Source: Pseudomonadota bacterium (GTDB lineage: Bacteria > Pseudomonadota > Gammaproteobacteria > Xanthomonadales > Ahniellaceae). From it: a DNA stretch of 54,965 nucleotides. The position numbers and the translations under genes were made by a program. Positions 1 to 54,965 of this stretch are shown one piece after another; within the stretch, counting starts at the first letter, position 1, and every line of letters starts with the position of its first letter. The stretch covers positions 1-54,965 of the forward strand of contig JAKJFE010000003.1 in the NCBI GenBank assembly GCA_022705045.1. The letters run 5' to 3'. Below the pieces are notes generated by a model that made no database searches, was not told the DNA's origin, and saw only the letters and a program-made list of their open reading frames with translations.

Positions 1-540
1 CGAACGGTGCGGCACATGCTGGCGCAAAACCGGCTCGGCCCGATCCTCGCCGCCATCGTCATCGTCACCACGCTCGGCGGCCTGATCATCGGCTACTTCG
101 ATCCGGGCTTTGCTGAACCACTCGACGGCATCTGGTGGGCCTGGGTGACGGTGACCACGGTCGGCTACGGCGACATGGTGCCGCAGACCCCCGCCGCGAA
201 GATCTTCGCGGTCATGCTGATGCTGCTCGGCGTGTCGATGATCGCCTTGCTCTCGGCCTCGCTGGTGTCGTTTTTCCAGCAAGACGAGGAACGCGAAGCG
301 CGCCACGTCCGACGCATGATCTGGATGAAGCTGCAGCACATGGAAGCCGACGCCGAACAGCGCGCGCAACACAACGAGGCGATGCTCAACCGCCTCGCCG
401 CGATCGAACTGGCCTTGCTGCGTGCCGTCGAGGAACGCGGCGCGCTCGAACGCAAGCTCGAACAGCTGATCGCCCGCGAATCCACGACCGGCGACGACGC
501 ACCGAAAGGAAACGCGCCGCACGCCGGTCCCGACGGCTGA
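1..540 (+). CDS. Two-TM potassium channel family protein (5' end possibly outside the window)
   Basis: The protein has a hydrophobic segment near its N-terminus, a pore loop with the K+ selectivity filter T-V-G-Y-G-D, and a second membrane helix rich in L and M. A charged, probably coiled-coil tail with many E, R and L residues follows. This is the Ion_trans_2 (KcsA-like) pore layout, so the predicted role is K+ conduction across the inner membrane. The frame is open to base 1. A GTG at 7 and an ATG at 16 could start a short two-TM channel, but a longer form with more N-terminal helices lying outside the window is equally likely. The tail may oligomerise the subunits. msrA follows on the same strand after 22 bases. 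Confidence 0.8.
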
Positions 541-562
541 TTCCGCCACGGAGCCCAACGCG

Positions 563-1180
563 ATGAAGACGCAGATGCCGACGCCCGAACAAACCTTGCC
601 CGGCCGATCCACGCCGATGCCGGTGACGAACGCTCATCACGTCCACGGCCGACCGATCGCCGGCGACTTTCCGGGCCTCGACCGAATCCAGCTCGGCATG
701 GGCTGCTTCTGGGGTGCCGAACGCAAGTTCTGGTCGCTGCCCGGCGTCTACACGACTGCGGTCGGTTATGCCGGCGGCGTCACGCCAAACCCGACCTATC
801 GCGAAGTCTGCTCGGGACTGACCGGACACGCCGAAGTCGTGCTGGTCGTGTTCGACCGTGAACGCATCGGACTCGACGCCTTGCTGCGCGTGTTCTTCGA
901 AAGCCACGACCCGACCCAGGGCATGCGCCAGGGCAACGACCGCGGCACCCAGTACCGCTCCGCGATCTACCTCGACAGCGACGACGACCTGCGCGCCGCC
1001 GAACGCGCACGCTCGGTGTATGCCGAGTCGCTGCGTGCCGCGGGATTTCCACCCGTCACCACCGAAATCCGCCTCGCCCCGACGTTCTATTACGCCGAAG
1101 ACGAACACCAGCAATACCTGTCGAAGAATCCGCGCGGCTATTGCGGCTTGGGCGGCACCGGCGTGACCTGCGCGCTCTGA
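563..1180 (+). CDS. msrA: Peptide-methionine (S)-S-oxide reductase MsrA
   Basis: MsrA reduces methionine-S-sulfoxide in proteins, using thioredoxin as reductant, and so repairs oxidative damage. The signature G-C-F-W-G-A-E is present with the catalytic cysteine at residue 48. The region with 'YRSAIY' and the C-terminal '[11 protein letters not shown]' stretch also match the family, including a plausible resolving cysteine near the end. At 205 residues the length is normal. The ATG at 563 lies 22 bases after the channel gene, so co-transcription is possible. The last 43 bases overlap the 3' end of the convergent kinase gene. Confidence 0.93.
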
Positions 1181-3549
1181 AGCGCCGCACGCATCTCGCG
1201 CACGCGTTGTGTGCGTGGATGTTCGGCGCCCATCGATGCGACGAGGATGGTCTCGGCGTCGGCGTAGGCCGCATCGGCCGCCGCCACATCTCCCATCGCC
1301 TGAAGGGTCTGCGCACGCCCGACTTCGAACAGGCCGACCTGCCAGGCCTGCGCGCCCAGCACCCGGCGCGCGCGTTCGAGTACGCGGGCATGCATCGCCA
1401 ACGCATCGGCGTGGCGACCCTGCTTGCGATACAGCCCGGCGATGTTGTGCATCAGCGCCAGCGTATCCGGATGGTCTTCGCCGATCAGTTCGCTTTCGAT
1501 GCGCAGCGTGCGTTCGTACAGGGGCGCCGCTTCGTCGAGCCGGCCCGCCAGCGACAGCAGCAGCCCGAGGTTGCTCATGCTGTTGCGGGTCAGATGATGC
1601 TGCTCGCCATACAGCCGTTCACGCACCGCCAGCGCTTCGCGGAACAGCGGCTCGGCGGCATCGAAGCGGCGCTGTTCCTGATAGACGGTGGCGAGTTCGT
1701 TGATCGCATGCACCGTGTCCGGATGGGCGTCGCCGAACACATGACGACGCGCGACGAGCACGGATTCGAGCGCCTGCGCCGCTTCGTCAAAGCGACCGAG
1801 ATGGCGCAGCGCGATGGCACGATCGACGCGCAGGGCCAGCGTGTCCGGATGTGCGTCGCCGAGCGCTTTCGTCAATCGCGGCAACAGCGCATCGACCAGG
1901 GCCAGTGCCTGATCGTTCGCACCGGTCATGCGCAGGGACTGCGAGAGGCTCTGGGTGAGCGCCAGGCTTTGCGCGTCCGGATCGGCGCCGGGCGCGAAGT
2001 AAGGCTGCAACACGGCCGCGGCCTGGGCGTAATCGCCGCGCTGGTAGGCGAGGCGCGAGCGCAGCAGATCACGGGCCCGCGACGGCGCCATGGCCTCGAT
2101 CAGGCCTTCAGATTCATCGAGCCGGTCCAGGTCGATCAGGACGTCGGCCAATTCGTGCCGTGCGGCATCGCGTTGCGCGGGCATCCCGGATTCGGCCAGC
2201 GCCAGCGCCGCGCGTGCATGCGGCTCGGCCTGATCGAAGACACCGAGCGCGCCATAGAGGCGACTCAGGGTCAGACGCAGGGCGAAGGCTTCGGCGGGCG
2301 CATCGTCGAAGCGCTGACCGATCTGCTGAGAGGCGCGGTCCAGGGCCTGGCGCACGGTCATCTCGTGCCCGGGCATCGCATTCGGGTCGGCCGCGGCCAG
2401 CAGATCGTCTTCGAGGAAGGACAACACCGCCTGCGCGACGCGCGCACGTTCATCGGCGCGATCGCGTTCGGCCGCGATGCGCTGCACCGAAACGATGATG
2501 CCAACCGCAGCCAGCACGACCACGATCGCCGCCATGGCCGTGGCGATGCGGTGACGCGCGATCCAGCGACCGAGCACGTACAGCGGTTCGCGCCGACGCG
2601 CCGCGATTGGTCGTGCATCAAGAAACGCCTGCAGGTCGGACTGCAATGCGGCTACGGTCGGATATCGTGTCTCGGGCGCTGCCGCAGTGGCGCGCGCCAG
2701 AATGTCGCGCAGGTCGCGCGGCAGGTTCGCAGGCAGGACCGGTGCGACATCGGGCTCGCCGGATTGGCCGAGCACGGTGCGATGTTCGTCGCCATCGCGT
2801 GCCAGCAGGGCCGCCAGCAAGCGCCCGAGTTGATACACGTCGCCGGCCACGGTGGCTGCGTCGCCGCGGCGTTGCTCCGGGCTCGCGAAGCCGGGGGTGA
2901 AGGCGCGCGGGGCCTGGACATCGTCGGTATTCGCCAGCGCGGCAATACCGAAATCGAGCAGCTTGGCGCGGCCGTCGGCATCGACCATCACGTTCGACGG
3001 CTTGATGTCCCGGTGCAACACGCCGCGTGCATGTGCATAGGCGACGGCATCGCAGACATCCAGAAACAGGCGGATGCGCGCGGCCATCGGCAAGTCCTGG
3101 GCGAGACAGTGCCGGTCGAGCGTGTCGCCCTCGATCAGTTCCATCGCTAGCCACGGCCGGCCGTCGTCGCGCTGGCCGCCATCGACCAGACGCGCGATGT
3201 GCGGATGCCGCAGCGCCGCCAGTGTCTGCCGTTCACGTCGGAACAGGGCGGCGCTGTCGCTGTCGACGCGACCGCCCAGCCATTTCAACGCGACCTGCTG
3301 TTCGAACTGGCCGTCGTCGCGCGCGGCCAGCAGCACCACACCCATGCCGCCGCGGGCCAGTTCGCGCTCGATGCGGAACACGCCGACACGTGTGCCGGGC
3401 GGCGGCACGTCGTCGACGGCAGCGACAAAATCACGGAACAAGGCCCCCGCCAACAGGCGCCCCGGTTCGAGCAGATCGATCGCGTTCATGGCGGCACAAG
3501 CGGCGGCATCTTCACCCTCAATACCCGCATCTCGGTCCGCCCCCGCCAT
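1138..3549 (-). CDS. Membrane Ser/Thr protein kinase with C-terminal TPR array
   Basis: This is a eukaryotic-like (PknB-type) kinase of 803 residues. The N-terminal domain has a glycine loop 'GGMGV' (67-71), a lysine near residue 89, the catalytic loop 'HRDIKPSN' (from 179) and 'DFG' (199-201). A single membrane helix (about 335-354) follows. The remaining roughly 440 residues are tetratricopeptide repeats with recurrent 'A..L.P.Y...G' and 'HPDTL' features. Its start lies 3 bases after the stop of the ECF sigma gene, so the two form an operon. In xanthomonads a linked kinase is known to activate its ECF sigma factor by phosphorylation (EcfK/PknS type); applying that here is inference. A second in-frame Met at residue 21 is an alternative start. 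The 3' end overlaps msrA convergently by 43 bases. Confidence 0.88.
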
Positions 3550-3552
3550 CGT

Positions 3553-4098
3553 TCAGTCCGCCAGCAACACGGCGAGGCGCGCGCGCGCATCGGCCCACAG
3601 CCGCTGCGTGGTGCGCAGCGATTCGCCAATCGCATCGGCGGTTTCCTGTTCGGTCAGGCCGGCGAACACGCGGCATTCGACGACCCTCACCCACTGCGGG
3701 TTTTCGGCTTCGATCCGGTTCAACGCGCTGTCGATGTCGATCAGGTGGCGGGCTTCGGTTGCGACCGCGTCGGCACTGCCGTCGAGGTCGGTATGCGCGG
3801 CGCCGCCGCCACGTTTCTCGGCCAGCCGGTCACGGGCGTGATTCAGCATCAGCTGACGCATCGCGCGCGCCGCAAGCGCGAGGAAGTGCGCGCGATTCTG
3901 CACGGCGTCGGCGCCAGCACGGTCCAGGCGCAGATAACACTCGTGCACCAATGCCGTCGGATTCAGCGTGCCCTGCCCGCCGCCGAGCACGCCGCGGGCG
4001 ATGCGCTTGAGATCGTCGTAGACCAGGGCGACGGCCTGCTCCCAGGCGACTGGATCGCCTGCACGCGCCTTGTCCAGGAGTTCGGTGACCTGACTCAT
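3553..4098 (-). CDS. ECF RNA polymerase sigma factor (kinase-linked type)
   Basis: This 181-residue protein has the sigma-70 region 2 and region 4 layout of the ECF/TIGR02999 kind. The N-terminal part reads 'LLDKARAGDPVAWEQAVALV' then 'YDDLKRIA' and 'NPTALVHECYLRL'. The C-terminal helix-turn-helix includes 'VFAGLTEQETADAIGES' with 'TTQRLWADARARL'. The frame is open much further upstream, but I chose the ATG at 4098: a purine-rich AAGG lies just before it and the upstream extension looks non-coding. No anti-sigma factor gene is adjacent. The next gene, 3 bases downstream, is a membrane Ser/Thr kinase, which suggests activity is set by phosphorylation. The targets are unknown. Confidence 0.88.
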   Translation of the reverse strand: MSQVTELLDKARAGDPVAWEQAVALVYDDLKRIARGVLGGGQGTLNPTALVHECYLRLDRAGADAVQNRAHFLALAARAMRQLMLNHARDRLAEKRGGGAAHTDLDGSADAVATEARHLIDIDSALNRIEAENPQWVRVVECRVFAGLTEQETADAIGESLRTTQRLWADARARLAVLLAD

Positions 4099-4192
4099 TC
4101 GCCGCCTTGCACTTCGATGACGCGAGCATAGCCGCGCGCTGGCGGGAACGGACCGCGATCCGTGTATCGAATGGAAACCCCGGAGCCGCGCC

Positions 4193-6574
4193 ATGATCCG
4201 CCATCTCGCCACATTGTTGTTCTTCTTGGTGCTCGCCACCGCCGCCCGCGCCGGCGACGACCCACTGGCGCCCCTCGGCAGCAACCTCGGCGGCATCACC
4301 GACTTCAGCGACGAGTTTCCGTTCGTCAATCTGATGAAATCGTCACGCGACTGGATTCCGGGCCGTGCCGGCTGCTTCGACTGTCGCGACAATCCAAGCT
4401 GCGGCGGCACCTGCCCGGTGACGCTCGACCTCGACACCAACGGCGATGTGCAAAGCCTGCTGCCCAACCAGGAGGCACGCACCGTGATCTACGCGGGGGC
4501 CGGGCTCGCCAGCGGTCGTCTGCCCGCTGGCACCTACACGATGCTGTTCGACGGCAGCGGCAGCGTGAACTTTTTCGGCGCCAGCAACGTCCAGAACCCG
4601 CAGCCCGGGCGCATCACGTTCGACATCGGCGCCAGCAACACCAACATCGGCTTCAACCTCACCGCGACCACGCCCGGCAACCCGCTGCGCAACATCCGCA
4701 TCCTGCCGCCGGGCGGCGTCTGTTCGAACGACGAACGCCGCGCCTGCGACGCCGGCAATCCGTGCAGTGGCGGCGGTACCTGCAACCTCTACACCACACC
4801 CGGCGTCGCCGAGGCGCAGATCTTCCAGCCGCGCTTCCTCGCCAATGCCGCGCCCTATCGCCTGCTGCGTTTCATGGACTGGATGGAGACGAATTCCTCG
4901 GCGGTCGTGAACTTCGCCGACTACCCGACGCCGACCAGCGCGTTCTGGCATCGCGTGCCGCCGCAGATCCTGGCGGAACTTGGCAACCGCCTCGGCTCGG
5001 ACTTGTGGATCAACATCCCGCACCGCGCCAGCAATGGCTTCGTCGACCAGTTCGCGACCGTGCTGCGCGACAACTTCCGCGCCGACCGCAAGCTCTTCGT
5101 CGAATACAGCAATGAAAACTGGAACGGCATCTTCAGCCAGAACCTGGAAATCCCGCGCGCCGCCTGCCCGGGCTTCGCCGACCTCGCCGCGAATTGCCAG
5201 CTCGATGGCGTGCCCGGAAACGGCATCGCCTGCGAGATCGACCCGAACACCTTCAGCGTGCCGGCGCCGGCGAACGGCGCGTGTTTCCAGGCACTGGTGC
5301 GACGCTGGGGCGACCGCTCGGTCGAGATCTTCGATCGCTTCGATACCGTGTTCGGCGCCAATGCCCGCGACCGCGTCGTGCGCGTGGTCGCAGCCCAGGC
5401 GGCAAATCCGGACCTCGGCCGACAGGTGCTGGTGCGCACCGTCACCGGCGGCGGCACCACGGTCGCCGCGAAGACCGACGCCTATGCCGTCGCGCCCTAT
5501 TTCGGCACCGAATACTGCACGCCGAGCGCGGGCATCAACCCGGACACGAACCCGACGGTCTACGCCAACCTCGATAATTTCTTTGCCGACTTGAACAGCC
5601 GCGCCCTGCCCACCGCCATCGGCTTCATGACCGGCAACAAGACCATGCTCGCGAACAACTTCCCAGGCTCGGGCATCCGCCTGATCGCCTACGAGGGCGG
5701 ACAACACTTCGCCGGCATCGGTGGCTTCACCTTCAACAGCACCTGCAACACGATCTTCGACGCCGCCAATGCGGACGCACGCATGGGCACGCTGTATGGC
5801 GATTACCTTGCGGCCTGGAAGCAGAATGGCGACGAGTTCGCGCACTTCTACAACGTCGGTCGCTGGGGTCCGTTCGGGCGCTGGGGCGCGCTCGAATTCC
5901 AGGACCAGTCGCCCGCGTCGTCGCCGAAGTACAGCGCCATCACCACGTTCTCGGACACCAATCCGTACTGGTGGCCCGGCTGCGCACAAGGCCCGGTCGC
6001 GCCGGTCGATGCACTGTTCAAGAACAGCTTCGAAGACAACGGCACACCGCCGCCGACCTGCACGCCCGCCCAGTTGCTGAGCGACCGCGGTCTCGAAGCG
6101 AGTGATCCGAGTACCGGTGCGAATGCCTTCTGGGCCTCGACCTCGACGATCTTTGGCAGTGCCATCTGCACCAGCAACATCTGTCCCGACGACGCCGGCA
6201 CTGCCTTGCCGCGCAACGGCAGCGCCTGGGCCTGGTTCGGCGGCATCGCCAATGCCGAGACCTCGACCTTGTCGCAATCGGTCGTCATTCCGTCCGGCAG
6301 CCCGCGCCATCTCAATTTCTTCCTGCGTCGCGGCTTCACGAGTGCACCGCTGGACGCAACGCTACGCATCAAAGTCGACGGCACGACGGTGCGCACATTC
6401 GACGAACCGGCCAGCGCCGAGTCGGCCTACGTCGCCCGCACCGTGGACGTGAGCAGCTTCGCGAACGGCGCCAGCCATGTCATCCAGTTCGAATACGTGA
6501 ATCCGGGCGGCAGCGGCAAGTCGAACTTCGTCGTCGACGACCTCACGATCGACTGCAGCGCATCGGGCACATGA
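4193..6574 (+). CDS. Secreted glycoside-hydrolase-like protein with internal LFxxxFE motif and C-terminal beta-sandwich
   Basis: This is a 793-residue exported protein. A signal peptide (residues 1 to about 20, ending A-R-A) precedes a region with cysteine-rich inserts ('CFDCRD', 'CGGTC'). A long central domain follows with 'KLFVEYSNENWN', the 'Y-S-N-E-x-W-N' signature seen in secreted cellulose-binding or TIM-barrel hydrolase-like proteins. The Glu in that motif could be catalytic (inference). At about residue 605 the sequence 'ALFKNSFEDNG' resembles the tail that ends other exported proteins in this window, but here an additional domain of about 170 residues follows. That domain contains 'FVVDDLTIDC' near its end, like MAM or carbohydrate-binding sandwiches. 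A GGAG lies before the ATG. The substrate is unknown. Confidence 0.7.
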   Translation: MIRHLATLLFFLVLATAARAGDDPLAPLGSNLGGITDFSDEFPFVNLMKSSRDWIPGRAGCFDCRDNPSCGGTCPVTLDLDTNGDVQSLLPNQEARTVIYAGAGLASGRLPAGTYTMLFDGSGSVNFFGASNVQNPQPGRITFDIGASNTNIGFNLTATTPGNPLRNIRILPPGGVCSNDERRACDAGNPCSGGGTCNLYTTPGVAEAQIFQPRFLANAAPYRLLRFMDWMETNSSAVVNFADYPTPTSAFWHRVPPQILAELGNRLGSDLWINIPHRASNGFVDQFATVLRDNFRADRKLFVEYSNENWNGIFSQNLEIPRAACPGFADLAANCQLDGVPGNGIACEIDPNTFSVPAPANGACFQALVRRWGDRSVEIFDRFDTVFGANARDRVVRVVAAQAANPDLGRQVLVRTVTGGGTTVAAKTDAYAVAPYFGTEYCTPSAGINPDTNPTVYANLDNFFADLNSRALPTAIGFMTGNKTMLANNFPGSGIRLIAYEGGQHFAGIGGFTFNSTCNTIFDAANADARMGTLYGDYLAAWKQNGDEFAHFYNVGRWGPFGRWGALEFQDQSPASSPKYSAITTFSDTNPYWWPGCAQGPVAPVDALFKNSFEDNGTPPPTCTPAQLLSDRGLEASDPSTGANAFWASTSTIFGSAICTSNICPDDAGTALPRNGSAWAWFGGIANAETSTLSQSVVIPSGSPRHLNFFLRRGFTSAPLDATLRIKVDGTTVRTFDEPASAESAYVARTVDVSSFANGASHVIQFEYVNPGGSGKSNFVVDDLTIDCSASGT

Positions 6575-6590
6575 GGCGCGCCCGCTGGCA

Positions 6591-6608
6591 GCGCGTCTAC
6601 GGACGCGC
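6591..6608. terminator. Perfect 7-bp hairpin between convergent genes
   Basis: GCGCGTC-TACG-GACGCGC forms a 7-bp stem with a 4-base loop in the 22-base gap between the glycosidase-like gene and the SSS-kinase gene. It includes the kinase stop codon. There is no U-tract on either side, so a role as a bidirectional terminator is only possible. Confidence 0.35.
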
Positions 6609-9600
6609 AGCCAGCAGCCGGTTCATCAGCGACTTCAAGGCCAGCGGCTTCACCGGCTTGTGCAGCAGATGGCAGCCCGCCGCACGCACGGCATTGCGCA
6701 CGGCGTCGGAGTGGTCGGCGGTGATGACGATGGTCGGCACTTCGCCGATGCGTTCGCACAGTTGCGCGTGCAGTTGCAGGCCATCGTGGCCACCGTCGAG
6801 GTGGTAGTCGAGCAGCAGCAGGTCCGGCGCCTGCGCATCGGCGAAGACGAGCGCATCGTCGGCGTCGCGTGCGGCATGCACTTCGCAGGGCCAGGTCGCG
6901 AGCAGGGCCTGCATCGCCTTCAGCACGGCGGCATCGTTGTCGACCACCAGCACCTTCGCGCGTGGCGCCTGTTCGACGACCACGATGGACGCCGGGACGG
7001 CCGGGGCCGTCGCAGACGCCATCGGCACTTCGACCGCGAACATCGTGCCGCGCCCGACCGTCGAATGCAGGCGCAGCCGATGCCCGAGCAGGCGCGTGAT
7101 GCGGTCCGCGATCGCGAGACCGAGCCCCAGCCCTTGGCTGCCGCGATCGAGGCGTCGGAATTCTTCGAAGATGATGCTGCGTTCCGATTCCGGAATGCCG
7201 GGGCCGCTGTCCCAGACTTCGATCGACAACAGGGCACCGCGACGCCGGCAGCCGATCAGCACGCGTCCGCGTTGCGTGTAACGCACGGCATTGGCGAGAA
7301 AGTTCTGCAACACGCGACGCAGCAGCTGCGGGTCGCTGTCGACCCAGGCGCGGGTGTCGACACACTGCAGCTCCAGCCCACGTTCCGCCGCGAGCACGCG
7401 GAACTCGCTGGCCAGATGCTGCAACACGTCGCCGAGTGCGAACGGACGCACCTGCGGCGTCATGCCACCGGCATCGAGGCGCGAGATGTCGAGCAGGCCC
7501 GAGAGCAATGCCTCGGCCGAATTCAATGCACCGTCGATCTGCTGCACACCTTCGAGGTAATCGCCATGTTTCAGCGACTGCCCGAGCGCATGCGTGAACA
7601 GGTGCGCGGCGTGGATCGGTTGCAGCAGGTCGTGGCTGACCGCGGCGAGAAAACGCGTCTTGGCCTGGTTCGCGCGTTCGGCATCGGCGGTGGCGCGCGC
7701 GAAGTCCTCGGTGCGTTCGGCGACACGTTGCTCGAGTGTCTCGGCCGCACGCTTCAATTCGGCTTCGCTGGCACGGAACGCGGTGACATCGGTGAAGGTG
7801 GCGACGAAACCGCCGCCCGGCATCGGATTGCCGCGGATCTCGATCGCCGAACCGTCGGGAAAACGTCGCTCGGTCACATAGGGCGTGCCGGCACGCATGT
7901 GCTCGATGCGGCGTTCGAGATCGCGCGCCGTATCCTGTCCGCCGGCCAAGCCGCGTTCGAGGTTGAAGCGCAGTAGGTCCGCCACCGGCGTGCCGACGCG
8001 CAGCAGTTCCGGCGGATAGTCGAAGCGTTCGGCATAACGCCGATTCCATGCGACCAGGCGCAGGTCGGCATCGACCACGCTGATGCCCTGGCTCATGTTC
8101 TCGAGTGCGGCTTCGAGGATCTGCTGGTTGAAGCGCAGGGTCTGCGAGGCTTCGCCGACGAACTCGGCGACGCGGTCGAGGGCCGCGGCCGGCGTGCGTC
8201 GCGCCGCCTCGACCAGCAGGCGCGCACTCGCGGCACCGATCACCGGCGCCAGTTCGCGTTCGACACGGGCCACGCGCTCGGGTCCGGCGAACACGTCGGC
8301 ATCGTCGAACAGGACCGCGCTCTGCGCTTCCGGCAGGAAACGCGAGGCCAGCGCGCGCAACACCGAGGTCTCGATGCGACCGATGGCGAGCGCGCCGTCC
8401 GCCGAACCGGCGCGCGCGAACCAGAACATCGCCAGCGCGCTCGCGGCAAGACTGACGACGGTACCGCGCGCCAAGCGGTCGATGCCGCCGAGACCGAGGA
8501 ACTGTGCCGGCTCCAGCCACGACAGCCAGGCCGGAAAGACGATCGCGCCATGTCCCGCGAGGTCGCTGGCCAACGGCAACAGGATGATCCAGCACCACAA
8601 CGCGATGCCGACAATCAGCCCGCGCAACACCGCGTGCGCGGACAGATGCGGTCGATACACCGCCGCGACGATGGCCGGTGCCAGCAGCGCGAGCGCAGAA
8701 AACGACAACGCGCCGATATCGGCCAGCGCCTCGCTCGCCACCATCGCGCGGCTGTACAACCAGGCCAGCAGCACGACGAAAGCGATGGCGATCCGGCGAT
8801 GGCGCAGCACCACCGCGCGCAGGTCGCCGGATTCGACACCGGCGCTGCGCACCACGCGCGGCGCGAACCAGTGGTTCGAGATCATGATCGACAAGGTCAA
8901 TGCGACCAGGATGACCATGCCGGTCGCGGCCGAAACGCCACCAAGGAAGGTCAGCAGCGCCAGTGCGTGGTGGCCTTCCGACAACGGCAACGCCAGCACG
9001 TACAGGTCGGACGGCACCAGGTCGCCGAAGGCCACGCGTCCGGCCCAGGCCAGCGGCAGAATCGGCGCCGCGATCAGCAGCAGGTACAGCGGAAACAGCC
9101 AGCGCGCGGTCTTCACGTGCACGCGTTCGCGCAGTTCGACGATGCCGAGATGGAACTGGTGCGGCAGCGTGAACATCGCCACCGCACCAAGCGCGACCAG
9201 GGCGAAGAAACCGCTGTCTGGCCGCCCTTCGAACGCCGCCGGAATGCGTGCCGCGAGTGCGCCGAGCCCGTCGTTCATGCCGAATACCGCGAACACGCCA
9301 ACCGCGAGCATGGCCGCCAGCTTGATCAGCGATTCGAAGGCGACCGCCAGCACCAGGCCGCGATTGTGTTCGGTCGCCGCCGCGCGGCGTGTGCCGAACA
9401 GCATCGCGAACAAGGCCATCACGATGGCAATCCAGAACGCCGCATCCTGCCAGGCCGGCGCCTGCGCGGCGCCACCGGTCAGCATCGCGAAACTCATCGC
9501 CACCGCTTTCAGCTGCAGCGCGACGTAGGGGACCATGCCGAGCACGGCGACGACGGTGATCCAGGCCGCGAGGCGCGGGTCCTTTCCGAAACGCGAGGCG

Positions 9601-9911
9601 ATCAGGTCGGCGAGCGAGGCCGAATTCTGCGCCTGAGCCAGCGCCGCGAGCCGCCCGAGAAACGGCAACGCGAACAGGAACAGCAGGATGGTGCCGATGA
9701 AGGTTGGCGGGATCGGCGTGTTCCAGCGTGCCGCCTGGGTCACCGTGCCGTAGAAGGTCCAGGCGGTGCAGTAGACCGCCAGCGACAAGGCGTAGATCGC
9801 CGGCCACAGCCGTGCGAACCGATCGGCGCGGCGTTCGCCGTACAGCGCCACCGCGAACAGCAGCAGCACCCAGACGAGGCCGGCGACAACGACGGTGGAC
9901 GCGCTCAACAT
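6597..9911 (-). CDS. Hybrid sensor: sodium/solute symporter domain + PAS + histidine kinase + receiver
   Basis: The 1104-residue protein starts with about 13 hydrophobic helices of the sodium:solute symporter (PutP-like) fold, covering roughly residues 1-500. A linker, a PAS domain ('NMSQGISVVDADLRLVAWN') and a coiled coil follow. The histidine kinase core has 'SHDLLQPIHAA' with the phospho-acceptor at His760, then an ATPase domain with 'GSQGLGLGLAI'. The C-terminal receiver has phospho-acceptor Asp1035 in 'LLDYHLDGG'. This is the CbrA / NahK-ErcS type of kinase, in which the transporter-like part may sense or carry a substrate. No separate output regulator is adjacent, so the partner must lie elsewhere. 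The stop codon sits inside a perfect hairpin shared with the convergent gene's 3' end. Confidence 0.9.
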   Translation of the reverse strand: MLSASTVVVAGLVWVLLLFAVALYGERRADRFARLWPAIYALSLAVYCTAWTFYGTVTQAARWNTPIPPTFIGTILLFLFALPFLGRLAALAQAQNSASLADLIASRFGKDPRLAAWITVVAVLGMVPYVALQLKAVAMSFAMLTGGAAQAPAWQDAAFWIAIVMALFAMLFGTRRAAATEHNRGLVLAVAFESLIKLAAMLAVGVFAVFGMNDGLGALAARIPAAFEGRPDSGFFALVALGAVAMFTLPHQFHLGIVELRERVHVKTARWLFPLYLLLIAAPILPLAWAGRVAFGDLVPSDLYVLALPLSEGHHALALLTFLGGVSAATGMVILVALTLSIMISNHWFAPRVVRSAGVESGDLRAVVLRHRRIAIAFVVLLAWLYSRAMVASEALADIGALSFSALALLAPAIVAAVYRPHLSAHAVLRGLIVGIALWCWIILLPLASDLAGHGAIVFPAWLSWLEPAQFLGLGGIDRLARGTVVSLAASALAMFWFARAGSADGALAIGRIETSVLRALASRFLPEAQSAVLFDDADVFAGPERVARVERELAPVIGAASARLLVEAARRTPAAALDRVAEFVGEASQTLRFNQQILEAALENMSQGISVVDADLRLVAWNRRYAERFDYPPELLRVGTPVADLLRFNLERGLAGGQDTARDLERRIEHMRAGTPYVTERRFPDGSAIEIRGNPMPGGGFVATFTDVTAFRASEAELKRAAETLEQRVAERTEDFARATADAERANQAKTRFLAAVSHDLLQPIHAAHLFTHALGQSLKHGDYLEGVQQIDGALNSAEALLSGLLDISRLDAGGMTPQVRPFALGDVLQHLASEFRVLAAERGLELQCVDTRAWVDSDPQLLRRVLQNFLANAVRYTQRGRVLIGCRRRGALLSIEVWDSGPGIPESERSIIFEEFRRLDRGSQGLGLGLAIADRITRLLGHRLRLHSTVGRGTMFAVEVPMASATAPAVPASIVVVEQAPRAKVLVVDNDAAVLKAMQALLATWPCEVHAARDADDALVFADAQAPDLLLLDYHLDGGHDGLQLHAQLCERIGEVPTIVITADHSDAVRNAVRAAGCHLLHKPVKPLALKSLMNRLLAARP

Positions 9912-9927
9912 GCGCGTCGCACCGGCA

Positions 9928-11013
9928 TCACACGGCGATGCCGAACTGCGCGAACACGCGTTTCAGCCAGCGCAGCTGCGCGCCGTCGCGGGTGTCGTAG
10001 TCGCGGCACGTGTATCCCCACCAGTCCCAACATGCTTTCGGATTCAACGGCATCAGGCTTGATCGCGCCTGAGGATACAGGACCACGACGCCGGCACCGT
10101 CGGCCCAGCGGTTGTAGCCGGCCTCGGCCACGAAGCGGGTGCCGATGCGATCGGCCTGCATCTCGCAGCCGTGGAAGGCGACATGCAGGCCGCAGGATTG
10201 TTCGCCGCGACATTGCTTCGGCACGTAGACGTAGCCGCGGTCGGCAAGCAGCGGATCGTGGCCGTCCTCGGCGTAGGGCCGCTGGTCGAAGGCGAACAGT
10301 TCGCCCGTCGCCTTTGCCGCCGGCTGCGCGTCGGCATCAACGACCTGCTTGAACACCTCGCCCGCCAGATCGAAGCCGCAAGCCGCCAGATGTGCATCGT
10401 CGGCACGGCAATCACCTTGCGCCGCGGTCGCGAAGACATGACCGAAATCGCGATCGGCATCGACTGTCACCGCAACCTGCGGCGACAACGCGCGATATAG
10501 ATCGGCGCTCGCGGCCGTGACCGCGGCCGAAACGATCTTGTCCTCGCGACCATGCATCACCCAGACGCGATCGCCGTCGAGGCCGGACAAGACGTCGATC
10601 TGTCCAGCCGCGGCGCGCGAACGAACGGCATCGTTCAGCGGCGCAAGCTCCGGTGCCTGATCGGGGTGCATGCAGTGCGACAGCGCGGTCTGCAAGTCGC
10701 CTTGCGCGCAGCCGTAGGGCCCGCCCGCGATCAGGGCAGCGCCGTCGATCGTCGACGAAAACGCGAGGTGCACCTGATGCGCCATGTAGGCGCCGGACGA
10801 GATGCCGGAAACGCTGACGCGTGTCGCGTCGATCTTCAGCGACGGCAGCGGCGCATCGGGCTCGGCGCAACCGGCAATGGCCGCGACCAGGGCGATAACG
10901 ACGAACCGCGCCCGAAGGCGCGGTCGTTGTGTAGGTGTCCCTGCACCCGCTCCGGCGGGGAGAGCCAACCGGAGACGGGCGAGGGACAGGGCGTGATGGA
11001 ACAAGGAGATCAA
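9928..11013 (-). CDS. PHB-depolymerase-like esterase lipoprotein (start uncertain)
   Basis: The mature part is an alpha/beta hydrolase of the secreted poly(3-hydroxybutyrate) depolymerase kind. The nucleophile motif is 'SGISSGAYM', with later 'VWVMHGREDKIV' and 'CGLHVAFHGCEMQ', and 'WWGYTCRDY' near the C-terminus. A lipobox 'AAIAGC' follows a hydrophobic stretch, so the enzyme is probably lipid-anchored. The start is odd. No ATG or GTG lies between the lipobox and the upstream TonB-receptor stop, only TTG codons (11013, 11004 and one inside a repeat element). The TTG at 11013 overlaps the receptor's TGA. The roughly 50 residues before the lipobox are encoded partly by an inverted repeat. Either translation is coupled to the receptor or the original start was lost. 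Confidence 0.72.
   Translation of the reverse strand: MISLFHHALSLARLRLALPAGAGAGTPTQRPRLRARFVVIALVAAIAGCAEPDAPLPSLKIDATRVSVSGISSGAYMAHQVHLAFSSTIDGAALIAGGPYGCAQGDLQTALSHCMHPDQAPELAPLNDAVRSRAAAGQIDVLSGLDGDRVWVMHGREDKIVSAAVTAASADLYRALSPQVAVTVDADRDFGHVFATAAQGDCRADDAHLAACGFDLAGEVFKQVVDADAQPAAKATGELFAFDQRPYAEDGHDPLLADRGYVYVPKQCRGEQSCGLHVAFHGCEMQADRIGTRFVAEAGYNRWADGAGVVVLYPQARSSLMPLNPKACWDWWGYTCRDYDTRDGAQLRWLKRVFAQFGIAV
10936..10988. repeat. Imperfect inverted repeat inside the 5' end of the depolymerase-like gene
   Basis: The arms TGTCCCTGCACCCGCTCCGG and CCGGAGACGGGCGAGGGACA pair imperfectly around a GC-rich loop. The sequence resembles the pyrimidine-rich intergenic palindromes common in xanthomonads. 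It lies between the TonB-receptor stop and the lipobox-coding stretch, where a start codon would be expected. Confidence 0.5.
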
Positions 11014-13214
11014 TCGAAGCTGTAAGTCGCGGCCAGCGTGTACTGGCGCGGCGTGCCGTAGAAGCCGGTGAGAATGCCGAGCACCGGGATGTTGTAGCCG
11101 GTGGTGCGATATTCCTTGTCACCGAGGTTCGAGCCCTGCAGCGAGAAGGCCCACGGACCGTCACCACGCCACACCAGGCCGGCACTGAACAGGCTGTAGC
11201 CCGACTGTGCGATGGCTTCGCTGAGGTCGGTGGTCGGATAGACCTTGGACTGGTAGCTCGCGGTCGCACGCGCCATCAGTTCGCCGCCGAACGCCGGCCA
11301 GGTGTAGGCCGCGGTCAACGCGCCGGAGCGCTTCGGTGCATTGGTCATGTACTGCGAATCGGCGATGTTGACGTTGCGCGAGACGAACTCGTCGTAGGTC
11401 GCATCGAGATAGGCCGCATTGCCGCTGATGCTCAGGCGCTCGGTCGCCAGCCACTGCATTTCCAGTTCCAGGCCCTGCACCGTGGCCTTGCCGGCATTGG
11501 TGAAGTCGCCGAAGAACGAGTCGTCGGTACCGTCGCCATTCGAGTCGTAGGCGCTGAACACCGACAGCTGGATGTCCTCGTACTTGTTGTGGAACAGCGA
11601 CGCATTGAGGAACAGGGTGTCGTCGTTGAACGACTGCTTGGTGCCGATTTCGAAGCTGGTCACCGATTCGTCGTCGAACGGCAGCGCCGAAGCGGGCACC
11701 GCCGACACGTTGGCGCGGATGTTGAAGCCACCGCTCTTGAAGCCACGACTGATCAGGCCGTAGACGAGGGTGTCGTCGTCGATCTGCCAGTCCAGCGACA
11801 CCTTCGGCGACAGGTTCTGGAAGTCGACCGAGTCGGTGAAATCCGAGGGCGTGGCGATCGGCGTGGTGAACTGGGCGTTCGCGAAGAACTGGTTCAACAC
11901 ATCGGCGGTCTTGGACTCGTCGGTGTAACGCAGGCCGGCAGTGATCGACAAGGTGTCGTTGATCGGGAAGGTGCCTTCGCCGTAGAGCGCATACGACTCG
12001 GTGTCGACGGTGCCGTTGGTGGTACCGAACTGCAGGTTGAAGAAGTTGTTGAACACGGTGCCGCCGGCTTCGCCGTCAAACCAGTAGACGCCGAACACGC
12101 CGCTCCAGCTGTCGCTGGCGTAGTTGAACTGGAATTCCTGGCTCAGCTGTTCGTCGGCATAGAGCGCGCGCACGTCGGCGATCTTGTTCGGCAGCAGGTC
12201 GAAGTCGATCGTGGTGTCGGTGTCGGATTCGCGATAGGCGGTGACCGACTTGAACCACCAGTTGTCGGCGAGGTTCCAGTTGATCGTCGCCGAGGCGCCG
12301 TCCATGCTGGTGTCGTTGACGTTGGGCATGCCGCTCAACGTGTCGTAGCGGTCGTCCAGCGGCGCGGTGCGGGTCGGGTCGGCCGGGTTGAAGGGATTCA
12401 GGCGCTTGGCACCGCGCACGCCGCCCTGGTCGTCGAGCCAGTCGGCCGCGAGGATGACGCTGACCGTGTCCGACGGATAGAAGCCGAGCGTGCCGCGACC
12501 GACCAGGATTTCCTTGTCCGACACCGGTTCGCCGGTGCGGCGGTTTTCGCCGAAGCCGTCGCGGCTCAGCGAGGCCACGGACACGCGGCCGACGATGCTG
12601 TCGGAACCCAGCGGCAGGTTCAGGCTGCTCTTCACGTCGAGCTGGGAATAGTTGCCGACCGCCACCGTCGTCGTCGAACCGAAGTCCGGCGTCAGCGGCT
12701 TGGTCACGTATTTGATGGCGCCGCCAATGGTGTTCTTGCCGTACAGCGTGCCCTGCGGGCCGCGCAGCACTTCGACGCGCTCGATGTCGATCACGTCCAG
12801 CAGCGCACCTTGCGGACGCGCGATGTAGACGTCGTCGAGATACACGCCGACGCCCGGATCGACACCCCACAGCGGATCCGACTGGCCGACGCCGCGGATG
12901 TAGGCGGTCACCGTCGAATTCGAACCGCGCGCGGCATACACCGTCAGATTCGGCACCTGCGCGTCGAGATCGCCCATGTCCTGCACGTCGAGATTTTCGA
13001 GCGCGGTTTCGGTGAAGGCGGTCACGGCGACCGGCACTTCCTGCAGCGTCTCTTCGCGACGGCGCGCGGTGACGGTGATCTGCTCCATCGTCGTGGCCTT
13101 GTCGGACTTGGCCTCTTCGCCTTCTTTCTTCGCGTCCTGGGCCATGACCGGCAGGGCCGCGAACAGCGAGAACGCGATCGCCAGCGCCAGCGGTGAACGG
13201 GTGTGCTTCGACAT
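11010..13214 (-). CDS. TonB-dependent outer-membrane receptor
   Basis: A 734-residue outer-membrane receptor. The signal peptide (M-S-K-H-T-R-S start, cut near 'VMAQ') precedes a TonB-box-like 'EQITVTARRREE'. A plug domain contains 'VEVLRGPQGTLYGKNTIGGA', and a long beta-barrel ends in an aromatic-terminated strand ('YTLAATYSFD'). The frame is open 45 codons further upstream, but the ATG at 13214 is followed by a proper signal peptide. The ligand is not evident. The stop overlaps the TTG start of the downstream esterase lipoprotein, which suggests joint expression and a link to uptake of a hydrolysed ester or polymer (inference). Confidence 0.92.
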   Translation of the reverse strand: MSKHTRSPLALAIAFSLFAALPVMAQDAKKEGEEAKSDKATTMEQITVTARRREETLQEVPVAVTAFTETALENLDVQDMGDLDAQVPNLTVYAARGSNSTVTAYIRGVGQSDPLWGVDPGVGVYLDDVYIARPQGALLDVIDIERVEVLRGPQGTLYGKNTIGGAIKYVTKPLTPDFGSTTTVAVGNYSQLDVKSSLNLPLGSDSIVGRVSVASLSRDGFGENRRTGEPVSDKEILVGRGTLGFYPSDTVSVILAADWLDDQGGVRGAKRLNPFNPADPTRTAPLDDRYDTLSGMPNVNDTSMDGASATINWNLADNWWFKSVTAYRESDTDTTIDFDLLPNKIADVRALYADEQLSQEFQFNYASDSWSGVFGVYWFDGEAGGTVFNNFFNLQFGTTNGTVDTESYALYGEGTFPINDTLSITAGLRYTDESKTADVLNQFFANAQFTTPIATPSDFTDSVDFQNLSPKVSLDWQIDDDTLVYGLISRGFKSGGFNIRANVSAVPASALPFDDESVTSFEIGTKQSFNDDTLFLNASLFHNKYEDIQLSVFSAYDSNGDGTDDSFFGDFTNAGKATVQGLELEMQWLATERLSISGNAAYLDATYDEFVSRNVNIADSQYMTNAPKRSGALTAAYTWPAFGGELMARATASYQSKVYPTTDLSEAIAQSGYSLFSAGLVWRGDGPWAFSLQGSNLGDKEYRTTGYNIPVLGILTGFYGTPRQYTLAATYSFD

Positions 13215-13345
13215 GTGGTTTCTCCCCGGCACGACATGCGCCGATCTTGGCGGCGACTCTAGAAACGGAAACTTCACAACGCACCTGTACCTTGGTCCAG
13301 TCAAAGCCATGAAAGCTGTCCCGGGGCCTCTCCGCGGACGCAAAC

Positions 13346-13370
13346 CCATGGCGCTACACTGCGCCCATGG
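13346..13370 (+). promoter_or_regulatory. Imperfect palindrome over a -10-like box and the antitoxin start codon
   Basis: CCATGGCGC and GCGCCCATGG flank TACACT (13355-13360). The arms pair with a one-base bulge. The TACACT ends six bases before the ATG at 13367, which leaves no room for a ribosome binding site, so a leaderless transcript with an autoregulatory operator is plausible. No clear -35 is visible. Confidence 0.4.
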
Positions 13371-13591
13371 ACATCAGCATCATCGAACGCGAAGCCTTGA
13401 ACCTGCCGGCATCCGACCGCGCCAGGCTGGCCCAGGAATTGCTCGACAGTCTTGTCTCGTTGTCGCTGCCGGAAATCGAAAACCTGTGGATCAATGAGGC
13501 CTCTCGCCGCCTGGTCGAATTCGACCGCGGTGCGGTCGCAGCCACGCCTGCCGACATCGTGATGCAGAAGGCGCGGAACCTGCTGAAGTGA
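13367..13591 (+). CDS. Addiction-module antitoxin (TIGR02574-like)
   Basis: The 74-residue acidic protein has the form typical of short antitoxins paired with ParE/RelE toxins: 'ISIIEREALNLPASDRARLAQELLDSL' features in its first half and 'IENLWINEASRRLVEFDRG' in the second. It would bind and neutralise the adjacent toxin and repress the operon. Its TGA overlaps the GTG of the toxin gene by four bases (GTGA), so the pair is translationally coupled. No ribosome binding site precedes the ATG. Confidence 0.85.
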   Translation: MDISIIEREALNLPASDRARLAQELLDSLVSLSLPEIENLWINEASRRLVEFDRGAVAATPADIVMQKARNLLK

Positions 13592-13881
13592 TTTGCCGCT
13601 TCCTGCCCGAGGCCGAAGCGGAGCATCTAGAACAAGTCCACTGGTACGAGCAGCATCTCAGCGGACTCGGCGCTCGCTACCTCGCCGCAGTCCAGCAGGC
13701 GCTAGACCGCATCTGCGAAGCGCCCCGTCGATTTCCGGTTGTAGGTACCGGCGAACTGCGGCGACTGTCGCTCGAACGATTTCCATTCACGGTCTACTAC
13801 GCGGAACGCGCTGGTGACATCCTGATCGTCGCCATCGCCGCGCACAGGCGCAAACCCGGTTATTGGTCGACCCGCGTCTAG
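13588..13881 (+). CDS. RelE/ParE-family toxin
   Basis: This 97-residue basic protein has the ParE/RelE fold signature: an N-terminal 'EAEAEHLEQVHWYEQ' helix pair, 'LGARYLAAVQQALDRI', then 'RRFPVVGTGELRRLSLERFPFTVYY' and the C-terminal 'IVAIAAHRRKPGYW'. The family either poisons gyrase (ParE) or cleaves mRNA (RelE); the sequence alone does not decide, though ParE-like is more likely. It starts with GTG overlapping the antitoxin stop. Its last bases overlap the convergent M50-like gene by four bases. Confidence 0.87.
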   Translation: MICRFLPEAEAEHLEQVHWYEQHLSGLGARYLAAVQQALDRICEAPRRFPVVGTGELRRLSLERFPFTVYYAERAGDILIVAIAAHRRKPGYWSTRV

Positions 13882-14603
13882 GACTTCGGTATCGACAGCA
13901 CCGCCAGCCTCAGCGCACCGAACAGGATGACGGTCGAGACCAGCATCCAGATCACCGCCCACCAGGTGGCCGGCAGCCAGGTGAGGTCGGCCATCGTTTG
14001 CGCGTCGCTGCTCACGCTGGCATCGCGGGCCAGGGCGAACACGGTGAACAGGCTATCGTAGCCGTCGAGGATCAGTTGCAGGGCCAACACGTCGACGAGC
14101 AGATCGCGCGCGGCAAGCGACAGTTTCGCGGCGGACACCACCAGCGCGGCGGTGATCACCAGCCCGGCCGCCACGCCGAACAGGTTGCGGACGAACAGCA
14201 GGCACAACACGCCGAAGACCAGACCGAGACCGAACAGCAGCGTACGCGACGACAGCAGGCGCGCATGCAGCACCAGCAAGACGCCGCCGAAGACCGCGCT
14301 GCCGATATAGCCGGCACTGGCGACGACGACGCGCCAGCCACCGGCTGAATGGGCAACGCCGGACAGATCCGGCGATATCGCGAAGCGCAGAAAATCGCCG
14401 CCGGTCGCGATCGCGGCCAGGCCATGGCTCAACTCGTGCACGAAGGTGCCGAACACGCGGAACGGATAGACCAGCCAGCCCAGCCACGGCACCTGCCACA
14501 GTCCGATCAGCAACAGGGCGAGCGCGGCCAGCGCGAACCAGCGCCGCCAGCCGCGGTCGATGCCGATGCCACTGGGGCTTGATCCAGTTCCGGGTGCATC
14601 CAT
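13878..14603 (-). CDS. M50-type membrane metallopeptidase-like protein
   Basis: This 241-residue integral membrane protein has about six hydrophobic helices. 'FVHELSHGLAAI' contains an HExxH zinc motif (His56, Glu57, His60) in the first part, next to 'GGDFLRF', and a long C-terminal helical region follows. This matches M50 (site-2-protease-like) family proteins of unknown substrate. The ATG at 14603 was chosen because the upstream frame is antisense to the next gene. That divergent gene begins only 27 bases away, so the two promoters must overlap or one mRNA must be nearly leaderless. Confidence 0.78.
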   Translation of the reverse strand: MDAPGTGSSPSGIGIDRGWRRWFALAALALLLIGLWQVPWLGWLVYPFRVFGTFVHELSHGLAAIATGGDFLRFAISPDLSGVAHSAGGWRVVVASAGYIGSAVFGGVLLVLHARLLSSRTLLFGLGLVFGVLCLLFVRNLFGVAAGLVITAALVVSAAKLSLAARDLLVDVLALQLILDGYDSLFTVFALARDASVSSDAQTMADLTWLPATWWAVIWMLVSTVILFGALRLAVLSIPKS

Positions 14604-14630
14604 GTCGCCGTAGATAGCATAGGTTCCGCC

Positions 14631-15905
14631 ATGACACCCACCGCCGCGCTCGCCGAACGCCTGAACCGCGACTGCCATTGCATCGGCACCGACGTCGACG
14701 CCCTGCGCGCCGGCATCGAACACGACCTCGCCACGCGCGGTCTGAAGCAACCCATTGTCGAATCGCATCCGCATCTGTTCTCGAGTGCACCGGTCTTCGT
14801 CGCGCACGCCCATGCGGAGTCGATGCAACGCATCATCGCGGCGATCGAGTCGGTGGTCGCGATGCCGCAATGGCAGGCCGCCACGCTCGCCGATGCGCCG
14901 GCCATCGCGCACCGTCCGCAAGCCGCGCGCAGCGTGTTCATGGGCTACGATTTCCACATCGGCGCGCATGGCCCGCAGCTCATCGAGATCAATACCAATG
15001 CCGGCGGCGCTTTTCTCAATGCCGCACTCGGCCGGGTGCAGCGCGCCTGCTGCCCGGAAGTGCGCGACTGGGTGACGACGCCGGTCGACATGCAGACGAT
15101 CGACGACGTGCTCATCGCGACGTTCCGCGACGAGTGGCGTCTCGCCCGCGGCGGCGCCCCGCTGCGTCGCATCGCCCTCGTCGACACCGATCCTGCATCG
15201 CAATACCTGTATCCGGAATTCCTGCTCGCGCAACGATTGCTCGAAGCGCACGGCATCGATGCGGTGATCGCCGATCCGTCGCATTTCGCGCTGCGCGACG
15301 GCCGGCTCGAATGCGATGGCGCCGTCGTCGACCTGGTCTACAACCGCCTCACCGATTTCTACTTCGATGCGCCCGAACACGCCGCTCTGCGCGCCGCGTA
15401 CGAGAGCGATGCCGCCGTGTTCACGCCGCATCCGCACGCACACGCGCTGTACGCGAACAAGCACAACCTCGCGCTGCTGACCGACGCCGAACGCCTGCGC
15501 GACTGGGGCATCGATCCAGCGACCGTCGATATCCTGATCGCCGGCATTCCGCGCACGATCCGCGTACGCGCCGAAGACGCGGAGACGCTCTGGGCCGAAC
15601 GCAAACACTGGTTCTTCAAACCCGCCGGCGGCTTCGGCAGCCGCGGCGCCTATCGCGGCGACAAGCTCACGAAGAAGGTGTTCGCCGAGATCCTTGCCGC
15701 CGACTACGTCGCCCAAGCCATCGCCCTCCCCGGCGAACGCCACGTCGAAGCCGACCAACCGCTCAAGATCGACCTGCGCAACTACGTCTACAACGGCCAG
15801 GTGCAACTGCTCGCCGCCCGCCTCTACCAGGGCCAGACCACCAATTTCCGCACCCCCGGCGGCGGCTTCGCACCGGTCTATCACCCGCCTCGATCGATCT
15901 CCTGA
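14631..15905 (+). CDS. ATP-grasp-like conserved protein of unknown function
   Basis: The 424-residue soluble protein contains 'FHIGAHGPQLIEINTNAGG' around residues 107-125. The 'E-I-N-T-N-A-G-G' stretch resembles metal/nucleotide-binding loops of ATP-grasp ligases. Later 'HWFFKPAGGFGSRGAYRGDK' could be the nucleotide-binding lysine/glycine loop, which would give a circularly permuted arrangement. 'VYNRLTDFYF' lies in the middle. No partner enzyme is adjacent and the substrate is unknown. The gene is divergent from the M50-like gene with a 27-base spacer. A ligase function is inference from the motifs. Confidence 0.6.
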   Translation: MTPTAALAERLNRDCHCIGTDVDALRAGIEHDLATRGLKQPIVESHPHLFSSAPVFVAHAHAESMQRIIAAIESVVAMPQWQAATLADAPAIAHRPQAARSVFMGYDFHIGAHGPQLIEINTNAGGAFLNAALGRVQRACCPEVRDWVTTPVDMQTIDDVLIATFRDEWRLARGGAPLRRIALVDTDPASQYLYPEFLLAQRLLEAHGIDAVIADPSHFALRDGRLECDGAVVDLVYNRLTDFYFDAPEHAALRAAYESDAAVFTPHPHAHALYANKHNLALLTDAERLRDWGIDPATVDILIAGIPRTIRVRAEDAETLWAERKHWFFKPAGGFGSRGAYRGDKLTKKVFAEILAADYVAQAIALPGERHVEADQPLKIDLRNYVYNGQVQLLAARLYQGQTTNFRTPGGGFAPVYHPPRSIS

Positions 15906-15923
15906 ACCAGCATCGGCTCACGA

Positions 15924-16012
15924 ACGTAGGTCGGCTCAAGCGCAGCGGAGCCGACATCGCCAATTCACCGCAGCGTCGGATCCACCGCTGCGCGGCTTGA
16001 TCCGACCTACGT
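15924..16012. repeat. REP doublet (REPIN-like) with perfect 11-bp terminal inverted repeats
   Basis: The ends are ACGTAGGTCGG and CCGACCTACGT. Inside are two hairpins in opposite orientation: TCGGCTC/GAGCCGA around AAGCGCAGCG, and TCGGATC/GATCCGA around a CGCTGCGCGG-containing loop. The 89-base layout is that of REPIN elements mobilised by RAYT transposases in gammaproteobacteria. It sits between the ATP-grasp-like gene and the convergent VOC gene. Confidence 0.75.
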
Positions 16013-16037
16013 TGCCGGGAACAGCGTCGGCCGTTGC

Positions 16038-16433
16038 TCAGCCCTGCGCCATCTGCAGCAAATCCCACTTCATGCCGTAGAGGTCTTCGAAGACGGCGAC
16101 GGTGCCGTAGTCCTCGTGGCGCGGGGATTCGAGGAAGCGGACGCCGTTCGCGACGAGGCGCGCGTGGTCGGTGGCGAAATCGTCGGTGTAGAGGAACCAG
16201 GCGACGCGACCGCCACCTTGCTGTCCGACCACGGCGACCTGTTCCGGCGTGGCGGCACGCGCGAGCAACAGTTCGGTGCCGCCGCCACTGCGCGGTGCGA
16301 CGCGGACCCAGCGTTTGCCGGGACCGCGCGGGGTGTCTTCGATCAGGTCGAAGCCGAGCACGTCGACGAACCAGCGGATGGCTTCGTCGTAGTCGCGCAC
16401 CAGGTACGCGACGTGGGCGATGCGCGTCAGCAC
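16038..16433 (-). CDS. VOC (glyoxalase/bleomycin-resistance) superfamily protein
   Basis: A 131-residue protein with the two-module VOC fold: 'HVAYLVRDYDEAIRWFVDVLGFDLIED' at the start, then 'TDDFATDHARLVANGVRF' and a final 'AVFEDLYGMKWDLLQ'. The histidine in the first strand and the glutamate in the last are candidate metal ligands. Members include lactoylglutathione lyases and dioxygenases; the reaction here cannot be told. The frame is open upstream, but the GTG at 16433 begins the conserved strand and lies 19 bases after the desaturase stop, so it probably ends the same operon. Confidence 0.8.
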   Translation of the reverse strand: MLTRIAHVAYLVRDYDEAIRWFVDVLGFDLIEDTPRGPGKRWVRVAPRSGGGTELLLARAATPEQVAVVGQQGGGRVAWFLYTDDFATDHARLVANGVRFLESPRHEDYGTVAVFEDLYGMKWDLLQMAQG

Positions 16434-16452
16434 GGCATCGCCCCGATCGAGT

Positions 16453-17472
16453 TCAAGCGCGCACGCGCTTCGGGAAACCGACCATGCGCCGCAGGTCTTC
16501 GTCCCAGAGCTTGAGCTGGGCACACTTCAGGCTGGTCCACAGCGTCAGGCGCGGCGACAGCTGCAGCAGCGGACTCGACTCGAAGGCCTCGCGCAGACGG
16601 TAGTTCGGGATGCGGCTGGCGAGGTGATGGATGTGGTGGTAGCCGATGTTGCCGGTGAACCAGTGCATCACCTGCGGCAAGTCGAAGTAGGACGAGCCGC
16701 GAATCGCCGCCTCGGTCGAATCCCATTCTTCCTTGCGCGCCCAGTAGCTGTTCTCGAAATTGTGCTGCACGTAGAACAGCCACACGCCGCCGGCGCCGGC
16801 GATCAGCACCACCGGCAGATGCACCATCAGCACCGTATGCCAGCCGATCAGGTAACCGAGCGTGCCGCCACAGGCCAGCAGCAGGGCGTTGTTGACCCAC
16901 ACACTGGCCCATTCCTTCTTCCACGAGAACGGCATGTCGAACGGGAAGCGGTGCTTGATCACGAACTGGTAGGCCGGACCGATGACCAGCAGCACGAAGG
17001 CGCTGCGATAGAAGCGGTAGGCGAAACGCTTGTGCCAGGGCAGCGCGACATATTCAGCGACGGTCAGCGTTTCCATGTCGCCGACGCCACGACGGTCAAG
17101 GTTGCCCGAGCTGCCGTGGTGGATGTTGTGGGTCTTGCGCCAATAGCCGTAAGGGAACAGCGTGACCAGCCCGAGCACGCCGCCGACGATGTTGTTCGCC
17201 TTTTCCGACTTGAAGAACGAGCCGTGGCCGCAGTCGTGCTGCACGATGAACATGCGCACGTACAGGCCGGCGGTCGGGATCGCGAGCAGCAGCACCCAAC
17301 CGTAGTTCCAGTCGTGGGTGACGCCGTAGGCCATCAGCGCCCACAACGCCACGAACAGCGGCAGCGTGTTCAGCAGTTGCCAGAGCGCGCGACCGAAATG
17401 CGGCTTGGCGTATTCGGCACACAACGCGCGCAGTTGCGCGGCGCTGGTCGGAAGGTTCGGCAATTCGGGCAC
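16453..17472 (-). CDS. Membrane fatty acid desaturase
   Basis: The 339-residue integral membrane di-iron enzyme has the three histidine boxes of the family: 'HDCGHGS' (79-85), '[10 protein letters not shown]' (about 112-121) and '[14 protein letters not shown]' in the last quarter, with hydrophobic helices between. It introduces a double bond into acyl chains, using O2 and an electron donor; regiospecificity is not readable. The GTG at 17472 is preceded by GGAG at seven bases and followed by conserved-looking sequence. The long open frame further upstream is a shadow of non-coding and neighbouring sequence. It lies between the VOC gene and the HEAT/ankyrin gene, all leftward. Confidence 0.9.
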
Positions 17473-17576
17473 GGTGAATCTCCAGTGAAGATGGACATTG
17501 TCCGGGTCGGGGCCGGGACGCGCAAATTCAATCGTTCGCTTGCACGATCTTTCACGGCAAATGTGACGAACCGTGG

Positions 17577-19328
17577 TCAACGCGCCAGCACCGCCATGAC
17601 TTCGGGCGGACAGGTGTATTTCGCCTGATCCAGCAGGCGCGTGCCGTCGTGCGTGGTCACGTCCGCATTGGCCCCGAGGCCGACCAGATACTCGACGATG
17701 GCTTTGAGTCCACCCGCCGCCTGCGGAATGCCGCAATAGTTCACCGCAACGACGATGGGCACCGGCGGCGTGCCCTGCATCTGCGGATACCGCACCGGCG
17801 AATGCACGTTGCCGGCATTCACCAGTTTCTTCACCGCAGCGACATCTCCTTTCGCAATCGCGGCATACAGCGACGCGCCATCGGCGCCCTTGCCGTTCGG
17901 TTTTTCGACCGCGTTCGCCGCGTTGGCCGCGGGCGCAGGCGCCGTCGCGGTGGCGCCACGGGCATCGCGTTCGCGCCACGCCGGTTCGATGCGTGTCAGC
18001 GCCGCTTCGGCTGCCTGCACGACACGTGCATCGGCATGGCCACGTTCGGCACGCACTGCCGGCGCCGCGGGGGCGGCCCCGGCCCACATCGATTCCAGGC
18101 TGCCAAGGAAGACCACCTTGGCGTCGACATAGGTGTTCGACGCCAGCCAAGCGGCGATCAGGCGCGCGCGTTCGGCGTCGTCGGCGACGATGTAGCTGCT
18201 GTCGTTGCGGCAGGCCTTGAAGTAGTCGTCGACATCATGCGTCTTCAGGATCGGCGAACACACCGCTTCCCAGTGTTTGCGCGCCTGAGCCTGCACGGTC
18301 TTCAGTCCGTCGCGATCCGAGGTGTCGGCCGCGTCGGCCAGAATCTCGATGGCGCGCACGCGATGGGCCGCATCGGCGGCGCCGTCGTTGGCGAGCGCGG
18401 CGAGTTCAGGCAATCCGCTCGGGCTGCGACCCGCCGCATCGGACAGCGCCGACAGGGCGATGCCACGCATCTCGCGATCGGCGAGCAGCACTGCCGCCTT
18501 CGGCGCCCAGCGCGCGAGCGACGCGGCATCGCGCTGTTCTCCGAGCAGGTCCCAGGCGCGTTCGCGCGTCTCCGGATAGCCGTTGTCGGCGTAGCGCAAC
18601 AGCGTGTCGGTCCAGCCTTCCGGCTTCGGTTCGAAACCCGCGAGCAGCTTCAGCAGATACGGGGTGGCCGGCGGCGTGACATCGAGCGCACGCTGCAACG
18701 GCGCGATCAGGCCGCGGTCCCCGGTCGCAACCAGCTTGGCCAGCGCCTTTTCGCCGAGTTCGACATTGTCGTCGGAGCCACCGCGCGCCTCGGCCTCGAC
18801 GGCGTCGAGGTAATAGTCGAGCAGATACGGCAACAGGGGCGGCGCGGGATCGATGCCGACCAGGCCGCGCGCCGCCAGAAACCCGACATAGCCGCGCACG
18901 CCACCCGAGAGCACGCGCCGCCGCGCCGCGGCCAACTCGGTTTCCGGGACGTCCATCGCAGCCAGCGCACCAGCCGCATTCATCGCCACCGCAGCATCGC
19001 CGTCGTCGAGTGCAACCCGCAGCGCCGACTGCGTCGACGCGAAAGCTTCCGGCTTGCGCGAGGCTTGCTCCCAGGCCTCTTCGGCCGCGGCGAGACGGAT
19101 CACCGGATCGGCATTCGCGAGATGCTTCGCCAGCACCGGCGCCGTCTGCGCCGCGAAGTCCGGGCCGAGCCGCCCGACCGCCTCGATCTGCTTCAACGGT
19201 GCGCCACGCTCGAGATCGCGCAGCGCCTCCTTGTTCTGCTTGGCCCAGAACTGGTCGGCGACATCATCGGCTACCGCGGTTTGGGCAGCGAATCCCAGGA
19301 CGAACACGAACAGCGAACGGACCAGCAT
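17577..19328 (-). CDS. Exported HEAT-repeat and ankyrin-repeat protein
   Basis: This 583-residue protein starts with a signal peptide ([11 protein letters not shown], cut near 'AVA-DD'). The first two thirds are alpha-helical repeats of HEAT type ('[19 protein letters not shown]', '[20 protein letters not shown]'). After an Ala/Pro linker, the C-terminal 110 residues hold ankyrin-like units ('[20 protein letters not shown]', '[19 protein letters not shown]'). It is probably a periplasmic scaffold; no enzyme motif is visible. The next gene upstream also encodes ankyrin repeats, 52 bases away on the same strand. Confidence 0.7.
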
Positions 19329-19380
19329 GCGCGGACTCCGGCGGCGGCGATTCGATGGCGCAACGATAGCGCAGCCGCCT

Positions 19381-20298
19381 TCAATCGGCTTCAGGGCCGG
19401 TACCCGGACTGTTGCCGACCCGGCCGTCGTACCGCGCGATCACCGCCAGCACGCCGTCGTCTCCGCCGTCGCGGGCATGGTCGAGAACGGTACGGCCTTG
19501 TCCGTCACGATGGTCGAGGCGCGCGCCGGCGGCCAGGAGCGACTCCAGCGCTTCGACGTAACCCCAGCGTGCGGCCCACTGGGCCGCCGTGATCCCGCTC
19601 GCGTCGTCGGCCGCGACCAGATCCGGATCAATGCCGAGCGCGAGCAATCGTTCGAGCGTGACCATATCGCCGGCATCGATCACGCGCTGCAGTTGCACGG
19701 CAATCTGATCGCCGTGCGCGCGTGCGCCCGCGTCAAGCAATACAACCAGCACATCCGGCAGCGCGACGGCATCGAGCGGATAGCGTCCATCTCCCCCACG
19801 CGCATTGACGTCGGCACCGAGCCGACGCAGGAATCCGACATCACGCAGGACCTCCCGTTCGCCGGCCCGCGCCACCGCCTCGACCAGCAAGTCGGCCATC
19901 GTCTGCGGGTTGCCCAGCGCAACGAGCACGCGATTGATGGTGACCGTCGCGTCACCCGGACCACTGCGCCAGTAGGGACCGTACAAAGCCATCACCCCGA
20001 CATGCAGCAGAACCATCGGCAACAGGAATGCAAAGCGCGCCGGATGGCGGCGCAACGCTGCGCTGTCGGCGGCATGGCTTGGCGACCGGCTGCCGATCCA
20101 AGGCACGGCTGCAAGAACGATCGTGAGACCCAGCACGATTTGCCATCCGAATTGCATGAACGGCGCTCGCCGCCACAACCACCACTCGATCGGCATCGCG
20201 ACCAGAAAGAACAGAATCGGATACCAGGGACTGTTCCAGCTCCCATGGATCCGCTGGTACTCGCGCTGGTCTTCCAAGGTCGGTCCGTACACGGGCAT
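19381..20298 (-). CDS. Membrane-anchored ankyrin-repeat protein
   Basis: A 305-residue protein with three N-terminal hydrophobic segments ('WYPILFFLVAMPIEWWLW', 'WQIVLGLTIVLAAVPWIG', 'FAFLLPMVLLHVGVMALYG'). About 190 residues of ankyrin repeats follow, such as 'VTLERLLALGIDPDLV', 'TAAQWAARWGYVEALESLL' and 'GQGRTVLDHARDGGDDGV'. The repeats would serve as a protein-binding face. It starts 6 bases after the DJ-1/PfpI gene and probably shares its mRNA. Having two adjacent ankyrin proteins suggests they act on the same partner (inference). Confidence 0.72.
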   Translation of the reverse strand: MPVYGPTLEDQREYQRIHGSWNSPWYPILFFLVAMPIEWWLWRRAPFMQFGWQIVLGLTIVLAAVPWIGSRSPSHAADSAALRRHPARFAFLLPMVLLHVGVMALYGPYWRSGPGDATVTINRVLVALGNPQTMADLLVEAVARAGEREVLRDVGFLRRLGADVNARGGDGRYPLDAVALPDVLVVLLDAGARAHGDQIAVQLQRVIDAGDMVTLERLLALGIDPDLVAADDASGITAAQWAARWGYVEALESLLAAGARLDHRDGQGRTVLDHARDGGDDGVLAVIARYDGRVGNSPGTGPEAD

Positions 20299-20304
20299 GC
20301 CCCT

Positions 20305-21054
20305 TCACACGACAAGCATTTTGAGAAACTCCGTCGCGAACCGGTGGGCGTCGCCGGGCCAGCGTGCGGATAGCCAGTTGCCGTCGCGCACGATGAAGCC
20401 GGGTGACAGATCCTGGGCGGAATCGCGGCGCAGGCTGCGCGGACCGGGATCGAACTGCGAGACATGGGCGAGCACGTCGGTGACTTCGTCCTCGACGGTC
20501 TGCGTGTAGGTGCGGTAGTAGTCGCCGAGCCAGACGCAGGTCAGCATCCACGCCGACAGCTCCATCGATTTCGGCAATGCGGTTGTGCGCCGCCGGTGCA
20601 GCAGGGACTCGCCATCCGGCCCGAGCGCCCGCGACGCCACCAGCACGCCGTGGCAGATCGCCGCGACGGGTTTTCCGGCCACCAGCATCTCGGCGGCCTT
20701 CTGCTGGAGATCGACGGATTCGATGTAGGGCCGCACCCGCGGCGCATGGCCGCCCGGCAACAGCAGCCCGTCGAACGGCCGGGCAAGCGCGGTTTTCCAG
20801 TCAATCGGATTGCGGAATTCCGGGCTCTGCGACATCGCCGTGTAGGCGGCACGCGCGTCCTGGTTCGCCATCAGCAGGCGCTTGAACGGCCCGAAGCCGC
20901 GACCGGTGATCAGGCGTTGGTCGCATTCGGCGGGCAGGCCGTCCTGGGTCGCGAACACGATCTCATGCCCGGCGCCGCGCAGGTATTTCCATGGCACCGC
21001 CGATTCGCTCGGGTCGAAGTCGTCGTTCGGAATGGCGATCAGGACGCGGGCCAT
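20305..21054 (-). CDS. DJ-1/PfpI family protein
   Basis: This 249-residue class I glutamine-amidotransferase-like protein has 'FDGLLLPGGHAPRVRPY', then 'KPVAAICHGVLVASRA' with the nucleophile Cys134 in the 'A-I-C-H-G' elbow. It begins 'ARVLIAIPNDDFDPSE', as in the Hsp31/YDR533C-like group that includes glyoxalase III-type and stress-protection proteins. The size fits that longer group rather than the short PfpI proteases. The reaction is not proven by sequence. It begins 52 bases after the DUF1161 gene on the same strand. Confidence 0.85.
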   Translation of the reverse strand: MARVLIAIPNDDFDPSESAVPWKYLRGAGHEIVFATQDGLPAECDQRLITGRGFGPFKRLLMANQDARAAYTAMSQSPEFRNPIDWKTALARPFDGLLLPGGHAPRVRPYIESVDLQQKAAEMLVAGKPVAAICHGVLVASRALGPDGESLLHRRRTTALPKSMELSAWMLTCVWLGDYYRTYTQTVEDEVTDVLAHVSQFDPGPRSLRRDSAQDLSPGFIVRDGNWLSARWPGDAHRFATEFLKMLVV

Positions 21055-21106
21055 CGTCGCACCTCGTGGATGGATGCGAGGATGCTATCGGAAGCCACGG
21101 CGCGAC

Positions 21107-21391
21107 TCAGCCGGCCGGAGATGCCGCCGCGTCCTCGGCCGGCGTGACGGCCGGCGCTGCGCCACGCACGTAGACGATGCGCTTGGTGCCGCGGTCGCAG
21201 CTGCCGACGATCTTGCCTTCGGCGCTGGCCTCGTTCGCGGCATCGATGATGCTCAGGGTGTAGGCGGGCACGCCATTGGCCTTGATCTTGGCGTCGATCT
21301 CGGTCTGCAGATCCTCGCAGGACTTGCGGGCCGACGCCGGCAGCGCAACCGCAAACAGGGTGGCAACAAGCAACGGGCGGGCGATCTTCAT
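21107..21391 (-). CDS. DUF1161 small periplasmic protein
   Basis: A 94-residue exported protein: signal peptide to 'ASA', then 'SCEDLQTEIDAKIKANGV' and 'YTLSIID', and 'GKIVGSCDRGTKRIVYVR', the two-cysteine pattern of the DUF1161 family. The function of this family is unknown; the cysteines could form a disulfide. The ATG at 21391 starts the signal peptide, and the frame upstream of it is not coding-like. It is first in a leftward run followed by the DJ-1/PfpI gene. Confidence 0.82.
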   Translation of the reverse strand: MKIARPLLVATLFAVALPASARKSCEDLQTEIDAKIKANGVPAYTLSIIDAANEASAEGKIVGSCDRGTKRIVYVRGAAPAVTPAEDAAASPAG

Positions 21392-21544
21392 GGCGGGTCT
21401 CTCGACGGGTTCGGGGACTGCAGTGTCGCCCTCGCCGAAGCCGCGGCGATGGCCAATTCGGGCGTTTTCGCGGCCGCGACACAGACTGGAACTTGCATCG
21501 CCCGCCGGCTTCTCGAAGATGGGCGTTCGTCCCGGAGTGCCTCC

Positions 21545-21943
21545 ATGCGCCTGCTGCATCGTGTCCTGCTGTCCCTGTCGCTGTGCCTGACCAGCCTCAT
21601 TGCCGTGGCTCAGGACGCCGCGAAACTCGATCTGTCGAACAAGTGGCGCATCCAGATCAGCGAAGGCGCGAAGTCGGACGGCGAACTGCGCTTCCTGATT
21701 TCGCCGAAGGACGGCACGCCGCTGGAAGTCGCGGTCGAGATCAAGGACGGCCGCTGGGAAAACGGCATCGCCAAGGACATCCGCGATCGTCTGCGTCAGG
21801 CCCTGGACGCGAAGGCCTTCCATGTCGAAGTCGACGACGGCGAGGACGTGCTCGTAAAGAAGCGCGGCAAGGCGCCACGCTTCGAAGTACGCCTGCTCGA
21901 GTCGACGGTCAAGGCGACCCGCATCGGCATCGACAAGGAATAG
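21545..21943 (+). CDS. Small exported protein of unknown function
   Basis: This 132-residue protein starts with a signal peptide (M-R-L-L-H-R-V-L-L then 'LTSLIAVAQ'). The mature part is hydrophilic, with 'KWRIQISEGAKSDGELRFLI' and 'AFHVEVDDGEDVLVKKRGKAPRF' rich in beta-forming and charged residues. I do not recognise the family. It ends two bases before the convergent serine-hydrolase gene and is divergent from the DUF1161 gene. Confidence 0.65.
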   Translation: MRLLHRVLLSLSLCLTSLIAVAQDAAKLDLSNKWRIQISEGAKSDGELRFLISPKDGTPLEVAVEIKDGRWENGIAKDIRDRLRQALDAKAFHVEVDDGEDVLVKKRGKAPRFEVRLLESTVKATRIGIDKE

Positions 21944-21945
21944 GC

Positions 21946-23718
21946 TCAGCCTTCGCCGAGTTTCTCGAGCGCCGACTTGGCCGACGGCAAGTTGGGATCC
22001 AGCGACAGCGCCTTGCGGTAATGCGTGCGTGCGGCCTCGGTATCGCCATCCAGCAGGCAGGCTTCGCCGAGGCTGTCCCAAGCGTTCGCCGAGGTCGGAT
22101 ACAAGGCCGCCGTCAGCGCCAGCACCTGCTTCGCGGCCGGATACCGCTTCTGTCCGATCAGCCGGTAGCCCTGTGTGTTCAGATAGGCCTCGGACCCCAC
22201 GATGTCGCCGGACGCCTCGAGCTTGCGGTAGTCGTCGACGACGCTGGCGTCGTTTGCGTACACACGTTCGCGCAACGCCTTTGCCGCATCCGCCAGTCGC
22301 GCATGTGACTCGCGTCGGCCATCGGGATAGACGAACGATAGCTGCCGCGCACCGTCGGCATCCCGACCCAGTTCGATCGTCAATCCGGTGCCCACGGCAA
22401 CGAACCGGCCGTTGCCGATGGGGGTCAGGAACAGACCTTCCTCGCCGCCGTACTCGAACGCGAGATCCTCGCCAGCTGCTTTCACGACGATGTACTGCTC
22501 AGCGTTGTATGGATAGCGACCAGGCAAATCAGCGCGCTGCGCTTCAGTCATCGATACACGCTTCTCGGTGCGATAGCCCGGCCAACCGAACTCGAACGCG
22601 ACCGCACGCCGCAATTCCTGCATCAGCGCCGGCTGGTTCGCATTGATCATGATGACGACGCCGTCACCCTCGCGATTCGCCAGCAGATGCGAACTGAAGC
22701 CTTCGTTCCAGCCATCGTGGCCGAAATAGGCGGCGCCGTTCTCGTGCACGATGCCGAAGCCGAGCGCGTAATGGTCCGGGCCCGGGTCGTGCAGCATGCG
22801 TTCGGCGGTGTCGCGTCCGAGCAGGCGGCTTTCGCCACGCACCGCCTTCTGCACCTCGATGGCGAAGCGCGCCAGGTCTTCGGGCGCGGTCCACAAGCCC
22901 GCCGCGGCCGACTCCGGATGCACCTTGCGTTTGCCGACGACCTCCTCGCCGTCCGGCATCACGCCCGCGGCCGCATGTTTCATGCGCCGCGCCGGCAACG
23001 GATAGTCGAAGCTGCTGTCGCGCATGCCGATCGGCTTCAACACCTCGCGCCGCATCAGTTCCGGAAAGGCACGGCCCGCGACATCACTCATCAAGGTCTG
23101 CGCGATCGTGTAACCGCCACCGGAGTATCGAAAGCCGAGTTCCGGCGCCTGTTCGACCCGCACCGCCGGGCTGTTTGCAGGCGCCTGCCCATCGAGGATC
23201 TGCACGATGCTCGGCAAGGGCTGGCCGGTTTCGTAACCGAGAAAGCCATGCACACCGAGCCCGCCGGTGTGGCTGAGCAGATGCGCCAGCGTGATCGGCT
23301 TGGCCCGCGTCGCATCGGTCTCGGGAATCCGCCAGGACTTGAGCGTCGCATTCACCGGCGTGTCGAGACGCAGTTGGCCACGCTCGACCATACGCATCGC
23401 GCCGAAGGCCGACACCGCCTTGCTGATCGACGCAGCCTGCATCGGCGTGTCGGTGCGCATCGCCGCACCGGTCTGACGATCGGCGAGACCATAAGCGCGC
23501 GTTGCGACGATGCGACCGTCATCGATGATGGCGATGGACACACCGGGCACGCCGTAGTGCGTCATGCGGTCTGCCAGCGTCCAGCGTTCGCCGCCTTCGA
23601 GACTGATCGGCGGACGCAGATCGCGTTCGATGCGGGCGAGGCGCGCATCGATCGTCGACGCGTCGGCCCATGCGGACGTCGTGCACAACGCGGCGATCAA
23701 ACCCAGACTTCGATGCAT
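21946..23718 (-). CDS. Exported serine hydrolase (beta-lactamase class C fold) with C-terminal TPR
   Basis: The 590-residue protein has a signal peptide, then a penicillin-binding/AmpC-like domain. The S-x-x-K motif is 'SISK' (Ser97, Lys100), the second motif is 'YSGGG' in the Y-x-N position, and 'GHDG' stands in the K-T-G position. The Y-S-G form and H-D-G point to an esterase or peptidase rather than a beta-lactamase. After a linker domain, the last roughly 70 residues are TPR-like ('AWDSLGEACLLDGDTEAARTHYRKAL'). The substrate is unknown. It faces the small exported protein gene convergently. Confidence 0.86.
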   Translation of the reverse strand: MHRSLGLIAALCTTSAWADASTIDARLARIERDLRPPISLEGGERWTLADRMTHYGVPGVSIAIIDDGRIVATRAYGLADRQTGAAMRTDTPMQAASISKAVSAFGAMRMVERGQLRLDTPVNATLKSWRIPETDATRAKPITLAHLLSHTGGLGVHGFLGYETGQPLPSIVQILDGQAPANSPAVRVEQAPELGFRYSGGGYTIAQTLMSDVAGRAFPELMRREVLKPIGMRDSSFDYPLPARRMKHAAAGVMPDGEEVVGKRKVHPESAAAGLWTAPEDLARFAIEVQKAVRGESRLLGRDTAERMLHDPGPDHYALGFGIVHENGAAYFGHDGWNEGFSSHLLANREGDGVVIMINANQPALMQELRRAVAFEFGWPGYRTEKRVSMTEAQRADLPGRYPYNAEQYIVVKAAGEDLAFEYGGEEGLFLTPIGNGRFVAVGTGLTIELGRDADGARQLSFVYPDGRRESHARLADAAKALRERVYANDASVVDDYRKLEASGDIVGSEAYLNTQGYRLIGQKRYPAAKQVLALTAALYPTSANAWDSLGEACLLDGDTEAARTHYRKALSLDPNLPSAKSALEKLGEG

Positions 23719-23852
23719 GACGCTGTCCTTGTCGGCGAACGGATCGGCGGATCATCACAGCGCCGGCAAACGGGCGCCACTGCCGGACCGCCCGACTGGT
23801 CGCGCGCGATGCGAGCGCGTATCGTCCGCCGAACCGCCCACCGGAGCCCACG

Positions 23853-24779
23853 ATGCGCACCGTTCTTCGCGTTCTGCTGGCCGTGTCGCCGCTGTGGCTC
23901 GCCGGCTGCGGCCAGCCCAGCGACATGCTCGACTGTTCCGGCCACGGCACCGCCCGCGGCAGCCACGACGAAATCAACAGCGGCCAGCTCGAGTTCAAGC
24001 ACGCGGTCGCGTTCGCCCTGGGTGATGGCTACACAGTGATCTTCACGGATGACGCAACCCTGGCCGAGCTGATGCGCCAGAGCCCGTCGCCCGAACACGA
24101 AGTCGCCCGCGCCGGCGCGATGTTCAATCGCCTGCTGGTCGGTTTCCGTTTCGATGGCCACGGCCAATTGACGGAACATCTGACGCTCGGCAACAGCACG
24201 TCCTGGGGCACCGATGGCAGCGACCGCGGCGCGATGATCGCCAACACCGACGGCTGCGCACGCGGCGATGTGCGTCGCAAACATCACGGCAACGCCTATT
24301 TCGCGGTGCCGTTGGCGCATCCGGAAAAACGCGGCGCCGAGCTGGCCGTCGAATACGGCGCAGCGACGAATGCCGCGGTGCCCTACGCGCCCGACGACGA
24401 CCTGATCAAGCGCTGGCGCGCCGCGCACGAACGACTGACCGGTCTGCATCCGGTCACCGCCGTGCAGGCCCTCGGCTTCAGCGCCTCCGCCGCCAGCGTT
24501 CTCGCCGCCGACCCGCGCACGCAGGACGCCCTCGAACGCGTGCGCACACAATGCGCCGATCCGGCCAAGGCGACATTGAACGAATACGGCGAAGTCGTCG
24601 GCCCCTCGATCGCGCACGAAGGCAACGTGTTTCAGTCCACTGTCGTCACCGAAACCTCGAACGACGGCGAGTTCCTGGCCAACTGCTATGTCATGCAGCG
24701 CAACGACGATGCGCTGGAACAGTGCTGGCCGCTCAACACGGACTGCAGCAAGGTGCCGGCCTACGTGCCCGGATCGTGA
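23853..24779 (+). CDS. Predicted lipoprotein of unknown function
   Basis: A 308-residue protein beginning with a lipoprotein signal ('[12 protein letters not shown]', lipid-attachment Cys20). The mature part has '[20 protein letters not shown]' and a central segment '[21 protein letters not shown]' with further cysteines near the C-terminus ('NCYVMQ', '[10 protein letters not shown]'). I do not recognise the family. It is divergent from the serine hydrolase gene and is followed 62 bases later by yefM. Confidence 0.62.
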
Positions 24780-24812
24780 ACACGGGCGAGTTCCGGATAC
24801 CACCGCTACATG

Positions 24813-24830
24813 TGTACAATATCTTGTACA
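24813..24830 (+). promoter_or_regulatory. YefM-YoeB operator: paired TGTACA boxes
   Basis: TGTACAA-TATC-TTGTACA is a perfect inverted repeat. It contains two TGTACA palindromes (24813-24818 and 24825-24830) spaced 12 bases centre to centre, the core and geometry known for the YefM operator in E. coli. A -10-like TACAAT (24815-24820) overlaps the left box, so binding would block transcription. AAGGAG lies just after it, before the ATG. Confidence 0.85.
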
Positions 24831-24841
24831 AAGGAGCCGCC

Positions 24842-25093
24842 ATGGACACCATCACCTACAGCGCCGCGCGCGCCCAACTGGCAGAGACGATGGACCGGGT
24901 CTGCGAGGATCACGCACCAATCATCATCACCCGCAATAGCGATCAGGCCGTGGTGATGATGTCGCTCGACGACTACAACGCGCTCGAAGAAACGTCGTAC
25001 CTGCTGCGCAGCCCGAAGAACGCCAGACGTCTGCTCGACAGCATTGCCGAACTCGAATCCGGCAAGGGCCAGGTGCGGAAACTCGGCAAGTGA
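24842..25093 (+). CDS. yefM: Antitoxin YefM
   Basis: The 83-residue Phd/YefM antitoxin has the typical N-terminal dimerisation and DNA-binding part '[20 protein letters not shown]' with '[25 protein letters not shown]', and a flexible C-terminal tail that binds YoeB. A strong AAGGAG precedes the ATG. Its TGA overlaps the GTG start of yoeB by four bases. Autoregulation is expected through the TGTACA pair just upstream. Confidence 0.95.
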
Positions 25094-25344
25094 AACTGGT
25101 CTTCTCGGAGCGTGCCTGGGAGGAATACCTCTATTGGCAGACGCAGGATGCGAAGACGCTGAAACGCATCAACGCGTTGATCCGCGAGATCGCACGCACA
25201 CCCTTCGAAGGCACCGGAAAACCGGAAGCGCTGCGTCATGCGCTATCCGGCTATTGGTCGCGCCGCATCGACGCGGAACACCGCATCGTCTACAAGCCGC
25301 AGCCCGATGCGATCCTGATTGCCCAGTTGCGCTATCACTACTGA
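25090..25344 (+). CDS. yoeB: Toxin YoeB (ribosome-dependent mRNA endonuclease)
   Basis: At 84 residues this is the same length as E. coli YoeB. All the known catalytic positions are in place: Glu46, Arg65, His83 and Tyr84, the last two forming the C-terminal 'Y-H-Y'. '[12 protein letters not shown]' is a hallmark of the family. YoeB cleaves mRNA at translated codons in the ribosomal A site. It starts with GTG overlapping the yefM stop, and its final seven bases overlap the convergent DUF885 gene. Confidence 0.95.
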
Positions 25345-27146
25345 GTCGACCCCAACCAGCGCGTCACCTTCGCATCGAGCACGTCCAGCGGCAGCGAGCC
25401 GTCTTCGAGCACGACGCGGTGGAATTCGCGCGGATCGAAGCGGTCGCCGAGGGTCTCCTGGGCGCGACGGCGCAGTTCCTGCAGCTTGAGTTCGCCGATC
25501 TTGTACGCGAGGGCCTGGCCCGGCATGGCGATATAGCGTTCGACTTCGATGGTCGCATTGGTCTCGCTGATCGCCGAGGTGTTGCGCATCTGCGCGATGG
25601 CTTGCTCGCGCGTCCAACCCTTGGCGTGCAGACCGGTATCGACGACAAGTCGGTTCGCGCGCCAGATCTCGGCCGCCAGACGACCGAAGTACTGGTACGG
25701 ATCGGTGTAGACGCCGACGTCGCGCCCGAGCGATTCCGCATACAGACCCCAGCCCTCGGCGAAAGCGGTTTCGCCGCCGAAGCGACGGAAGGCCGGCAGC
25801 CCGGTCAGTTCCTGCTGCAACGCGATCTGGAAGTGATGTCCGGGAATCGCTTCGTGGAGGAAGATGCTTTCGGTTTCCCAGGTGCGCCGCGACGGCAGAT
25901 TGAACGCGTTCGCGTAGAACACGCCGGGACGGGTGCCGTCCTGGCTCGGGCCTTGATACGAAGCCGCCGGTGCACTCGCGGCACGGAAGGGTTCCACCAG
26001 TTTCACCTCGAAGCCGGCCTTCGGCAGCAACGAGAACTGCGACGGGATGTTCGGCTCGATGCGACCGCGCAGCGCGTTGTACTGGTCGAGCACGTCCTGC
26101 TCGCTCTTGAATGCGAAGCGTGCGTCCTCGTTCATGAACTTGAAGAAGGCCTGCAGGTCGCCATCGAAACCGACCTGTGCCCTCACCTTTTCGAACTCGG
26201 CGGTGATGCGCGTCACTTCGTCGAGGCCGATCTGGTGGATCTGCTCCGGCGTCAGGTCCGTCGTCGTGTAGCGTTTCGCCAGTTCGGCGTACCAGGCGGC
26301 ACCGTTCGGCAACGCCGACAGACCGACGGAACTGCGCGTCGCCGGCAGGTATTCGTCGCGCAGGAAATCACGCAGACGCACGAAAGCGGGCAGCAACTGT
26401 GCACCGATCAGTTCGCGATACGCGGCGGTCAGGCGCTCGCGGTCGGCCGCGGCGAACGTGTCCGGCATCTTCGCGATCACGCCCCACATCAGCGTGTCCT
26501 CGGGCTGATCCTTGATCAGCGCATCGAACTGCGGAATCGTCTTCTCGATCAGCACACGCGGCTGCACCACGCCGGCCTGGATGCCCGCGCGGAGGTTGGC
26601 GATGGTCTGGTCGAAGATCGGCACGAAGGCGGCGCCGCGTTTCAGCCAGGCTTCGTAGTCGGCGACGGTCGCGAACGGCTGACCGCGTGAACCGGCGCCA
26701 AGCTGGGCCACGGTCGCGGCCGGATTGCCGAGCTGGCTCAGCGCCAGCATCCAGTCCGGATACTTCGCCATCGCAATCGCGCGCTCGCGACCCGATACGA
26801 AGATGTCGTAGCTGAGTTTCGCTTGTCCGGTCAGCGTCGACGCATCGATGGCACGCACGCGCTCCAACCAGGCACGTTCCAGACGTTCGCTCTCGGCGCG
26901 AAATTCGGGCGTCAGCGTGTTCGTCAGTTCGCCGTGGTAGCGCGCGTCGCCAATCGCGGTCGCACGCAGCGGATTGCGCTTGAGCTGTTCTTCCCAGTAC
27001 TCGGCATAGAGCGCTTCGAGTCGCTGTGCGGTGTCTCCCGCCTGCGCCGCCGCGGCCGCGGATTCGGGCGCAACGGTCTTCGTCTCCTGCGTCGCGCAAC
27101 CGGCGATCAGGGCCAACGTGATTGCCAAAACGACATTGCGCGTCAT
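25338..27146 (-). CDS. DUF885 lipoprotein, putative zinc peptidase
   Basis: The 602-residue protein has a lipobox ('ALIAGC') and belongs to the DUF885 family. It contains 'IFLHEAIPGHHFQ' with an HExxxH-type metal motif (His431, Glu432 and the following histidines) and 'AFAEGWGLYAESL', where the glutamate is a likely further ligand. DUF885 proteins are thought to be metallo-carboxypeptidases. The ATG at 27146 begins the lipoprotein signal. The gene's 3' end overlaps yoeB by seven bases. Confidence 0.88.
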   Translation of the reverse strand: MTRNVVLAITLALIAGCATQETKTVAPESAAAAAQAGDTAQRLEALYAEYWEEQLKRNPLRATAIGDARYHGELTNTLTPEFRAESERLERAWLERVRAIDASTLTGQAKLSYDIFVSGRERAIAMAKYPDWMLALSQLGNPAATVAQLGAGSRGQPFATVADYEAWLKRGAAFVPIFDQTIANLRAGIQAGVVQPRVLIEKTIPQFDALIKDQPEDTLMWGVIAKMPDTFAAADRERLTAAYRELIGAQLLPAFVRLRDFLRDEYLPATRSSVGLSALPNGAAWYAELAKRYTTTDLTPEQIHQIGLDEVTRITAEFEKVRAQVGFDGDLQAFFKFMNEDARFAFKSEQDVLDQYNALRGRIEPNIPSQFSLLPKAGFEVKLVEPFRAASAPAASYQGPSQDGTRPGVFYANAFNLPSRRTWETESIFLHEAIPGHHFQIALQQELTGLPAFRRFGGETAFAEGWGLYAESLGRDVGVYTDPYQYFGRLAAEIWRANRLVVDTGLHAKGWTREQAIAQMRNTSAISETNATIEVERYIAMPGQALAYKIGELKLQELRRRAQETLGDRFDPREFHRVVLEDGSLPLDVLDAKVTRWLGSTQ

Positions 27147-27230
27147 CGCGTGCCTCCGGTGATGGGTGCCGCATGAGCGGCTGAAACCTCCGTATAGACG
27201 ACGCGCGTCGCATTATCCAGCGCTGTGGGC

Positions 27231-27264
27231 TCGATCGTTGCCGCACTGACGCGGCAACGATCGA
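27231..27264. terminator. Perfect 14-bp inverted repeat downstream of the small cysteine protein
   Basis: TCGATCGTTGCCGC-ACTGAC-GCGGCAACGATCGA is a perfect 14-bp stem with a six-base loop. It begins ten bases after the stop of the leftward 63-residue gene. There is no U-tract, so it is a possible terminator or mRNA-stabilising hairpin. Confidence 0.45.
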
Positions 27265-27273
27265 CCGGGAGGA

Positions 27274-27465
27274 TCAGTTCTCGATGCGGAAGTCGCGGTA
27301 CTTGCGCACGATTACGCAGCCAAAATCGTCACAACGGAAATCGGTGCACATGCCTGCTTCGCACGACGTGTACGAATACGTCGCGGCCACTGCCTGCTGG
27401 GATACCGAGAAAATGCCGACAACGGTGGCCATCGCGGCGAGTGCAAGGGAGATCTTGGTCTTCAT
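27274..27465 (-). CDS. Small exported four-cysteine protein
   Basis: This 63-residue protein has a clear signal peptide (M-K-T-K-I-S-L-A-L-A, cut near 'AVA-AT') and a mature part of about 35 residues. Its four cysteines lie exactly five residues apart (35, 40, 45, 50): 'SCEAGMCTDFRCDDFGC'. An AGGAG stands eight bases before the ATG and a strong hairpin follows the stop, so it looks like an independent, real gene. I do not recognise a family. The even spacing suggests disulfides or a metal site. Confidence 0.68.
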   Translation of the reverse strand: MKTKISLALAAMATVVGIFSVSQQAVAATYSYTSCEAGMCTDFRCDDFGCVIVRKYRDFRIEN

Positions 27466-27578
27466 GGGTCATGCTCCTGAATGGATGGAATAGATTGGCC
27501 ACCGCGATTCGAGTCACGCGGTGACCTCCCATCACTCGGATTGAAGGGATGGCATCGATCACGCGGCCATGATGGCGA

Positions 27579-27764
27579 TCAATACAGATTCATGGCGCCA
27601 CCACGCGCGAAACCGATCAATCGCAATCCGCATCGTCTGGACTGATCGATGGCGGCCGACGTGAGTGCCGAGATCGCGACCAAGGTGCCGATGCCGGCGC
27701 TCGCAGCCTTGTGCACCAGTTCATAGGACGCGCGCGAGCTGACGATGGCAGGGCCGCCGCGCAG
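27579..27764 (-). pseudogene. Diverged C-terminal fragment of fdhD
   Basis: Translating the minus strand gives 61 residues and a stop that align without gaps to the C-terminal region of the intact FdhD encoded at 30389-31165. By eye, 51 of 61 positions match, including 'AIVSSRASYELVHKAASAGI'. The fragment ends '..MNLY' where FdhD ends '..MNVYADV'. It has no start and no N-terminal part. It lies directly beyond the GTPase gene stop, so the GTPase/roadblock module sits between this copy and full fdhD. The rest of the 27466-27788 gap shows no other gene. Confidence 0.88.
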
Positions 27765-27788
27765 GGGGTGAGGCGGCGGTCGCGCGGG

Positions 27789-28319
27789 TCACGCCGCCGC
27801 CAGCACCATGGCGCGGGCCAGTTGCCGGGCCTGCTCGCGGTCGCGGGCATCGAGCGTGAAGACCGGCACCGGCCGGCCAAGGCAGCGCGCCGCTGCACGC
27901 ACCGGCTGCAACGAGAACTCGGGCACGAGATCCGTGTGGGTCACGCCGACGGCGATCGCGGCCGAGGGGGCGATGCTCGCCACCGAACTCAGCCAGTCCT
28001 CGCAGTGCCGCGCCAGATCGGCATCGCGTCCGTCGAGCAGGATGATCGCGCCGGCCGCACCCTCGAGGACGATTGGTCGCATGAACGCGAAGTGGTCCTG
28101 ACCGGGCAGTCCGTACACCAGGACCGGCGTGCCGTCGTCGAGCACGATGTGCGCGAAGTCGAGCGCCACCGTCGTGGTCGACTTGCCGGGCTGCGACGGA
28201 TCCGACCACGGCATCTCGGTGGACAACGCATCACCGTCGGAGATCGCGCGGATCGCCGAGGTCTTGCCGGCACCGACCGGCCCGGTGAGTACGATCTTGG
28301 CGGCTGCATCTGGATTCAC
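27789..28319 (-). CDS. Ras-like small GTPase of a roadblock-linked module
   Basis: A 176-residue P-loop GTPase. G1 is 'GPVGAGKTS' (13-21). A threonine-rich 'KSTTTVALDFAHI' is the switch I region, and 'VYGLPGQDHF' is G3 in the 'G-x-P-G-Q' form of this bacterial family. 'AVGVTHTDL' occupies the G4 position with Thr in place of the usual Asn. It starts at the GTG at 28319 with GGAG eight bases before; the open frame upstream is not coding-like. By analogy with MglA/MglB, the roadblock proteins encoded upstream could regulate its nucleotide cycle (inference). Its process is unknown. Confidence 0.85.
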   Translation of the reverse strand: MNPDAAAKIVLTGPVGAGKTSAIRAISDGDALSTEMPWSDPSQPGKSTTTVALDFAHIVLDDGTPVLVYGLPGQDHFAFMRPIVLEGAAGAIILLDGRDADLARHCEDWLSSVASIAPSAAIAVGVTHTDLVPEFSLQPVRAAARCLGRPVPVFTLDARDREQARQLARAMVLAAA

Positions 28320-28356
28320 GAAAGACTCCGATGGGAAGGAACGGGGACAGCCCGCG

Positions 28357-29313
28357 CTAAGCAGTACGAGCGAGACCGAAATGCCGGGCCAGTTTCGCCA
28401 GCAACCCGGTCGGCGGCGCCGGCGGGTTGGACGCGGCGCCAGTCCGTTCGAATCGCAGCAGACCCGACGCCGCGAACGCCCACAGGCAAGCCGACGCCTG
28501 GCGCTCATCGACCTCCGCCAAAGCCGCGACCTCGGCGCTGTCGACCGTGCGTCGCGACAACACCCCGGCGACCTTGAGCGCGACGGTCAGATCAGCCACC
28601 GTGCCGAGATCCGGCCAATCCGCCAGCACGCAGGAACGACGCGGGAACGGCGGCAGCTTGTCGACGCTGCGCAACAGGCCGCGCAACAGGAAACCGTCGA
28701 GACTGGTCGACACCTCGACACCGGCGCGATCCAGTTCGCCCGCCGCCAACGGGCGCATCGACCAGCCCGGCTCACACAAATGGTCGCGCGCGCTGAGCTG
28801 CTCGCTCAAGGTGCCCGTCAGCACGCGGCCGCGGCTCGGCAACAGGTAGACGCGACGGTGTTCGAGACGACAGGCCACGTCCTGGCCGATCCAGGCCCGA
28901 TCGAGGGCAAGCCGGCAGGGCAGGAGATCGACATCGCCTGGGGTGGCGCCGGCAGCAGCTACCGGCGCGACTCGGTTGGCCGTCGCCGTGACCGGCGAAT
29001 CAGCGCCCAGCACGCGCAGCATTTCGCTGGCCAGAACGCGTTCGCTGACGTCCGCATCGACGCAAGTCTGCGCCCGACATTCAGCGCCGAGGTCCGCATG
29101 CAACGCGACGACCGCCAGTCCGCGCCGCAGCGCGATCTCGATGACATGGCGTCCATAACCATCGTCCGCGTTGGCGACCAGCAGGTCGCAACGCGTCCCG
29201 TCCCAATCCGACAGGCGCGCATGGATGGCGTGCGCTGACAGCGCGCGCGCCGCCGCTGCGACACGCGCCTTCTGGCCCGAATCGAGGGCAACACTTCGGA
29301 TATCGCTGCGCAT
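28357..29313 (-). CDS. Unrecognised protein between roadblock and GTPase genes
   Basis: This 318-residue soluble protein is not one I recognise. The first 100 residues look like an alpha/beta receiver-like domain ('CDLLVANADDGYGRHVIEIAL', 'GLAVVALHADLG') but lack an obvious phospho-acceptor context. A middle region follows with 'RRVYLLPSRGRVLTGTL' and 'GFLLRGLLRSVDKLPPFP'. The last 80 residues ('AEVAALAEVDERQASACLWA', 'ASGLLRFERTG') resemble a winged helix. The ATG at 29313 lies 37 bases after the first roadblock gene, and the GTPase starts 37 bases after its stop, so it belongs to the same operon. Confidence 0.62.
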   Translation of the reverse strand: MRSDIRSVALDSGQKARVAAAARALSAHAIHARLSDWDGTRCDLLVANADDGYGRHVIEIALRRGLAVVALHADLGAECRAQTCVDADVSERVLASEMLRVLGADSPVTATANRVAPVAAAGATPGDVDLLPCRLALDRAWIGQDVACRLEHRRVYLLPSRGRVLTGTLSEQLSARDHLCEPGWSMRPLAAGELDRAGVEVSTSLDGFLLRGLLRSVDKLPPFPRRSCVLADWPDLGTVADLTVALKVAGVLSRRTVDSAEVAALAEVDERQASACLWAFAASGLLRFERTGAASNPPAPPTGLLAKLARHFGLARTA

Positions 29314-29350
29314 GGCGGACTACTGCGGCCGATTCGATGGCGACTGTCGA

Positions 29351-29707
29351 TCAGGAGAAATCGATGCCCTGCTCGAAGCTGCGCAGTTCATGTCGCGCCA
29401 TCGCCAGGTTCGACTTGACGCGGTCCAGGACCACGTAGAGGAACAGCTTCTGGTTCGACTCCAGAGGACGGATCAGGTGATATTGCTTGGTCAGGTTGAT
29501 CAGGATGTCTTCGATGGAGTCGTTCAACGCGAGTGCGTTCGCGATCTTGCGCTTCGATTTCAGCACTTCGGTGTTGCCGGCCGCCGCCAGTTCGAGATCG
29601 ATGCTGCTGCCGTCTCCGGCAAGCAGCATGCCGCTGTCGGAATCGACGAGTGCCGAGGCGATGTAGCCATCGATGTTGCGCAGCGGTTCGAGGGAAATCT
29701 TGGCCAT
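29351..29707 (-). CDS. Roadblock/LC7 domain protein
   Basis: A 118-residue protein with the roadblock/LC7 fold: '[22 protein letters not shown]' then 'GMLLAGDG', a central helix '[16 protein letters not shown]', and strands with '[16 protein letters not shown]' and 'LFLYVVLDR'. Such proteins dimerise on small GTPases; MglB is the model GAP. AGGAG lies eight bases before the ATG. It is followed by the unknown 318-residue protein and the GTPase. Confidence 0.86.
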
Positions 29708-29795
29708 GGTGATGCTCCTGGGTGGGTGGTTCTGATTCAGAGAAATATTTCGGCTCGGCCCACGACTGGGACGAGGGTTCCACTCCGACCGATGC

Positions 29796-30209
29796 CTAGG
29801 GCACGAGGTCGGCCAGCGCCTTCGATGTGTCCAGCGCGCGCCGCAGCAGCAGAGCGAGCGTCTCTCTGGCGTCCGCGGCCAATGAGATGGCGTATCGAGC
29901 GGAACGACTGGGCACGCGCACGGTGACTACCGCGCCATGCTCGGCGACGACGACGCCGTACAAGGAACGGCTGCGCAAAGACTCTCGCGCAAATGATTCG
30001 GCGAGCCCCAATGAAGAGCTGGTGATCGCTGCCAGCCGTTGCGGGCTGAGGCCGTCTTCGCCGACAAACGCGACGACACGTCCGTCCACTGACCCCAGGC
30101 AGGCGAAACGCAGCCCCTGATGCTGGGCCAGCAAGCCGCGCAAGCGCGCCTCGATATCCTGACGATCCGGCTCGACCGGATGAACGGCGGGTGTTGAAGA
30201 ACTGGGCAT
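29796..30209 (-). CDS. Second roadblock/LC7-like protein
   Basis: A 137-residue protein with a roadblock-like sequence: '[20 protein letters not shown]', '[20 protein letters not shown]', '[20 protein letters not shown]' and strands '[19 protein letters not shown]'. It is more divergent than its neighbour. The ATG at 30209 was chosen because the first strong homology-like segment follows soon after; an upstream ATG at 30335 would add 42 unusual residues. It lies 88 bases upstream of the other roadblock gene and 179 bases after fdhD. Confidence 0.72.
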
Positions 30210-30388
30210 GTTGACCTGTGATGGCGTCGGCGGGACGCGTTGCTGCAGCAAGCGGAACTGCTCGCGACGACGGATATGCGGTGCATCGTAAACCGCAACA
30301 TGGCCAGACAACCGCATGCCGCAGATTGTTTTCAAGCGTGATGCGCGTCTTCACGCGATGCGCGCCGATACACGCCGATCACGCGTGC

Positions 30389-31165
30389 TCAGACATCGGC
30401 GTAGACGTTCATCCCGCCATCACGCGCGAAACCGATCAGATTGAGTCCACAACGCTTCGCCCCATCGATGGCGGCCGACGTGGGTGCCGAGATCGCGACC
30501 AGGGTGCCGATGCCGGCGCTCGCGGCCTTGTGCACCAGTTCATACGACGCGCGCGAGCTGACGATGGCGTAGCCGCCACGCGGATCGAGATCGGCCCGCG
30601 CGAGTGCACCGACGAGCTTGTCGAAGGCGTTGTGACGCCCGACATCCTCGCGCAGCACACTGATCTCGCTGCCCACGCACCAGGCTGCGGCGTGCGCGCC
30701 GCCGGTGGCTGCATTCAATGCCTGCATGGCCGCGAACGACTGCAAAGCCGCGACGATATCGGCCATGCCGAGCGCTGCGGGAACAACGCGCGGCAGCGAC
30801 CTCATTGCCATCTGCAAGGACTCGCTCCCGCACAGCCCGCAGGCGCTGTTGCCGAGCAGGTGGCGCCGGCGATCGGCGAGCAGGTCGAAGCGCATTTGCG
30901 GGATCGCAAGTTCAAGCACCAGGCCTTGCTCACGCGTCGCGACTTCGATGAAGCGCAATTCACCCGCTGCGGCGACGATGCCTTCATGCAACGAAAAGCC
31001 GATCGCGAAGTCTTCGAGATCGGTCGGTGTCGCCATCATCACCGCATGGGCGACGCCGTTGTAGCTCAACGCGATCGCGCATTCCTCGATCACGACATCG
31101 CGTTCGACACCCTGTTCACCGTTGCGCCAACGCCGGAGTTCGACGCGCTGCGTGCCATCGTTCAC
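30389..31165 (-). CDS. fdhD: Formate dehydrogenase accessory sulfurtransferase FdhD
   Basis: The 258-residue protein carries the conserved 'CGLCG' with Cys109 and Cys112, equivalent to the persulfide-forming pair of E. coli FdhD, and 'EDVGRHNAFDKLVG'. FdhD passes sulfur from IscS to the molybdenum cofactor of formate dehydrogenases. The start codon overlaps the stop of the FdhF/YdeP-type gene by four bases (ATGA), so the two are made together. The 3' end is duplicated in diverged form 2.8 kb away. Confidence 0.95.
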   Translation of the reverse strand: MNDGTQRVELRRWRNGEQGVERDVVIEECAIALSYNGVAHAVMMATPTDLEDFAIGFSLHEGIVAAAGELRFIEVATREQGLVLELAIPQMRFDLLADRRRHLLGNSACGLCGSESLQMAMRSLPRVVPAALGMADIVAALQSFAAMQALNAATGGAHAAAWCVGSEISVLREDVGRHNAFDKLVGALARADLDPRGGYAIVSSRASYELVHKAASAGIGTLVAISAPTSAAIDGAKRCGLNLIGFARDGGMNVYADV

Positions 31166-33417
31166 GACGCCATCGTTCCCGGCGCGCTCGGCGTCAGCCG
31201 CACGGCAATGGCCTTCGACGTCGGCGTGCCGGCGCGTTCGGCGACGCTGTCGAGCGGCACCAGCGGATTCGTTTCCGGGAAATAACTCGCGAGATTGCCG
31301 CGCGGGATGTCGTATTCGACCAGGGTGAACCCCGACACGCTGCGTTCGCCGTCATGCCAGCGCGAATGCAGGTCGACAAGGTCACCTGCGCGCAGGCCGA
31401 GCATGGCCAGATCCTCACGATGGATGAAGACGACCCGACGCAGGCCGCGCACGCCCCGATAACGATCATCGAGCCCATAGACCGTGGTGTTGTACTGGTC
31501 GTGCGAACGCACCGTCATCAGGCGGAACGGCGCTGCCGGATCGGGCACACCATCGCGCAGCGGATGGGCGATCAGCAGCGCACGCTGCGCGACCGTCGGA
31601 AAGCGGCGTTCGCGTGCCGGATGCGGCAGGTGGAATCCGCCGGGATGACGAACGCGCGCATTGAAGTCCTCGAAGCCCGGCAAGACCCGCGCGATGCGGT
31701 CGCGGATGCGGTCGTAGTTCGCGACGAGTTCGCGCCACGGGGTCTTCGATCGTGGCAAGGTCGCAAGCGCCAGACCGGCGACGATGGCGGGCTCCGAGCG
31801 CAAGTGTTCCGACGCCGGCGCACGAATGCCGGCAGACAGGTGCACCATGCTCATCGAATCCTCGACCGTGACGGCCTGACGACCTTCGGCCTGTTCATCG
31901 AATTCGCTGCGCCCGAGGCAAGGCAGGATCAGCGCCTCACGGCCATGCACCAGATGCGAGCGGTTGAGCTTGGTCGACACCTGCACGGTCAGGTCGCAGC
32001 GACGCAGCGCTTCCGCCGTGTGATGCGTGTCCGGTGTCGCGGCGGCAAAGTTGCCGCCCATCGCGAAGAACACGCGCGCCTCGCCGCGATGCATGGCCTC
32101 GATGGCCGCGACGACATCAAAGCCGTGCGCACGCGGTGGCGCGAAACCACATTCGGCACCGAGACGGTCGAGAAAAGCCTCGGACGGCTTCTCGTAGATG
32201 CCCATGGTGCGGTCGCCCTGCACGTTCGAATGGCCGCGCACCGGGCACGGTCCGGCGCCCGGCTTGCCGACATTGCCGCGCAACAGCAGCAGGTTCATCA
32301 GCATCTGGATGGTGGCGACGCTGCGCCGATGCTGGGTGATGCCCATGCCCCAGCAGAAGATCGTCGCGGCGCTGTCGATGTAGATCCGCGCGGCATCGTC
32401 GATATCGGCGCGCGACAGGCCACTGTCGGCCTCGATGTCGGCCCAGTTCGCAGCGAACACAGTGTCGCGCAGTGCGTCGAAGCCGATGCAATGCTGCGCG
32501 ATGAAGTCGCGGTCGACGGCGTCGCGTTCGAGCACGATCTTCGCAAGACCGGTGAGCAAGTCGAGATCGCCACCGATGCGTGGCTGGAAGTAGCGCGAGG
32601 CGATCTCGGTCTGCGTGCCGAGCAACATATCTGACGGCGACTGTGGATGCGCGAAACGTTCGAGCCCGCGTTCGCGCAGCGGGTTGAACACCACGATGCG
32701 GCAACCGCGTTTCGCCGCGGCGCGCAGTTCGCCGAGCATGCGCGGATGATTGGTGCCGGGGTTCTGTCCGAACACGAAGATCGCCTCGGCCTGCTCGAAG
32801 TCTTCCAGCGTGACCGAGCCCTTGCCGCTGCCGATCTGCTCGGTCAGCGCGACGCCGGAGGCTTCATGGCAGAGGTTCGAGCAATCCGGCAGGTTGTTGG
32901 TGCCGAACTCGCGCACGAACCATTGGTACAGGAAGGCCGCTTCGTTCGAGGTGCGACCCGAGGTGTAGAACACCGCCTGGTCCGGCGATGCGAGCGCCTG
33001 CAGGTGTCGCGCGATGGTCGCGAAGGCCTCGTCCCAGGACTCCGGCACGTAATGATCCGTCGCCACGTCGTAACGCATCGGTTCGGTGAGTCGGCCTTGG
33101 GCTTCGAGCCAGAGATCGTCGTGCGCCGCCAGTTCGGCCACCGTGTGTTGCGCAAAGAAGTCACGCGTCACCCGCTTTGCAGTCGCTTCGGCAGCCACCG
33201 CCTTGACGCCGTTCTCGCAGAACTCGAAGGTCGAATTCGGGTTGCGATCGGGCCAGGCGCAGCCAGGACAGTCGAAGCCGTGGTCCTGGTTGGTGCGCAG
33301 CATCGCGCGCGCGCCGGCACCGACGATGCCTTCCTCACGCAGGGCCTGATACGAGCGTTTCAGCGAGTCCCAGCCACCGGCGGGCTTGTCGTAGCGTTTG
33401 ATTTCGGGTTCGGACAT
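31162..33417 (-). CDS. FdhF/YdeP-type molybdopterin oxidoreductase
   Basis: This 751-residue protein matches the alpha-subunit-like molybdopterin oxidoreductases (TIGR01701; E. coli YdeP). 'FDCPGCAWPD' comes near the N-terminus, then 'FYTSGRTSNEAAFLYQ', 'NLCHEASGVAL', 'FVFGQNPGTNHPR' and 'GPCPVRGHSNVQGDRTMG'. The C-terminal dinucleotide-binding domain includes 'RSHDQYNTTVYG'. There is no twin-arginine signal, so it is cytoplasmic. Formate oxidation is suggested by its fusion-like coupling to fdhD, but YdeP itself is linked to acid tolerance and its substrate is not settled. Confidence 0.9.
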   Translation of the reverse strand: MSEPEIKRYDKPAGGWDSLKRSYQALREEGIVGAGARAMLRTNQDHGFDCPGCAWPDRNPNSTFEFCENGVKAVAAEATAKRVTRDFFAQHTVAELAAHDDLWLEAQGRLTEPMRYDVATDHYVPESWDEAFATIARHLQALASPDQAVFYTSGRTSNEAAFLYQWFVREFGTNNLPDCSNLCHEASGVALTEQIGSGKGSVTLEDFEQAEAIFVFGQNPGTNHPRMLGELRAAAKRGCRIVVFNPLRERGLERFAHPQSPSDMLLGTQTEIASRYFQPRIGGDLDLLTGLAKIVLERDAVDRDFIAQHCIGFDALRDTVFAANWADIEADSGLSRADIDDAARIYIDSAATIFCWGMGITQHRRSVATIQMLMNLLLLRGNVGKPGAGPCPVRGHSNVQGDRTMGIYEKPSEAFLDRLGAECGFAPPRAHGFDVVAAIEAMHRGEARVFFAMGGNFAAATPDTHHTAEALRRCDLTVQVSTKLNRSHLVHGREALILPCLGRSEFDEQAEGRQAVTVEDSMSMVHLSAGIRAPASEHLRSEPAIVAGLALATLPRSKTPWRELVANYDRIRDRIARVLPGFEDFNARVRHPGGFHLPHPARERRFPTVAQRALLIAHPLRDGVPDPAAPFRLMTVRSHDQYNTTVYGLDDRYRGVRGLRRVVFIHREDLAMLGLRAGDLVDLHSRWHDGERSVSGFTLVEYDIPRGNLASYFPETNPLVPLDSVAERAGTPTSKAIAVRLTPSAPGTMAS

Positions 33418-33451
33418 GCGCGCATGCTAGCGCGCAGCTTCTCCGCAACGA

Positions 33452-33478
33452 CACGCGGCCGGACTTGCCGGCCGCGTG
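33452..33478. terminator. Strong hairpin downstream of the FG-GAP gene
   Basis: CACGCGGCCGG-ACTTG-CCGGCCGCGTG is a perfect 11-bp stem with a five-base loop, 18 bases beyond the FG-GAP gene stop. No U-tract follows in that direction, so it is only a likely transcript-end structure. Confidence 0.5.
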
Positions 33479-33496
33479 CGCCCCTGTTCCTGCGTG

Positions 33497-36400
33497 TTAT
33501 TCGAAGCCGTTGCGGAAGAGCCCGTCGCTGACGCGCACATCGCCATTGCCGGCACGACCCTGCAATCGACGCCACGGACCCGCGCGCCCCGCGGGCGATG
33601 TGATGCCCGACTGGGTCACGGTGTACGGCGCGAACACGACGCGTGCGCGCCAACGCTGGAGGCTGTCGAAAGCGAGGCCACTGGTTTCGGCCGCCAGGCT
33701 GACGCCACCCGCCGTCGCGCCAAGATCGACCCAGGCCGGTGATCGCACCGTCTCGCACTCGGGCGCGCCAAACGGTTTGCCGGTCGGACAGGACTCGATC
33801 TCGAGCTTGCCGCGTTCGCGTCCGCGTGGGCTGTGGCCTTCCATGCCGACGACGTAGCCATCGCCATCGCCCGAGCGTCCCCAGGCTTCCACGGGACCGA
33901 ACGGCGCCGCATTGTAGGTCTGGCCAGAGACCGGACGACCGGCGCCCTCGTTCGTGAACACGAACACGCCGCCTTCGTTGCTTTGGCCGTTTCCGTACGC
34001 GAATGCACCGGCCGCGACGTCCATGTCGCCGTCGCCATCGAAGTCGCCCGGCGCGATCGAACCGCCCATCTGCGCGAACGCCGTGGCTTGGCTCAGGTTG
34101 CGATCGGCCGTCGCATCGAATGCACCCGAACCACCCAGATACAACTGGATCAAACCGGCCGCAGAAGCGCCGCCGTTTGCCCAAACCGGCGTTCCGACCC
34201 AGAGATCGGCGTAGCCATCGCCATTCACGTCACCGGCCGGCGCAACGGCCGCTCCCGTGTTCCCCAATCCAAAAGTCGACGCCGTTCGCAGGGTCGCCAC
34301 CGCATTGGTCGTCGGGTTGGCAGCGCCGAGGAAGACATAGGCCGACCCTTGGTCCTGCTGGGTGTCGTCTTCATTGAAGGCGCCGGCCACGAAGTCGTCA
34401 AAGCCATCGCCATTCACATCGCCCGCGGTCGATACGGCCGAGCCCATGCGGCCATCGTTCTGGGTGCCGATGTAGCTGCGATCGGCCACGGTGTCGATGG
34501 TCACGCCGCCGAACCAGACGTAGACCGCACCCGCGTTGGCGTGGCCCGCTGCGTCGAGCCCAATCGCGCCACCGGCCAGATCGGCATAACCGTCACCATT
34601 CAAATCGCCGATACCGGCCACGCTGTAGCCCATGTAGGCCGAGCCCTGATTGACATCGAAGACCGCGTCGGTGTCGGCGTTCATGGGCGACCCGCCAAGG
34701 AACAGGAAGATCGCGCCCTCGTCCGGGCTGCCGTTGTCGTAGAAGCGCGAACCGACCAGCACATCCCCGAGGCCGTCGCCATTCACGTCGCCCGCGAATG
34801 CGACGCTGTAGCCGAGCTCGGCGTTGAGCTGGTTCGACTCCATGACGACGTCCGCTGTCGTGTCGAACACCCCTGCCGTTCCGTAGTAGACATGCACCAT
34901 GCCCTCCGCAGCCAAACCGTTGGAGCGTGTGGGCGAGCCCACGATCACGTCGGCGATGCCGTCGCCATTCACGTCGCCGGTGGCGACACTGCCGCCGAAA
35001 CGTCCGTTGGCGACACCGGTTTCCAGGACTGTGTTCGGCGCGGCACTCACGCCGGTTGGGCTGCCGAGATGGATGCTCACGCGCCCCGCCGTCGACGCGG
35101 TGGCACTCCAGGCCGGCTGCCCGATCAACAGGTCGGCATAGCCGTCGCCGTTCACGTCGCCCGATGCGACCGACTTGCCGACTTCGGCATTGGCCAGATT
35201 GAACTCGAGGGTGAGGTCGCTGGCGGCATCCATCAGCCGGGCTTCCGTGCGATAGCCGAACACGGCACCATCCGCGGTGAAGCTGCCGGTCATGCCGGGC
35301 AGGCCCGCGAACAGCTCGCTGCGCCCGTCACGGTTGTGGTCGATCAGGGCGAGGCCGCTGCCCATGCGCCCATTGATGCGATTGCCTTCCAATGTGGCGA
35401 ACGGTGTTGCCGCCAATCCGGTCCGCGACCCGAGATAGACATGGACGCGGCCCTCATTGGCTTCGCCGTTCGCGAACAGCGGCGCTGCGACGACGATGTC
35501 GCCGAAGCCGTCGCCATCGACATCGCCCATGCCAGCGCCGCGGGCACCCAACTGGATGTTGTTGGCATCGCCCTGGTAAGCGGCATCGGCGACGGTATCG
35601 ATGGACCCGAGACCGCCGAAATACACGAAGGCCGCTCCTTCGTCGGTTTGGCCGTCGTCGAAGAGCGGCGCGCCCACGAGCACGTCGCTGTAGCCGTCGC
35701 CGTTCACGTCGCCTGCCGCGGCCACATACGAACCGAGCTTGGCCCCGGCCTGGTCGGACTGGTACTGCGCGTCGGTCCCGGTGTTGAACGAGGCGCCGCC
35801 GAGATACAAGAAGGCCGATCCCTCGTCGGTCTGGCCCGCGTCGTATTCGGCGGCACCGACCAGCACGTCGGCAAAGCCATCGCCATTCACGTCGCCGACC
35901 CCGGCGACACTGGTGCCCATGCGCGCCGACGCCTGCGATGAGGTCAAGGTGACATCGGCCGTGCTGTCGAAACTGGCGCTGCCGAAGTAGATCAGGGCCA
36001 CGCCGGAGTTGGTCGCGCCGCCATCATGCCCGTTTCCGCCGATGAGGATGTCGGCGTAACCGTCGCCATTCACGTCTCCCGCGCCGGCCACGCTGGTGCC
36101 GAGATACGAGGCGTTCTGGTCGGTTTGCATCACCGCGGACGAGGTGGTCGATACGACCGGGCCGCCAAGATAGAGATAGCCGAGACCTTCGTCGGTCTGG
36201 CCGTTGTCGGCAAATTCGGCGCCGACGACGAAATCACCGAAGCCGTCGCCGTTCACGTCGCCGACGCCAGCCACCGACGATCCGTAGCGCGCACCGGCCT
36301 GGGCGGCATTGACGGTCCAGTCCGGCACGGCGTCGAAACCATCGGCGGAACCGAAGAACAGGTAGGCGGCACCGGCATCGACGGCGTTCGTGTCATTGGC

Positions 36401-36616
36401 GGGCGAGCCGACGAGCAAGTCGTCGTAACCGTCGCCATTGATGTCGCCGGCATTGGCAATGCCGTGGCCGAACTCGGCGTTGGCCGATCCGCCACTGAAT
36501 GTGCGATCCGGTGTGCCGTTGACGATGGATTTCGAAACCGCCGCCGGTGCCATGGCAGCAACCTGTGATGCGGCGAAGCAGGCGCCGAGAGCGAGAAGCA
36601 AGGACTTGCGCAACAT
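33497..36616 (-). CDS. Secreted FG-GAP (integrin-like beta-propeller) repeat protein
   Basis: This 1039-residue exported protein has a signal peptide (M-L-R-K-S-L-L-L, cut near 'VAA') and then about 14 FG-GAP units, each with a calcium-type loop 'G-D-V-N-G-D-G-x-x-D'. Fourteen is enough for two seven-bladed propellers. A roughly 150-residue non-repeat domain and the tail 'DGLFRNGFE' end the protein. FG-GAP proteins are usually adhesins or extracellular binding proteins. The ATG at 36616 begins the signal peptide; the upstream open frame is discarded. The internal DNA repeats are coding, not CRISPR. Confidence 0.88.
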   Translation of the reverse strand: MLRKSLLLALGACFAASQVAAMAPAAVSKSIVNGTPDRTFSGGSANAEFGHGIANAGDINGDGYDDLLVGSPANDTNAVDAGAAYLFFGSADGFDAVPDWTVNAAQAGARYGSSVAGVGDVNGDGFGDFVVGAEFADNGQTDEGLGYLYLGGPVVSTTSSAVMQTDQNASYLGTSVAGAGDVNGDGYADILIGGNGHDGGATNSGVALIYFGSASFDSTADVTLTSSQASARMGTSVAGVGDVNGDGFADVLVGAAEYDAGQTDEGSAFLYLGGASFNTGTDAQYQSDQAGAKLGSYVAAAGDVNGDGYSDVLVGAPLFDDGQTDEGAAFVYFGGLGSIDTVADAAYQGDANNIQLGARGAGMGDVDGDGFGDIVVAAPLFANGEANEGRVHVYLGSRTGLAATPFATLEGNRINGRMGSGLALIDHNRDGRSELFAGLPGMTGSFTADGAVFGYRTEARLMDAASDLTLEFNLANAEVGKSVASGDVNGDGYADLLIGQPAWSATASTAGRVSIHLGSPTGVSAAPNTVLETGVANGRFGGSVATGDVNGDGIADVIVGSPTRSNGLAAEGMVHVYYGTAGVFDTTADVVMESNQLNAELGYSVAFAGDVNGDGLGDVLVGSRFYDNGSPDEGAIFLFLGGSPMNADTDAVFDVNQGSAYMGYSVAGIGDLNGDGYADLAGGAIGLDAAGHANAGAVYVWFGGVTIDTVADRSYIGTQNDGRMGSAVSTAGDVNGDGFDDFVAGAFNEDDTQQDQGSAYVFLGAANPTTNAVATLRTASTFGLGNTGAAVAPAGDVNGDGYADLWVGTPVWANGGASAAGLIQLYLGGSGAFDATADRNLSQATAFAQMGGSIAPGDFDGDGDMDVAAGAFAYGNGQSNEGGVFVFTNEGAGRPVSGQTYNAAPFGPVEAWGRSGDGDGYVVGMEGHSPRGRERGKLEIESCPTGKPFGAPECETVRSPAWVDLGATAGGVSLAAETSGLAFDSLQRWRARVVFAPYTVTQSGITSPAGRAGPWRRLQGRAGNGDVRVSDGLFRNGFE

Positions 36617-36867
36617 GAAGACCCCATGGAGATGTGGCGTGGCCCTTGATCGCGGAGCGACCCCGTCCGTCGCGCGTGCCGGTTCCGGCACCCACGCACG
36701 TGAGCTGCGTCAAAGGTGACGCCAGTCTCTGAAACAGTCCGTCACAGGCGCATCCCATGGACGGGTGGGCGCGGCGACCGGCGGCCACCGCACCCGACGG
36801 ATGGCGACGTCGGTTGCCCATTCGCGAAGTTCCCGCTTAGGCTCGGGCTTCCCCTGCGGTTCGATCC

Positions 36868-37962
36868 ATGCGTCTCGTCCTCAAGCTCGGTTCCTCCACC
36901 GTCACCCGCGACGGCGTGCTCGACGCGCCGCGGCTGATCGACTACGCCCGCGCCATCTCGACATTGCGCGACGCCGGGCATCAGCTCGTGCTGGTCAGCT
37001 CGGGCGCGGTCGCCGCCGGCCGTGCCGCGATGCGCGCGCAGGCCAACGATCCAGTCGTCGTCAACAAGCAGATGCTCGCCGCGATCGGCCAGCCGCGGCT
37101 GATGGCGCTGTATGGCGAACTGTTCGGGCACTACGGCCTCACCGTCGCGCAGGTGTTGCTGACCCGCGCCGACCTCGACGACCGCCGCCGCTACCTCAAT
37201 GCCCGTAACACCTTCGAGGCCATGCTTGCGGCTGGCGTGCTGCCGATCGTGAACGAGAACGACACCGTCGCCACCGAGGAAATCCGCGTCGGTGACAACG
37301 ACCAGTTGTCGGCCCTGGTCTGTTCGCTGGTCGATGCGCGCCTGCTGGTGCTGATGACCGACCAGACCGGCTTTTTCGATGCGAACCCACGCACGCACCC
37401 GGATGCGCGCCTGATCGAACGTGTCGATGACGCCGAAATTTCAGCGACCATCTGGGCTGCTGCGGGTGGCGGCGCGGGCGCACTCGGCACCGGCGGCATG
37501 CTGACCAAACTCAAGGCCGCCGAGATCGCACGCCGCAACGGCGCCGACGTGGTCATCGCCGACGGCCGGGCACCAGAGCAACTCGACGCACTCGTGCGCG
37601 GCGAATCCGTCGGCACACGCTTCTGCGCCACGGCGCCATCACGCGATGCCCGCAGCCGCTACATCCTGGCCGGTCTGCGCGACGGCGTCGGCGTACGTGT
37701 CGATGCCGGTGCGGTCGACGCGTTGCGCGCCGGCAAGAGCCTGCTCGGTGTCGGCGTGCGTGCGGTCGATGGCGAGTTCGACCGTGGCGATACCGTCGCC
37801 GTACACGATGCGGACAGCCGTGTGATCGCGCGAGGCATCGCCAACTACGGTGCCGACGAATTGCGTCGCATCGCCGGCAAGCGCTCATCCGATGTCGCAG
37901 CCGTGCTCGGCTACGACTTCGGTCCCGAATTCATCCACCGCAACGACCTGGTGATGTGGTGA
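36868..37962 (+). CDS. proB: Glutamate 5-kinase ProB
   Basis: The 364-residue enzyme makes the first step of proline synthesis, phosphorylating glutamate. It begins 'LVLKLGSSTVTRDG', followed by 'LVLVSSGAVAAGR', 'LNARNTFEAML', 'PIVNENDTVATEEIRVGDND' and 'GTGGMLTKLKAAEIA', all amino-acid-kinase signatures. The C-terminal 80 residues are a PUA domain. Proline feedback inhibition is expected. proA begins inside the last codons of proB, so they are translated together. Confidence 0.96.
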   Translation: MRLVLKLGSSTVTRDGVLDAPRLIDYARAISTLRDAGHQLVLVSSGAVAAGRAAMRAQANDPVVVNKQMLAAIGQPRLMALYGELFGHYGLTVAQVLLTRADLDDRRRYLNARNTFEAMLAAGVLPIVNENDTVATEEIRVGDNDQLSALVCSLVDARLLVLMTDQTGFFDANPRTHPDARLIERVDDAEISATIWAAAGGGAGALGTGGMLTKLKAAEIARRNGADVVIADGRAPEQLDALVRGESVGTRFCATAPSRDARSRYILAGLRDGVGVRVDAGAVDALRAGKSLLGVGVRAVDGEFDRGDTVAVHDADSRVIARGIANYGADELRRIAGKRSSDVAAVLGYDFGPEFIHRNDLVMW

Positions 37963-39236
37963 CGACAACCGACCTGCAGGCCATGGCGACCGCCACCCGC
38001 GACGCCTGGAAGACGCTGAAGCGCAGCACGCATGCACAGCGCAATGCTGCACTGGCAGCGATCGCCGATACGCTGCTGACGCGCAGCACGACCATCGCCG
38101 CGGCGAATGCCGAAGACCTCGTCGCGGGCGCAGAGGCCGGCCTCGATGCCGCGATGCTCGACCGCCTGCGTCTCGACGCGCCGCGCATCGCCGCCCTCGC
38201 CGCCGACGTGCGCACGCTCATCGACCTGCCCGACCCCCTCGCCGTGCGCTTCGACGAACGCGTGTTGCCGAATGGTCTGAAGCTGCATCGCCGGCGCGTG
38301 CCGATCGGCGTGCTCGGCGTGATCTACGAATCGCGCCCGAATGTCAGCATCGATGTCGCCGCGCTTGCGATCAAGAGCGGCAACGCCGCGATCCTGCGCG
38401 GCGGCAAGGAATCGCTGCGCACCAACCTGGCGCTGATCGAGGTCGTGCAACAGGCGCTGCTGCAGGCCGGACTGCCCGCGAACAGCATCGACCTGATCCG
38501 CTCGATCGATCGCACCCAGGTGCTCGAACTGCTGAAGCTCGACGCATTCGTCGACCTCATCATCCCGCGTGGTGGCGCTGCGCTGCACGCGTTCTGCCGT
38601 GAGCACGCACGCATGCCGGTGATCACCGGCGGCATCGGCATCTGCCATCTCTACATCGATGATCGCGCCGATCTCGCGCGTGCCGTGCCGGTCATCCGCA
38701 ACGCCAAGGTGCAGCGTCCAACCGTCTGCAATGCACTCGACACCGTGCTGGTGCATCGCGCTGTCGCCCCGCGTGTGTTGCCGGAACTGGTGCGAACGCT
38801 GGCGGCAGACGGCCTGCGGTTTCGCGTCGATGCGCCCGCGCTGGACATGCTCGAAGCGACCGTTCCCGATCTGCGCGCCAGCGTTCGACCGGCCGAACCC
38901 GACGACTTCGATACCGAATGGCTGTCGCTCACGTTGAGCATCCGCGTGGTCAATGATCTCGATGCCGCGATCGAACACATCGACGCGCATTCGAGCGGTC
39001 ATTCCGACGGCATCCTCACCGAGGACGGCGACCGCGCCCGCGACTTCCTCGAACGTGTCGATTCCGCCGCCGTCTACTGGAACGCCAGCACCCGATTTAC
39101 CGACGGCGGCCAGTTCGGCCTCGGCGCCGAAGTCGCCGTCTCGACCCAACGTATCCATGCACGCGGGCCGATGGGCCTGGAAGAACTCACCAGCTACAAA
39201 TGGGTCGCCGAGGGCGACTACCACACGCGCAAGTAA
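37956..39236 (+). CDS. proA: Gamma-glutamyl phosphate reductase ProA
   Basis: This 426-residue NADPH-dependent enzyme converts gamma-glutamyl phosphate to glutamate semialdehyde, the second proline step. It has 'IGVLGVIYESRPNVSID', 'SGNAAILRGGKE', and the catalytic cysteine Cys258 in 'RPTVCNALDT'. Two adjacent GTG codons (37956 and 37959) can serve as the start; both overlap the proB stop. The stop lies six bases from the convergent PhaZ7-like gene. Confidence 0.96.
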   Translation: MVTTTDLQAMATATRDAWKTLKRSTHAQRNAALAAIADTLLTRSTTIAAANAEDLVAGAEAGLDAAMLDRLRLDAPRIAALAADVRTLIDLPDPLAVRFDERVLPNGLKLHRRRVPIGVLGVIYESRPNVSIDVAALAIKSGNAAILRGGKESLRTNLALIEVVQQALLQAGLPANSIDLIRSIDRTQVLELLKLDAFVDLIIPRGGAALHAFCREHARMPVITGGIGICHLYIDDRADLARAVPVIRNAKVQRPTVCNALDTVLVHRAVAPRVLPELVRTLAADGLRFRVDAPALDMLEATVPDLRASVRPAEPDDFDTEWLSLTLSIRVVNDLDAAIEHIDAHSSGHSDGILTEDGDRARDFLERVDSAAVYWNASTRFTDGGQFGLGAEVAVSTQRIHARGPMGLEELTSYKWVAEGDYHTRK

Positions 39237-39242
39237 ACACGC

Positions 39243-40334
39243 TCAGTACGTCACTGCCGGTCCGTACACGCCGACGTAGCCGGTCGCACACCCCGTGGTG
39301 CAGGTCGTCGACAACATGCGGTGGATGATCTTGCCGGTGTTGGTCTTCGATCGGAAATGACCGACGCCGTTCGACAGATCGCCGCCGCCGGTCTGATAGG
39401 GACTGCCGTCCTGCCAGTTCCAGTCGACCGATCCTGCGGTTGATCCCGCACCGACCATCAGCTGCGCCTTCACGTTGCTCGCCGCGTTGAACTTGCTCAT
39501 CAGATCGCAGCCGGACCAGTAGGTGTAGGACGAACAGCCGACCTGGTCATAGGCGCCGGATGCGATCGTGTAGAACGAGACGCCGCTCGCCAGCGCCGGC
39601 AACGCACGCAGCGAGCCCGAACCGGAACCGGTCCACAGGTTGTAGTAGGTGACCGAGTAGCCGCCCGGATAGAAACCGAAGATGTCCGAGTTGTACCAAT
39701 TCTCGGAGCCGCAGGTGCTCGCGTACGGATTCGCGGCGCCGGTGTACAGGCAGCTGTAGATGCCGCGCAGGCCGCCGGCGATGTTGACGAAGCGACGCAC
39801 CTTGCCCCACTTCGCGCCGTAGTCGAATGCGGCGAGCGCCATCGTCGAACCGAGCGAGTGCGTGACGATGTCGACCTTGGTCGCACCGGTGTGCGCCAGC
39901 ACCTTGTCGATGAAGGTATTCAGGATCGTGTACTTGCTCGGCTGGTGATAGTTGGACTGCGGCGCCGCGATCTCGCTGCTGCTCAGGTAGGTGACGCCGA
40001 ACAGTTCGCAGTCCTTGTAGCCGTTCGCCTTGAACTCGTCATAGACGGAATTCGGCGGCGTCGTGTAACCGGCGACGGTCGCGGGCGGCATGTCCCAGCT
40101 GATGGCGTTGTCGCCATTGCCGTGCAGGAAGATCACCGGCGTTTTGGTCGCGGTGCAGGCCGTCGCGCCACCGAAGCCGCCGTAACCGACGCCGGGACTG
40201 AAGCCACCCGCGTACTGGCTGGCGGTGCCCTGGCAGGTCCAGCCATTGTTCGTGCCGCAGGTCAGCGCCGATGCGCTGCCCGCCACCATCAGCGCCATCG
40301 CGGCACCGAACCGCATCAACCACTGCCCCGTCAT
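39243..40334 (-). CDS. PhaZ7-like extracellular PHB depolymerase
   Basis: The 363-residue precursor has a 23-residue signal peptide and a mature protein beginning 'LTCGTNNGW'. The rest follows Paucimonas lemoignei PhaZ7 almost segment for segment as I remember it: 'QYAGGFSPGVGYGGFGG', 'PVIFLHGNGDNAISWDMPP' and 'FGVTYLSSSE'. The nucleophile is in 'THSLGS' (Ser160, mature position 137; PhaZ7 uses Ser136). The C-terminal 'SNGVGHFRSKTNTG' may carry the catalytic His. PhaZ7 degrades native amorphous PHB granules released from lysed cells. Stacked palindromes lie just upstream. Confidence 0.88.
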   Translation of the reverse strand: MTGQWLMRFGAAMALMVAGSASALTCGTNNGWTCQGTASQYAGGFSPGVGYGGFGGATACTATKTPVIFLHGNGDNAISWDMPPATVAGYTTPPNSVYDEFKANGYKDCELFGVTYLSSSEIAAPQSNYHQPSKYTILNTFIDKVLAHTGATKVDIVTHSLGSTMALAAFDYGAKWGKVRRFVNIAGGLRGIYSCLYTGAANPYASTCGSENWYNSDIFGFYPGGYSVTYYNLWTGSGSGSLRALPALASGVSFYTIASGAYDQVGCSSYTYWSGCDLMSKFNAASNVKAQLMVGAGSTAGSVDWNWQDGSPYQTGGGDLSNGVGHFRSKTNTGKIIHRMLSTTCTTGCATGYVGVYGPAVTY

Positions 40335-40353
40335 CGCAACCCCTCCCAAGGTG

Positions 40354-40435
40354 GACGCCGACGAAGGCTTCGTCGGCGTCCCGTGGAGTCAACCGATGTG
40401 CGAACGCACAAGGCACTGGACCTTCGTCCGGTGCC
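40354..40435. repeat. Three stacked palindromes between the PhaZ7-like and OPT genes
   Basis: The first (40354-40380) is a 27-base palindrome with 13-bp arms GACGCCGACGAAG and CTTCGTCGGCGTC about a single central G. The second is TGTGCG-AA-CGCACA (40397-40410). The third is GGCACTGGAC-CTTC-GTCCGGTGCC (40412-40435), with one mismatch. They occupy most of the divergent intergenic region, so they may be operators, attenuator hairpins or mobile repeats. Confidence 0.55.
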
Positions 40436-40477
40436 GGCGGGCCATGCCAGAATCCGGGCCCTTGCCCAGGATCGCCG

Positions 40478-42400
40478 ATGACCACGACTCCGGTTCCCCA
40501 ACTCTCGTTTCGTGCCGTTGTGCTCGCGGTGGTCCTGGCCACCGTGCTCGCCGCGGCGAATACCTACCTCGGACTGTTCGCCGGCCTGACCATCGCGTCC
40601 GCGATTCCGGCCGCGGTGGTCTCGATGGCGGTGCTGCGCGCGCTCAGCGGCGGGCACATTCTCGAAAACAACATCGTGCAGACCGGCGCCTCGGCCGGTT
40701 CTTCGATCGCAACCGGCGTGATCTTCACCGTCCCGGCCCTGGTCATGCTCGGCTATTGGCAGGACTTCAAGTACGGCTGGGTGTTGGCCATCGCCGGACT
40801 CGGCGGCCTGCTCGGCGTGTTGTTCTCGATCCCGCTGCGGCGCTCGATGATCATCGAACAGAACCTCGCGTTTCCCGAAGGCAAGGCCGCCGCGGAAGTG
40901 CTCAAGGCCGGCGAAGGCCAGGGCAGCGTCAAGGTCCTGGCCGGCGCCGGCCTGCTCGGCGGGTTCGGCAAGCTCGCCGCTGCCAGCGGGCTGCGCCTGA
41001 TCCCGGACAGCGCCGCAGCGTCGGCTTGGGTCGGCAAGGGCCTGGCCTATCTCGGTACCAACCTGTCGCCGGCCCTGCTCGGCGTGGGTTACATCGTCGG
41101 CGTCAACATCGGCATCGTCATCGCGGCCGGCGGCGTGATCGCCTGGCATGTCGCGATTCCCGTCTGGCTGGCCTACTTCCGCGACACCGACCCTGCACTC
41201 GCCGCCACCGTCGCCGGACTCGACGCGACCAGCGCCGCGTTTGCGGTGTGGTCGGCGAAGATCCGTTACCTCGGCGTCGGCGCGATGCTGATGGGCGGGC
41301 TGTGGACGATCTTCGCGTTGCGCGGCTCCCTGCTGACCGGCATCCGCAGCGGGCTGCAGGCCGCCCGCACCGATGGCGCCGACATCCGCGCGGAAACCGA
41401 GCGCGATGTGCCGATGCGCCTGATGCTGATCGGCCTGGTCCTGTTCACGCTGCCCCTGCTGGCGCTTTACCAGGCCATCGTCGGGATGTGGAGCGTCAGC
41501 ATTCCGATGACGATCATCATGATCGTGGCCGGCTTCCTGTTCGTGTCGGTGTCGGCCTACATGGCCGGCCTGGTCGGCTCGTCGAACAATCCGGTGTCGG
41601 GCATGACCATCTGCACCATCTTGTTCGCGGCCATCGTGCTGATGCTGATGCTCGGCCGCGATTCCGAGATCGGTCCGATCGCCGCGATCATGATCGGCGC
41701 CGTGGTCTGTTCGGCCGCCTGCATCGGTGGCGACAACCTGCAGGACCTCAAGTGCGGACATCTGGTCGGCGCCACGCCCTGGAAACAGCAGGTCATGCTC
41801 GGCATCGGTGCGATCTCGTGTGCACTGGTCATGGCGCCGGTGCTGAACCTGTTGCAGCAGGCCTATGGCATCGGCGCCGCTGACGCCGCACATCCGAATG
41901 CACTCGCGGCACCGCAGGCGACCCTGATCGCCTCGGTCGCGAAAGGCATCTTCGGCGGGCAATTGCCGTGGACGATGATCGGCATCGGTGCGGCGATCGG
42001 CGCCGCCATCATCGCGCTGGACGAATCGCTGAAGCGCAGCGGCAAGAGCTTCCGGACACCGGTGCTGGCCTGTGCGGTCGGCATCTACCTGCCGATGGAA
42101 CTGACCCTGCCGATCTTCCTCGGCGGTTTGATCGCCTGGTGCGTCGAGCGCCGTCTCGGGGTGAAGACCGAAGCGGAGCGCGAACACGCGCACCAGCCCG
42201 GCGTGTTGTTCGCGGCCGGACTGATCACCGGTGAAGCCCTGATGGGCATCGTCATCGCGATCCCGATCGTCGTCTCCGGTCGCGGCGACGTGCTGGCGCT
42301 GCCGGAACAATGGCAGTTCGGACAGGGGCTCGGGCTGGTGCTGGTCGCCGTGGTCGCGTGGTTCCTGTTCCGCGCCTCGACGCGCCCGCGCGCCGGCTGA
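40478..42400 (+). CDS. OPT family oligopeptide transporter
   Basis: The 640-residue membrane protein has about 15 hydrophobic helices and the OPT-superfamily signatures 'NTYLGLFAGLTIASAIPAA', 'ILENNIVQTGASAGSSIA', 'FPEGKAAAEVL' and 'GSSNNPVSGMTICTI'. OPT proteins move oligopeptides or metal chelates with protons. The ATG at 40478 has a CAGG nine bases upstream; the longer frame is not used. It ends three bases before the convergent SFPD-repeat gene. Confidence 0.92.
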   Translation: MTTTPVPQLSFRAVVLAVVLATVLAAANTYLGLFAGLTIASAIPAAVVSMAVLRALSGGHILENNIVQTGASAGSSIATGVIFTVPALVMLGYWQDFKYGWVLAIAGLGGLLGVLFSIPLRRSMIIEQNLAFPEGKAAAEVLKAGEGQGSVKVLAGAGLLGGFGKLAAASGLRLIPDSAAASAWVGKGLAYLGTNLSPALLGVGYIVGVNIGIVIAAGGVIAWHVAIPVWLAYFRDTDPALAATVAGLDATSAAFAVWSAKIRYLGVGAMLMGGLWTIFALRGSLLTGIRSGLQAARTDGADIRAETERDVPMRLMLIGLVLFTLPLLALYQAIVGMWSVSIPMTIIMIVAGFLFVSVSAYMAGLVGSSNNPVSGMTICTILFAAIVLMLMLGRDSEIGPIAAIMIGAVVCSAACIGGDNLQDLKCGHLVGATPWKQQVMLGIGAISCALVMAPVLNLLQQAYGIGAADAAHPNALAAPQATLIASVAKGIFGGQLPWTMIGIGAAIGAAIIALDESLKRSGKSFRTPVLACAVGIYLPMELTLPIFLGGLIAWCVERRLGVKTEAEREHAHQPGVLFAAGLITGEALMGIVIAIPIVVSGRGDVLALPEQWQFGQGLGLVLVAVVAWFLFRASTRPRAG

Positions 42401-42403
42401 GCG

Positions 42404-42703
42404 CTACTGCGGCCCCGGAAAACTCTCGACGTATTTGATCGTGAAGTCGGGAAACGACTCCACGATCTGGATCTTGTAATCCGGGAACGACTCGACCATC
42501 TGCCAGCGCCCGGGCTTGTCCGGAAAGCTCTCGACGACCTGCACGTGCAGGTCGGCGAAGCTGTCGACCACTTTCACCTTGAAGTCCGGAAACGAGGTGA
42601 CGAACTGGATGCGGCCGTAGATGGTCGCGACATCGGGCTTGCTGTCGGCCAGCGTGGCGGGGGCGATCAGCAGTAGTGCCAGCAAACCGCGAAACCCGAT
42701 CAT
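42404..42703 (-). CDS. Small exported protein of V-x-S-F-P-D repeats
   Basis: This 99-residue protein has a signal peptide (M-I-G-F-R-G-L-L-A, cut near 'TLA-DS'). Almost all of the rest consists of six units of about eleven residues: 'FVTSFPDFK', 'VVDSFADLH', 'VVESFPDKPGR', 'MVESFPDYK', 'IVESFPDFT', 'YVESFPGPQ'. The alternation of hydrophobic and charged residues would suit a beta-solenoid or beta-hairpin stack. The ATG at 42703 has GGAG six bases upstream, better than the ATG at 42715. I do not assign a function. Confidence 0.75.
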   Translation of the reverse strand: MIGFRGLLALLLIAPATLADSKPDVATIYGRIQFVTSFPDFKVKVVDSFADLHVQVVESFPDKPGRWQMVESFPDYKIQIVESFPDFTIKYVESFPGPQ

Positions 42704-42729
42704 CGGATGCTCCATGTCGATGTTGCGAT

Positions 42730-42820
42730 GCGCTTGTGGGTCCGAATCTGATTCGGACGCTCTTCGCCGGAAATACCCGAAGAGCAAGAGCGTGCGAATG
42801 AGATTCGCACCCACGAGCGC
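42730..42820. repeat. REP doublet upstream of the SFPD-repeat gene
   Basis: The outer arms GCGCTTGTGGGT and ACCCACGAGCGC pair with one mismatch. Inside each arm is a palindrome: GTCCGAATCTGATTCGGAC (42740-42758) and GTGCGAATGAGATTCGCAC (42792-42810). A small CTCTTCG/CGAAGAG hairpin lies at the centre. This is the inverted-pair layout of a REPIN, of a different sequence family from the element at 15.9 kb. Confidence 0.75.
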
Positions 42821-42834
42821 GGCGGACCTGGAGC

Positions 42835-44625
42835 CTACTCCGCCACCACCGCCACCGGCGCGGCTTCGCCGCTGAGCGTTTGCGCGCGATTCACCAGTTC
42901 GACGAATTCGCGCTGGTAGCCAAAACGATCGTCGTTGCGGGCTCCGTTCGCGAGTGCAGCGATCTGCGTCAGGCTGAAGTCGCCGAGATGTTCACCGCCA
43001 CGCAAACGGTCCGCGAACGCTGCGACCGCCGCCGCGAACTGCAGGCGCGGACTGGCTTCCTTCGCGATCTGGCTGCGCTTGATCGGACGTTCGATCAAGG
43101 TGCTGGTGTCGGCGTCCGGCTGCTTGTACCGCAGCTTCACGAAGGCGAGTTCGTCGCCGCCGTGTTTCACCGTCGCATTCGCGCCGTAGCGCAGCGGATC
43201 GACCGATTCGCCTCCACTGCCGGCCAGCACCACTTCGTAGATCGCGGTCACGTCATGGCCGGCGCCGATCTCGCCAGCATCGACCGCATCGTTGTTGAAG
43301 TCCTCGCGCGCCAGCATGCGGTTCTCGTAGCCGATCAATCGATATTCGCTGACCACGGCCGGATTGAACTCGACCTGGATCTTCACGTCCTTGGCGATGG
43401 TGAACAGGGTGCTGCTCATTTCCTCGACCAGCACCTTGTGGCCTTCGTTCAAGGTGTCGATGTAGGCGTGGTTGCCGTTGCCGATGTCGGCGAGCTGTTC
43501 GGACAATTCATCGTTGTAGTTGCCCTGGCCGAAGCCGAGCGTGGTCAGCGACACGCCGCTGCGGCGTTGTTCGGCGACCATGGTTTTCAGCGCTTCCATG
43601 TCGACGGTACCGACGTTGAAATCGCCGTCGGTGGCCAGGATGACGCGGTTCACGCCGCCCTCGATGTAGGCACGTTTCGCCTGCTGGTACGCGAGCTCGA
43701 TACCGGCCGCACCATTGGTCGAGCCGCCGGCAGACAGGCGATCGAACGCCGCGAGGATCGTCTCGTGATCCGCACCCGAGGTCGGCGGCAGCACCAGTCC
43801 GGCCGAACCCGCATAAACGACGATGCTGATGCGATCCTGTTCGCGCAGCTTCGGCACCATCGCCATGAAACTCTGCTTCAGCAGGCCGATCTTGTCCGGC
43901 GAATCCATCGAACCGGAGGTATCGATCAGGAACACGATGTTCGCCGCAGGGATTTCGCGCGCCGCGATCTCGTAGCCCTGGATGCCGACCAGCATCAGCT
44001 GGCGCTTGGCATTCCACGGCGCCGGGGCGACTTCGGTATGCACCGCGAACGGCGTCTTGCGATCGGCCGGTGGCGCGTAGGCATAGTCGAAGTAGTTGAT
44101 GAACTCCTCGGCGCGCACGGCATCACCGGGCGGCAACTGGCCCTGGTTCAACATGCGCCGCACGTTGGTGTAGCTGCCGGTGTCGACATCGATGCTGAAG
44201 GTCGAGACCGGTTGTTCGGCGGTGCGGTGCACCGGGTTGTCGTCGTGATCGGCGTACTTCTCGGTGTTGATGTCGCCGGCCTGCGGCTGTGCGACCGACG
44301 GGGACACCATGGCACCGCTGACCGAGATCGATTCCAGCGTCGCCGCGGGGGCCATGTTGTAGGCGAGCTTCCGCTTGTCCTCGTCGCGCGCCGGTGCAAC
44401 GGGTGCCGGCGGTGCCGGGGGCGGCAGCGGCTCGATCTGTGCGACAGCGATTTCGTCCACGACTTGCTCGCGCGGTGCGACAGCGGCGAGGTCTTGCCGC
44501 GTCCGCTCTTCCTTCGTCGCCTGCGCATCCTGCTTGACCTGCGCCTTCTCCTGCATCGAACAGGCGCCGATACCGAACATCAGGCCGGCGGTGATCGCCA
44601 TCGACAACGTCTTGCGTGCGTACAT
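42835..44625 (-). CDS. YfbK-type von Willebrand factor A lipoprotein
   Basis: The 596-residue protein has a lipobox ('FGIGAC'), a Pro/Ala-rich spacer, and 'TFSIDVDTGSYTNVRRML' ahead of the VWA domain. The metal-ion-dependent adhesion site is 'DTSGSMDS' (Asp235). A C-terminal DUF3520-like region follows. This architecture is that of E. coli YfbK. The role is unclear; VWA domains bind proteins through the metal site. The ATG at 44625 has GAGGAG seven bases before it. REP elements lie on both sides. Confidence 0.9.
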   Translation of the reverse strand: MYARKTLSMAITAGLMFGIGACSMQEKAQVKQDAQATKEERTRQDLAAVAPREQVVDEIAVAQIEPLPPPAPPAPVAPARDEDKRKLAYNMAPAATLESISVSGAMVSPSVAQPQAGDINTEKYADHDDNPVHRTAEQPVSTFSIDVDTGSYTNVRRMLNQGQLPPGDAVRAEEFINYFDYAYAPPADRKTPFAVHTEVAPAPWNAKRQLMLVGIQGYEIAAREIPAANIVFLIDTSGSMDSPDKIGLLKQSFMAMVPKLREQDRISIVVYAGSAGLVLPPTSGADHETILAAFDRLSAGGSTNGAAGIELAYQQAKRAYIEGGVNRVILATDGDFNVGTVDMEALKTMVAEQRRSGVSLTTLGFGQGNYNDELSEQLADIGNGNHAYIDTLNEGHKVLVEEMSSTLFTIAKDVKIQVEFNPAVVSEYRLIGYENRMLAREDFNNDAVDAGEIGAGHDVTAIYEVVLAGSGGESVDPLRYGANATVKHGGDELAFVKLRYKQPDADTSTLIERPIKRSQIAKEASPRLQFAAAVAAFADRLRGGEHLGDFSLTQIAALANGARNDDRFGYQREFVELVNRAQTLSGEAAPVAVVAE

Positions 44626-44697
44626 GACTCGCTCCTCGGGTTGGGGTTGCGAGGCATGCAACGCGAGGATGACGGAATCGGGGTTTGCGGAATCGGC

Positions 44698-44722
44698 AGC
44701 GTCCGAATCTCATTCGGACGCT
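44698..44722. repeat. Single REP hairpin downstream of clpB
   Basis: AGCGTCCGAAT-CTC-ATTCGGACGCT has perfect 11-bp arms and the same core as the doublet at 42.73 kb. It lies 13 bases beyond the clpB stop and upstream of the VWA gene, so it may also serve as the end of the clpB transcript. Confidence 0.72.
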
Positions 44723-44735
44723 GCAGTGTGCTTCC

Positions 44736-47312
44736 TCAGCCCTTCCGGAACTGCAGCGCGCCGTTGAAGTTGTCGACGACGACGGTGTCGCCGCTGACGA
44801 ACTGACCTTGCAGGATCTGTTTGGCGAGCGGGTTTTCGAGCTGGCTCTGGATCGTGCGCTTGAGCGGGCGCGCGCCGTAGACCGGATCGAAACCGGCGTT
44901 GCCGATGAGATCGAGCGCGCTGTCGCTGATCTCGAGCTTGATGCCGCGTTCGGCCAGTCGCTTCGAGAGATGCCCGGACTGGATGCGCGCGATGTTGCGG
45001 ATGTGTTCGCGACCGAGCGGATGGAACACGACCAGTTCATCGAGGCGATTGATGAACTCGGGCCGGAAGTGCGACTGCACCACTTCCAGCACCGCCGACT
45101 TCATGCCGGCGTAGTCGTTGCGCGACGCGAATTCCTGGATCAACTGCGAACCTAGATTGCTGGTCATCACGATGACGGTGTTGCGGAAGTCCACGGTGCG
45201 GCCCTGGCCATCGGTCAGGCGACCATCGTCGAGCACCTGCAGCAGCACGTTGAAGACGTCGTGATGCGCCTTCTCGACTTCATCGAGCAGGATCACGCTG
45301 TACGGACGACGGCGCACCGCCTCGGTCAGGTAGCCGCCTTCCTCGTAACCGACATAACCCGGAGGCGCGCCGATCAGGCGGCTCACGGAATGCTTCTCCA
45401 TGAACTCGCTCATGTCGATGCGCACCATTGCGTCGGTGGAGTCGAACAGGAACTCGGCCAGCGCCTTGCACAACTCGGTCTTGCCAACGCCAGTCGGACC
45501 GAGGAACAGGAAGGAACCGTTCGGGCGATTCGGATCGGACAGGCCGGCGCGCGAACGACGGATCGCATCCGCGACCGCGACCACGGCTTCGTCCTGGCCG
45601 ACGACGCGCTTGTGCAGCTCGGCTTCCATGCGCAGCAGCTTGTCGCGTTCGCCCTCCAGCATCTTGCTGACCGGGATGCCGGTCCAGCGCGACACCACTT
45701 CGGCGATCTCGTCGGCAGTGACTTTCTGCTGCAGCAGCTTGAAGCCCTTCTGCTCGGTTTCCTGCGCGGACGCGAGCTGCGCTTCGAGTTGCGGCAGCTT
45801 GCCGTATTGCAGCTCAGAGACCTTCGCGAGGTCGCCACGACGCATCGCCGCATCCATCTCGTTGCGGGTGCGTTCGATGTCTTCCTTCAGCTTGGTGCTG
45901 CCCTGCACCGCCGCCTTCTCGGACTTCCAGACTTCCTCGAGGTCGGAGAACTGGCGTTCGAGCTTGTCGATCTCGACTTCGAGATCGTTGAGACGCTGCT
46001 TCGTCTCCGCGTCCTTCTCCTTCTTCAGCGCCTCGCGCTGGATCTTGAGCTGGATCAGGCGGCGTTCGAGACGATCCATTTCCTCCGGCTTCGAATCGAT
46101 TTCCATGCGGATGCGCGACGCGGCCTCGTCCATCAGGTCGATGGCCTTGTCCGGCAGCTGGCGATCCGGGATGTAGCGGTTCGACAGCGTCGCCGCCGCG
46201 ATGATGGCCGGATCGGTGATCTCGACGCCGTGGTGCACCGCGTACTTTTCCTTGAGGCCGCGCAGGATGGCGATGGTGTCCTCGACCGAAGGTTCACCGA
46301 CGAACACCTTCTGGAAGCGGCGTTCGAGCGCGGCGTCCTTCTCGACGTACTTGCGGTATTCGTCGAGTGTGGTCGCGCCGATGCAATGCAGCTCGCCGCG
46401 GGCGAGCGCGGGCTTCAGCATGTTGCCGGCGTCCATCGAGCCTTCGGCCTTGCCGGCGCCGACCATGGTGTGCAGCTCGTCGATGAACAGGATGACATTG
46501 CCTTCCTGCTTGGCGAGATCGTTCAGCACCGCCTTCAGGCGCTCCTCGAATTCGCCGCGGAACTTCGCGCCGGCGATCAGCGCGCCCATGTCGAGCGAGA
46601 GCAGACGCTTGCCTTTCAGCCCTTCCGGCACTTCGTCGTGGATGATGCGTTGCGCCAGGCCTTCGACGATGGCGGTCTTGCCGACGCCGGGCTCGCCGAT
46701 CAGCACCGGGTTGTTCTTGGTGCGACGCTGCAGCACCTGGATGACGCGGCGGATTTCCTCGTCACGGCCGATGACCGGATCGAGCTTGGCGTCCTCGGCG
46801 CGCTTGGTGAAATCGATCGTGTATTTGTCGAGCGCCTGGCGATGTTCCTCGGCGTTCGCATCCTGCACCGCTTCGCCGCCGCGCAACTGGTCGATCGCGC
46901 CGGCCAGGACCGCCTTGGTCGCACCATGATTGCGCAACAACTGGCCGAGCTCGCCCTTGTCGTCGGCCGCAGCCAACACGAAGAGTTCGCTGGCGATGAA
47001 CTGGTCGCCGCGTTCCTGCGCCAGCTTGTCGGTCAGGTTCAGCAGACGCGTCAGGTCGTTGCCGATGCTGAGGTTGCCTTCCTGCCCCTTCACCTTCGGC
47101 AGCGCATCGAGCATGGCCGCAAGCCGCTGCCGGATCACCGGCACATTGGCGCCGGCCTTGGTCAGCAGCGGTCGCACCGAACCGCCCTGCTGCTCGATCA
47201 GCGCGCTGAGCACGTGCACCGGTTCGATGATGTTGTGGTCGCGGCCGACCGCGAGCGACTGCGCTTCCTGCAGGGCCTGCTGGAACCGCGACGTGAGTTT
47301 GTCCATGCGCAT
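44736..47312 (-). CDS. clpB: ATP-dependent disaggregase ClpB
   Basis: This 858-residue AAA+ chaperone has the N-terminal Clp repeats, a first nucleotide-binding domain with 'GEPGVGKTA', and a long coiled middle domain rich in E, K and R (about 410-525). The second ATPase domain has 'GPTGVGKTE'. The length matches E. coli ClpB (857). It dissolves protein aggregates with DnaK. The ATG at 47312 is followed by a second ATG two codons later. A heat-shock-like promoter is visible upstream. Confidence 0.97.
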
Positions 47313-47358
47313 GGGAATTCCCCGAAGTCTGTGGCGGCCGGGCCGCGAGATGACGGGG

Positions 47359-47388
47359 AATTGCGGGCAGGACGGCGCGATTCAAGCG
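47359..47388 (-). promoter_or_regulatory. Possible sigma-32 promoter of clpB
   Basis: On the minus strand CTTGAAT is followed after 12 bases by CCCGCAAT, a partial match to the heat-shock -35 (CTTGAAA) and -10 (CCCCATNT). The location, about 50 bases before the clpB start, fits, but the -10 match is only moderate. Confidence 0.4.
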
Positions 47389-47402
47389 CCTGCGGCGGGA
47401 AA

Positions 47403-47451
47403 CAAAAAGCCCGGCACGATGCGCGGTGATGGGTCCGCGCATCGCACCGGG
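47403..47451 (-). terminator. Rho-independent terminator of the TonB-receptor gene
   Basis: On the minus strand CCCGGTGCGATGCGCGG pairs with CCGCGCATCGTGCCGGG around a short loop, followed by CTTTTTG. It begins 13 bases beyond the receptor stop and separates that gene from clpB. Confidence 0.88.
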
Positions 47452-47463
47452 CGGGGTAATCGT

Positions 47464-49563
47464 TCAGCCGCCGAGGTCGTAACTCAGGCTGAGCCAGTAG
47501 CTCCGGGCCGGCTGGCGGTAGTACTGGGCATCGCCGAGTTCGCTCTCCGACGCGGGGTCGCGGCGATCGGTCAGATTGCTGCCGTCGACACGCACGGTCC
47601 AGGTCTTCGCGTGCCAGCCGAGACCCGCGTCGACGGTCGCGTAACCCGCTGCCGGTGCCGTGTTGCGCTTGTTCAGATAGCGGTCGCCCACGTAATTCGA
47701 CGTGAGATACGCGAACGGACCCGACGCCGGCTGCCAGATCAGGCCCAGTCCGGCGAGATGGTCGGGCGACAGCTCCTGCTGGTTGCCGCGCAATTGCCGC
47801 GGCGTGTTGCCGAACAGGCGTACGTAGTCGCCGAATTGCGAGTGGTGATAGGCCCAGCTCGCCATCAGCTGGACGTCGTCGCCGAGCGCATAACGCGCTT
47901 CGCCTTCGAGTCCACGGAACATCAGGTTGCCGGCATTCGCCAGGCCCGGGCGTCCGTCGACCGTCTGCGGTACGACGAGATTGGCGAAGTCCATGTAGAA
48001 CGCGGCCACATCCCAGCGCAGCTGGCCTTCGAGATTGATGCCGCGCAGACCGACTTCGCCGCTGGTGGCCTCTTCCGCCTCGAGGATCTCGGTCTCGGCT
48101 TCCGGGCCGAAATCGACAACCGCCGGCTTGAAGCTGTCGCGATAGTTCGCGTAGGCCGTCAGATAGTCGATCGCGTCGGCGTCATCCCACAATCGATACG
48201 ACGCGCCGAGCGCACCGGTGAGGCGCGTATCCCGACGTTCGTCGTTGCCTAATTCGACACCGGGCACGCCGGTTTCGACCAGGGCCGTGTCGCGGTCTTC
48301 GCGGGTGTGGTTCAGGCGCAGCCCGGCGTCGACGTGGAAGCGCTCGCTGACGTCATGACCGAGGTCGGCGTAGACGCCGAGGAATTCGCGGCGGTCGTCG
48401 GTCGCGGTGGTTTCGTCGATGCCGCGCGTTCCGGAACGCGGCGCATCGAAGCCGTCCAGCGCGACGCTGTATTCGAAATTGCGGCTTTCCTGGTCGCCAT
48501 TGCCATGCAGCCAATCGGCGCCCCAGACCACGGTGGTGGCGTCGCCGAACGTCGAGACGATGTGGCTGTCGGCGTAGAGATCGGTGGTCCCGCGCGTCTG
48601 CACGTAGCCATCGGCATTGATCGCCGGCGGTGCCGTGAAGCCTTCGCGCAGGAAGCCGCGGATCAGCTCGCCGTCGGTGCGCGCGACGGCCACACGCGTC
48701 TGCCACGGCCCGAGCGCGGTGTCGCGGTCGTAGCGCGTCGACACCTGCAGGCGATTCTCGTCGAGATGCGCGTCGCCCGGATTGTGGTTGGCATCGAGCG
48801 GCGTGCGCGGCGTCAGGCCTGCACCTTCGCGCATGTGCGGGCTGTTCGGGTCCTGGCGCAGCAGGCTGAGGTCGACATCAAGCCCGAAGCGACCGGACTC
48901 GGCATCGACCTCGGCGCGATACAGCAGGTGGCCGCGGTCATAACCGGCGCGGTCGGCGGCGAGTTCCTGGTGTTCGGCATTTGCGACCAGCGAATCCTTC
49001 CAACCGCCATGGCTGGACAACGGCGCTGCGAATTCCGCGCGCAGGCTGCCGCGCGAGCCATACCCGAAGCCGACGCGCGACGGGCCTTCGCCAGCCGCGT
49101 AGTGAATGACATGGATGACGCCGACGAAGGCGGTCGCGCCGTAACTCACCGGTGCCGCACCCTTCATCACTTCGATGCGCTCGACATTGGTCAGATCGAG
49201 GCTGGCGAGCGCAGGCACGAAGGCGCCGCCCGCAGGCACGCCGTCGACCAGCAGCAGGAAGGCGTCGAATTCGCGCAGGCCCCACAGGGCGGGCACCGAT
49301 GATGCCGGACCGCCATCGCCGCCCGGCGAGGCTTCGACACCGGCGACGAGCGCCAGCGCGGTGCGCAGATCCGTGGCGCCGCGCGCACGCAATTCGTCGC
49401 CGCTGACGATGGTGACGGTGGCCGAGGTCTTGTCGATCGCGGTATCGATCTTGCTGCTGGTCACCTCGACCGCACCGAGCCTGGCCGCATCGTCTGCGCG
49501 GACGGCCGCGGACAGGAAGGTGGCGGCAATGGCAACAGCGAGCAAACTGGGACGAAACAACAT
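47464..49563 (-). CDS. TonB-dependent receptor
   Basis: The 699-residue outer-membrane protein has a signal peptide ('LLAVAIAATFLSAAVRA'), a TonB-box-like 'LGAVEVTSSKID', a plug with 'GDELRARGATDLRTAL' and 'VERIEVMKGAAPVSYGA', and a barrel ending 'YWLSLSYDLGG'. The ligand is not clear. The ATG at 49563 begins the signal peptide. A two-component pair is transcribed divergently from 118 bases away and may control it (inference). A strong terminator follows. Confidence 0.9.
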   Translation of the reverse strand: MLFRPSLLAVAIAATFLSAAVRADDAARLGAVEVTSSKIDTAIDKTSATVTIVSGDELRARGATDLRTALALVAGVEASPGGDGGPASSVPALWGLREFDAFLLLVDGVPAGGAFVPALASLDLTNVERIEVMKGAAPVSYGATAFVGVIHVIHYAAGEGPSRVGFGYGSRGSLRAEFAAPLSSHGGWKDSLVANAEHQELAADRAGYDRGHLLYRAEVDAESGRFGLDVDLSLLRQDPNSPHMREGAGLTPRTPLDANHNPGDAHLDENRLQVSTRYDRDTALGPWQTRVAVARTDGELIRGFLREGFTAPPAINADGYVQTRGTTDLYADSHIVSTFGDATTVVWGADWLHGNGDQESRNFEYSVALDGFDAPRSGTRGIDETTATDDRREFLGVYADLGHDVSERFHVDAGLRLNHTREDRDTALVETGVPGVELGNDERRDTRLTGALGASYRLWDDADAIDYLTAYANYRDSFKPAVVDFGPEAETEILEAEEATSGEVGLRGINLEGQLRWDVAAFYMDFANLVVPQTVDGRPGLANAGNLMFRGLEGEARYALGDDVQLMASWAYHHSQFGDYVRLFGNTPRQLRGNQQELSPDHLAGLGLIWQPASGPFAYLTSNYVGDRYLNKRNTAPAAGYATVDAGLGWHAKTWTVRVDGSNLTDRRDPASESELGDAQYYRQPARSYWLSLSYDLGG

Positions 49564-49680
49564 GTGAACCCCTGGGCGCAATGGCGGACGCGCAGCCTAG
49601 GGTCAGGCGCGATTCGCGGCCTCCGTCCCGGGACCGAGGCCGGATGCACTATCGTCCGCGTCCCGCTCCCGTCGCCCTCG

Positions 49681-51048
49681 ATGCCGAACTTGCCGCGCCC
49701 CTCTGGTCTGTTGCTCAAGCTTGCCGCGTTCTTCCTGATCTGCGGCGTGCCGGGCCTGTTCGCGCTCGATGCGGTACGCATGATGTTGGAGTTCCGGCAG
49801 ATCGTGCAGGTGCTGGATTCGCCGCAGATCAGCGAAGAAATCCGGCGCGAGGCCGTGGCCATCGGCCACCATCGGCGCGAGCGCGGTCTGGCCGGCATTG
49901 GTCTGGAACGCGACCTCGAACGCTGGTTGCTGACCCTGACACAGCCGGCACGTTCGCCTTTCGGCGACAGCGCCTTCGCCCTGCTCGAATACGGACCGCA
50001 GCCGTTTGTCGCGATGCTGGTCGACGACCAGGGGCGAGCGCTCGCGACCACCCGCGACGGCTTCGTTCCGCCCGCGTCCGCAGCGATGGATACGCCGCGC
50101 GTGCAGCGCCTTTACCGCGCACCGCTGATCGGCCCCGGTGGCAGACAAGAAGCGCTGGTGCTGTGGGTCGACCTGCCACGTCCCGGTGAACGCATCTGGC
50201 GCAGCCTCAGCTTCGAGTGGCCGATCGTGCTCGCCGGCGCGCTGGTGTTCGCCATCGTGGCCGCAGTGTTCCTGAGCGGCTGGGTGACGCGCCGACTGCG
50301 CCGCATCGCCGCCACCGCCGACGCGTGGCGGCACGGGCGTTTCGATCTGCGCATCGACGACCCGGCGCGCGACGAGATCGGCGCGCTGGCGCAGCAACTC
50401 GACACCATGCCGGCCGCCCTTGCGGAACTGGTCGAACACCGCGCCGAACGCGCCGGCCGCCACGAACGCGAACGCATCGCCCGCGACCTGCACGACACCA
50501 TCAAGCAGCAGGCGTTCGCGCTGTCGATGCAACTCGGCGCGCTGCGTGCTGCGTTGCCGGAAGCGCAGCGCGACCTGGCGGCGCTTGGCGAAGCGCGCGA
50601 CCTGGCCGAACAGATCCAGCGCGAACTGGCCGAACTGCTCGGCGAACTGAAACCGCTGCCGCAGGCGGACTGGCGCGGCCGCCTCGAGGCACGCATCGCC
50701 GACTGGTCGCGGCGCAGCGGCATCGCTGCCGACAGCGCACTCGACGCCGCCGAATACATCGCGCCCGCCCGACATGATCTGCTGACCCGCGTGATCGACG
50801 AGGCGCTGGCCAACGTCGCGCGCCACAGCGGCGCGGGACGTGTCCGCATCGATCTGACCCATGCCGCCCAGCACTTCGAACTGCGCATCGCGGACGACGG
50901 TCGCGGCGGCATCGTCGAAGGCCGTGGCCGTGGCCTGCAGCATCTGCGCGAGCGCGCGGCCGAACTGCCCGAAGGTCGCTTCGCCTGGCAGAGCGATGCC
51001 CGCGACGGCAGCCGCATCCTTCTGAACTGGACCGAGACCGTGACATGA
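49681..51048 (+). CDS. NarL-type (HisKA_3) membrane sensor histidine kinase
   Basis: The 455-residue kinase has an N-terminal membrane helix ('LLKLAAFFLICGVPGLFAL'), a periplasmic region of about 140 residues, and a second helix ('IVLAGALVFAIVAAVFLSG'). A HAMP-like linker and the HisKA_3 box 'RIARDLHDTIKQQ' with His271 follow, then an ATPase domain with 'LTRVIDEALANVARHSGA' and 'IADDGRGG'. The ATG at 49681 begins the first helix; the open frame before it overlaps the divergent receptor's leader. The response-regulator gene overlaps its stop by four bases. Confidence 0.9.
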   Translation: MPNLPRPSGLLLKLAAFFLICGVPGLFALDAVRMMLEFRQIVQVLDSPQISEEIRREAVAIGHHRRERGLAGIGLERDLERWLLTLTQPARSPFGDSAFALLEYGPQPFVAMLVDDQGRALATTRDGFVPPASAAMDTPRVQRLYRAPLIGPGGRQEALVLWVDLPRPGERIWRSLSFEWPIVLAGALVFAIVAAVFLSGWVTRRLRRIAATADAWRHGRFDLRIDDPARDEIGALAQQLDTMPAALAELVEHRAERAGRHERERIARDLHDTIKQQAFALSMQLGALRAALPEAQRDLAALGEARDLAEQIQRELAELLGELKPLPQADWRGRLEARIADWSRRSGIAADSALDAAEYIAPARHDLLTRVIDEALANVARHSGAGRVRIDLTHAAQHFELRIADDGRGGIVEGRGRGLQHLRERAAELPEGRFAWQSDARDGSRILLNWTETVT

Positions 51049-51674
51049 ACCAGGAACGCATCCGTATCGCCATGGCTGACGACCATCCCGTCGTGCGTCG
51101 CGGGCTGCGCGCCTTCCTCGCGTCGCAGCCGGAATTCGACGTGGTCGTCGAATGCGGCGATGGTGACGCCCTGATCGAGTCGCTGCGGCAGACCGAGGTC
51201 GATCTGGTCCTGCTCGACCTGCTCATGCCCGGCGGCGGTGCCGGACTGGTGCAGCGACTCGGCGACCTCGCGCCGGATGCGCGCATCGTGGCGCTGACCT
51301 CAAGCGAGGACGCCCGCTTGCTGCTCGACGTGTTGCAGGCGGGCGCCACCTCGGCCCTGCTCAAGGACAGCACGCCGGAACAGTTACGCGACGCCATCCT
51401 CGCCACCCAGCGCGGCGAACGCATCGTGCATCCGCGCATCGCCGCGCTGGTCGCCGGACTGCGCGCACAGGCGCCATTGCGCGCCGCACTCAGTGCCCGC
51501 GAGCAGGACGTGTTGCGACTGATCGCCCAGGGGCTCGGCAATGCCGACATCGCGGCGAAACTCGGCATCGGCATCAAGACCGTAAAGACACACGTCAGTC
51601 ATCTGCTGCTGAAACTCGATGTCGACGACCGCACCCAGGCCGCGGTGCGCGCCCTCAAGGACGGACTGGTCTGA
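51045..51674 (+). CDS. NarL/FixJ-family response regulator
   Basis: The 209-residue regulator has a receiver domain ('ADDHPVVRRGLRAFL', phospho-acceptor Asp58 in 'LLDLLMPGG', 'LTSSEDARLLLDVLQAGAT') and a LuxR-type helix-turn-helix ('SAREQDVLRLIAQGLGNADI', 'GIKTVKTHVSHLLLKLDV'). It overlaps the kinase gene by ATGA and is its cognate partner. Targets are unknown; the divergent TonB receptor and the downstream lipase gene are candidates. Confidence 0.94.
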   Translation: MNQERIRIAMADDHPVVRRGLRAFLASQPEFDVVVECGDGDALIESLRQTEVDLVLLDLLMPGGGAGLVQRLGDLAPDARIVALTSSEDARLLLDVLQAGATSALLKDSTPEQLRDAILATQRGERIVHPRIAALVAGLRAQAPLRAALSAREQDVLRLIAQGLGNADIAAKLGIGIKTVKTHVSHLLLKLDVDDRTQAAVRALKDGLV

Positions 51675-51747
51675 TTCGCCAGGGATTTCGCCGATCAGCG
51701 CCGCGAAATTGGTCACAGTTCCGCGCATCCAATCGCAAACAGATGTC

Positions 51748-51763
51748 TCAAACAAGCGTTTGA
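51748..51763. promoter_or_regulatory. Inverted repeat upstream of the lipase-like gene
   Basis: TCAAAC-AAGC-GTTTGA is a perfect 6-4-6 inverted repeat overlapping a -35-like TTGACG (51760-51765). It could be an operator in the 252-base leader before the exported hydrolase, but no clear -10 follows. Confidence 0.3.
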
Positions 51764-51926
51764 CGCACTGCAGCGTGCGAAAAACGAGAACTAGTGCACA
51801 CTTCACATCGCGCCACACTTGAGCACAGGGGCTCAAGTCAGCGGGGGACTCAGTCCGGCGCATCCAAACCACACCACGCCGTCCGCGCGACCCCGCTTGC
51901 GTGCGCACCAAATCTGGGAGGGTTTC

Positions 51927-53852
51927 GTGAGCAAGCGTCGTACCGGTTTCCTGCTGTCCCTTGCTGCCGTTGCAGCGCCGTTCGCCACCGTCTCGGCCGC
52001 GCAACTCGCGACCAAGCAACTGGCCGGCCCACCGTCCGAATTCGCCGACATGGCCGCCGTCGAGCCGGCGCGCACCGCCGTGCATTCGAAGAGTGCGTTG
52101 CTGCCGGTGCGCCTCAACAAGCAGGCGAATGGCCGCTACGGCTGGCAGTCCACGCTGCCGGTGGAGGGTGAAGACCTGCGCCTGCTCAGCTTCTCGAATG
52201 CGAAGGCTGGCTGGGAACTCGGACTGCGCGACCCGATGGGCACACGCGCCAAGTCGCTGCGCGACATGGCCCAGGAGCTGGACCACACCAACTTCGCGCT
52301 CGAAGGCCAGAACTTCCCGGCCGTGCGCTACGGATTCAAGGCGATGACGCCGGGCGACTGGACGCTGTCGGTGGATGCCGATGCCGCGGGTGAAGGCTTC
52401 TTGCTCGTCGAAGGCGCCGGCAAGACGCGCCTGATGGCACACCAGACGAACTTCAACCAGCAGGTCGGCAAGCGCCTCGGCTTCGTCGCTTCGGTCTACG
52501 ACGAAGAAGGCGGCGACAGCGCTCCGCAGATTGCCGAAGCGAAACTGCGCGTGCGCGGCCCGGACGGCATCGTCGAATACCCGATGTTCGACGACGGCCT
52601 GCACGGCGACGGCAAGGCGCTGGACGGTCTGTTCGGGGCCGATTTCGCGCCGACCGCTGCGGGTGAATTCACCGCACAGGTCTTTGCGACCGGCCGCGCT
52701 GCGGACGGCAAGGGTTTCATCCGCAGCGCCGAATTCGCGCTGCCGGTCGTGGCCGACGAACTCAGCGTGCGCGCCGGCACCGTGTACGGCAAGTCGATCT
52801 CCGATCGTCGCCTCGCGCTGGATCTCGATGTCTCGATCGCGAAGGCGAGCAGCGACCACTACCGCGTCATCGGCGAGGTCTGGGGCACCAGCCGCGACGG
52901 CAAGCGCGCCGTGCCGGTGGCCTGGATCGGCGGCATGAGCGAAGTCGAACAGGGTCGTCTGCCGCTCTCGCTCGACGCCCGCTGGATCGCCAAAGCCCAT
53001 GCAGTCGGCCCGTTCACGTTGCGCAACCTGCGCATCGAGGACCCGAACCACTTCATCCCGCTGGCCAAGATCGCGTCGCTGCCGGTTGATCTCGGCGCGC
53101 TGCCGAAGGCGGCGTTCGAACGCACCGTCAGCGTCGACGACGAAATGCTGCAAGGTCCGCGTCCGCTCAACGCCAACCTCGGCAAGGGCGTCGGCACGCG
53201 TCTGCTGCTGGTGCACGGCTACTGCTCGGGCGACGCCTGGGGCCCGGTCGCCTCTCAGTTCGCGAATGCCTCGGTGTTCAAGGACTTCAACCAGAACCGC
53301 AGCCACGACCAGTTCGCGAACCTGATCAAGAACTTCGGCGCCACCTGGAACTCGTTCGGCGTGGTCGCGCACAGCCAGGGCGGCGCGGCGTCGCTGCACC
53401 TGTACACGTACTACTGGTCCGGTCTCGACTACGCCACCGGCGCCCGCCTGATCCAGTCGGTCGGCACGCCATATCAAGGCACGGCGCTGGCCGGCAATGC
53501 CGCCGTGCTCGGCTCGGTCTTCGGCGTCGGTTGCGGCACCAACACCAACCTGACCTACAGCGGCGCCGCCAGCTGGCTCGCCGGCATCCCGACCACGCGT
53601 CGCGCCAAGGTGAACTACTACACGACTTCGTTCACCGATCGCAGCTGGGTCTACGACTACTGCAACATGGCCACCGACGTCCTGCTCAGCGATCCGGAAG
53701 ACGGCACCACCGAGAAGGCCTATGGCCAGCTCAGCGGCGCGGTGAACCAAGGCCACAAGACGGGCTGGTGCCACACCAGTGGCATGCGTGATCCGGCACA
53801 GGTCACCGACAGCAGCCGCAACAGCACGATGAACGCCAACGCGGCGCGCTGA
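51927..53852 (+). CDS. Large exported lipase-like alpha/beta hydrolase
   Basis: This 641-residue exported protein has a signal peptide (V-S-K-R-R-T-G-F-L-L start, cut near 'VSA-AQ'). The first 400 residues are beta-rich domains ('LRVRGPDGIVEYPMFDDGL' is of the choice-of-anchor type). The hydrolase domain starts at 'RLLLVHGYCSGDAWGP', has the nucleophile Ser483 in 'AHSQGG' and a candidate His near 'NQGHKTGWCH'. Lipase or esterase activity is likely; the substrate is unknown. The GTG at 51927 has GGGAGG six bases upstream, better than the longer open frame. A strong terminator follows. Confidence 0.82.
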   Translation: MSKRRTGFLLSLAAVAAPFATVSAAQLATKQLAGPPSEFADMAAVEPARTAVHSKSALLPVRLNKQANGRYGWQSTLPVEGEDLRLLSFSNAKAGWELGLRDPMGTRAKSLRDMAQELDHTNFALEGQNFPAVRYGFKAMTPGDWTLSVDADAAGEGFLLVEGAGKTRLMAHQTNFNQQVGKRLGFVASVYDEEGGDSAPQIAEAKLRVRGPDGIVEYPMFDDGLHGDGKALDGLFGADFAPTAAGEFTAQVFATGRAADGKGFIRSAEFALPVVADELSVRAGTVYGKSISDRRLALDLDVSIAKASSDHYRVIGEVWGTSRDGKRAVPVAWIGGMSEVEQGRLPLSLDARWIAKAHAVGPFTLRNLRIEDPNHFIPLAKIASLPVDLGALPKAAFERTVSVDDEMLQGPRPLNANLGKGVGTRLLLVHGYCSGDAWGPVASQFANASVFKDFNQNRSHDQFANLIKNFGATWNSFGVVAHSQGGAASLHLYTYYWSGLDYATGARLIQSVGTPYQGTALAGNAAVLGSVFGVGCGTNTNLTYSGAASWLAGIPTTRRAKVNYYTTSFTDRSWVYDYCNMATDVLLSDPEDGTTEKAYGQLSGAVNQGHKTGWCHTSGMRDPAQVTDSSRNSTMNANAAR

Positions 53853-53873
53853 ACACACAGCGCTCGAGCCCCG

Positions 53874-53904
53874 AAACCGCGGTCCGCAAGGGCCGCGGTT
53901 TTTT
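53874..53904 (+). terminator. Rho-independent terminator of the lipase-like gene
   Basis: AAACCGCGG pairs with CCGCGGTTT around TCCGCAAGGG and is followed directly by a run of T. It lies 21 bases after the lipase stop codon. Confidence 0.93.
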
Positions 53905-54170
53905 CATGCCTTGACGTCGCAGCCGGATGCCGCCACCCGTTGAACAACCCTGTCGCGCCAGCTCAGCGCCTCTGCGATCTGTCTGGCCGCACGATCCGGT
54001 CGAACGCGTGATCGGGCAACATCGGTCCGAATGGCGTCTGCGGTCATCCTCGTGCCGTGGGCGAACACGACTTCGTGCGTGGTCTCGACACCGACGACGG
54101 TTATGGTCGATCTGGCGCGACACAGCTCGTCGATCAGCGCGATCAATTCGACGCCTTCGCTGGCGTGGGC
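53904..54170 (-). other. Possible degraded coding remnant in the convergent gap
   Basis: The minus-strand frame ending with TGA at 53906-53904 reads like protein for about 85 residues ('LIALIDELCRARSTITVVG', 'AEALSWRDRVVQRVAASG'), and it stops right at a terminator hairpin. However, it has no ATG or GTG at its beginning, and its third codon positions are less GC-rich than in neighbouring genes. I regard it as a gene remnant or chance frame. No confident gene fills the 53905-54276 gap. Confidence 0.25.
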
Positions 54171-54231
54171 ACTGGGGCTGTCCGGAGCCAGGGTTCCGCG
54201 ACGGCCGCGTTCTGGCCGGGCGAAACGACGA

Positions 54232-54249
54232 GCCCCGCCGTAGCGGGGC
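54232..54249 (-). terminator. Hairpin downstream of the Ig-like gene
   Basis: GCCCCGC-CGTA-GCGGGGC is a perfect 7-bp stem 27 bases past the stop of the leftward Ig-like gene. Only a short T-rich stretch follows on the minus strand, so termination is likely but not certain. Confidence 0.5.
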
Positions 54250-54276
54250 CCGTATCCTCGTTCTGAATCGAAAGGC

Positions 54277-54965
54277 TTAAGGCGCGGTTTCGAAGCCGTC
54301 GCTGAACAAGCCGAACGGGAGGATCGTGATGGTGAAGGACTGCGTGGCCGACAAGGGCTCGGCGTCGCTGGCGGTAACCGTGATCGGATAGCTGCCGGGC
54401 ACCGATGCACCGATCGGTGGCGTGCCGGAAATCACGCCGGTGCCGGTATCGATCGTCAACCAGGCTGGCAAGCCGGACGCGCTGTAGCTCAAGCTCGCGT
54501 TGTCGACGTCGTTGAACGCCTGCGCAGTGGCGATGGACAACGCGACCGCTTCGGGAGACACCACGTTGGACAGGCTTCCGACGGCGGTCGGTGCATCGTT
54601 GATGCAACTGACCGTCACGCTGACCGTCGCGGAACTGCCGCCGGTGATCGTGTAGGTGAAGCTGTCGGAACCGCAGTAGTTGGCCCCCGGCGTGTAGGTC
54701 ACGTTCGCGCCGCCAGGGCCGACGGCGGTGGTGCCGTTCGTGGCGGAACCCACGGCCGTGACGACAAATGCGGTGCCGTCCGGATCGGGCGTATCGTTGC
54801 CGAGCACGTTGACGGTGCTGGCACTGCTGTCTTCGTTGACGGTCGCACTATCGGCCACGGCGGTTGCCGGTCCGTCATCGACGCAGGTCACGGTGACGCT
54901 GACCGTCGCGGTACTACCACCGGTGATCGTGTAGCTGAAGCTGTCGGAACCGCAGTAGTTCGCGG
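54277..54965 (-). CDS. 3' end of a secreted tandem Ig/cadherin-like repeat protein (truncated by window)
   Basis: The frame is open to the window edge, so this is the C-terminal part of a longer protein. It holds a repeated unit of about 93 residues with 'ANYCGSDSF', 'YTITGG' and 'ATVSVTV', followed by 'NEDSSASTVNVLGNDTPDPDG' of the cadherin-like/VCBS kind. An Ig-like putative domain comes next ('AFNDVDNASLSYSASGLPAW', 'GVISGTPP'). It ends 'GLFSDGFETAP', the tail shared with other exported proteins here. It is likely a surface or secreted adhesin-like protein. Confidence 0.8.
   Translation of the reverse strand, partial: ANYCGSDSFSYTITGGSTATVSVTVTCVDDGPATAVADSATVNEDSSASTVNVLGNDTPDPDGTAFVVTAVGSATNGTTAVGPGGANVTYTPGANYCGSDSFTYTITGGSSATVSVTVSCINDAPTAVGSLSNVVSPEAVALSIATAQAFNDVDNASLSYSASGLPAWLTIDTGTGVISGTPPIGASVPGSYPITVTASDAEPLSATQSFTITILPFGLFSDGFETAP

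Follow-up and report, generated by a model that had tools for sequence, protein, structure and literature searches.

A heptapeptide with the consensus [LIVM]-F-x-[DN]-G-F-E, followed by 0-5 residues, terminates exported proteins of unrelated folds in one order of Gammaproteobacteria. The tag is real, it is maintained at the level of the peptide, and it tracks one particular type II secretion system (T2SS), type A, in families that have either kept or lost this machine. We consider it probable that the sequence, which has no transmembrane segment, serves as a sorting tag at the C-terminus of Sec-exported proteins that cross the outer membrane via the type A T2SS, a reading for which there are as yet no bench data.

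The C-terminal tag and its carriers

The window, a stretch of 54,965 nucleotides, is contig C20 of a draft genome (3.35 Mb in 242 contigs, 86% complete). Two of its minus-strand genes carry the tag. An open reading frame of 1064 aa (33497-36691) encodes an FG-GAP beta-propeller protein (Pfam FG-GAP, 1.7e-91), whose likely start is a good ATG at 36616; the product of 33497..36616 begins with the signal peptide MLRKSLLLALGACFAASQVAA, as called by a heuristic detector, and ends with GLFRNGFE and the stop codon (33497..33523). The other gene (54277..54963), whose 5' part is missing where the contig ends, encodes an Ig-like protein (Pfam Big_9 and He_PIG) terminated by GLFSDGFETAP and the stop codon (54277..54312), a tail retained in a Lysobacterales homologue (L176). 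When the final 41-47 residues of both proteins were scanned against NCBIfam, no family was matched. AlphaFold models of the Ig-like protein and of a tagged beta-helix protein (mean pLDDT 42 and 43, respectively) were of too low confidence for use.

The original prediction, that the FG-GAP and Ig-like proteins share a tail, holds far beyond this pair, since such ends were found 46 times in the genome. The pattern F..GFE has 74 matches (7 with the reversed pattern), and inspection of the flanking stretches placed 46 of them 0-5 residues from a stop codon: 33 are exactly C-terminal and 13 are followed by 1-5 extra residues. Residue frequencies predict approximately 0.13 such ends per genome. In 41/41 tags the first F follows L, V, I or M, and 40/41 have D or N at position +2. 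A signal-peptide-like N-terminus was called in 36/37 complete tagged genes vs 135/371 untagged genes of the same stretches (Fisher p = 6e-14); the detector was home-made, crude and liberal, so that the evidence lies in the contrast rather than in the absolute rate. Enrichment at the C-termini of exported proteins, which had been set as the test of the prediction, is thus clear, and the proposal that the tail is a sorting, secretion or attachment signal gains support from the excess of observed ends (46 vs about 0.1), the unrelated domains and the presence of signal peptides in nearly all carriers.

Codons within the tag match those of the genome (GAA 25 : GAG 20, with all four Gly codons present), which indicates selection at the peptide level; what is conserved is the amino acid sequence rather than the DNA. 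Judged by its residues alone, the motif looks like a short beta-hairpin about a [DN]-G turn. A transmembrane helix, Cys, GlyGly and a basic tail are all absent, and no Pfam or NCBIfam model describes the tag; nor did we find a publication on it in the open literature, a search that left most subscription journals uncovered.

No domain is common to the 45 tagged proteins compared with Pfam and NCBIfam, which matched more than 30 different families. They include FG-GAP, beta-helix, DUF11, Ig and cadherin-like domains and, among enzymes, S8, M14, M28 and M36 peptidases and a glucose/sorbosone dehydrogenase (Pfam). Eight tagged proteins are of the choice-of-anchor Q type (NCBIfam), and the tagged M36 proteases, which were too rare to serve as an orthologue set, match the NCBIfam models of myxosortase-dependent, rhombosortase-dependent and T9SS-dependent M36 proteins. 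The tag is therefore borne by families that elsewhere end in sorting signals.

Clustering of gene neighbourhoods revealed neither a conserved enzyme nor secretion genes adjoining the tagged genes. A dedicated processing enzyme encoded next to them was accordingly rejected: the only genes to recur, beside tagged beta-helix genes, encode Ser/Thr protein kinases and ECF sigma factors, pointing to regulation rather than processing. The kinase genes were seen in 9 genomes and the sigma factor genes in 6, next to tagged beta-helix genes of the choice-of-anchor Q type (e.g. loci L086, L089, L129, L180 and L221). Of the two kinds of co-occurring partner that had been suggested, a secretion system, the second T2SS, was found, while no processing enzyme could be identified.

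Distribution of the tag and of the type A T2SS

With the stop codon included in the pattern, the ten genomes of the host's own family contain 6-56 copies each and the tag is common in several sister families, while a phylum-wide sample of 397 genomes yielded no more than two, chance-level, matches per genome outside the order (Lysobacterales/Xanthomonadales). Within the order there are up to approximately 130 pattern matches per genome, the named carriers being Dokdonella, Tahibacter, Chiayiivirga, Aquimonas, Rudaea and Marinicella, alongside many Lysobacterales MAGs. The similar endings that had been suggested for Rhodanobacteraceae do occur in Dokdonella, Tahibacter, Rudaea and Chiayiivirga; they extend to Marinicella and other Lysobacterales. 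Orthologues of the glucose/sorbosone dehydrogenase in different families carry either the tag or FxDRFE, FxDDFE or FxTGFE at the same place; orthologues of the tagged dehydrogenase in 38/61 relatives have variant ends at this position (IFQDRFE in family f9, FADDFE and FATGFE in f12, LFGYGFD in f3). Variants of the F-x-D-R-F-E type dominate one family, and F.D[RS]FE has 83 pattern matches in a single f9 genome. The variant counts, and the tag counts of the 298 genomes considered below, are pattern matches whose C-terminal position was not confirmed individually.

Since the cargo of both the MYXO-CTERM and the GlyGly-CTERM systems depends on a T2SS, the latter was chosen as the candidate partner; MYXO-CTERM and GlyGly-CTERM proteins have been reported to rely on this machine, the former in Myxococcus (PMC11980579). 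Partner profiling was limited to the T2SS, the first secretion system examined, and to rhombosortase. Searches for GspD (TIGR02517) revealed that tag-bearing families mostly encode two T2SSs, while tag-free families have one, none, or a different second system. The second system of the tag bearers, which we call type A, consists of gspC-gspD-gspE, plus gspF in some families; in the genome studied the locus has the order gspC-gspD-gspE and lies on another contig (G000:C104). Its GspC protein (318 aa) comprises a T2SSC region followed by a C-terminal PDZ domain, and the PDZ domain of type A GspC matches the OutC/PulC/EpsC PDZ structures 6hcg, 5hj1, 2i4s and 2i6v.

GspD proteins of type A and of the other type are about 25% identical. 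In the GspD tree, the type A proteins group into a single clade that mirrors the families, which suggests mainly vertical inheritance, and the Xps-like proteins (type B) form a second clade; the second system of Xanthomonas (Xcs-like) and similar GspD proteins are separate, long-branched and tag-free. The type A clade includes every tag-rich genome in the tree except G007, of which only the type B protein was sampled. PF03934 (GspK) proved uninformative as a T2SS marker, as it matches generic HhH domains. An apparent enrichment of tagged genes around type A loci (6 in 675 kb vs 0 in 698 kb at type B loci) was set aside, since tag-poor genomes are part of the type B set.

We scored 298 genomes of the order, defining as tag-rich those with at least 8 matches of [LIVMF]F.[DN][GRS]FE. 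Type A GspD is present in 81/86 tag-rich vs 7/212 tag-poor genomes (Fisher 7e-58, uncorrected for phylogeny), i.e. 81 genomes have both, 5 are tag-rich only, 7 have type A only and 205 have neither. One of the five, G500, encodes a type A GspE, which raises the first figure to 82/86. The association recurs within the two largest families, f2 and f12, mostly tag-free (202 genomes), where type A was detected in 15/15 tag-rich genomes, spanning at least six genera, vs 3/187 tag-poor ones (5e-20, likewise uncorrected).

The exceptions are of both kinds. Type A accompanies a poor complement of tags in G450, G464, G471, G535, G571, G598 and G676, as well as in G018, which lies outside the 298. The last of these (L407, family f10) encodes a PDZ-containing GspC as part of its type A T2SS but almost no known tag variants, and may use another ending. 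Tag-rich genomes without a detected type A system are G505 and G007, both fragmented or incomplete assemblies, G524, a weak case, and G449 (family f7), where 17 tag matches and no type A GspD or GspE were found, the clearest exception to the co-occurrence. As both the tag and type A appear to be inherited largely vertically, the independent events are fewer than the genomes, and co-occurrence is not mechanism.

Relation to known sorting systems

The tag possesses what is expected of C-terminal sorting tags in general, namely many unrelated exported carriers and a co-distributed partner (with the caveat of phylogeny), and its carriers have the cleavable Sec/Tat signal peptide expected of T2SS substrates, although the latter rests on the heuristic calls alone. 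It most resembles GlyGly-CTERM in being a multi-copy C-terminal signal of unrelated exported proteins, M36 proteases among them, and in its presumed joint action with a T2SS, and MYXO-CTERM in occurring in dozens of copies per genome within one clade and in its homologous M36 cargo. However, GlyGly-CTERM requires rhombosortase and combines a Gly-Gly motif with a transmembrane helix and a basic tail, none of which applies to the tag. MYXO-CTERM, which is cut by an intramembrane protease, contains an invariant Cys and a transmembrane helix and terminates in an Arg-rich stretch, whereas the tag comprises seven soluble residues without Cys or helix. Signals of the GlyGly-, PEP- and MYXO-CTERM kind are thus not represented here: there is no helix with basic residues, and the proteins end 0-5 residues after the E.

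The T9SS also employs a C-terminal signal to address Sec-exported proteins, again including homologous M36 cargo, to an outer-membrane machine, but its signal, found in Bacteroidota, is a folded domain at the C-terminus and not, as in these Gammaproteobacteria, a heptapeptide. A further parallel is the recognition of VesB by EpsC and of PelI by OutC, in which Sec-exported, folded substrates are recognized with the help of the GspC PDZ domain, a domain also present in type A GspC; in these cases, however, the information resides in an Ig or Fn3 fold, and there is no shared linear tag (PMC12369372).

Rhombosortase (TIGR03902) itself scored above the cut-off in 14/298 genomes, namely 1/86 tag-rich vs 13/212 tag-poor ones (p = 0.07), and below it in the genome studied. 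It was rejected as a partner of the tag, its distribution being the wrong one; it nearly excludes the tag, as if two solutions replaced each other. In G571, a tag-free genome, the type A genes gspC-gspD-gspE are immediately preceded by a rhombosortase-like gene (L468, about 12003-14005, minus strand). A rhombosortase-GspC fusion in this genome was ruled out, as these are two neighbouring genes in different frames.

Proposed function and competing explanations

According to the model that we favour, whose order of events is inferred, a tagged protein would be exported by Sec across the inner membrane and would fold with the tag left exposed; the type A T2SS would then capture it, and after passage via GspD it would be released or displayed at the surface. 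The role of the tag is best explained as that of an export or of a surface-retention signal, both of which fit. Export is suggested by the loss of the tag when the type A machine is lost, but the same profile would be expected of an anchor that comes into play only once type A has exported the protein. The two readings overlap, and confidence in a rival does not exclude our main statement.

A more specific, and more tentative, version is that the tag is a linear, transferable signal for outer-membrane export, read by the PDZ domain of GspC, which would make it the first short consensus address for a T2SS; we regard this as possible, at rather less than even chances. In Vibrio cholerae, the EpsC PDZ domain is required for VesB export (PMC12369372), and the 2P/PDZ region of GspC has been proposed as the substrate docking site (PMC11981180). 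Binding of the tag by this domain is a hypothesis, inferred without binding data. For a classical PDZ ligand, which would carry the motif at the extreme C-terminus with a free carboxylate, the evidence is divided: 33 of the 46 ends are exactly terminal, but a strict ligand of this kind is at odds with tails that run for up to 6-8 residues past the E and with one internal copy, LFKNSFE (6014..6034, plus strand), inside a 793-aa exported protein of the window (4193-6574). This copy, which means that the motif is not always terminal, also counts against our main reading, as do the regulators, rather than secretion genes, beside the tagged genes and the fact that T2SSs with a PDZ-type GspC outside the order work without the tag.

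How a T2SS selects its substrates is unresolved; according to recent papers, a conserved or universal signal has yet to be identified (PMC11981180, PMC12802150, PMC12369372). With a heptapeptide whose distribution follows one T2SS throughout an order, this question becomes directly testable in harmless species that can be cultured, among them Dokdonella and Chiayiivirga, and the type A system may have in this tag the address label that has long been sought. If it is a true export signal, the substrate list, and with it the secretome, could be predicted from a genome by text search; if it is only a surface tag, it would still be a helix-free sorting signal, present on dozens of proteins per genome, for which there is no Pfam or NCBIfam model.

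The strongest competitor, to which we assign a little short of an even chance, holds that type A exports its cargo by fold-borne information and that the tag merely attaches the product to the surface, via an outer-membrane receptor or by covalent processing as in GlyGly- and MYXO-CTERM. Many tagged families are named choice-of-anchor or sortase-dependent elsewhere (NCBI), a T2SS and a C-terminal tag cooperate in both of those systems (PMC11980579), and the near exclusion of rhombosortase, together with its gene upstream of type A gspC in G571, would fit such a role. The same holds for Wenzhouxiangella AB-CW3, whose proteases were reported not to be released: no protease activity was found in the medium, and the authors inferred surface-anchored proteases, possibly exported by a T2SS (PMC7691419). 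Yet the tag lacks the helix, Cys, GlyGly and basic tail of such anchors, no conserved enzyme is encoded beside its carriers, and an anchor need not disappear along with a T2SS. It is also conceivable, though rather unlikely, that the correlation reflects shared ancestry, the tag and type A having been lost together in reduced or specialised lineages while the tag serves some other, unknown receptor. The mostly vertical descent of type A GspD and the small size of several tag-poor type A genomes (1.8-2.8 Mb) are compatible with this; however, tag-poor genomes without type A are often complete, 4-5 Mb in size and still equipped with an Xps-type T2SS, and tag-rich genera recur within the otherwise tag-free families f2, f7 and f12.

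The two remaining explanations deny the tag any function as a peptide. That it is a DNA element, for instance an uptake sequence or terminator read in frame by chance, can practically be dismissed: multiple copies at gene ends with TTCGAA-like palindromes inside would suit such an element, but the frame is always the same, synonymous codons vary as in the rest of the genome, a variation that refutes it, and AT-rich Marinicella encodes the same peptide with different DNA. Very improbable, too, is a functionless vestige, the first strand of a jelly-roll domain beginning IF-x-DGFESGD-x-x-W, left behind after loss of the domain. A longer motif, IFSDGFESGDFSAW, does open jelly-roll-like domains in viral contigs, while its shorter form ends several secreted proteins, and in the window LFKNSFE stands just ahead of such a region: in the 4193-6574 protein, which has no Pfam match, it is followed by approximately 180 residues resembling a jelly-roll of the MAM or choice-of-anchor type. 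Nevertheless, 46 near-identical stubs in which F, G, F and E are constant on unrelated proteins while synonymous change is free, and which are lost together with type A, require ongoing selection. Such a strand may be the origin of the tag, which we offer as a lead and not as a result. Among contigs of viral collections, proteins were also observed, some with signal-peptide-like starts, that end in the longer form of the motif, e.g. IFADGFESGDTSAWTRTEH (loci L293, L297, L299, L301, L309, L313 and L314).
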